IMG/VR virus record: IMGVR_UViG_3300028130_000016
Location: 1 to 31,198 of that record
Reading direction: 5' to 3' (one strand)
Origin: a virus
DNA: 31,198 bases
Position numbers and translations under genes: made by a program. The notes beneath the pieces are model-generated. The model was not told where the DNA came from. It saw only the letters and a program-made list of their open reading frames with translations, and did not search any database. The number at the start of each line of letters is the position of its first letter. Position 1 is the first letter of the stretch. Of this stretch, positions 1 through 31,198 are shown piece by piece.

Positions 1-2
1 TC

Positions 3-707
3 ACTACTATGACAGGCAGCTGCCTAGGTGCTGATTGCACCACAGGGGTCTGGTTGTTGCTAGGTATGATCGAAGCAGGTGTTGAGGGTGTCTACATAGC
101 CCACGCAGCTGAAGAGATAGGTGGTGTCGGTAGCACTAACCTAGTCAAAGATTACCCTGCTTGGTTGATCGAGATTGATGCAGTCATCTCCTTTGACAGG
201 TTTGATACGTGTAGCATCATCACACACCAAGGTGGTATGCGTACAGCTAGTGACGACTTCGCTAAGTCACTGGCAGGTGCTCTTGAGCTCCCTCAGCTTA
301 AACCTGACAGCTATGGTACATACACTGACTCAATGGAATACGCTGAGATCGTGTCAGAATGTACCAATATCAGTGTGGGTTACTACAACCAACACACAGC
401 TAAGGAGTCACAGGACCTAGAGTACGCTGAGATGCTGCTTGAGAGGCTCATAGAGGCCGACTGGAGTGCCTTAGTGTTCTCTCGTGACCCGACAGTAGTG
501 GAATACACTCAAGGCTCTGTAAGGGGCTACCCAGTGGGTGATGAGGATGACGCTGAGGTCGCTAAGATATGGAAGCTTCTACTTGACAGACCGAGTGAGG
601 TCGCTGACCTGCTCTACAGCTACGGCTTTACGATGGACGACATGTGTGACGAGCTGGACCTAGACTTGATTGATAGGTCTTTCTACACAGATGTTTCTAC
701 CTACTGA
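3..707 (+). CDS. M28/M20-like zinc peptidase, 5' end cut by the window
   Basis: The reading frame is open to the left edge, so the methionine at 9 is probably internal and the N-terminal part with the first metal-binding His is missing. What remains matches the catalytic core of di-zinc M28/M20/M42-type hydrolases: GADCTTGV carries the bridging Asp, AHAAEEIGGVGS the catalytic Glu pair, SFDRF another ligand Asp, and YYNQHTAKE the last His. These enzymes are aminopeptidases or amidases. Relatives occur in phage genomes, where their substrate is unknown. The C-terminal 80 residues are acidic and match nothing I recognise. The family call is fairly safe; the substrate is not known. Confidence 0.72.
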   Translation, partial: TTMTGSCLGADCTTGVWLLLGMIEAGVEGVYIAHAAEEIGGVGSTNLVKDYPAWLIEIDAVISFDRFDTCSIITHQGGMRTASDDFAKSLAGALELPQLKPDSYGTYTDSMEYAEIVSECTNISVGYYNQHTAKESQDLEYAEMLLERLIEADWSALVFSRDPTVVEYTQGSVRGYPVGDEDDAEVAKIWKLLLDRPSEVADLLYSYGFTMDDMCDELDLDLIDRSFYTDVSTY

Positions 708-734
708 TAATCAATACAGAAAAAGGACAATAAC

Positions 735-935
735 ATGACATATACTTACATCGCGGAGATCATGAACAACAAGGCTCTCGTGGACTCAACAACTTCCTCT
801 GACCTGAAGGAGGTGGTAACGTGGGCGACAAACAACTCTATAGAGGGTGACCTAATTGTAATCTCTGAAGGTTACGAAGGTGCTGATGGTGTTGTAGGCA
901 AGCATGACCACATCAATAGCTGGTACAATTCCTAA
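735..935 (+). CDS. hypothetical small protein (66 aa)
   Basis: A short reading frame starts 27 bases after the peptidase stop, with AAAAAGGA upstream of the ATG as a ribosome binding site. The product is a soluble, acidic protein with no membrane segment or metal motif, and I do not recognise a family. It is the last gene before a strong promoter, so it probably belongs to the transcript that carries the peptidase. It is called a gene because of its spacing, binding site and codon use like its neighbours. Confidence 0.6.
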   Translation: MTYTYIAEIMNNKALVDSTTSSDLKEVVTWATNNSIEGDLIVISEGYEGADGVVGKHDHINSWYNS

Positions 936-944
936 AGAATTATC

Positions 945-973
945 TTGACAGGTGTGACATACACCGTTATAAT
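945..973 (+). promoter_or_regulatory. sigma70 promoter, perfect consensus
   Basis: TTGACA (945-950) and TATAAT (968-973) are separated by exactly 17 bp. Both boxes are perfect matches to the bacterial sigma70 consensus. It faces the small genes and thyX downstream, with a start expected near 980. The spacer contains a separate inverted repeat. Confidence 0.93.
951..965. promoter_or_regulatory. inverted repeat inside the promoter spacer, candidate operator
   Basis: GGTGT (951-955) and ACACC (961-965) form a perfect 5-bp inverted repeat with a 5-bp centre, lying wholly between the -35 and -10 boxes. A protein bound here would block RNA polymerase. No regulator gene is seen in the window, so the operator role is an inference from position and symmetry. 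Confidence 0.4.
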
Positions 974-1038
974 AGGCTTTAGCCTCCTTAAAGAAAACTA
1001 ATTGTTTTGAAAGGTATGGTTAAAGAAGATGAAGAGTA

Positions 1039-1064
1039 ATACTTTAAGTATATACTTTAAGTAT
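1039..1064. repeat. two tandem copies of a 13-bp palindrome in a leader
   Basis: ATACTTTAAGTAT occurs twice head to tail (1039-1051 and 1052-1064) without a spacer. Each copy is itself a palindrome around a central T. The pair sits in the leader between the promoter at 945-973 and the ribosome binding site of the gene at 1081. It could bind a dimeric regulator as DNA or fold as RNA next to the binding site. Confidence 0.6.
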
Positions 1065-1080
1065 ACATAAGGAGAGACTT

Positions 1081-1179
1081 ATGAGAGAAGCGGAATGGGA
1101 TGACGAGATCATTGACGGTCACAACCGTTTTGTTGACGCAGTAGTGGAAGCAGCTGAGAGAGGTTATGAAGACGAATGA
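1081..1179 (+). CDS. hypothetical acidic mini-protein (32 aa)
   Basis: This is the first gene after the consensus promoter. AAGGAGAG precedes its ATG at good spacing, and its stop overlaps the next start as ATGA. The product is a 32-residue, strongly acidic, probably helical peptide of no recognised family. The strong binding site and translational coupling on the downstream side make it more than a chance frame. Such small acidic early phage proteins often bind host proteins, but nothing in the sequence shows a target. Confidence 0.55.
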   Translation: MREAEWDDEIIDGHNRFVDAVVEAAERGYEDE

Positions 1180-1331
1180 AAGTTTATTATGTAACACCCT
1201 CCTACTTCCACCCTGACTCTGAGACATTAGTCTTCGTGTCGTCTACGGCCTTAACTCAATTCCTCAACTACTCCGAATATAAATGTGAGGTGACTACAAA
1301 AACCTTCAAACAAGGAGTGCCTACAACATGA
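1176..1331 (+). CDS. hypothetical small protein (51 aa)
   Basis: The start overlaps the end of the 32-residue gene (ATGA), and the stop overlaps the ATG of thyX in the same way. The three genes therefore form a translationally coupled chain driven by the promoter at 945-973. The product has an aromatic N-terminal half and a Lys/Thr-rich end. No family is recognised. Confidence 0.55.
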   Translation: MKVYYVTPSYFHPDSETLVFVSSTALTQFLNYSEYKCEVTTKTFKQGVPTT

Positions 1332-1951
1332 TTAAAGCAACACTTATTGACCACATGGGCTCAGACCTTTCAGTAGTCAACGCAGCACGAGTTAGCTTTG
1401 GTAAGAAAGCAGATAACTACACACCCGAGCAGAACAACAGGCTAATACTGTACCTTGCTAAACATAGACACATTAGCCCCTTCGGGCATTGCTTTGCCTC
1501 CTTCCACGTTAAGGCTCCAATCTTTGTAGCACGGCAGCTGGTCAAGCATAAGTTCCTCAGAATTAATGAGATTAGTCGTCGATATGTAGATGATGAACCT
1601 GAGTTCTACACACCTGATGTGTGGCGTGGACGTAGTGCTGACAAGAAGCAAGGCAGTGAGGGTGAAGTTAACCCAGAGTATAACCCACAATACCTAGACG
1701 GTAAGATAAAGTATGCTTACTTACAAGCGCTTCAAATGGGAGTAGCCCCTGAGCAAGCCCGTATGATTCTGCCACAGTCTACACTAACTGAGTGGTACCA
1801 CAGTGGAAGTCTAGACGCTTGGGCAGACTTATGTAATCTACGTTGTAAACCTGACACACAGTATGAGTCGCAGTTGGTTGCTAATCAGATCGACACCATC
1901 ATGAGTGATCTATACCCTGTAGCGTGGAGGGCGCTCCGTGGTGAGTCCTGA
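1328..1951 (+). CDS. thyX: flavin-dependent thymidylate synthase ThyX
   Basis: ThyX makes dTMP from dUMP using FAD, NADPH and methylene-tetrahydrofolate. The 207-residue length is normal for the family. The fold-defining region is clear: HRHISPFGH (46-54), then the signature region at 73-86 ending in NEISRRY. The usual signature RHRx7S reads K73-H74-K75-x7-S83 here, so both arginines are lysines. ARMILP (144-149) and the L-R-C-K region near 171 match the C-terminal nucleotide-binding part. With nrdJ and mazG elsewhere in the window it forms a phage nucleotide-supply set. Its start is coupled to the previous stop, and an HNH gene overlaps its 3' end by 14 bases. Confidence 0.95.
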   Translation: MIKATLIDHMGSDLSVVNAARVSFGKKADNYTPEQNNRLILYLAKHRHISPFGHCFASFHVKAPIFVARQLVKHKFLRINEISRRYVDDEPEFYTPDVWRGRSADKKQGSEGEVNPEYNPQYLDGKIKYAYLQALQMGVAPEQARMILPQSTLTEWYHSGSLDAWADLCNLRCKPDTQYESQLVANQIDTIMSDLYPVAWRALRGES

Positions 1952-2468
1952 TGTACTAAGTAACCTACTACGGTATGAACCTAAGACAGGTAAGCTATAC
2001 TGGCTCAAAAGGGATCGTGACTATTTCCCAAGTGATTGGTCGCACAAAGTGTGGAACAAAAGGTACTCTGATGTGGAGGCCTTTACAACAAACACCAAGG
2101 GGTATTTATCAGGGAGAATCTTTGACAAGGGATACCTAGCCCACCGTGTCTGCTTCGCCCTCTTCCACGGCCACTGGCCTAAGGGTGAGGTTGACCATAT
2201 TGATGGTGACCCAAGTAACAACACTATAGGGAACCTAAGAGACGTTACTTCATCTGAGAACAGTAGGAATATGAAACGTCACTCACATAATACGTCAGGT
2301 GTGACAGGTGTGTACTTTGAGAGTTACACTGACCGATGGGTAGCTTCCGCAGAGAAGCATGGTAAACGACTCAAGAGGCGGTTTCTCAATAAGGATGACG
2401 CTGTATCATGGAGGAAGCAGTTAGACCATGAACTTGGGTTTCACGAAAACCACGGACGATATGAATAG
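1938..2468 (+). CDS. HNH homing-type endonuclease with AP2 domain
   Basis: Residues near 70-110 carry an HNH nuclease (AHRVCFALFHG, then VDHIDGDPSNN and the NLR motif). This is followed by a DNA-binding AP2-like domain (TSGVTGVYFESYTDRW onward). This two-domain layout is typical of free-standing homing endonucleases in phages. Translation starts at GTG 1938 or the adjacent GTG 1941, inside the end of thyX, so the gene is attached directly to a nucleotide-metabolism gene. I infer a mobile endonuclease gene rather than a replication protein. Confidence 0.88.
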   Translation: MVSPDVLSNLLRYEPKTGKLYWLKRDRDYFPSDWSHKVWNKRYSDVEAFTTNTKGYLSGRIFDKGYLAHRVCFALFHGHWPKGEVDHIDGDPSNNTIGNLRDVTSSENSRNMKRHSHNTSGVTGVYFESYTDRWVASAEKHGKRLKRRFLNKDDAVSWRKQLDHELGFHENHGRYE

Positions 2469-2493
2469 CTGCACTAATGGAAGGAGAAAAGCA

Positions 2494-2862
2494 ATGACTA
2501 ATCGTAAATTTACACCGCCAACAGAGTTCCCCGCAGAGTATGTCGATGGGTTTGGGGGTAAGGTCACTATCTTGGGGCGTTCTTATTACAACAAAGAGAG
2601 ACCTCTGGTAGGTTTTGATGACGAGGGCTGCGCCTGTAATTACGCAGAAAACGGGGCTTATTGGCCTGATGATGGGGGTAAATACGACCTTCACGACATC
2701 CAAAAGCGCATCACAACGTGGCACAACGTCTACGAGGGTTGGGTCGGGGCTTCAAATAAAGTGAACCGTGGGGCTACAGAAAACCGCCTCTGCGTCTACC
2801 GCATTGAACGTAACGAGGATGGCAGCAACCCTGAGATATTCGTGGAGACAAGCAATGACTAA
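2494..2862 (+). CDS. hypothetical protein, paralogue 1 of a tandem pair (122 aa)
   Basis: I place the start at ATG 2494, which follows AAGGAGAAAAGCA. An in-frame ATG further upstream would overlap the HNH gene and has no such site. The N-terminal 19 residues (MTNRKFTPPTEFPAEYVDG) and the C-terminal segment (LCVYRIERNEDGSNPEIFVE) are identical to those of the next gene, while the middle differs except for a shared KRITTWHNVY stretch. It is soluble and rich in aromatic and Gly residues. No family is recognised. Codons such as GGG and CGC are more frequent here than in the replication genes. Confidence 0.75.
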   Translation: MTNRKFTPPTEFPAEYVDGFGGKVTILGRSYYNKERPLVGFDDEGCACNYAENGAYWPDDGGKYDLHDIQKRITTWHNVYEGWVGASNKVNRGATENRLCVYRIERNEDGSNPEIFVETSND

Positions 2863-3247
2863 TCGTAAATTCACACCACCAACAGAGTTCCCCGCAGAGT
2901 ATGTCGATGGGAATGGCAACAAAGCTGTCATCTTGGGTCGAGGGCCGCACAAAGTGTTTCCGTTTGTTGGTCACGACTTTGAGGGATACGCCGACTTGTG
3001 GACCGAGGAGGGGCGCTGTTTCACAGAAACTAAAAGCCCCCATGACCTCCACGGCACCCCCAAGCGCATCACAACGTGGCACAATGTTTACGGTAATTGG
3101 GTTAGCTCGATGTACTTCACTCGAAGTCACGCAGACGAGCATTACGATGTTTGCAAAGAGTTTAGCCCTCGCCCTCGCCTTTGCGTCTACCGCATTGAAC
3201 GTAACGAGGATGGTAGCAACCCTGAGATATTCGTGGAGGAAGTTTGA
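2855..3247 (+). CDS. hypothetical protein, paralogue 2 of a tandem pair (130 aa)
   Basis: The start at ATG 2855 overlaps the stop of paralogue 1 by 8 bases. The encoded N-terminus is identical to that gene for 19 residues, which fixes the start. The same C-terminal segment is repeated, and the middle has an extra dozen residues (SRSHADEHYDV region). The duplicated DNA at the ends and the divergent middle suggest a tandem duplication followed by diversification, or gene conversion limited to the ends. Function is unknown. Confidence 0.75.
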   Translation: MTNRKFTPPTEFPAEYVDGNGNKAVILGRGPHKVFPFVGHDFEGYADLWTEEGRCFTETKSPHDLHGTPKRITTWHNVYGNWVSSMYFTRSHADEHYDVCKEFSPRPRLCVYRIERNEDGSNPEIFVEEV

Positions 3248-3306
3248 AGAAAATACTACTCACAACAACAGCACTTCATCAACCGTGGAACGAAGGAGAT
3301 TGGGAC

Positions 3307-3612
3307 ATGACTGACGGAAACACATACGCAATCAACAAACACCTCGACGATCTTGAGGACTGGGCCGCACTGCAAGAGGTCACGACAGAGCTTGAGCAGG
3401 CAGAGGCAAGTATCGAGGAACTGGAGGGTAAGCTATCTAAGAGCGAAGCTCTATTGGCGAAGGCGTTGGAGGCTTTGGGCGAAGCTGTCTACCTGCTTGA
3501 TCCAGACGAGAAAGACATGGCACGGAAGGCAGGTGTGTATCGGGTCGTGACCACCCTCGCAGAACTAAGCAGCGTTAGCTGCGCTAACTCGAAAGGACAA
3601 GACGATGAGTGA
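3307..3612 (+). CDS. coiled-coil hypothetical protein (101 aa)
   Basis: ATG 3307 follows GAAGGAGATTGGGAC and is the preferred start. The frame continues upstream to a TTG at 3244, which would add 21 residues beginning MKKILLTTTAL. Residues 20-70 are rich in Glu, Leu and Ala in a heptad-like pattern (ELEQAEASIEELEGKLSKSE), suggesting a coiled coil. No catalytic motif is visible and no family is recognised. Confidence 0.65.
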   Translation: MTDGNTYAINKHLDDLEDWAALQEVTTELEQAEASIEELEGKLSKSEALLAKALEALGEAVYLLDPDEKDMARKAGVYRVVTTLAELSSVSCANSKGQDDE

Positions 3613-3793
3613 TGGCATTATTGGCAAAATACTGGACCGTTATGGGTTTTTGGGGGCGCTTGCACTTGCGCTTGCTTTGGTGGTTCTGGTTAATGTGTGG
3701 ATTGTTGCTTCTGTGATTTACCCAGTCGCATTTTTAACACCTGTTTTAATAGCGATCTGGATGGTTTGGAGGGTGAGAGGAGAGAAGCGATGA
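3605..3793 (+). CDS. small membrane protein, two predicted helices (62 aa)
   Basis: The start overlaps the previous gene by 8 bases, with GAAAGGACAAG as ribosome binding site. Two hydrophobic segments (about 17-37 and 40-56) are followed by a short basic tail (WRVRGEKR), as in small inner-membrane proteins. The size and layout would fit a class II type holin, but the gene is far from any recognised lysis gene, so the role is open. Confidence 0.62.
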   Translation: MSDGIIGKILDRYGFLGALALALALVVLVNVWIVASVIYPVAFLTPVLIAIWMVWRVRGEKR

Positions 3794-3954
3794 AGTTTAC
3801 ACACCAACACAGTGACGGCACAAAGATTAAAATAGAAATGGCAGAACATGCGTCTATGGATGCTGTACTTGAAGAGTTTCAAAACTTCCTTCGTGCTTGT
3901 GGATACGTAATTGAATACAATCAATGTTTAATTTTGGAGAATATGGATGACTGA
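3790..3954 (+). CDS. hypothetical protein (54 aa)
   Basis: The ATG at 3790 overlaps the previous stop (ATGA), and the gene ends 8 bases into the next one. The sequence starts MKFTHQHSDGTKIKIEM and has the look of small alphaproteobacterial and phage proteins that begin with a short beta hairpin followed by a helix (MDAVLEEFQNFLRACGY). Its function is unknown. The longer upstream frame is rejected because it overlaps the membrane protein. Confidence 0.65.
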   Translation: MKFTHQHSDGTKIKIEMAEHASMDAVLEEFQNFLRACGYVIEYNQCLILENMDD

Positions 3955-4231
3955 CTACCAACTAACACGAGACGCAGCAGGTAATATTACAACACGTTAT
4001 GATAAGATGCTACGTGACCTAAGGGATGACTATGAAGATGAGCTGGTTGTTGTGTCACTTATAAAACACTACAACCTATGCTCAGTACCCGTTAAGGACG
4101 AGGGTGGTATGGATATGGGTGTAGATGAAGACCTACTGTGGGCTATTGAACGTATCTTGCAGGACTACATGAGTACCTCTGAATTCAACGCATGGATGTC
4201 AACGAGAGGAAAGCAAGATGAAAGTCAATGA
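3947..4231 (+). CDS. hypothetical protein (94 aa)
   Basis: This gene overlaps both neighbours (8 bases upstream, 14 bases downstream), so it belongs to the coupled chain of small genes. It encodes an acidic soluble protein with a helical centre (DKMLRDLRDDYEDEL) and no known motif. Its codon use, rich in CTA, TAC and AAC, matches the replication genes. Confidence 0.65.
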   Translation: MTDYQLTRDAAGNITTRYDKMLRDLRDDYEDELVVVSLIKHYNLCSVPVKDEGGMDMGVDEDLLWAIERILQDYMSTSEFNAWMSTRGKQDESQ

Positions 4232-4454
4232 CATACTAAAGAACGTACTAGAAACAAACGCAGCCTTAGAGTTTACAAACGAGATTGTCTTGGCTATTCT
4301 GAAAAGCTCCCGTGATATATGTACTGAGCTACGTAAAGAATTAGACTTCAAAGTTGGTACAGGAAATGCTGCGGAAGCTCAAATGAAAGACTGGGAAAGC
4401 CTTGTACAAGACATAGCAGCACTTAACCGTGTGATCGACTATTATGGAGGGTGA
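4218..4454 (+). CDS. hypothetical helical protein (78 aa)
   Basis: It starts inside the previous gene behind GAGAGGAAAGCAAG. The product is predicted mostly helical and amphipathic with no membrane segment. No family is recognised. It is followed directly by the zinc-ribbon-like gene. Confidence 0.62.
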   Translation: MKVNDILKNVLETNAALEFTNEIVLAILKSSRDICTELRKELDFKVGTGNAAEAQMKDWESLVQDIAALNRVIDYYGG

Positions 4455-4455
4455 T

Positions 4456-4734
4456 ATGAATGAGCTTTGCCCCTCATGTAGAGAGCCGCTAAATTGTACA
4501 TCAGGAGATGGTTGTGAGGCCATGACTAAGCATACCTTTAATAAGGAAGACCCTTTGTTAAACCTTACGCTTGACACTGACGAGCTAGGTATCTGGCTAA
4601 TCACAGAGGAAGCAGGGGAGACACAACAACTAGGCCATATCTCTTGGAGAGAAATTACTCGTGGTGTGCAACAAGCTTTGCTACAAGAGAACTTCTTGAT
4701 TGCACTAGCTGAAATGGATAAGGACTTAATATGA
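4456..4734 (+). CDS. hypothetical protein with Cys4 zinc-ribbon-like N-terminus (92 aa)
   Basis: I choose ATG 4456, preceded by GGAGGG at 4446-4451; an alternative ATG at 4444 overlaps that binding site. Cysteines at residues 5, 8, 14 and 20 form a probable zinc knuckle (CPSCREPLNC). The rest is acidic and helical. Similar small Cys4 proteins in phages bind nucleic acid or host proteins, but no specific role can be read here. The stop overlaps the next ATG. Confidence 0.62.
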   Translation: MNELCPSCREPLNCTSGDGCEAMTKHTFNKEDPLLNLTLDTDELGIWLITEEAGETQQLGHISWREITRGVQQALLQENFLIALAEMDKDLI

Positions 4735-4949
4735 CTAACAAAGTAGGACACATGAAAGTGACAAACCTAACTGAACATGAAGACGGTGGTGCTACCATAG
4801 AGTTTGATATGGATGACACCACAGCAGCATTAGCACAAGAGCTAGGCCTGAGGATGGCCACTTTAAGGAAGCTCATGATCTACTGTGGTGCTACAGGGAC
4901 TGACGTAGATTACGTCTTTGATGCAATACTAGGTAGGTTAGATACTTAG
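4731..4949 (+). CDS. hypothetical protein (72 aa)
   Basis: The ATG at 4731 overlaps the previous stop. A second in-frame ATG at 4752, behind AGTAGGACAC, could be the true start and would give 65 residues (MKVTNLTEHEDGGATIEF). That form begins with a predicted beta hairpin and continues as helices, a layout common in small phage proteins of unknown function. It is the last gene of the left transcription unit, since a terminator hairpin follows. Confidence 0.62.
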   Translation: MTNKVGHMKVTNLTEHEDGGATIEFDMDDTTAALAQELGLRMATLRKLMIYCGATGTDVDYVFDAILGRLDT

Positions 4950-4953
4950 AACG

Positions 4954-4985
4954 AAAGGGGGGCTTTACACTGGCTCCCTTTTTCT
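4954..4985 (+). terminator. rho-independent terminator overlapping the next promoter
   Basis: AAAGGGGGGC pairs with GCTCCCTTT across a short loop and leads into TTTTTCTTT. The loop and right arm contain the -35 box and part of the spacer of the promoter at 4964-4992. The same bases therefore end one transcript and start the next. Confidence 0.65.
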
Positions 4986-4992
4986 TTATAAT
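4964..4992 (+). promoter_or_regulatory. sigma70 promoter for the replication block
   Basis: TTTACA (4964-4969), a 17-bp spacer and TATAAT (4987-4992). Only one base differs from consensus. The first gene downstream starts at 5019 behind ACAAGGAGAG, so the leader is only about 20 nt. Confidence 0.88.
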
Positions 4993-5018
4993 AACACATT
5001 GTAGACAAGGAGAGTACT

Positions 5019-5216
5019 ATGACGGATGAAAACAAACTGACCAGATGGGCTATCCTAGTTTACTCAGGTAAGTTCTGGCACTACGTTGTCAAGGGTAATA
5101 AACTGAGCCTTCACCACCTACCGAAGACATTCCTCAACAAGGAAGAAGCAAATAAGGTGGCTGCTAAGTTTGAAGGTGCGTACTACATCAAAGGTCAGGA
5201 GGCCAGAGAGCTATGA
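5019..5216 (+). CDS. hypothetical protein leading the replication operon (65 aa)
   Basis: This is the first gene after the promoter, with a strong AAGGAGAG site. Its stop overlaps the primase-helicase start (ATGA), so the two are probably made together. The protein is basic and aromatic (WAILVYSGKFWHYVVKG), single-domain in size and not recognised. Confidence 0.65.
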   Translation: MTDENKLTRWAILVYSGKFWHYVVKGNKLSLHHLPKTFLNKEEANKVAAKFEGAYYIKGQEAREL

Positions 5217-6805
5217 GCAACACAACCCATGTACCGTGTCCATACGAGGATTGCGGCTCCTCTGACGCTTTCAGCTGGGAGGATAACGAGCAGGTAGGTA
5301 AGTGCCACTCCTGTGACAGGTCGTACCCGATGGCGGGTATGGGCAGTATGTCCATCTTCGACTGGGCACCAACAGACTACCCACTTAAGGAAAGGAAACC
5401 ACCAGTGACACAAAGAGAGATTGCATCGGGTACCTTCGAGGGTGTCCGTGGTATTGACCCAGACGTATGTGAGTTATATGGTATTCAACTTCAACTAGAT
5501 GCGGCTGGTGAGCCAGTACGGTACGCTTTCAAGTGGCCTAACAACGTAAAGTACCGTGGGTACGACGAGAAGAAGTTCTGGTTGAAGAGTAAAGGAAGCC
5601 TAGACGATTTGTTTGGCCCTGAGTTCAACAAGGGTAGTTCGAACAGACTGTATATCACAGAAGGTGAGTTCGACGCTGCAAGCCTGTACCAAGTACTAGG
5701 TAAGTCATTCCCTGTTAAGTCTCTTCCGTCAGCTACCATGTCTGACCGCTTCATTAAGAAGAACTTCGAGTACATGAACAGCTTCAAGGAGATAATCTAC
5801 GCTGGTGAACAGGACGCACCAGGGAAGGCAGCAGCTGAGCGTCTATACGAGTTGTTCCCTGAGAAGTTCTACTTTGTACCTATGTCTAAACATAAGGATG
5901 CCAACGAGTTCCTTATGGCGGGTGACGGTAGTGATCTCATGTGGTCAGCCAAGAAGCCACAGCGCTTCAGCCCTGACAACTTCTACCTAGGTGATCTTGA
6001 CATCGAAGAGACCATCAAGAGAGAGAACCCTTACAGCTATGTAGCTACAGGCCACAGCGGTCTTGATGATAAGATCAGGGGGCTAGTCAAAGGAGGTATT
6101 ACTTTTGTTAAGGCACCTCGTGGTGGTGGTAAGACAGAGATGGTACGTTTCTTTGAGTGCGGTCTCCTTAAGTCAGACCCTGACGTAAAGGTGGCTATGA
6201 TGCACATGGAGGAGATGCGTTCCACCACCTACCGTGCGATGGCTACATACGAGCTAGGGATCAATGTGCGTACTAAGGAGGACGCAGCGGCTAACGGTGT
6301 CAGTGAAGATGCTGTAATCGGTGCCGCACAACGTATCGCTGATGATCGTACTGTTGTCTTCGAGCTTCGCTCACATGACGATCCCATGAAGATCCTTGAC
6401 TATGTACGGATGGCTGCTACGGTCTACGGTGTTGACTATGTGTTCATTGACCACGTACAGCGGCTGGCTTACCTTTCTCAAGGGGGGGCTGATGGGGCTA
6501 CGTCACTCCTGACAGCTGTCGGCTCTCGTATGGCCCAGCTAGCTAAGGAGCTGGACATCGGGGTTATCTTCATCTCTCAAGTGAACGAAGATGGTCGTAC
6601 CAAGTACGCAGGTTCTCTTGAAGAAGAGGCTATCATTTGTATCAAGCTAGAGCGTGACGTCGAGAGCGAGGATGAGGATGAGCGCAACACTACCACCTTT
6701 GTTGTAGACAAGAACAGACCTTTCAGTAGACTTGGGAAGGCAGGTAGTATATACTACGATCCAGACACAACAATACTAGCAGAAGGGGAAGGCTTCGATG
6801 TATAA
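5213..6805 (+). CDS. T7 gp4-like primase-helicase
   Basis: This bifunctional enzyme unwinds DNA at the fork and makes primers. The 530 residues carry the full order: a zinc ribbon (C9, C14, C31, C34), a TOPRIM primase core (YITEGEFDAAS), and a RecA-like helicase with Walker A APRGGGKT (K307) and Walker B YVFIDHVQ, then FISQVNEDG and a C-terminal sensor region. In the TOPRIM domain the usual metal-binding D-x-D reads E199-Q-D201. T7 gp4 is 566 residues, so the length is normal. The next gene overlaps by 8 bases and the DNA polymerase follows, as expected for a T7-type replisome. Confidence 0.95.
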   Translation: MSNTTHVPCPYEDCGSSDAFSWEDNEQVGKCHSCDRSYPMAGMGSMSIFDWAPTDYPLKERKPPVTQREIASGTFEGVRGIDPDVCELYGIQLQLDAAGEPVRYAFKWPNNVKYRGYDEKKFWLKSKGSLDDLFGPEFNKGSSNRLYITEGEFDAASLYQVLGKSFPVKSLPSATMSDRFIKKNFEYMNSFKEIIYAGEQDAPGKAAAERLYELFPEKFYFVPMSKHKDANEFLMAGDGSDLMWSAKKPQRFSPDNFYLGDLDIEETIKRENPYSYVATGHSGLDDKIRGLVKGGITFVKAPRGGGKTEMVRFFECGLLKSDPDVKVAMMHMEEMRSTTYRAMATYELGINVRTKEDAAANGVSEDAVIGAAQRIADDRTVVFELRSHDDPMKILDYVRMAATVYGVDYVFIDHVQRLAYLSQGGADGATSLLTAVGSRMAQLAKELDIGVIFISQVNEDGRTKYAGSLEEEAIICIKLERDVESEDEDERNTTTFVVDKNRPFSRLGKAGSIYYDPDTTILAEGEGFDV

Positions 6806-7055
6806 TTACATGTATGACGACGATGACTATGAGTTCGATGGTTCGGGTTGTCTCGACGGAGAAGATGACTACTTCGGTGAGATGGACGATGAGTTTGGTG
6901 AGTTTGACCCGATGAATGAAGACGTTGTACGTGAGCTCAACAAACAGATGCTTCAGACAGAAGTTGAGCTTGCAGAGGCTATAGCACAAGGTGACCTTCA
7001 TCGAGCAGAGAGACTCCAAGATGAGATTGAACTGTTCCTGATGATGGACCACTAG
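6798..7055 (+). CDS. hypothetical acidic protein between helicase and polymerase (85 aa)
   Basis: The N-terminal half is extremely rich in Asp, Glu, Tyr and Gly (MYDDDDYEFDGSG), and the C-terminal half is a predicted helix (VRELNKQMLQTEVELAEAIA). It starts within the end of the primase-helicase gene behind GGGGAAGG. Acidic proteins of this type can mimic DNA or bind basic replication proteins. This is only a guess from composition and position. Confidence 0.68.
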   Translation: MYNYMYDDDDYEFDGSGCLDGEDDYFGEMDDEFGEFDPMNEDVVRELNKQMLQTEVELAEAIAQGDLHRAERLQDEIELFLMMDH

Positions 7056-7067
7056 AGAGGAGAAAGT

Positions 7068-9029
7068 ATGCCAAGGATCGCATTCTGTGATATTGAGACT
7101 AACGCTATTGACCACCCCGATAGGATTTGGCTGGTAGGTGGTAAGATGGCGGACACAGGTGAGGTCTTCCGTTTTGAAAACATCCACGAGGACGAGGTTG
7201 CACGTAAGGCTGCTACTGAGTGGCATCATTCACTAGACAAGATGGTTGGCCATAATTTCATCCAGTATGACCTCCCTATCCTCAACAAGTGGTTAGACAA
7301 ACCCCTAGACCCCCGAAAGGTGTTAGACACATTGATAGTCTCACGTACTGTAGACTACGACATACTGACTCCACAAGGAGGCAAAGGCCCACACTCATTG
7401 AAGAGCTGGGGTATCCGACTAGGTGTTCACAAAGGAGACTACACTGACTTCGCTAACTTCAACCAAGACATGATCGACTACTGGGAAGGAGACCTAGATA
7501 CTACAGAAGCTTTGTTCAACCACTTCAGCGATGTAATCTACGACAAGGACTGGTCCCGTTCACTGAGAGCAGAACATGACCTACAGATCGAACTAGTCCG
7601 CACTAAGTACCACGGCTTCCACTTTAATGAGGAGCTTGCACGTCACCTACTCGACAAAGTAACAGAGGAGATGGATAAACTAGGGGATCAGTTTCAAATA
7701 GACTTCCCACCTAAGCTACTCCAAGTGAACAGTATCAAATACAGGGAGAAGCAAGACGGTACACTGTACTCCAACGTCCTACAAGCCAAGGAGAAGTACG
7801 ACTTGACTAACAGAGTCGGGGATGAGCTCCAGTGTTTCAACTTCATACCGTTCAATCCTGGGTCATCTCGTGTACGTGCTGATGCACTGTGGGATGCTGG
7901 TTGGAAACCTTTCGATAAGACAGCTACCCATATCAAGTTCCTCCGCCTAAAGGTCGGTGACCCTTACGGTAAGAAGGTTGCCAAGATGGATAAGAAGTTC
8001 TACGACGAGAAGAAGGCTGACCTAGAGCGGTACGGGTACACGGTGTCAGAAGAGAACCTACTGACACTCCCTGAGGACGCCCCTGAGGGTGCTAAGGGCC
8101 TCGCCCAGTGGCTTACCCTAGAAGGACGTAGGAGCTCACTGTCTGAGTGGCTAGGGCAGGTCTGTAACGATGGGAGGATACACGGTACTATCAACAACAT
8201 CGGGGCTTGGACAGGGCGTTGTGCTCATAACAACCCTAACACAGCTAACATCTCTTCAGTCTTCCACGGCACACCGAAGACAGCTGTAGAAGAGGTCAAA
8301 GCTAAGTACGATGGCCACATACGCAGCTGCTGGGGTACCCCTGAGGGTTCGTTCCTTGTTGGCTGTGATGCTGACGGTATCCAGCTTCGAGTACTTGCTG
8401 ACTACCTGTGGCGTTACTTTGATGCTGACATGTACGCCAAGGCTATCATGGAAGGTAAGAAGGAGGATGAGACTGACATCCACAACATGAACAAGAAAGC
8501 CCTAGACGTCCCCAAAGGTACAAGGGACATGGCCAAGACGTTCATCTACGCATGGCTACTAGGGGCTGGTGTTGCTAAGACAGCCAGTATCCTAGGTGTT
8601 AATCAGAAGGAAGCACAGGCTGCACGTACACGCTTCGAGCAAAGTATTGATGGCCTCCTTCCTCTCAAGAAGAAACTAATACCGCATATCGGTGAGCAAG
8701 GTTACTTCAAAGGGTATGATGGCCGTAAGGTCAAGGTACCCAGCGAGTACAAGGTTCTTGCAGGTCTACTGCAATCAGGGGAGTCAGTGCTTATGAAACA
8801 CACACTGCTTAACTTCCACGAGAAAGCCCGTAAAGAAGGCATTAACTTTAAGATGGTCGCATTTGTACACGACGAGATGCAGGTCGAAGTAATAGGGACG
8901 AGAGAGGAGGCTGAACACCTTGGGCAGATCATTGCCACTACTATGACAGAGACAGGCGTTGAGTTAGGCTTTAAGATACCAACACCCGGTTCGTACGATG
9001 TAGGTAGAACGTGGCTCGAAACACACTAA
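7068..9029 (+). CDS. polA: family A DNA polymerase, T7 gp5-like
   Basis: This is the replicative polymerase with 3'-5' proofreading. The exonuclease DIET motif is at the N-terminus (D8, E10). Polymerase motif A is GCDADGIQLRVLADY (D434, D436), motif B RDMAKTFIYAWLLGAG with K490, and motif C VHDE (601-603). Tyr494 sits at the position equivalent to E. coli Phe762 and T7 Tyr526; Tyr there is typical of T7-like lytic phages with gp4-type helicases. At 653 residues it is somewhat shorter than T7 gp5 (704). GAGGAG precedes the ATG. Like T7, it may use host thioredoxin, but no clear thioredoxin-binding insert can be judged by eye. Confidence 0.96.
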   Translation: MPRIAFCDIETNAIDHPDRIWLVGGKMADTGEVFRFENIHEDEVARKAATEWHHSLDKMVGHNFIQYDLPILNKWLDKPLDPRKVLDTLIVSRTVDYDILTPQGGKGPHSLKSWGIRLGVHKGDYTDFANFNQDMIDYWEGDLDTTEALFNHFSDVIYDKDWSRSLRAEHDLQIELVRTKYHGFHFNEELARHLLDKVTEEMDKLGDQFQIDFPPKLLQVNSIKYREKQDGTLYSNVLQAKEKYDLTNRVGDELQCFNFIPFNPGSSRVRADALWDAGWKPFDKTATHIKFLRLKVGDPYGKKVAKMDKKFYDEKKADLERYGYTVSEENLLTLPEDAPEGAKGLAQWLTLEGRRSSLSEWLGQVCNDGRIHGTINNIGAWTGRCAHNNPNTANISSVFHGTPKTAVEEVKAKYDGHIRSCWGTPEGSFLVGCDADGIQLRVLADYLWRYFDADMYAKAIMEGKKEDETDIHNMNKKALDVPKGTRDMAKTFIYAWLLGAGVAKTASILGVNQKEAQAARTRFEQSIDGLLPLKKKLIPHIGEQGYFKGYDGRKVKVPSEYKVLAGLLQSGESVLMKHTLLNFHEKARKEGINFKMVAFVHDEMQVEVIGTREEAEHLGQIIATTMTETGVELGFKIPTPGSYDVGRTWLETH

Positions 9030-9035
9030 TGAGTC

Positions 9036-9064
9036 TTGACATTCATAACCCATTAAGTTATAAT
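9036..9064 (+). promoter_or_regulatory. sigma70 promoter before the endonuclease VII gene
   Basis: TTGACA (9036-9041), a 17-bp spacer and TATAAT (9059-9064), both perfect. It begins directly after the polymerase stop and gives a very short leader to the TTG start at 9088. Confidence 0.92.
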
Positions 9065-9087
9065 GGTGCTAGTGAAAGGAGGACACC

Positions 9088-9531
9088 TTGAAAACATGTA
9101 CAGTCTGTAAACAAGAACTAAGCTACAACCACTACCACAGATCAAAGATATCTAAAGACGGGTATGGGTATCGTTGCAGAGAGTGTGATAAGGCGGCAAG
9201 AGCTTCTTATAGGGAAGACAATAAGGAGAGATTTGCTGAAGTAAGTAGACGTAAGAGTTTGAAGTGGAAGTACGGTATCACTCTAGAGGAGTACAGTGGG
9301 ATACTGGAGAGCCAAGGGAATTGTTGCGCTATCTGTAAGACTACCGAAAGTGGGATAGGTGGGGCCAGAAGAAACTGGAACTGGCCAGTAGATCACTGCC
9401 ACACCTCGGGTAAGGTAAGGGGGATTCTCTGCTCTAGTTGTAATAGAGGTCTCGGCCTATTAGGGGACAATGTAAAGTCCCTGCAAAAAGCACTAGATTA
9501 CCTAACCAAGTCTGAGGACGATACCCATTAA
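9088..9531 (+). CDS. recombination endonuclease VII-like (T4 gp49 family)
   Basis: The start is TTG 9088 behind the near-perfect AAAGGAGG at 9075-9082; the nearby ATG is out of frame. The N-terminus has a Cys4 zinc finger (CTVCKQEL, YRCRECDK). The core has NCCAICKT, then PVDHCHTSGKVRGILCSSCNRGLG, the His-Cys and N-G-L signature of endonuclease VII. T4 gp49 resolves Holliday junctions and trims branched DNA before packaging; related genes also act as free-standing homing nucleases. Because this phage also encodes endonuclease I, and the gene sits with its own promoter between polymerase and SSB, the homing alternative is real. Confidence 0.9.
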   Translation: MKTCTVCKQELSYNHYHRSKISKDGYGYRCRECDKAARASYREDNKERFAEVSRRKSLKWKYGITLEEYSGILESQGNCCAICKTTESGIGGARRNWNWPVDHCHTSGKVRGILCSSCNRGLGLLGDNVKSLQKALDYLTKSEDDTH

Positions 9532-9534
9532 AGG

Positions 9535-9563
9535 TTGACACCGAAATACCGTTATGCTATAAT
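9535..9563 (+). promoter_or_regulatory. sigma70 promoter before the SSB gene
   Basis: TTGACA (9535-9540), a 17-bp spacer and TATAAT (9558-9563), both perfect. Together with the promoter at 9036-9064 it brackets the endonuclease VII gene. SSB translation starts at 9599 behind AGGAGATA. Confidence 0.92.
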
Positions 9564-9598
9564 TCACGAATAATAGAAGAGCTATAGGAGATATACAC

Positions 9599-10141
9599 AT
9601 GGCTACTAAAACAATCGAACTGACAGGAACGCTAGAGTGGGCTAAACTCTTCGAATCCAACCGCGACAACGGGGAGTATGACGTAGAGACAGACGGTGCT
9701 ACAACAGTTACACTCCTTATGGAAGATGATGTATTCAAAGCCATGAAGGACGCTGGTGTACGTAAGCAAGGTAAACCAGACCCAGACGGTAAAGGAATCC
9801 GTGTTACATTCAAGCGTCCTTGGAACGACAAGTTTGGACGTGACTGGGCAGCAGGTGCCCCTCAGGTCTTCACCCCAGCTGGAGAGGAGTGGGATATGGA
9901 GACAGACGGTCTTATCGGTAACGGCTCGGTAGGTGTTGTGTTCCTCGACGTATACGATACGAAGATGGGTAAAGGTTGCCGACTAAGTGGTGTTCAGGTT
10001 GTTGACCACGTTGAGTTCGAAGGCGGAGGTGGTTCTGGCCCTTCAATCAAACCTCGAAACTACACCACACAAAGCAGTGCAGCACCAACACCCAAAGCTG
10101 CACCAGCTTCTAAAGAGTCTCCTGGTGAGGTGCCCTTTTGA
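9599..10141 (+). CDS. single-stranded DNA-binding protein, T7 gp2.5-like
   Basis: The protein coats single-stranded DNA and recruits polymerase and helicase. The first 140 residues have the gp2.5-type OB-fold features (KRPWNDKFGRDWAAGAPQV, the SGVQVVDHVEF strand near the end). A glycine-rich hinge and a Pro/Ala/Ser linker follow, ending in GEVPF with the terminal Phe used by this family for protein contacts. The tail is much less acidic than in T7 gp2.5. The 180-residue length is close to normal. The gene lies just downstream of a perfect promoter, which fits the high amounts needed. Confidence 0.86.
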   Translation: MATKTIELTGTLEWAKLFESNRDNGEYDVETDGATTVTLLMEDDVFKAMKDAGVRKQGKPDPDGKGIRVTFKRPWNDKFGRDWAAGAPQVFTPAGEEWDMETDGLIGNGSVGVVFLDVYDTKMGKGCRLSGVQVVDHVEFEGGGGSGPSIKPRNYTTQSSAAPTPKAAPASKESPGEVPF

Positions 10142-10563
10142 GTGTAGATGTTAAACCTTCCCTGAGCATAGAGGGAGCTTACGTTAACGGGCTAGGGCAG
10201 TTTAAGCTGCCCAACCCAACCTCAACAATGCCTAACGGTGCTCCACGGAAACAAGAGACCCTTTGGAGGTACGGGGAGGAGCGTAAAGCTGGTAAGACAG
10301 CCAAGCACAAGTACATGGGCACGACTTACCGAAAGAAGAACTACAAGGTACATACCCTTGTATGTGAAGCCTTCCACGGTCCAAAGCCAACTGACACCTC
10401 AGTCGTCATCCATATTAATGAGGATGGTACAGACAACAGACCTGAAAACTTAAGGTGGGGCACTCAAAAGGAGAATCTAAATATGCCTAAGTTCATAGAG
10501 TACTGTAAAAGTAGGACAGGGGTCAAAAGCCCCCGCTCAAAAGGAATAGCAGCTAAGGGTTAG
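10138..10563 (+). CDS. HNH endonuclease (HNH_3 type)
   Basis: Translation appears to start at TTG 10138, overlapping the SSB stop as TTGA, with GGTGAGG upstream. The nuclease core is VHTLVCEAFHG followed by VVIHINEDGTDNRPENLRWGT, the H-N-H order of the HNH_3 family. A short basic tail follows. It is likely a free-standing homing endonuclease placed against a replication gene. A hairpin follows its stop. Confidence 0.85.
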   Translation: MSVDVKPSLSIEGAYVNGLGQFKLPNPTSTMPNGAPRKQETLWRYGEERKAGKTAKHKYMGTTYRKKNYKVHTLVCEAFHGPKPTDTSVVIHINEDGTDNRPENLRWGTQKENLNMPKFIEYCKSRTGVKSPRSKGIAAKG

Positions 10564-10576
10564 GTAAACAAAGGAG

Positions 10577-10597
10577 AGGGGCTACGGCCCCTTTCTT
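10577..10597 (+). terminator. hairpin with short T-rich tail, possible weak terminator
   Basis: AGGGGC (10577-10582), loop TACG and GCCCCT (10587-10592) form a stable 6-bp stem with a tetraloop, followed by TTCTT. There is no recognised promoter before the next gene, so it may only reduce read-through or stabilise the upstream RNA end. Confidence 0.5.
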
Positions 10598-10619
10598 CAC
10601 CTAATATGAGGAGAAACCA

Positions 10620-11483
10620 ATGACTAAAGACATCTCAACACTAGTAACCGACATGGAGGACGTGATACTCGGTAAGAAAGGATGGGACTCTGTAATAGGG
10701 GACCAGATGGCCAAGAACTACTCAACTATCGTAGCTGACAGGTTCAGCAAACCACAGGAGCCACGGGCTTACCTATCTATGTCCTCCTTAGGGACACCGT
10801 GTGATCGTAAGCTATGGTACAAAATTAACCAACCTGAGACTGCTATTCCGCTTCGAGCTAACGCCCTGCTCAAGTTTAACTTCGGTGACATGATTGAAGA
10901 GCTTGCCTTAAGTATCGCACAGCAAGCAGGACACACTGTTGAAGGTCAACAGGACCGTATGGAGGCCCACGGTATCGAGGGTAGTCGAGATTGTGTCATT
11001 GACGGTATGACCGTTGATGTTAAGTCAGCATCTCCCTACTCTTTCAAGAAGTTCCAAGAGGGTAACCTACGAGAGCAAGACCCCTTCGGGTATATCTCTC
11101 AACTCTCCTCCTACGTCTACGCAGCTAAAGATGATCCACTTGTGACAAATAAGACACACGGTGCATTCTTGGTTATCGACAAGGTTAACGGACACATCTG
11201 TTTGGATATGTATGACTTCACTGAGGAGATGAAGACAAAGGAAGAAGAGATCACTCGTATCAAAGAGATGGTCAAAACCAAGACACCACCTGAGCGTGGG
11301 TTTGAGGACGTACCTCAGAGCAAGACATCACCCAACATGAAACTGGGTATGGAGTGCAGTTATTGTGAGTTCAAGAAGGCTTGCTGGCCTGGGCTTAAGA
11401 TGTTCGCTTACAGCCACGGACCCACCTACCTGACTAAGATCAAGAAACCTCTACAAGTCAAAGAGGTAGAGGACTGGTCATGA
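10620..11483 (+). CDS. Cas4/RecB-like PD-(D/E)XK exonuclease with Fe-S cysteines
   Basis: The 287-residue protein has a nuclease core (SRDCVIDGMTVDVKSAS, with the D...D-x-K pattern) preceded by the Cys of PCDRKLWY. Three clustered cysteines sit near the C-terminus (CSYCEFKKACWPG). One early and three late cysteines are the arrangement that holds an iron-sulphur cluster in Cas4 and AddB-type nucleases. It stands where T7 has its gp6 exonuclease and probably degrades host DNA or processes recombination ends. GAGGAG precedes the ATG, and the stop overlaps the endonuclease I start. Confidence 0.85.
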   Translation: MTKDISTLVTDMEDVILGKKGWDSVIGDQMAKNYSTIVADRFSKPQEPRAYLSMSSLGTPCDRKLWYKINQPETAIPLRANALLKFNFGDMIEELALSIAQQAGHTVEGQQDRMEAHGIEGSRDCVIDGMTVDVKSASPYSFKKFQEGNLREQDPFGYISQLSSYVYAAKDDPLVTNKTHGAFLVIDKVNGHICLDMYDFTEEMKTKEEEITRIKEMVKTKTPPERGFEDVPQSKTSPNMKLGMECSYCEFKKACWPGLKMFAYSHGPTYLTKIKKPLQVKEVEDWS

Positions 11484-11887
11484 AGAAGAGTAGCACACGA
11501 CAAAGGGCTATACAGGCTGGTTACCGTTCAGGGTTAGAGGAGGCACTGAGTATAAACCTCACTGAACGGGAGGTTCCTTTCGAGTACGAGACTATGAAGA
11601 TCAAGTGGCTTGACAGTAAGATGCGTAGCTACACGCCTGACTTTATTCTCGAGAATGGTATCATCATTGAAACCAAGGGTAGGTTTGTTTCAGCTGATCG
11701 ACGTAAACACAAGGAGATCAAGAAGCAATACCCTGACCTTGACATACGGTTCGTGTTCAGTAACTCACGGGCTAAACTCTATAAAGGGGCCAAGAGCTCT
11801 TACTCCGATTGGTGTGAGAAGGAAGGGTTCCTCTACTCAGATAAGACCATTCCAGAGGAGTGGATCACAGAGGAGAATAAAGAATGA
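11480..11887 (+). CDS. endonuclease I, T7 gp3-like Holliday junction resolvase
   Basis: This matches T7 endonuclease I closely over its length: YRSGLEEAL, FEYE, YTPDFIL, IIETKGRF, the D-I-R-x-V-F strand and KLYKGAKSSYSDWCEKEGF. The catalytic Asp of YTPDF and the E-T-K of the PD-(D/E)XK site are present. It cuts branched DNA during replication and host DNA breakdown. The 135-residue length is near that of T7 gp3 (149). Both ends overlap neighbours (ATGA), so the nuclease pair and the metallophosphoesterase are co-translated. Confidence 0.94.
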   Translation: MKKSSTRQRAIQAGYRSGLEEALSINLTEREVPFEYETMKIKWLDSKMRSYTPDFILENGIIIETKGRFVSADRRKHKEIKKQYPDLDIRFVFSNSRAKLYKGAKSSYSDWCEKEGFLYSDKTIPEEWITEENKE

Positions 11888-12663
11888 CAACAGGTAAAAC
11901 AGCTATCGTGTTTAGTTGCGGCCATGCCACACCTGAAACAACCAATGAGCGGTTTGACTGGTTAGGTGGCCTCATCTACGACATTAAACCTGACTACGTA
12001 GTGGACCTAGGGGATGGTGCGGACATGAAGTCCCTCAACTCCTACGACACACGTAAACCAGAGGCGGTAGTATCACAGAACTACGGACGTGACATCGAGT
12101 CATACAACGAAGCACAGGACTTGCTCCGTTACCGTTTCAAGAAGCAACGGCGTAAGCGTCCAGCTTTCTACGGGTTCGAGGGAAACCACGAGCACCGTAT
12201 CAAAACAGCAATCTCATATGACCCAAGACTTGAAGGAGACAAGTATGGAATCTCGTTCTCGCACCTCAACACTAAGAAGTGGTTCGACGAGTACCATGAG
12301 TACGTTGATGGTGCCCCCGCCATTCATAATTACGATGGCGTTGACTACGCTCATTACGTGGGCACTGGTAACTTTGGCCGTGCCATTAGTGGTGTACATC
12401 ACGCTTACGCTCTCATCCAAAAGCGGTATCGCTCTTGCAGCGTTGGTCACAGCCATAAGCGCGATATGTATTTTAAGGACGACGTTGGTTCTCATGGTGC
12501 AATTGGGGCGGTGGTCGGCTGTTATAAGGGCGCTGCGGAGGCTTGGGCTGGGCAAGCTAATAAGGAGTGGTGGAAAGGAGTTCTCATCAAAAGAAATGTA
12601 TCCGATGGTTGTTATGAGCCTCAATGGGTATCGCTTGATACACTTAGACGGGAATATGGATGA
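11884..12663 (+). CDS. calcineurin-like metallophosphoesterase
   Basis: The order of motifs is that of di-metal phosphoesterases: FSCGHA (11-15), DLGDGAD (41-47), GNHEHR (100-105) and GHSHKRD near residue 198. The first motif normally reads S-D-x-H; here Cys12 replaces the metal-ligand Asp. Similar genes are known in roseophages, where the substrate is unsettled (nucleic acid or nucleotide phosphates). The last third (from about 12300) uses CAT, AAT, TAT and TTT codons, while the first part prefers CAC, AAC, TAC and TTC, suggesting a recombined 3' end. A terminator follows the stop. Confidence 0.85.
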   Translation: MTTGKTAIVFSCGHATPETTNERFDWLGGLIYDIKPDYVVDLGDGADMKSLNSYDTRKPEAVVSQNYGRDIESYNEAQDLLRYRFKKQRRKRPAFYGFEGNHEHRIKTAISYDPRLEGDKYGISFSHLNTKKWFDEYHEYVDGAPAIHNYDGVDYAHYVGTGNFGRAISGVHHAYALIQKRYRSCSVGHSHKRDMYFKDDVGSHGAIGAVVGCYKGAAEAWAGQANKEWWKGVLIKRNVSDGCYEPQWVSLDTLRREYG

Positions 12664-12683
12664 GGACATACATGATCGTATCA

Positions 12684-12708
12684 GGGGTGACAAATAGTCA
12701 TCCCTTTT
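12684..12708 (+). terminator. rho-independent terminator
   Basis: GGGGTGAC (12684-12691), loop AAATA and GTCATCCC (12697-12704) form an 8-bp stem with one G-U pair, followed directly by TTTT. It ends the replication block just 3 bases before the next -35 box. Confidence 0.82.
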
Positions 12709-12711
12709 ATC

Positions 12712-12740
12712 TTGACGTAAAGACAACACTGTGATATAAC
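12712..12740 (+). promoter_or_regulatory. sigma70 promoter for the nucleotide block
   Basis: TTGACG (12712-12717), a 17-bp spacer and TATAAC (12735-12740); each box has one mismatch. The first gene starts at 12755. Confidence 0.82.
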
Positions 12741-12754
12741 TGGGAGTTCGACTT

Positions 12755-12922
12755 ATGGAATATGTAGTAACGATGAAGGTTAAGGTAGACGAGGATTACT
12801 TCTACTTAACGGAGGATGTAGCTGAACGACAGGCTACTTTGTCTGAGCAACTTAGGAACGCCTTGTACGACCTAGATGACCTCTCTGTCACACAGGTGTT
12901 GGCGGAGGAGGTTGGTCAATGA
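12755..12922 (+). CDS. hypothetical acidic protein (55 aa)
   Basis: A 55-residue reading frame starts just after the promoter, with GGGAG as a weak binding site, and ends overlapping the mazG start as ATGA. It begins MEYVVTMKVKVDEDYFY and continues as an acidic helix. No family is recognised. The tight fit between promoter and mazG and the coupling support a real gene. Confidence 0.6.
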   Translation: MEYVVTMKVKVDEDYFYLTEDVAERQATLSEQLRNALYDLDDLSVTQVLAEEVGQ

Positions 12923-13233
12923 ATACTATGGAGTACTCCTATTGGGTTGAAGATAAGATCATGACAGAAGGTAATGACAGGCTTATTGAGAATACACTAG
13001 GTCTTGTCGGAGAAGCAGGGGAGGTAGCTGAGAAGATAAAGAAACTTATTAGAGACTCCAATCGTTTCTCTAACCAAGACATCGTCAAAGAGTTAGGTGA
13101 TGTAGTGTTCTACGCTACCGCCCTAGCTAACTACTTCGAGAGCAGCCTTGAGGAGGTTATTGAACTCAATGTAGATAAACTAGATGACCGCCAAGCAAGA
13201 GGTGTGCTAGGGGGTTCCGGCGATGATCGGTGA
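12919..13233 (+). CDS. mazG: MazG-like nucleotide pyrophosphohydrolase
   Basis: MazG-type enzymes split NTPs or dNTPs to monophosphates, and phage versions have been linked to host stress nucleotides or dNTP pool control. The 104-residue protein has the single-domain all-alpha core: GLVGEAGEVAEKIKK with E32 and E35, then KELGDVVFYATALA with E58 and D61, the metal-binding E-x2-E ... E-x2-D set. It is followed by an HNH gene and nrdJ, consistent with nucleotide metabolism. The last 11 bases overlap the HNH gene. Confidence 0.9.
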   Translation: MNTMEYSYWVEDKIMTEGNDRLIENTLGLVGEAGEVAEKIKKLIRDSNRFSNQDIVKELGDVVFYATALANYFESSLEEVIELNVDKLDDRQARGVLGGSGDDR

Positions 13234-13627
13234 TTGCGTAGAGACGCCTCACGGGGTTAAAGACAAGGATGGTTACCCCAGAGCTAAGTACCAAGGTAGG
13301 TTGGAGAATGTGTCACGTACCATAATGGGCCTTCTCTATGGAAGAGACGCCATCGAGGGTAAGCTAGTGTGTCACACATGTAACAACAGAGCTTGTGTCA
13401 ACCCCGCTCACCTCTACATTGGAAACCCACAATCCAACTCCGACGACAAGTGGGCAGACGGAACCATGTGCCAAGGTGAAACAAGCGGCAGATGGCGTCA
13501 CGATGTAAAAACAGAAGACCTGTACTATATGTACAACGACTTGGGCATGTCACAAGATGCTATTTCTAAACAAGTTGGAATTTCACAAAGCTCCATTTCG
13601 GGACGACTAAGGGGACGTAACCGATGA
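13223..13627 (+). CDS. HNH endonuclease with C-terminal helix-turn-helix
   Basis: The nuclease part is LVCHTCNNRACVNPAHLYIGN, the CHxCxNxxCxNPxH form of HNH_3 proteins. The C-terminal part (MSQDAISKQVGISQSSISGRL) is a helix-turn-helix for DNA recognition. The gene is squeezed between mazG and nrdJ, overlapping mazG by 11 bases. This is the layout expected of a free-standing homing endonuclease near a ribonucleotide reductase gene. Confidence 0.88.
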   Translation: MIGDCVETPHGVKDKDGYPRAKYQGRLENVSRTIMGLLYGRDAIEGKLVCHTCNNRACVNPAHLYIGNPQSNSDDKWADGTMCQGETSGRWRHDVKTEDLYYMYNDLGMSQDAISKQVGISQSSISGRLRGRNR

Positions 13628-13692
13628 GTGAATACAACTCATACCACTATGTAATGCAACTAATTGAACAAACATTAAAGGATAGCTTATGA
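13624..13692 (+). CDS. possible mini-gene (22 aa) coupling HNH to nrdJ
   Basis: The ATG overlaps the HNH stop (ATGA) and the TGA overlaps the nrdJ ATG (ATGA). It would encode 22 residues (MSEYNSYHYVMQLIEQTLKD then SL). Its main role may be to carry ribosomes from the HNH gene to nrdJ rather than to make a working peptide. The AAAGGA site for nrdJ lies inside it. Confidence 0.35.
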   Translation: MSEYNSYHYVMQLIEQTLKDSL

Positions 13693-15455
13693 TCAAGAAC
13701 TCAGAATCAGACCGCCCAGTAGGCCCAACAATCGGTCTGTCTGAAGAGATTCACCAGATGAAGTACCGGTCGAAGGGTGAGAGCTTTCGAGCGGCTATGA
13801 CACGGGTTGCCAACGCACTCAAGGACGACGAGCACCACTTCCAAGAGTTCCGTGATATCCTATACGACATGCGCTTCATGCCGGCTGGACGGGTACAATC
13901 AGCTATGGGTGCTCCTAGACGCGTCACGGCTTACAACTGCTTTGTGAGTATGACCATCCCTGACTCTATGGAAGGTATCATGCTCGCAGCACAAGAGGCT
14001 GCTAAGACTATGCAGCTTGGAGGTGGTATCGGTTATGACTTCAGTACCCTCCGTCCCTCAGGTGCCCTCATTAAGGGCCTAGAGAGCCGCTCTAGTGGTC
14101 CTCTGAGCTTCATGGGTATCTTTGACGCAGTATGCAAGACTATCAGCTCAGCTGGCCACCGTAGAGGCGCTCAGATGGGTGTACTGCGGGTAGACCACCC
14201 TGACATTTCTTCATTCATCCACGCCAAGACCAATTCAACAGCTTTTACACAGTTCAACCTATCAGTAGGTGTCACAGACAAGTTCATGCAAGCTGTTAAA
14301 GAAGATGATACCTTTGATTTAGTCTTTGAAGGCCGTGTCTATGACACTGTCAATGCCCGTGCCCTGTGGGATGACATCCTGCGTAGTACATGGGATTGGG
14401 CTGAACCAGGCATCTTGTTCATCGACCGTATTAACAAGAAGAATAACCTGCACTACTGCGAGACTATTGCAGCGACTAACCCATGCGGTGAGCAACCCTT
14501 GCCACCAAACGGTGCATGTCTCCTTGGTTCATTCAACCTAGTCAAGTACATCTACGAGTGTGACGGTACCTACTCGTTTGACTACGAGAGCCTTAAGCAT
14601 GACATCCCGCATGTCGTACGTGCTATGGACAATGTAGTTGACCGAGCAGTATACCCTCTTCCTTCACAAGAGGCAGAAGCTAAGTCTAAAAGACGTATGG
14701 GTCTTGGGGTCACAGGTGTAGCTAACGCTATCGAAGCTATGGGCCACGAGTATGGCTCCCCTATGTTCCTTCTTACTCTCATGAAGATCATGAAGCTTAT
14801 CCGTGACACAGCGTATATAGCCTCTGTATCTCTTGCGGCTGAGAAAGGACCGTTCCCGTTGTACCGCGAAGAGTTCCTCGACAGTGACTTCGCAAAGACA
14901 CTACCAACAGACATTCGGGATAGGATCAGCCGCTATGGTATCCGTAACAGCCACCTACTCAGTGTAGCACCAACCGGTACTATCAGCCTCTCAGCTGACA
15001 ACGTCTCGTCGGGTATCGAACCAGTCTTCTCCTACGGTTTTGACCGTACTATCCAGACCTTCGATGGCCCACGGGTTGAACGTGTAGACGACTACGGTTA
15101 CCGCACATTCGGTGTTAAAGGCCGCAAGGCTGATGACCTCCCTGTGTTGACCCACGTAGAGGTTCTTAACCTAGCCTCACGCTACGTAGACAGTGCTTGC
15201 TCTAAGACCTGTAACGTAGGTGACGATGTGTCATGGGATGAGTTCAAAGCTGTGTACATGGCTGCGTATGACGGAGGTGCATCTGGTTGTACTACTTTCC
15301 GTGCCTCTGGTAAACGCTATGGTATCCTCAACGCCTCCTCCTCTGAGGATGTAGTAGAGGAGAAGTTAGAAGAGGACAACAGTGACTTCGTCGATGAGAA
15401 AGAGGGAGGAGCCTGTTACTTCGACGTCAATACAGGTCAACGTGAGTGTAGTTGA
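13689..15455 (+). CDS. nrdJ: adenosylcobalamin-dependent class II ribonucleotide reductase
   Basis: The enzyme reduces ribonucleotides to deoxyribonucleotides using a B12 radical, without oxygen or a second subunit. Class II features are clear: AYNCFV (C84), NPCGEQPLPPNGACLLGS with N264, C266 and E268, VAPTGTISL, and SACSKTCNVGDDVSWDEF followed by GCTTFRASGKR. The C-terminus keeps a pair of redox cysteines (GGACYFDVNTGQRECS). There is no nrdB-type partner. At 588 residues it is compact, as in phage NrdJ. The need for cobalamin is noteworthy given the transporter cassette downstream. Transcription ends at the hairpin at 15491-15520. Confidence 0.95.
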   Translation: MIKNSESDRPVGPTIGLSEEIHQMKYRSKGESFRAAMTRVANALKDDEHHFQEFRDILYDMRFMPAGRVQSAMGAPRRVTAYNCFVSMTIPDSMEGIMLAAQEAAKTMQLGGGIGYDFSTLRPSGALIKGLESRSSGPLSFMGIFDAVCKTISSAGHRRGAQMGVLRVDHPDISSFIHAKTNSTAFTQFNLSVGVTDKFMQAVKEDDTFDLVFEGRVYDTVNARALWDDILRSTWDWAEPGILFIDRINKKNNLHYCETIAATNPCGEQPLPPNGACLLGSFNLVKYIYECDGTYSFDYESLKHDIPHVVRAMDNVVDRAVYPLPSQEAEAKSKRRMGLGVTGVANAIEAMGHEYGSPMFLLTLMKIMKLIRDTAYIASVSLAAEKGPFPLYREEFLDSDFAKTLPTDIRDRISRYGIRNSHLLSVAPTGTISLSADNVSSGIEPVFSYGFDRTIQTFDGPRVERVDDYGYRTFGVKGRKADDLPVLTHVEVLNLASRYVDSACSKTCNVGDDVSWDEFKAVYMAAYDGGASGCTTFRASGKRYGILNASSSEDVVEEKLEEDNSDFVDEKEGGACYFDVNTGQRECS

Positions 15456-15457
15456 CC

Positions 15458-15487
15458 TTGACATAACATAACCAAGTATGATATACT
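15458..15487 (+). promoter_or_regulatory. sigma70 promoter overlapping the nrdJ terminator
   Basis: TTGACA (15458-15463), an 18-bp spacer and TATACT (15482-15487). The expected start near 15494 lies inside the left arm of the terminator hairpin that follows. It drives the DUF3310 gene and the envelope cassette. Confidence 0.83.
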
Positions 15488-15490
15488 AAC

Positions 15491-15520
15491 GGGGAGGATC
15501 GCAAGGTCTTCCCCTTTTTT
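15491..15520 (+). terminator. rho-independent terminator after nrdJ
   Basis: GGGGAGGA (15491-15498) pairs with TCTTCCCC (15507-15514), with one G-U, and is followed by six T. Transcripts from nrdJ would terminate here. Those starting at the overlapping promoter would lack the outer part of the left arm. Confidence 0.85.
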
Positions 15521-15530
15521 AATACAGAAT

Positions 15531-15661
15531 AGGAAAAGATATGGCCCCGCAGAAACCAAAGCCTAGGCGTGAAACTACTTATACAAGACTAAGAGTAGGA
15601 AAAGATATGGCCCCGCAGAAACCAAAGCCTAAGGGCAAGACTAAGCGTGAAACTACTTATA
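15531..15661 (+). repeat. tandem duplication covering a ribosome binding site and gene start
   Basis: A perfect 35-bp direct repeat (15531-15565 and 15597-15631, offset 66) includes AGGAAAAGAT, the ATG and the first eight codons. A further 17-bp match follows (15567-15583 and 15645-15661, offset 78), so the second copy carries a 12-bp insertion. The 66-bp offset keeps both ATGs in frame. Confidence 0.9.
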
Positions 15662-15930
15662 AAGGTGCCGCAGCTAAGAAGACTTCCGGTATCGAAGATA
15701 ACAACTACAACAACATTGATAAACCCTTTCACTACAACCAAGCTGGGGTGGAATGTATCGACTACATCAAGCAAGTTCTTGGCAAGGAAGGCTTCATCGC
15801 TTACTGTCGAGGTAACGTAATGAAGTACAACCATCGAGCTTTCTATAAAGGAAACCCCACAGAAGACATGGCGAAAGCTGAACAGTACCTGAAGTGGGCC
15901 AATGAGACACTAAAGGAGATACACAAATGA
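15541..15930 (+). CDS. DUF3310 (SaV-like) phage protein, two in-frame starts
   Basis: The C-terminal domain (INKPFHYNQ-like start, GVECIDYIKQVLGKEGF, YCRGNVMKYNHRA, DMAKAEQYLKWANE) is the small helical DUF3310 domain found next to nucleotide metabolism genes in many phages. Its role is unknown, and a nucleotide kinase or MazG-like part has been suggested. A tandem duplication gives two equal starts, ATG 15541 (129 residues) and ATG 15607 (107 residues), each with the same AGGAAAAGAT site. The N-terminal tail is Lys/Pro rich (MAPQKPKP twice). The stop overlaps the next ATG. Confidence 0.85.
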   Translation: MAPQKPKPRRETTYTRLRVGKDMAPQKPKPKGKTKRETTYKGAAAKKTSGIEDNNYNNIDKPFHYNQAGVECIDYIKQVLGKEGFIAYCRGNVMKYNHRAFYKGNPTEDMAKAEQYLKWANETLKEIHK

Positions 15931-16562
15931 TTCGAGGTTTAGCAGGAGTCCTAACAGCCCTTACACTGGGCATAGGCTCCGCCCACGCAGCCATCGTCAC
16001 ATCCACATCAAACGCCATCCATCTGTCAGGGGACATCCTCCAAGGTGATTCAGCAAAGGTACGAGCTAAGGTAGAGGAGACAGGCATTAGGGTTTTAGTC
16101 CTGTCCTCTAACGGAGGTGTGGCTGTGGAGGGGTACGAGCTTGGGTACACAATAAAGGACCTCGGTCTTACAACTGTTGTCCGTCGAGGGGAGGTCTGTC
16201 TAAGCGCTTGTGCTGTGGCCTTTATAGCTGGTAAAGAGAAGGTCTCAGAGGGCCTCCTTGGGTTCCATGTGGCATGGACTAACAATGCCCTAGGTACCTT
16301 CTCTGATGGCTTAAAAGGAGGTCAGTATATGGGTACCTTGACAGCTGGTTACTTCTTCAACATGGGTTACACGCTTCAGATACCGTACATGGTTTCCCGG
16401 TACACAGACTCTGGTACGTTCCTACTACTTACCACACAAGACTTAAAACTCTTTGAGATGAAAGATAACGACTTTACGGAACCAAGGGACCTCCCAGCTA
16501 ACTGGGCTGCTACCCGTATCGCTGGTTCAACAAGGTTGCACCTCCTACGGAAAGGACTATAA
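15927..16562 (+). CDS. secreted ClpP-fold protein (COG3904-like), first gene of envelope cassette
   Basis: Residues 1-21 form a signal peptide with cleavage expected after AHA. The mature part resembles ClpP/crotonase-fold periplasmic proteins: VLSSNGGVAVEGYELGYTI is the ClpP-type oxyanion strand and helix, CLSACAVAFIAG places a nucleophile-like Ser93 between C91 and C95, and LGFHVAW gives His114. No clear Asp of the triad can be assigned. It should act in the periplasm or at the membrane. A cleft protease for envelope or ejection proteins is possible. It overlaps DUF3310 by 4 bases and is followed at once by the channel-like gene. Confidence 0.75.
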   Translation: MIRGLAGVLTALTLGIGSAHAAIVTSTSNAIHLSGDILQGDSAKVRAKVEETGIRVLVLSSNGGVAVEGYELGYTIKDLGLTTVVRRGEVCLSACAVAFIAGKEKVSEGLLGFHVAWTNNALGTFSDGLKGGQYMGTLTAGYFFNMGYTLQIPYMVSRYTDSGTFLLLTTQDLKLFEMKDNDFTEPRDLPANWAATRIAGSTRLHLLRKGL

Positions 16563-16563
16563 G

Positions 16564-16995
16564 ATGAGAACTTGGAAATGGTACTTCGTGTTTAACGCCG
16601 GTATCTTGGGTCTTATAGGGGGTCAGTACTGGTTTAATCTAGGTAATGTGTTATACGAAGCAGACAGCACAATGTTGACATTCATTATCCTAGGTATAGC
16701 TATTATCTCATCGTCCATGATGGGACTACGTGCTAAGAAAATGGTTGGACAAGATAACAACATGTCCTGGTTCCTCTCTGATGCAGTTCTTAGCCTTGGT
16801 ATGGTAGGTACTCTATTCGGGTTCCTCCTTGTACTAGACTCTGCCTTCACAGAGATCGACACATCGTCCACAGAGAGTATGACAGAGGCTATCGGAGTTC
16901 TTGCATCAGGTATGTCTACTGCTCTTGTAACGTCCCTTGTAGGGCTCCTATCGTCACTCTGGTTAAAACTACAGCTAGTCATCTTGGAGGGTTGA
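16564..16995 (+). CDS. ExbB/TolQ/MotA-like proton channel subunit
   Basis: Four hydrophobic segments are seen in 143 residues (about 5-24, 37-57, 70-95, 106-135). The last two hold the family signature: LGMVGTLFGFLLVLDSAF and then IGVLASGMSTALVTSLVGLLSS, equivalent to the helices that line the ion path in ExbB, TolQ and MotA. The large cytoplasmic domain of MotA is missing. Such proteins work as pentamers around a dimer of an ExbD/MotB partner, which is the next gene. Expected location is the inner membrane. Confidence 0.8.
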   Translation: MRTWKWYFVFNAGILGLIGGQYWFNLGNVLYEADSTMLTFIILGIAIISSSMMGLRAKKMVGQDNNMSWFLSDAVLSLGMVGTLFGFLLVLDSAFTEIDTSSTESMTEAIGVLASGMSTALVTSLVGLLSSLWLKLQLVILEG

Positions 16996-16996
16996 T

Positions 16997-17581
16997 ATGA
17001 GACGTTACTCAAGCAACCTTGCGTTCGTTGACTTGTTGTTTAACCTCCTGGTGGGTTTCACTTCTCTGTTTGTTATCGCTTTCCTGTTGATAAACCCTAT
17101 CGCTAAAACAGGGGTGGTTGACCCACCCGTAGTAATCATGGTGGAGTTGACATGGGATGATGAGAGTACAAGAGACCTTGACCTGTACACCCGTGGTCCT
17201 GACGGTAAGATCGTTAGCTACGGGTACAAGAGCAACGGGTTCATAACCCTAAAGAAGGATGACCTTGGTAAAGGCAGTGACACTTTCGTTATCAACGGGG
17301 AGCGAGTAGAGGTTACCCGTAACTACGAGATCACTACTATGACGGTCTTGCCTGACGGGGACTACATCATCAACGTACACTACTTCTCATCGAAAGGTGA
17401 CCCAGAAACGGTTAACCTTCGTATAACAGGGCTCCAACCCTTTAAGGTACACCACGAGGATTCTGTTACGTTGTCACCTAGGCAGGAGCGTACTATTGTG
17501 GCTTTCAGGGTGGTAGACGGGGAGATAGTGGACCTTCGTTCTGATATCGAAGTGAAACTAAGAGGAGAGGAAGGTCCATAA
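16997..17581 (+). CDS. ExbD/TolR/MotB-like stator partner with periplasmic beta domain
   Basis: A single helix (about 8-32, FVDLLFNLLVGFTSLFVIAF) with a conserved-position Asp near its start matches the proton-carrying helix of ExbD, TolR and MotB. The outer part begins MVELTWDDESTRDLDLYTRGPDG and goes on as strands (DGDYIINVHYFSS), like the D-x-D-L beta domain of YfaP/DUF2135 proteins, in place of the usual TolR or peptidoglycan-binding domain. It starts one base after the channel gene's stop. I infer a two-part ion-driven machine with a novel periplasmic end. It could transfer energy to an outer-membrane or peptidoglycan target. Confidence 0.7.
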   Translation: MRRYSSNLAFVDLLFNLLVGFTSLFVIAFLLINPIAKTGVVDPPVVIMVELTWDDESTRDLDLYTRGPDGKIVSYGYKSNGFITLKKDDLGKGSDTFVINGERVEVTRNYEITTMTVLPDGDYIINVHYFSSKGDPETVNLRITGLQPFKVHHEDSVTLSPRQERTIVAFRVVDGEIVDLRSDIEVKLRGEEGP

Positions 17582-18021
17582 TGTTAGTCATTCAAACAGT
17601 ATACGTAGTACTCGTTACACTTGTTGTGTTCCTTATGTTCTACTCCAAGTTAGGTAGGTTCTTTAAGGCATCAGCCCTTACACTTTCTATCTTACTTGGG
17701 GCTGTTACGCAGACACACTACGTTAAACAACTAGGTAGTCCCATCGAGGGCTACCCATCCTACGAGTTCCTGTACATTCACCATATAGCTACAGGTAAGT
17801 TTATCAAGGTATGGGTCTGGGATAAAGAACGAGGTGATCGTCTCTACGTTATCCCCTACAACCAGGATGATGCTGAAAAGCTAGAACAAGCTAAGCAGAA
17901 GACTGAGCAAGGGTCTCCTCAGGGTGGCTCCTTTGACCAAGAACAAGGAGATAGGGAACGAGCCGAAGGACTACGTATAGACGACTGGCAGAACCCTGAC
18001 ATCTCAGAAAGGAAGAGTTGA
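17581..18021 (+). CDS. two-helix membrane protein of unknown function (146 aa)
   Basis: Two hydrophobic segments (about 2-20 and 28-45) are followed by a soluble domain starting YEFLYIHHIATGKFIKVWVW and ending in a Gln/Glu/Asp-rich tail. The gene overlaps its neighbours by 1 and 1-3 bases (TAATG, TGATG), so it is part of the cassette. I do not recognise a family. It may bridge the stator pair and the transporter or anchor a cytoplasmic partner. Confidence 0.72.
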   Translation: MLVIQTVYVVLVTLVVFLMFYSKLGRFFKASALTLSILLGAVTQTHYVKQLGSPIEGYPSYEFLYIHHIATGKFIKVWVWDKERGDRLYVIPYNQDDAEKLEQAKQKTEQGSPQGGSFDQEQGDRERAEGLRIDDWQNPDISERKS

Positions 18022-18992
18022 TGTGGGTTTTTTACACAAGCAAGAAGTGGGCCCTCTGGGCCTACCTCGGCACCTTCTTTATACTAGGTACCCTATGGTT
18101 ACAGGTACAAGTAGACGTACAGATTAACCACTGGTTCGGTGACTTCTACGACCTGGTCCAGAAGGCACTTGCCACCCCAGGGTCTGTGACTATAGGTGAG
18201 TACTGGGCAGGGCTTGCATCTTTTGGTTGGTTGGCTGGTACCTGGGTTGCCCTCAGTCTTGTTGGTTCCTTTGTCACCGCTCACTTCCTCTTCCGCTGGA
18301 GAGCGTCAATGGTCGAGTGGTACCACGAGGTCTTCGATAAAGGGCGTACCATTGAGGGTGCTTCACAACGTGTCCAAGAAGACACGATCAAGTACACGAG
18401 GATCGTAGAAGGTCTAGGTGTTTCACTAATAGAGAGCGTAATGATTCTCGTCGAGTTCTTCCCACTACTACTGGGTCTTGGCGCAGGGTTGTCTATCCTC
18501 TGGTTTGGAGATTGGAAATATGGATTGGTTACAGGAGCTTTCGTCTGGACATTGGGCGGTACTTTGCTACTTGTTGTTAGTGGTTATATCTTACGGCTGG
18601 TTGGCATTGAATACGACATCCAGAAGAAAGAAGCAGCGTATCGTAAACACCTTGTCAAGATGGAAGACGACGGTACTGTCTCTCCTAAGGCGTTAACTGA
18701 GCTATTCGAGGATGTACGTACAATACACTTCACTAGTTATCTTCAGTACCTTAAGTTTAACGTGGTGCGTATGGCCTATCTACAAGTTAATGTCCTGACT
18801 GCTTATATCTTCTTAGCTCCTGCTATTGTAGGTGGTCTTATTTCACTAGGTGTGATGCAGCAAATCATCCGTGCCTTTGGTAGAGTAGAGGGTTCTATGC
18901 AGTTCTTGATTAAGTCTTGGCCCACTATCATAGAGCTCATCTCAGTGTACAAACGACTACGTGAGTATGAGGCACAGATCAAGTCATCTTGA
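18021..18992 (+). CDS. sbmA: SbmA/BacA-family peptide and cobalamin-type transporter
   Basis: The 323 residues align by eye with E. coli SbmA from its residue 85 or so to the C-terminus: FYDLVQKAL, FRWRASMVEWY, IEGASQRVQEDT, EAAYRKHLVKMEDD, and ISVYKRLREYE at the end. SbmA and BacA are inner-membrane, proton-driven importers of peptides such as microcins and bleomycin. The related mycobacterial Rv1819c imports cobalamin. The first membrane segment of SbmA is absent, but all later segments are present. ATG 18021 is preferred over the TTG just before it, behind AAAGGAAGAG. The stop overlaps the next -35 box. Confidence 0.9.
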   Translation: MWVFYTSKKWALWAYLGTFFILGTLWLQVQVDVQINHWFGDFYDLVQKALATPGSVTIGEYWAGLASFGWLAGTWVALSLVGSFVTAHFLFRWRASMVEWYHEVFDKGRTIEGASQRVQEDTIKYTRIVEGLGVSLIESVMILVEFFPLLLGLGAGLSILWFGDWKYGLVTGAFVWTLGGTLLLVVSGYILRLVGIEYDIQKKEAAYRKHLVKMEDDGTVSPKALTELFEDVRTIHFTSYLQYLKFNVVRMAYLQVNVLTAYIFLAPAIVGGLISLGVMQQIIRAFGRVEGSMQFLIKSWPTIIELISVYKRLREYEAQIKSS

Positions 18993-19017
18993 CCTTTTAG
19001 CAACAGTGTGTTACACT
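18989..19017 (+). promoter_or_regulatory. sigma70 promoter before clpP, with overlapping inverted repeat
   Basis: TTGACC (18989-18994), a 17-bp spacer and TACACT (19012-19017). AGTGT (19005-19009) and ACACT (19013-19017) form an inverted repeat that covers the -10 box, a candidate operator. Confidence 0.66.
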
Positions 19018-19045
19018 AACTTAATGTCTTTAGAAAGGACCTAGA

Positions 19046-19738
19046 ATGTTCGAACAGATGATTAACGCAGCTAAGAAGAAGACACCAGCCAAGAAACCAG
19101 CCACTAGGAAGAAGACTGTTACTCCGAAGACCTCTGAACCTGTAGCAGCACCCGCTGTCTGCCCTAAGTGCAACCCACCTGAACCAACACCAGAGATGCA
19201 GGCTCCTGGCTCCTACCTCCGCGAGAACGGACTTATGTTATTAGTTGACAAGTTTGATCAGGAAAAGATCATGCCTCTTGTTGCTACCATCTACGAGTAC
19301 AACCTGATGCCCGAAGAGATACGACCACAGCAGCTTACTCTTATCATCAACAGCCCTGGGGGCTCTGTACACTCAGCCTTCCACCTCATCGACGCTATGA
19401 TGATGTCAGAGATTCCAGTAGTGACTATCGGTAAGGGTCTGGTAGCCTCTTGTGGTGTTCTCACCCTTATGGCTGGTGATCGACGACTCTTGACACACAA
19501 CACCTCAGTTATGTCACATCAATATAGCTGGGGTTCTCGTGGGAAGGAACACGAACTACAGGCTATCGTTAAAGAGTTTGACATGGCGAGCGCTCGTATG
19601 ATTGACCATTACAAGAAATGTACTAAGAAGTCTGAGCGGTACATCCGCAAGAACCTCCTCCACCCAACAGATGAGTGGTTGACCCCTGAGGAGTGTAAGA
19701 AACACGGCATCATCGACGATATCATCCAGACATATTAA
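19046..19738 (+). CDS. clpP: ClpP-like serine protease
   Basis: The core matches ClpP: LIINSPGGSVHSAFHLIDAM, GLVASCGVLTLMAGDRR with nucleophile S135, SVMSHQYSWGS with H158, and DEWLTPEECKKHGIIDD with D209, so a full Ser-His-Asp triad is present. The first 45 residues are a Lys/Pro/Ala-rich extension with a CPKC pair, absent from cellular ClpP (about 195-210 residues). No signal peptide is seen, so it is cytoplasmic. In phages ClpP-like proteins are often prohead proteases, but no capsid or scaffold gene is adjacent here. It could also alter host proteolysis. AGAAAGGA precedes the start. Confidence 0.88.
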   Translation: MFEQMINAAKKKTPAKKPATRKKTVTPKTSEPVAAPAVCPKCNPPEPTPEMQAPGSYLRENGLMLLVDKFDQEKIMPLVATIYEYNLMPEEIRPQQLTLIINSPGGSVHSAFHLIDAMMMSEIPVVTIGKGLVASCGVLTLMAGDRRLLTHNTSVMSHQYSWGSRGKEHELQAIVKEFDMASARMIDHYKKCTKKSERYIRKNLLHPTDEWLTPEECKKHGIIDDIIQTY

Positions 19739-19744
19739 AACTAC

Positions 19745-19774
19745 TTGACAGGAGGGGTGTGCTTATGGTATACT
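19745..19774 (+). promoter_or_regulatory. sigma70 promoter for the two terminal small genes
   Basis: TTGACA (19745-19750), an 18-bp spacer and TATACT (19769-19774). It directly follows the clpP stop and gives a leader of about 28 nt to the 27-residue gene. Confidence 0.83.
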
Positions 19775-19808
19775 CCTCCTATTGTTTAATTAGAGAAGGA
19801 TTATCACT

Positions 19809-19892
19809 ATGGGTTTCAAATTCACATGGAAATGGGCGGCTGTCTTTCTTATCGGTCTTGTGTTCGCATCTAAGTTCTTTGGTTTGATCTAA
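19809..19892 (+). CDS. 27-residue single-helix membrane peptide
   Basis: This short frame starts behind GAGAAGGA and just after its own promoter. The peptide MGFKFTWKWAAVFLIGLVFA continues to SKFFGLI; it has a basic aromatic start and one hydrophobic helix. It is too short for enzymes but fits a small regulatory membrane peptide or pinholin-like protein. The dedicated promoter and binding site support expression. The function is unknown. Confidence 0.58.
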   Translation: MGFKFTWKWAAVFLIGLVFASKFFGLI

Positions 19893-19893
19893 G

Positions 19894-20133
19894 ATGGCCC
19901 CTAAACGAAAGAAGCCCCCTGCTCCAAGTCTGGAACAAGAGGCTAAAGCCTTCGTAGAAGGTAAGAGGAATGTTACTAAGAAGACCGTACCTACAGGTGA
20001 TCCCTCCACCTTACGGTTACAATTAGCAGCTTCGGTACTAGCTGGGTTGCTTCCTTCTGGTAATATAGTACGAGCAGAAGAACTCGTAGAAGAGGCATTT
20101 AGGTATGCAGACCTAATCCTCGAGTATAAATAA
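19894..20133 (+). CDS. hypothetical basic protein (79 aa), last + strand gene
   Basis: It starts 1 base after the membrane peptide stop without a clear binding site of its own, so it is probably coupled. The N-terminus is Lys/Pro rich (MAPKRKKPPAP), recalling the DUF3310 tail. The C-terminal half is helical (LAASVLAGLLPSGNIVRAEELVEEAFRYADLIL) and resembles small phage proteins of unknown function. A terminator follows. Confidence 0.65.
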   Translation: MAPKRKKPPAPSLEQEAKAFVEGKRNVTKKTVPTGDPSTLRLQLAASVLAGLLPSGNIVRAEELVEEAFRYADLILEYK

Positions 20134-20157
20134 GAACTAACTAACTGTTAACTTTAA

Positions 20158-20193
20158 ACCCCTCTCGGTGTAAAAACTGAGGGGGGTCTTTTT
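20158..20193 (+). terminator. terminator between convergent gene blocks
   Basis: CCCCTC (20159-20164) pairs with GAGGGG (20179-20184), followed by GGTC and TTTTT (20189-20193) on the + strand. Read on the - strand the same stem is followed by GTTTAAAG, a weak tail, so it may also slow the late transcripts coming from the right. It ends the + strand block. Confidence 0.78.
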
Positions 20194-20205
20194 GTGTTTG
20201 GACTA

Positions 20206-23200
20206 CTAGTCGTACGTAGCTGCAGGGGCTTCCATACGCTTGATGAAGTCAGCTGTTTCTAGCTGTGATCTAACGATACTAACCTGTGCTAGGTTCAAGG
20301 CACCTAGGTCATCCCCTAGCTCCAGTTCCGTAAGAGCTTCCTTAACAGCTTCAACGCTATGCTTACTCATTATGTCGTACTGGGCACCCAGTGTGTCCTG
20401 AGGGCCGTTATAACGGGCAACAAGCATGAACATAGCTTCTTTACGCACCTTCTTCACCTGATCCTCGTAGTGCATCTTCTGTACGTCTCCAGGGGCTTTA
20501 AGGAACGCCTCGTTGTTCATCTTAGCCGCAGCCCAGTCTTCCATAGCGAGGTAGACCTGACGCTGGTACTCATTGACAGCCTCAGGTATCATACCCTTCT
20601 TGTCTTTTGAGAGACCAGAGTTAAGACCCCATTGGTCAACTCCTACAACATTCATAACACGTTGGAGGTTGGTGAGCATTGGTGTACGAGCGCCACCGAA
20701 GGCAGCAGTACTCATCTGGTCCATCTCACCTGTAGCAGAGCTTACCTTAGGTGGATCACTCTTACCAAGGAGGAAGCTAGTTGTAGTGTCGATATAACGG
20801 AGGGAGTTACCTACAAACTTATTACCCTGTGCTACGTCCTTAGGGCGTTGATTAGCACCTGTTGCAAGACCAATAGCTGTGTCTATAGGTTGATACGGAC
20901 GTAAGAAACCACTGAGAGCCTGTGCTGTAATGTCAGAGGCAATAGTGATGCCTTCTACACCTGCCTGCTTAAGCTCACCTGCAAGGAGGGCGGCTCCGAA
21001 GTCAGCAAACTCAGCTGTAGTCTTGTTGAGGTTACGTGTAAGACCACCGCCACCGAAGTCCTTACCGATCTGTGTGATGATCTCAGCTGGTACGTCCTCC
21101 CCTGCCATGTTGTAAGCGGCTACACGTGATGCAGCCTTGAACAAGGAGATAGGGTAGTCGTACTGTTGCGATATTACAACACCATCTACCAGCTCATCGT
21201 ACAGACCCAAGCCATTACGGCGGTTCTCGTCCTCATCCTGAGCCATTCCGTATACAAGACCAGCTGCAACAGCCCCACGTGCATTAAGCTCAAGGAAGGA
21301 CTTATCTGCGTACTTACCGGTCTTCTTAGCTGCGATGTTAAGAAGAGGTGTATGTTTGATACCGAAATCAATAGTGTTGTTGAAGAACTTACCGAATGGA
21401 ATCATGAAGCCAAGGCCAGGGATGTTACGTGCATCCTCAATCATACCAGCCACTTGACCAAGTTTACTGTTGTCTTTGTATGACTTAGAGAAGATGTTCT
21501 CTTGGGTACGCATAACGGCATCAAGCTCAAGCTGCTTATACTCCTTCGTCGCCATGATCTTTATAGCGTTGGGATCGGAGTAGAACTCATCCCATTCTTT
21601 ACCAAACTTAGTACGAAGCATCTTGTTCATCTGGCTTACGTACTCTTGTGACTTAGTAAAACTATCCTGTGCGTGTACGAATGTAGCGTGTTGAACACCA
21701 TTGATCCATGTATCAAGGTTACCTTGTACTCTACCAGCCTTACCACCCATACGGCTCATAGCGTCTACTGACTGTACTACGTCAATACCACCAGCCAAGG
21801 TACGGTCAAGGGTGTCCAGACCACCTGTGCTCCGAAGCAATGCGCTCTTGAACGCAGCATGGGTCATATCAGGGTCCATAGCAAACTTAACACGGTCCTT
21901 AACAGACAGAAGCAGCTGCTTAGCTACAAACAGCTCACTCTTACCACTGTCAGCACCTTTTAGGACAGACTTAAGAATACCGACATTACCTTTGTACAGA
22001 GCCATTGTGATATCTGTAGCGGCGTCTATAGCGGCAGCACCGCTGTAACCAACAAGGTTGAGCATAGACGTGGAGGGGTGTGACACTAGGCTTCTGATGA
22101 ACTTGTTCTGTGACTCAGTTACGTTAGCAAGGAATGCACCTTTACCTTTGAACCGCTCTGCTTGCGGCACGATGTCAGCAATAAGGTTATGCCCAAGGGC
22201 TTCTTCCATGAAGTCATTCAGGTTGAGGTCCTTAAGGTTTGTATCAAGCCGTTTAGCCACCTGACCCACACTGTTCATCATGCGAGCACTCTCGTTCATA
22301 CGGTTAGCGAAAGCATCGGAGAAGGCTTCAACTGTCATCTGACCCTTAGGTATACCTACCGTACCCACAAGGCTGTCGATGGCGTCCTGGTCTAGCTCCT
22401 CACGCATGAAGTCTGATATCCAGTTAGACATTGTGTCATCGTCTGTACGTTTGACGTAGAAGTAACCACCTTCGTGCATGATCTCAGCAAGACCACGTAG
22501 ACGAGGAGCCTCCTCAGCGCCTTCCTCAGCTGTCTCCTTACCAGTACGGCCAAGGAGGAGGTCAATAAAGAAGTCAGTATCCTCTGGTGTGATCTGCTCA
22601 CCGTTCTTAACCTTTGTAAGCCAGGCTACTTCGCCTTCAGGGGTCTGGTCAGCCCACTCCCGCAGTGACTTCTCTAGGTCAGCTGCAATCTTCTTGGGGT
22701 CAGCCTTCTGGACTGTCTCAGATACAAGGGCTGTATTTGTGAAGCCACGTTTAGCTACAACACCGGCTTGGATGCCACCCATAGCCATGGCTGATAGAGC
22801 GGCAATACCGACAGCACCTTTGCTTATCTCGTCCTGTACACCTGTCTCAAGTAGACTACGTTGGTAGAGGAACTCAGTACCTGCGTTAGCAACGGCATCA
22901 ACAGCTGTGGTAGCTGCAATCTCCTTGAGACCAGCCTTTGTCAGAACACGTTGGATACCTTTGTTAGCTGCCATCTTAGCAGAGAACTCAGCTACCTCTT
23001 GAGCACCTTCCACAGCAGCTACAGCACCAGCCTTCTTAAGGACTGATGTACCTGCCTTCTTAGCTACTTCACGGCTAGCTCCTTTTATAAGCTGCTTAGC
23101 TACTTCTTTCTGTGCGATAGTCTGAGCAGTCTTAGTACCTGTCCGTATAGCTGTACCGCCTACTGCCTTGCCCACAATACCACCTACAAGGTTAATAGGG

Positions 23201-23877
23201 TCAAGGAGTGTAGTAGAAAGGTAATCAGCAACCCCACTACCTGTCTCAGCCCACGTAGCTTCACTACTGAAGAGACCTGCCATACCTTCATAGATAGCGT
23301 AAGCCTTACCTACCTTAAGCATAGCCTCAGGGTTTTCCTTGGCGTCCATAAGGTAGTCAGCCTCACTGATAGCACGTACAGAGTTACCCGCTGCGTTACC
23401 ACGGCGGTTCTCAAGGAACATCTCTACGACCTCAGCTCGGTCTTTGTTGCTCACAGCCGAACGACCGTACCGATCCTTTACAAAGTCAAAGATAGGGTTG
23501 TACAGCTCAGGACGCTCAATAAGATCGTTCTCGGAGTAAGAACCCGGTTCAACCCCTGAAGGGAGTAACCCGTTAAAGGCAGTGCCACTGTCTTCTACAG
23601 CAGCTGACATCGAAGGCTCTACAACTTGAGCCCAAGCAGGTACTTCTTCCTGTGCCCTCTGCTGTACAGGTTGTGCCCAAGCAGGCACTTCCTCAACAAC
23701 TGGTTCTTCAGTTACAGGTGTTTCTTCGACTACAGAGGGTTCTCTGCTAATAGGTGCGGCCCAAGTTGGGGTAGACAACGCCTCGGCACTCTTCCCGATT
23801 ACGTCCTCTTCCTCCCCTAACCGACCTCTCGCCTTAGCCACATTGACTGGTTTGAAAGTGTCTTGGAGAGAACTCAT
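20206..23877 (-). CDS. large internal virion protein, T7 gp16-like ejection protein
   Basis: The protein has 1223 residues, close to T7 gp16 (1318), and is the last gene of the virion operon. The N-terminus is acidic and Pro-rich with a repeated EEVPAWAQ. Alanine/glycine-rich segments (for example LLDPINLVGGIVGKAVGG, GAVGIAALSAMAMGGIQAGV, VGYSGAAAIDAATDITMALY) could insert in membrane. A segment PGLGFMIPFGKFFNNTIDFG lies past the middle. I see no lysozyme domain, unlike T7 gp16; that activity seems to be on the separate 252-residue protein. Function by size, place and composition: part of the DNA-ejection channel. TAATG couples it to the gene before. Confidence 0.72.
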   Translation of the reverse strand: MSSLQDTFKPVNVAKARGRLGEEEDVIGKSAEALSTPTWAAPISREPSVVEETPVTEEPVVEEVPAWAQPVQQRAQEEVPAWAQVVEPSMSAAVEDSGTAFNGLLPSGVEPGSYSENDLIERPELYNPIFDFVKDRYGRSAVSNKDRAEVVEMFLENRRGNAAGNSVRAISEADYLMDAKENPEAMLKVGKAYAIYEGMAGLFSSEATWAETGSGVADYLSTTLLDPINLVGGIVGKAVGGTAIRTGTKTAQTIAQKEVAKQLIKGASREVAKKAGTSVLKKAGAVAAVEGAQEVAEFSAKMAANKGIQRVLTKAGLKEIAATTAVDAVANAGTEFLYQRSLLETGVQDEISKGAVGIAALSAMAMGGIQAGVVAKRGFTNTALVSETVQKADPKKIAADLEKSLREWADQTPEGEVAWLTKVKNGEQITPEDTDFFIDLLLGRTGKETAEEGAEEAPRLRGLAEIMHEGGYFYVKRTDDDTMSNWISDFMREELDQDAIDSLVGTVGIPKGQMTVEAFSDAFANRMNESARMMNSVGQVAKRLDTNLKDLNLNDFMEEALGHNLIADIVPQAERFKGKGAFLANVTESQNKFIRSLVSHPSTSMLNLVGYSGAAAIDAATDITMALYKGNVGILKSVLKGADSGKSELFVAKQLLLSVKDRVKFAMDPDMTHAAFKSALLRSTGGLDTLDRTLAGGIDVVQSVDAMSRMGGKAGRVQGNLDTWINGVQHATFVHAQDSFTKSQEYVSQMNKMLRTKFGKEWDEFYSDPNAIKIMATKEYKQLELDAVMRTQENIFSKSYKDNSKLGQVAGMIEDARNIPGLGFMIPFGKFFNNTIDFGIKHTPLLNIAAKKTGKYADKSFLELNARGAVAAGLVYGMAQDEDENRRNGLGLYDELVDGVVISQQYDYPISLFKAASRVAAYNMAGEDVPAEIITQIGKDFGGGGLTRNLNKTTAEFADFGAALLAGELKQAGVEGITIASDITAQALSGFLRPYQPIDTAIGLATGANQRPKDVAQGNKFVGNSLRYIDTTTSFLLGKSDPPKVSSATGEMDQMSTAAFGGARTPMLTNLQRVMNVVGVDQWGLNSGLSKDKKGMIPEAVNEYQRQVYLAMEDWAAAKMNNEAFLKAPGDVQKMHYEDQVKKVRKEAMFMLVARYNGPQDTLGAQYDIMSKHSVEAVKEALTELELGDDLGALNLAQVSIVRSQLETADFIKRMEAPAATYD

Positions 23878-25643
23878 TAGCGTGATCTTCCTGTATTACG
23901 TCTGGCTCTTGCATCTAGTTCATCGTCAGGTGTATCTAGGATACGACCTCTTCGGTTGGACCAGTCCATAGCTGCTTCTTCTTCATCTTTAGACTCAGGA
24001 CGTGTGTAATCCTTAGGGCCTTCCGCCTTGTACGTCACATCTGCAATGACTTTCTCGACGACACCCTTGAGTACCTCAGGTGGTATCTGGATTTCAAGAT
24101 CAGAGATAAGGACGTTAAGGTCCTCTTTGAAGTACTGTAGCTCCTGTTTATTCGTTGGTTTGTAGACACCAAGTTCAAAGAGCTCCTCTTCAACAGCAGC
24201 AACCTTTTCATCAAGAGCCTCTCCTTCGAGAGCGCCTTCGATACCACCTTCGATCTCCTCGATTGTCTGCGGTTCACGGATGGGACGATTATCAGGTATC
24301 TCTGTTTTAGGCTGTGCACCTTCAGTCATAACCGACTCAAACAAGGCATCTAGCTCAGGTACTGGTTGAAGTGAAGTATCACTTACGTTGAAACCAGCTT
24401 CGTCTACACCACCCTCAGGCTTTACTGAAGACTGGGTAAGCCCATCAGGTCCTTCAACTGGTTCAACTGGTGCGATATTGTAAGCTGTACCACCTACTGT
24501 AGCAACCCCTGAGAAGCCGTTATTACGTGCTTCCTCTACCTCGGCCCATGAACCAAAGACTTGGCCTTCTACGGGGCTCTTTGGAGGCTCTACGGGGGCC
24601 TTAGGAGGGGTAACACCCCCACCTGGAGCAGCCCCCGTGTTAGTACCAGCAACAGGAGCCTCCTCAGAGGTGTAGTAGCTACCAATAACAGAGTTATCCA
24701 GTAGGTTATGTTTCTCAGCAGCAGCTCTACCGAACCCAAGCTCAGCCAACTTGGAAAGACCTTGAACACGAGTAGCTTTCTGCTCCAACATAGCAAGGGC
24801 TTGCTGGGTTTCTTCCTTTTTACCATCAGGTAGACCACTAAGGCTCCTAAACGCTTCTGTCTCAGTAGCTGTTTCCCAGAAACTCATCTGCTTATCAAGG
24901 TCTTCCAGGTTAGCAGGGGTTCCTGTTTGTTGGAAGAGGTGCTTAGTAGGTTTGAAGTTCTTAAAAGCAACCAGACCTTTAGCAAAGCTTTTAGCGTCTG
25001 TGATACCTTCACCTGTAGTAAGCATCTCCAAAGCCTTTTGAGCTTCAGCTTCCCCTTGACCTTCGATAGTACCTACGTACTTAAAGTACTTGGGGAGGTC
25101 TCCTAGAGTAACAGTGTTACCCTTTTGAGCCTGCGCTGTTATAAAAGCCATCATGGAGGCTTGTGTACCTGCGTCACCTTTAAGCTTCTTAAAGAACTCA
25201 GAGTCCTTCTGCTCTTCACTGAGGTTTTGGTACTCGTTATGGTACATAGTCGCACCTTCAGTGATAGCTTCTGCTGACATCACCGTTGAACCACCTTTAG
25301 AACCACCTTTAGATGGGGTACCCCCTCCTAGTGATGATGCAAGACCAGGTGGCATAATCTCTATCAAGGCAAGCTGACGGTCAATATAAACAGACTCTTG
25401 AGCACGGGTATCTGCTCGCTCCGCCATCTTACGGTCAAAAGCTATTTGCTCTTGACGTGTCATGAACTCTTGTGTACGGAACGCGACATCCTCTGAACGG
25501 TAACGCTCAGCCCGTGCAGTCTCCGACTCATACCGTGCATCTTGAATAGCTAGACGCTCTTTCTGAAGCTCTACAGCCTTATCCCGTTCTTTCTTCTCTG
25601 AGGCATCCTTGAAGCCTCGTGCCATACCACCCCAGAAACTCAT
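23877..25643 (-). CDS. internal virion protein, probably ejection channel component (588 aa)
   Basis: The N-terminal 80 residues form a charged helix or coiled coil (SEKKERDKAVELQKERLAIQ). A glycine/serine hinge, a helical middle and a Pro/Glu-rich variable region follow, with a charged C-terminal part. No enzyme motif is visible. By its place directly before the gp16-like gene it corresponds to T7 gp15. GGAGAT precedes the ATG, which overlaps the previous stop. Family assignment rests on synteny and composition only. Confidence 0.62.
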   Translation of the reverse strand: MSFWGGMARGFKDASEKKERDKAVELQKERLAIQDARYESETARAERYRSEDVAFRTQEFMTRQEQIAFDRKMAERADTRAQESVYIDRQLALIEIMPPGLASSLGGGTPSKGGSKGGSTVMSAEAITEGATMYHNEYQNLSEEQKDSEFFKKLKGDAGTQASMMAFITAQAQKGNTVTLGDLPKYFKYVGTIEGQGEAEAQKALEMLTTGEGITDAKSFAKGLVAFKNFKPTKHLFQQTGTPANLEDLDKQMSFWETATETEAFRSLSGLPDGKKEETQQALAMLEQKATRVQGLSKLAELGFGRAAAEKHNLLDNSVIGSYYTSEEAPVAGTNTGAAPGGGVTPPKAPVEPPKSPVEGQVFGSWAEVEEARNNGFSGVATVGGTAYNIAPVEPVEGPDGLTQSSVKPEGGVDEAGFNVSDTSLQPVPELDALFESVMTEGAQPKTEIPDNRPIREPQTIEEIEGGIEGALEGEALDEKVAAVEEELFELGVYKPTNKQELQYFKEDLNVLISDLEIQIPPEVLKGVVEKVIADVTYKAEGPKDYTRPESKDEEEAAMDWSNRRGRILDTPDDELDARARRNTGRSR

Positions 25644-26161
25644 GCTTTATCTCCTTTACGAGCCATAAGACCCTTAGGGGCCTCTTTGACTGTATCCATC
25701 TCAACTTCCTCTGGCATCGACATATCGTCTTCAACGTCAAGCTCAGGGCTTTCGTCCTCTACCTCCATGTCTAGTTCAGATAGTTTCTTAGCAGCTTTAC
25801 GGCTATTGATCTGGTACCTAACAAGTTCACGCTTCTCGGTATCATCAGGGAAACCCTCTTCGTACTCGATACCTGCTTGTTTAGCGGAGGAGACTACAAA
25901 CTCATGGATAATAGGTGCGATGATCATAGACACGTCAACACTGTGACGACCCTCCATCACAGCACCCCGTAGGAGGCCCTCAGTGATCGTTACAACATCC
26001 ATACCTAGTTCGAGGATATCGAACAAAGCTTCCATACGATCCTCTTCTGTGAGGCGCTCTAGATGCCACATAACAGCATCATCAGGGTTTGTCATCTCTG
26101 GTGGGTTTTCGTATGGAGCATTCTTTGGCTCCGCTGTAAGGCTTTGTCCTGGAAGGATCAT
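25640..26161 (-). CDS. acidic virion-operon protein (173 aa), unknown
   Basis: The gene is coupled at both ends (ATGA). The first 120 residues are predicted helical (MWHLERLTEEDRMEALFDIL, SVDVSMIIAPIIHEFVVSSA) and the last 50 are strongly acidic. No known motif. Its fixed place between the lysozyme-type protein and the gp15-like protein suggests a structural or assembly role. Confidence 0.68.
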   Translation of the reverse strand: MILPGQSLTAEPKNAPYENPPEMTNPDDAVMWHLERLTEEDRMEALFDILELGMDVVTITEGLLRGAVMEGRHSVDVSMIIAPIIHEFVVSSAKQAGIEYEEGFPDDTEKRELVRYQINSRKAAKKLSELDMEVEDESPELDVEDDMSMPEEVEMDTVKEAPKGLMARKGDKA

Positions 26162-26916
26162 ACGCTGTACCTCTTATATTTAGTTATACGATTTTCACGA
26201 TGTTCTTTTGCTGGGCGAAGGAACTTGTCTACAATAGCGACAGCTGCATCGGAGGTGTTAGTTGCACCGTAGATATGCTCAGCAGCCCCCTTCTCAGTAG
26301 TAGCTAGTTCTTTCATCATAAAGTCTAGCTGGACATCTTCATTATCTACTGAGACACCCTTCTCTGCTGCAAAGGCTTCGAATGCTTTACGGCGTGGACC
26401 TGTCAGTTGGTATAGACCAAAGCCACCACGTGAGCCAGCTACGAGTGGGTTCTTCTCATTAACACCTGCATCAAAGCCAGACTCATCTGCCATGTTCAAT
26501 ACAAAGGCTTCAGCAATATGTTCTGGGAGACCACGGGCTACCAACTTGCTCTTGATACGCTCAGGGGCTTCTCCAGTAGGGCGTGCTACATCTGAGTATG
26601 TCTTTGGACGTTTCTCACCGAGTGTACTGCCTGGACGTGCTTGTGGCCGAAGAGACTCATCAGGGGCGAGGTGTGTGTCTGGGTCAGTACCTTGGTTCAT
26701 CTGACGCATAAGCTGCATACCGAGGCTAGTCTGACGTTCCTCACCACCTGTACCTGGACGGGCTTTAGGACGCATGAGGCCTTCCTGCTGGATACCCTTC
26801 TGTTGAGCAGCAGTAGGAGCTCCAAACTTAGAGTCACCTCCGTCTAGTTTGGCTAGGCGTTCTTCTTCAGCTACCTGCTTACGGGCTTCTTCTAGTTTCT
26901 TCTTATAGAATGACAT
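26158..26916 (-). CDS. virion-associated peptidoglycan hydrolase (phage tail lysozyme type)
   Basis: The C-terminal 150 residues carry the phage tail lysozyme pattern: LPEHIAEAFVLNMADESGFD, with Glu of ESGFD as likely catalytic acid, and GGFGLYQLTGPRRKAFEAFA. The N-terminal 100 residues are a disordered, basic linker with two related blocks (RPKARPGTGGEERQTSLG, RPQARPGSTLGEKR). In T7 this activity sits inside gp16; here it is a separate protein in the ejection operon and would open the wall during DNA entry. AGGAGAAGA precedes the ATG. Confidence 0.82.
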   Translation of the reverse strand: MSFYKKKLEEARKQVAEEERLAKLDGGDSKFGAPTAAQQKGIQQEGLMRPKARPGTGGEERQTSLGMQLMRQMNQGTDPDTHLAPDESLRPQARPGSTLGEKRPKTYSDVARPTGEAPERIKSKLVARGLPEHIAEAFVLNMADESGFDAGVNEKNPLVAGSRGGFGLYQLTGPRRKAFEAFAAEKGVSVDNEDVQLDFMMKELATTEKGAAEHIYGATNTSDAAVAIVDKFLRPAKEHRENRITKYKRYSV

Positions 26917-26928
26917 GTTCTTCTCCTA

Positions 26929-28734
26929 TCAACCGAACAGCAGGCGGCTAACGAGATAACCCTTGCCTTCTTTGTCTGCTTGTTTGTTAGCTGCTTGTGT
27001 TTGCCATTCAGCAAGTTTTACCTGTTTATCGGCCAAGAAGACACTGAGGGCTCTATCTGACTCATTCTCTGCCTGACGGAAGGCGTAGTCCATGATATCA
27101 CGTTCACGTTGCCACAGGGTATCAACCATGTTCTGTGTCATCTGGTTGGTCTGCATAGCGGCATCAGCGTTAGCTTGGTTCTGTGCAGCAGTGTTGATAG
27201 TAGAAGCGTTCTGACGCCACTGCGCATTAGCTTGTGCGATAATCAAAGCATTCTGAGCATTGAACTGATCACGTTGCACTTCCATACCAGCATTGAACTG
27301 TTGAACCTGCTGTGCCATAGTGGCAAAGAACTGGTTAGTCTGGTTCTCACTAGAGGCGTTGAATTGCTTAGCAGCGTTTTCAGCAGCCTGGTCACTAAAG
27401 ATAGCTTGGATATTACTCTGTGCCTTAAACAACTCTGTTTGTTGAGCAAGGTCCATGTTCTTCATATCCATCTGGAGAAAGGCTTGTGCATTCATAACAG
27501 CAGCTTGCTGACGATTATTCAAGTTAGCCATATCCATCTGCGACATAGCAGCTGCATCAGCCATAACTTTAGCATTCTTAGCATTGAGGTTAGCTAAGTC
27601 TACTGTCTGCGCCATACGTGCGTTCTCTAGAGCGATCTGTTGCTCAGCTGTGAAGTTCATATTGGCGATATCAGAGACCTTAGCAGCGTTAGCTACTCGA
27701 GACTGGAAGTCCTGTGTAAACTTCATACCGAGGAAGTTAGCACGTTGCTCGGCTGCGAACATAGCAGTTTGCTGGCGGTTGGACAGGTTCTGTGACTCAA
27801 ACTTAGCAAAGGTCTGTGCGTCTGCCATAGCGATAGGCATTGCAGACTCCATAGCGGCTTGGACCAAAGCTTGACCAGCCATACTAGAAGCACCAAGACC
27901 ACGAGCAGCCATCTGAGCTGTCGCGTTACGAAGGGCTCCAGCGGCCCAAGGAGGAGGTGACCCAGCATCGAAGTCGGCCATCAGGTCTGACATCTGACCC
28001 TGTACTGTAGCTTGCTGAGATGGGTTAGCTGTAGCTGCTTGTACATCAAGAGCGGCATCAACAGCTGCCATATCGACAGCACTACCTGAGATCATCTCAC
28101 CAGTCTGAAGTGTACGCTGTGCAGCAGGTGCGACTACCTGAGACTGGGCTAGTTGCTCAGCACTGAGACCTAGGCTTGATAGTTGGCTAGTGTCTCCAGT
28201 TTGAGCCTGTACCATAGCTGAGGGGCCCACAGAGCCTTGTACAGCTTGAACTCCACTGGTTGCAGCAGCTACATCACCAGCAGCAACAACAGGGTTGACA
28301 GAGGCTGCATTGAAAGCAGTGGGGTCTGTGATCTTAGGGGCATCCCCTGTCAGCTGACCTGTTGAACCATCAATTATGGTTCCAGGTGCATTCGGGTCTA
28401 TTTCAACTACCTCAGCTTTAGTTGTCAGGCTACCAGGGTCTTCCATAGAAGCCAGTGCCATCTCTTGCTGAGCCTTGCTCATCTTTAACCGAGCTTCTTC
28501 AGCCTTACGTGCTTCTTCAGCTTTACGTGCTTCCTCAGCAGCTTTCTTAGCAGCAGCTTCCTCTGCGGCTTTCTTAGCAGCAGCTTCTTCAGCAGCAGCT
28601 TTCTTAGCAGCAGCTTCTTCTGCAGCAAGCTCCTCAGCTGTCTTAGGGACAGGAGCAGGATTACCACCACCTCCACCACCCCTAGCGATGTAGCTATTGA
28701 ACCGTGTAGCAGGCATAAAAGGATTGTTAATCAT
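26929..28734 (-). CDS. Ala/Gln/Asn-rich internal virion protein (601 aa)
   Basis: After a glycine-rich start comes an Ala/Glu/Lys helix of about 60 residues made of repeated AAEEAAAKK units. The rest is a long helical protein with recurring NxxNRQQxAxxxAQA-type blocks (NLSNRQQTAMFAAEQRANFL, NLNNRQQAAVMNAQAFLQMD). Proteins with such repeats are common virion components of marine phages. In a T7-like order it would match gp14 or a tail-ejection protein. It starts overlapping the acyltransferase stop (TGATG). Its lysine-rich helix is a possible acyl acceptor, which is an idea only. Confidence 0.66.
   Translation of the reverse strand: MINNPFMPATRFNSYIARGGGGGGNPAPVPKTAEELAAEEAAAKKAAAEEAAAKKAAEEAAAKKAAEEARKAEEARKAEEARLKMSKAQQEMALASMEDPGSLTTKAEVVEIDPNAPGTIIDGSTGQLTGDAPKITDPTAFNAASVNPVVAAGDVAAATSGVQAVQGSVGPSAMVQAQTGDTSQLSSLGLSAEQLAQSQVVAPAAQRTLQTGEMISGSAVDMAAVDAALDVQAATANPSQQATVQGQMSDLMADFDAGSPPPWAAGALRNATAQMAARGLGASSMAGQALVQAAMESAMPIAMADAQTFAKFESQNLSNRQQTAMFAAEQRANFLGMKFTQDFQSRVANAAKVSDIANMNFTAEQQIALENARMAQTVDLANLNAKNAKVMADAAAMSQMDMANLNNRQQAAVMNAQAFLQMDMKNMDLAQQTELFKAQSNIQAIFSDQAAENAAKQFNASSENQTNQFFATMAQQVQQFNAGMEVQRDQFNAQNALIIAQANAQWRQNASTINTAAQNQANADAAMQTNQMTQNMVDTLWQRERDIMDYAFRQAENESDRALSVFLADKQVKLAEWQTQAANKQADKEGKGYLVSRLLFG
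28492..28626 (-). repeat. short tandem repeats coding an Ala/Glu/Lys helix
   Basis: Repeated units such as GCAGCTTCTTCAGCAGCAGC and GCTTTCTTAGCAGCAGCTTC code for AAEEAAAKK and EEARKA blocks in the 601-residue virion protein. Such repeats can gain or lose units. Confidence 0.75.
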
Positions 28735-29156
28735 CAGAAAGTCCTTCTGTGTAGTCTATTTCTATTATAAAACCTACGGAAGTGGACCTTCGTGGTTCCG
28801 TACAGCTCTCTATGTTCTTGTCTTATAGCCTTCATCACCTTAGAGGCGTGACCATAAGGAGTTATAAACTCGATACCCCATAGTTGGTAATCAGAGCCAG
28901 GGTTCTCTAGTTGATAGTCCTCATCTGTAGGAGAGTACTTATCCTCTAGGAATAGGTTGGCTTTGGTAGGTGATAACCAACACCATGTGACCAATCCTAT
29001 TGGCTTAGTGCCTTGGTAGTAGAATCTTATTCTATTGTTATTGATAGGGAGGAGGAGGTAGGAGATAATCTCTTGAGGCGTATACTTAGCATGTACATCT
29101 CCTTTAGTTAGTAACTCTAAGCCATCCCCTATAGCCTTATACTTATCTATATACAT
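28734..29156 (-). CDS. HlyC-like toxin-activating lysine acyltransferase
   Basis: The 140 residues match the HlyC/CyaC family, which moves fatty acyl chains from acyl carrier protein to lysines of RTX toxins. H22 lies 15 residues before the LLP of YLLLPI, close to the 14-residue spacing from catalytic His23 to the VLP of E. coli HlyC. KPIGLVTWCWLS and LWGIEFITPYGH match the later motifs, with E96 where HlyC has Asp92. The start at ATG 29156 is chosen because the longer frame from 29216 would begin inside the -35 box of the promoter. The gene leads the ejection-protein operon and overlaps the 601-residue gene. Confidence 0.83.
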   Translation of the reverse strand: MYIDKYKAIGDGLELLTKGDVHAKYTPQEIISYLLLPINNNRIRFYYQGTKPIGLVTWCWLSPTKANLFLEDKYSPTDEDYQLENPGSDYQLWGIEFITPYGHASKVMKAIRQEHRELYGTTKVHFRRFYNRNRLHRRTF

Positions 29157-29187
29157 AGGTATATATACCCCCGGAAACCTTAAGTTA

Positions 29188-29216
29188 ATTATACATGTTT
29201 CCAGGGGTTCTGTCAA
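29188..29216 (-). promoter_or_regulatory. sigma70 promoter of the virion operon
   Basis: On the - strand, TTGACA (29216-29211), a 17-bp spacer and TATAAT (29193-29188), both perfect. It is the only - strand promoter I can see in the window. It gives the acyltransferase and the ejection proteins a start separate from the tail-fibre genes upstream. Confidence 0.92.
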
Positions 29217-29245
29217 GTACTTTATTCACTTTGGTATAATTAACA

Positions 29246-29611
29246 TCAGTAATGGTTAGGGTCCTGACTGTTTAGGAAGCCACCAAGCATATCAGCAAGT
29301 TCACGCTTAGCTGGGTTGTCTGACTTCTTATGACGCTTCAGTCTGTTAGTTGTAGTCATCTCTCTTGGAAACTCAGTGAACAGGATTGTACATACCGTGA
29401 AGTTATGTAAAGCGTTTATAACACTGAAGGCGAAGACGAGTGGCATCGTAATGACACCCCATACTCCTTTATCGTATCCATTACGTAGGAGAAGGTAACC
29501 AAAACTATAGAGTGTATAGACTGGTAGGATCAACGGACCTAAAAGCAGAAATGCACAGGTGCGCCAGAAGCCAATGATACGTGTCTCTGCGTAGTGGTGC
29601 TCTGATGACAT
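29246..29611 (-). CDS. membrane protein with two or three helices (121 aa)
   Basis: Hydrophobic segments lie at about 13-38 (GFWRTCAFLLLGPLILPVYT) and 50-78, and the C-terminal 45 residues are basic. The start overlaps the tail-fibre stop (TAATG) with GGAGG upstream. The layout would allow a holin, but other phage membrane proteins look the same. No enzyme motif. Confidence 0.66.
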   Translation of the reverse strand: MSSEHHYAETRIIGFWRTCAFLLLGPLILPVYTLYSFGYLLLRNGYDKGVWGVITMPLVFAFSVINALHNFTVCTILFTEFPREMTTTNRLKRHKKSDNPAKRELADMLGGFLNSQDPNHY

Positions 29612-30438
29612 TACACTGCCTCCAATGCTGCTAGTCGTGTTTCCATGTCGTCAATCTTTGTGAGTGCCTCCTGCAGTGCAGCAGTCAGCAATGGAACAAT
29701 CTTGCTTTGGTCAATGCCTTGGTAGTCAGGAACGCTGCGAGTGCTTATTACAGCCTCTGTTACAACATTTCCATCATCATCAAGAACAGCAGGAGTGACT
29801 TCATACTCTTCATCACGCATGGCGTCTTTCGTACCTGTGACAGCCTCAGGGATAACTGCCTGCACCTCATGGGCGAGGAAGCCATCGACACGAGTACCGT
29901 CTGAAATCCACTCAAAGTTCACTGGCTTGAGAGCTTGGATACGAGCAGATGCACCTGTCATTGGCTGTGCGTCAGTCTTTAGGCGGTAGTCTGAGGATGT
30001 GCCATAAGCTGTCGCCGATCCTGCTGTTGTGATTTTACCAACAACACCATTGCCGTTCATAAACTCAATTTGAGTGGCTGTAGTGTTAACAGTAACTGAC
30101 TGCTTCACCCAAGAGTTATTACTGTCTGCTTCAACATAATATGTCCATCCATTGTTGCTGGGGTCTGCCGTTACAGGAGTATTGAGGTGGACATTACCGC
30201 TGCTGTCGATGCGCATGCGTTCTGAGCCGTTGGTGTTAAAACCCATACCCGTAACACCTTGACGCAGTATACCGCTGCTGCCCTCAAGGAAATACCCGCC
30301 ACCGTCTCCCGTTGAAGCAAATATATTACCATCCGTCACTAACTTTTCCGTAGGCGAACTCGTGCCAATCCCGACATTACCGCTGCTGTCTACATCAAGG
30401 CCGTTACTAAGGTCAGCTGTATCTCTTGCTTTAGACAT
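29611..30438 (-). CDS. tail fibre or spike tip with S74 intramolecular chaperone
   Basis: The N-terminal 90 residues have the repeated DSSGNVGIG and DSSGNVHLN pattern of fibre shafts. The last 125 residues are a Peptidase_S74 domain: TSSDYRLKTDAQPM with the Ser/Lys cleavage site, KPVNFEW, GFLAHEVQAVIPEAVTGTKD, and a closing coiled coil (LTKIDDMETRLAALEAV). S74 domains help the trimer fold and then cut themselves off. GAGGGAGG precedes the start. The small size suggests an accessory or terminal part of a longer fibre coded upstream. Confidence 0.92.
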   Translation of the reverse strand: MSKARDTADLSNGLDVDSSGNVGIGTSSPTEKLVTDGNIFASTGDGGGYFLEGSSGILRQGVTGMGFNTNGSERMRIDSSGNVHLNTPVTADPSNNGWTYYVEADSNNSWVKQSVTVNTTATQIEFMNGNGVVGKITTAGSATAYGTSSDYRLKTDAQPMTGASARIQALKPVNFEWISDGTRVDGFLAHEVQAVIPEAVTGTKDAMRDEEYEVTPAVLDDDGNVVTEAVISTRSVPDYQGIDQSKIVPLLTAALQEALTKIDDMETRLAALEAV

Positions 30439-30484
30439 CGGTCGTGCCTCCCTCGTTACGCATTGTAAATGCTACCGTCATAGC

Positions 30485-30742
30485 TTATACCCCTGCTTGC
30501 TGTGCAGCGAGATGAGCAGCGTAAGCAGCCTTAACCTCGTCTGTGTGAACTGCGGCAGCAATCGCTTGAACCTCTGCACTCTCGCCTGTGATGTCTGCAT
30601 CTGGTGCAACGACATGGCGGCTGAAGGATCGGCTGATCTCTACACCGTCACGTTCGATCACTGTGGCTGTCCTCACCTGTACGTGTTTGTAGTCTCCGCA
30701 AATTTCGATTTTGTCTTCAACTGTGCGTTCTGTTAGTGCCAT
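30485..30742 (-). CDS. hypothetical small protein among tail-fibre genes (85 aa)
   Basis: AGGAGA precedes the ATG. The protein starts MALTERTVEDKIEI and ends in an Ala-rich helix (AAYAAHLAAQQAGV). Proteins of this shape occur next to tail-fibre genes in marine phages; the role is unknown. It may be a fibre assembly helper. Confidence 0.66.
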   Translation of the reverse strand: MALTERTVEDKIEICGDYKHVQVRTATVIERDGVEISRSFSRHVVAPDADITGESAEVQAIAAAVHTDEVKAAYAAHLAAQQAGV

Positions 30743-30794
30743 CGTTTATCTCCTGTGATGGTTGGACTGACTACCCTGTGATCCAACAGGGGTA

Positions 30795-31198
30795 TTAAGA
30801 TGTGCGGTAGGCTATGTTAAACCTATACTCCACATTAGAAGATGCGCTTAGGTAGACTTTATTAAAGTTCGTAGATTCCCCACCTACTGAAACCCAATTC
30901 GGGAATGCAGAAGTATTACCACTTCCAGGGCCATCAAGAGGCAGTAAGGATGTTTTTGTGGAGGGGGTACCAACCGCACCTGAAATTATATGTGCGAAAC
31001 CCATTGCCGCTGAAACACTAATGCCGCTAGTGAAAGGCAGACCCGCAATTCCAGGAAAATCATTTGTAAAAGACCCTGTGCCACCATTAGTTCTTACGCC
31101 TCCATAGCAATATACCCAGTTTCCTATTTTTGTATAAACACCATCTTGCCGACCGTATGACCCACTCCAACCAGTGATCTCTGGACTGAACGTCCCAA
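30795..31198 (-). CDS. tail fibre protein, C-terminal part; gene runs off the right edge
   Basis: The frame is open to the right edge without a stop, so the ATG at 31004 is internal. The visible 134 residues are Gly/Ser/Thr-rich beta sequence with YTKIGNWVYCYGGVRT, the YxKxGNxV pattern of many phage fibre end domains, and end in FNIAYRTS. It is likely the receptor-binding end of a fibre. Confidence 0.8.
   Translation of the reverse strand, partial: GTFSPEITGWSGSYGRQDGVYTKIGNWVYCYGGVRTNGGTGSFTNDFPGIAGLPFTSGISVSAAMGFAHIISGAVGTPSTKTSLLPLDGPGSGNTSAFPNWVSVGGESTNFNKVYLSASSNVEYRFNIAYRTS

Follow-up and report, generated by a model that had tools for sequence, protein, structure and literature searches.

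The window analyzed here (the whole stretch of DNA, an IMG/VR virus record of 31,198 nucleotides) carries on its + strand nrdJ, encoding a class II ribonucleotide reductase (13689–15455; an ORF matching PHROG 84 with E 7e-129), followed by a gene for a DUF3310 protein (15541–15930), whose N-terminal tail, by its ORF and by sequence comparison, is the one that PhoH has in the relatives. The junction between them, 15458–15520, is occupied by a promoter and a hairpin on the same strand. The −35 hexamer TTGACA (15458–15463) starts 2 nt past the nrdJ stop codon, and an extended −10, TG-A-TATACT, is located at 15479–15487 (TG at 15479–15480, TATACT at 15482–15487); both were found by direct reading and by a mechanical scan. 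The resulting promoter, TTGACA-N18-TATACT, matches the consensus at 11 of 12 positions, with an 18-nt spacer and the TGn of an extended −10. Its hexamers, a spacing within the 16–18 nt of sigma70-type promoters, and its retention in relatives that were found through homology of nrdJ or neighboring genes are all as expected of a sigma70-type promoter. From the standard sigma70 spacing, 7 nt past the −10, transcription is predicted to start at 15494 (plausible range, 15492–15496).

After three nucleotides (AAC), the left arm of a hairpin begins, GGGGAGGATC (15491–15500), whose first three G come before the predicted start. It is followed by a GCAA tetraloop (15501–15504), the right arm GGTCTTCCCC (15505–15514), and a directly readable tract of six T (15515–15520). 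Both arms were delimited by folding and covariation, and the aligned relatives carry other GNRA or UUCG/UUAG-type loops. The first-pass annotation had ended the −10 box at 15487 and placed a hairpin with six T at 15491–15514, and direct reading and the mechanical scan both agreed with this. The hairpin is real, but its stem, given there as 8 bp, is 10 bp long, consisting of 8 Watson-Crick and 2 G.U pairs under a GNRA cap. Folding of 15470–15530 gave −19.7 kcal/mol (z −4.08), and none of 200 shuffles was as good. As a G+C-rich hairpin directly before a U run, it has the form of an intrinsic terminator, with a terminator score of +31.3 (after d'Aubenton-Carafa). Within 8–24 kb, terminator-like sites were in excess (28, compared with 11.7 in shuffles, sd 3.6), and promoter-like matches at 9/12 were not (16 compared with 17.1, sd 3.9). 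Therefore, at the 9/12 cut-off the promoter alone is statistically unremarkable, unlike its conservation, which is remarkable.

The ribosome binding site AGGAAAAG and the ATG of the downstream gene (15531–15543, from reading and the ORF list) are located outside the stem. AGGA starts at 15531, 17 nt past the stem, so that the site is not hidden as in the T4-type hairpins discussed below. A search of Rfam gave no match within the window at the gathering score. At 15530–15640 (+), the ribosome binding site of the downstream gene and the region around its start are also duplicated in part, in tandem, with a second match at 15592–15661 at 80%; several close relatives have a single copy.

Conservation of the stem and of its distance from the promoter

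The element was located directly after nrdJ in 17 of the 55 nrdJ loci examined, and an exact scan of viral contigs that included the hairpin returned 17 contigs, identical to those loci. Broader scans recovered diverged copies elsewhere in the clade, placed before a gene with the same N-terminal tail and after different upstream genes. In one relative (L100, 5126–5202), a tRNA-Arg gene (anticodon tct) is positioned between nrdJ and the same promoter element.

We aligned 30 distinct copies, which are homologous and not independent; three of 33 candidates were left out, two from another family (L252 and L254) and one chance match (L296). TTGACA, TG, and TAnnnT were present in all 30, as the selection pattern required, and so were the first four T past the stem, of which the pattern required three. 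The first stem base was located 2–4 nt past the −10 in 30/30 copies, despite indels and stem changes. Across the 300 cells of the stem in these copies, 94.7% were paired, compared with 58–66% in slid-stem controls. Cells changed on both sides numbered 35, against a shuffle mean of 13.4 (0/500 shuffles as high), and the covariation score was 0.494 compared with 0.273 in shuffles. Two of the five covariation measures were not above shuffles (double-change pairs, 6 vs 5.3; further pair types, 15 vs 13.3). Because the relatedness of the sequences inflates covariation counts, we placed the main weight on the comparison with slid stems. The three outermost G-C pairs, which matter most here, were invariant across the 30 copies and therefore give no covariation support; GGG right after the −10 could also be favored as a promoter discriminator. 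Within this alignment, the predicted stem is backed by compensatory changes. A DNA operator was also considered for the 15458 stem and rejected, since G.U pairs are used and the sequence changes keep RNA pairing.

Viral contigs were scanned for TTGACA-N15-TGnTAnnnT followed, at three distances, by a G3...C3 hairpin frame and TTTT; the chance figures thus refer to this one frame, which misses other stems. With the hairpin 1–4 nt past the −10, at least 80 stretches were found, at least 51 of them distinct, and 46 of the 51 had clean hairpins among the matches listed. Moving the hairpin to 8–11 nt left 16 stretches, 10 distinct (one already in the first scan) and 1 clean, and moving it to 15–18 nt left 4 stretches, all distinct and none clean. 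In cells (84,980 bacterial and archaeal genomes, one per species), the 1–4 nt motif occurred in 16 stretches, 15 distinct and 4 clean. These far poorer displaced and cellular scans indicate that the arrangement is characteristic of viruses and of the 1–4 nt distance. Together with conservation and covariation, the displaced-motif controls ruled out a chance origin. A same-strand ORF, chosen mechanically, was located just upstream of 76 of the 80 listed elements, as termination of read-through would require; the remaining four comprised two at a contig edge and two behind an opposite ORF.

Predicted fate of the two RNAs and competing readings

The full hairpin in the window has a folding energy of −17.0 kcal/mol. 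Since the first stem base is 2–4 nt past the −10, a start 7 nt past the −10 falls 3–5 nt into the left arm. As the first-pass annotation had held, an RNA from the predicted start at 15494 lacks the outer left-arm pairs; it keeps 7 pairs, at −7.9 kcal/mol, with 3 unpaired nucleotides before the U run. From 15495, 5 pairs are left (−4.3 kcal/mol, 5 nt before the U run). From 15492, by contrast with the start at 15494, 9 pairs are left (−14.5 kcal/mol); own RNA started there might still terminate, which counts against a composite function. The terminator score of the full hairpin was positive in 28/30 copies and below zero in two, and that of RNA starting 5–9 nt past the −10 was positive in 0/30. 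The annotation's further claim, that read-through stops and own RNA passes, accordingly agrees with the scores of the full and truncated stems and holds as a prediction from them.

From the fold, we infer that a host-type RNA polymerase arriving from nrdJ would transcribe the hairpin in full, together with the U run, before being released. A polymerase at the sigma70-type promoter would start at about 15494, within the left arm, and its RNA would lack the outer three or more G-C pairs. Intrinsic termination needs a strong stem and closeness to the U run. Because both are lost in the shortened RNA, the leftover stem would be too weak and too distant from the U run to terminate, and transcription would enter the downstream operon. 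Drawing on the phase, the conservation, and the context, we consider it quite likely that the element is a composite terminator–promoter at an operon junction. The separation of two transcripts by RNA 5′ end alone, as originally suggested, would be one effect of this design. More generally, the element probably serves to join the end of one operon to the beginning of the following one, since other promoters in the window adjoin or overlap terminators while their own RNA is free of the hairpin.

Mere packing, in which a short intergenic space makes terminator and promoter overlap and the start-in-stem phase does nothing by itself, would account for the finding that overlap as such is common here; terminator/promoter pairs occur in other registers of the window, at 4955/4964, 12684/12712, and 19750/19745. 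However, packing does not predict that the phase of 2–4 nt is held in 30 copies diverged by indels and stem changes, or that the motif is nearly gone from viral contigs once the hairpin is moved by 7 or 14 nt. We therefore regard it as unlikely.

Far less probable is a 5′-terminal stabilizer, with the shortened stem guarding the new mRNA from 5′-end-dependent decay and termination of read-through being minor. RNA from 15494 would indeed begin with a 7-bp GNRA stem with no unpaired 5′ base, yet relatives with a −10 that is 1–2 nt closer to the stem lose more of the arm, and the short versions of other phages (L253, L259, L251) do not retain a good hairpin. In addition, a stabilizer does not need the T run, which is nevertheless kept. 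Slightly more doubtful still is an attenuator, whose hairpin would act on its own transcripts and lower or condition expression of the downstream operon. The hairpin and T run just past a promoter have this appearance, but own RNA from the predicted start cannot hold the whole left arm, none of the 30 scores was positive, and there was no Rfam match. A riboswitch was likewise discarded, there being no Rfam match and no outer arm in own RNA from the predicted start. We give the least credence to a mobile recombination cassette resembling the promoter-early stem-loops (PeSLs), favored by selection chiefly because its short shared homology would let genes be shuffled: the upstream gene varies among relatives, the element and the downstream N-terminal tail travel together, and in the window this tail is joined to a DUF3310 body rather than to PhoH, but each of the 80 listed stretches gave one match and the window holds one copy, so that a partner for recombination within one genome is missing.

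Other promoter–terminator pairs and other phages

Loci fetched by protein homology, regardless of promoters, contained 351 strong promoters, which formed 109 clusters. Terminators were located within −110 to +90 of these promoter clusters in 16 instances: 12 overlapped the promoter or start region, 3 were upstream, and 1 was wholly within its own transcript. Six of the 16, all among the 12 overlapping, are versions of the 15458 element. In the window itself, five terminator-like hairpins on the + strand are intergenic and reach −12 kcal/mol or below (a hairpin at 18797, within coding sequence, was left out of the count). Four of them (4955, 12684, 15491, 19750) overlap or adjoin a promoter, and the fifth, 20158, ends a convergent region. 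Own RNA scored as a terminator in 0/4 of the window pairs.

A second fused pair was observed at 12684–12740 (+), where a terminator hairpin directly precedes TTGACG-N17-TATAAC. The representative of its cluster (L005, 13 instances) has TATAAT as its −10, and the −10 of the window may therefore be weakened. At 19745–19780 (+), the promoter spacer and −10 themselves form a hairpin, of which the loci contain 16 distinct versions; several have A/G changes that keep G.U pairing, and others fold poorly. The T run of the hairpin at 19750 is weak, with a score of −6.7. This hairpin may act as a terminator, as an operator, or as both, and because of the poorly folding versions and the weak T run, we do not claim a terminator there. 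At 29216–29160 (−), a long inverted repeat that has no T run encloses in its loop the −10 and start of a consensus promoter, an arrangement kept in one relative (L165) and lost in others.

The nearest named relatives of the virus are Roseobacter phages, CRP-13 and CRP-9 by DNA polymerase and CRP-738 and CRP-9 by nrdJ. Nothing like the element follows nrdJ in CRP-9, CRP-13, or CRP-738. Among 10 named phage records read around phoH, there are 8 in which phoH and the annotated gene before it overlap or are separated by no more than 23 nt, too little for the element to fit; for SIO1 (NC_002519) and FJ867913, the annotation is unclear or absent. The cultured relatives that we read provided no named host for the element, and a search for distant matches to the L254 junction gave none in a named phage. 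That the cultured relatives read here are without the element at this junction is a point against the composite reading.

Many of the scan matches belong to the nrdJ/phoH element. Nevertheless, 12 of the 18 context clusters among the matches listed do not. They include a group with a cyanophage-type purM upstream, one located at a photosystem II gene of cyanophage type, and one at the junction of lysozyme with the next gene in RaK2-type phages of Klebsiella, of which RaK2, K64-1, and Muenster are in culture. At that junction, the depositors of Klebsiella phage Muenster annotated a terminator. Salmonella phage Munch has a hairpin and a −10-like sequence in the same phase. In S-SKS1 and S-RIM44, whose purM is similar to that of one such family (L211), the junction has no such element. 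We scored 12 sequences for 11 of the 12 non-nrdJ clusters, leaving out L228, which has no hairpin. The full score was positive in 10/12 and that of RNA truncated from 7 nt in 0/12; two sequences (L231 and L263) were still positive at a start of 5 nt. Judging from these sequences, unrelated phages also carry the arrangement.

A geometry scan of T4-type phage RB49 covered 100 of 164 kb, and five examples were picked from it by eye. Fused pairs were found in several registers, the same as in the window, including one hairpin right after the −10, with the start in the stem, and one across spacer and −10. The full hairpin was positive in 3/5 of these examples, and the one at 2199 was still positive for own RNA at starts of 5–7 nt.

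More tentatively, with a chance that we put a little short of even, the start in the left arm may be a convergent, phage-specific insulator in unrelated phages. Such an insulator would stop all incoming RNA and pass its own within less than 70 bp and without a protein, and a terminator could be located anywhere around the promoter except wholly within its own leader. If true, this would be a very compact, protein-free one-way transcription valve, in which the RNA 5′ end alone sets terminator function. It would also carry the PeSL concept beyond T4-type myoviruses into other phages, and would offer a simple part for promoter insulation. Maps of phage transcript starts and ends should then show terminators that are common across starts and absent just inside leaders.

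Relation to known elements and downstream genes

The two functions proposed here are also served by an ordinary intrinsic terminator and a separate promoter, but these share no bases. In protection of the IS10/IS50 type, transcripts from outside form a hairpin that is absent from inner-promoter transcripts. The hairpin is likewise confined to outside RNA, but the effect is translational and belongs to a transposon. PeSLs occur as several similar copies per genome that recombine. They are composite promoter–terminator cassettes, reportedly described in T4-type myoviruses by Arbiol et al. in 2010 and Comeau et al. in 2014. Passages of citing papers expand PeSLs as promoter early stem loops, and a title calls them composite conserved promoter-terminator motifs. 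Our element resembles them in that a strong sigma70-type promoter is fused with a stem-loop terminator at a gene junction. In contrast, it is a single copy at a fixed place, sharing no sequence with the other junctions of the genome, and the phage in which it is located is not of the T4 type and has a T7-like DNA polymerase. Its phase, moreover, is held with compensatory stem changes. Because two PeSL features, recombining copies and a T4-type phage, are absent, we do not call the element a PeSL.

Passages on T4 e, soc, 49, I-TevI, and segB and on Aeh1 mobE describe a late promoter within an inhibitory hairpin. As described there for e, soc, 49, and I-TevI, the RNA 5′ end decides whether the hairpin forms, such that upstream transcripts form it and inner-promoter transcripts cannot. 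That hairpin, however, hides the ribosome binding site and acts on translation, whereas the one described here is predicted to terminate transcription. Related literature comprises PMC1524935, PMC2993671, PMC3014915, PMC2988022, PMC4503421, PMC4177764, PMC3528706, PMC3950731, PMC5348500, PMC5931544, PMC3037559, PMC10134795, and PMC7698491. The open-access literature searched yielded no description of such an element for phages of this kind. The 5′-end principle and the fused layout are thus already known; what is added is a putative version in marine phages that are not of the T4 type, present as a single copy at a fixed locus, locked in phase, and backed by covariation.

The genes downstream of the element provided further observations. 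Residues 23–51 of the DUF3310 protein (15541–15930, +) are 72% identical to residues 1–28 of the PhoH of a relative (L202), and this comparison gives the impression of a gene body that was replaced immediately behind the promoter element. A full-length SbmA/BacA-like transporter (Pfam PF05992, E 4.8e-124) is encoded at 18018–18992 (+); it was matched in only 4 of 50,697 phage records, at 37–44% identity. BacA-type proteins import B12 and peptides, and this gene sits in an operon after a B12-dependent ribonucleotide reductase. Between the 15458 element and the SbmA-like gene, at 16564–17581 (+), are a MotA/ExbB-like protein, with a weak Pfam match below the cut-off, and an adjoining membrane-anchored-looking ORF, which together may form an energized membrane module.
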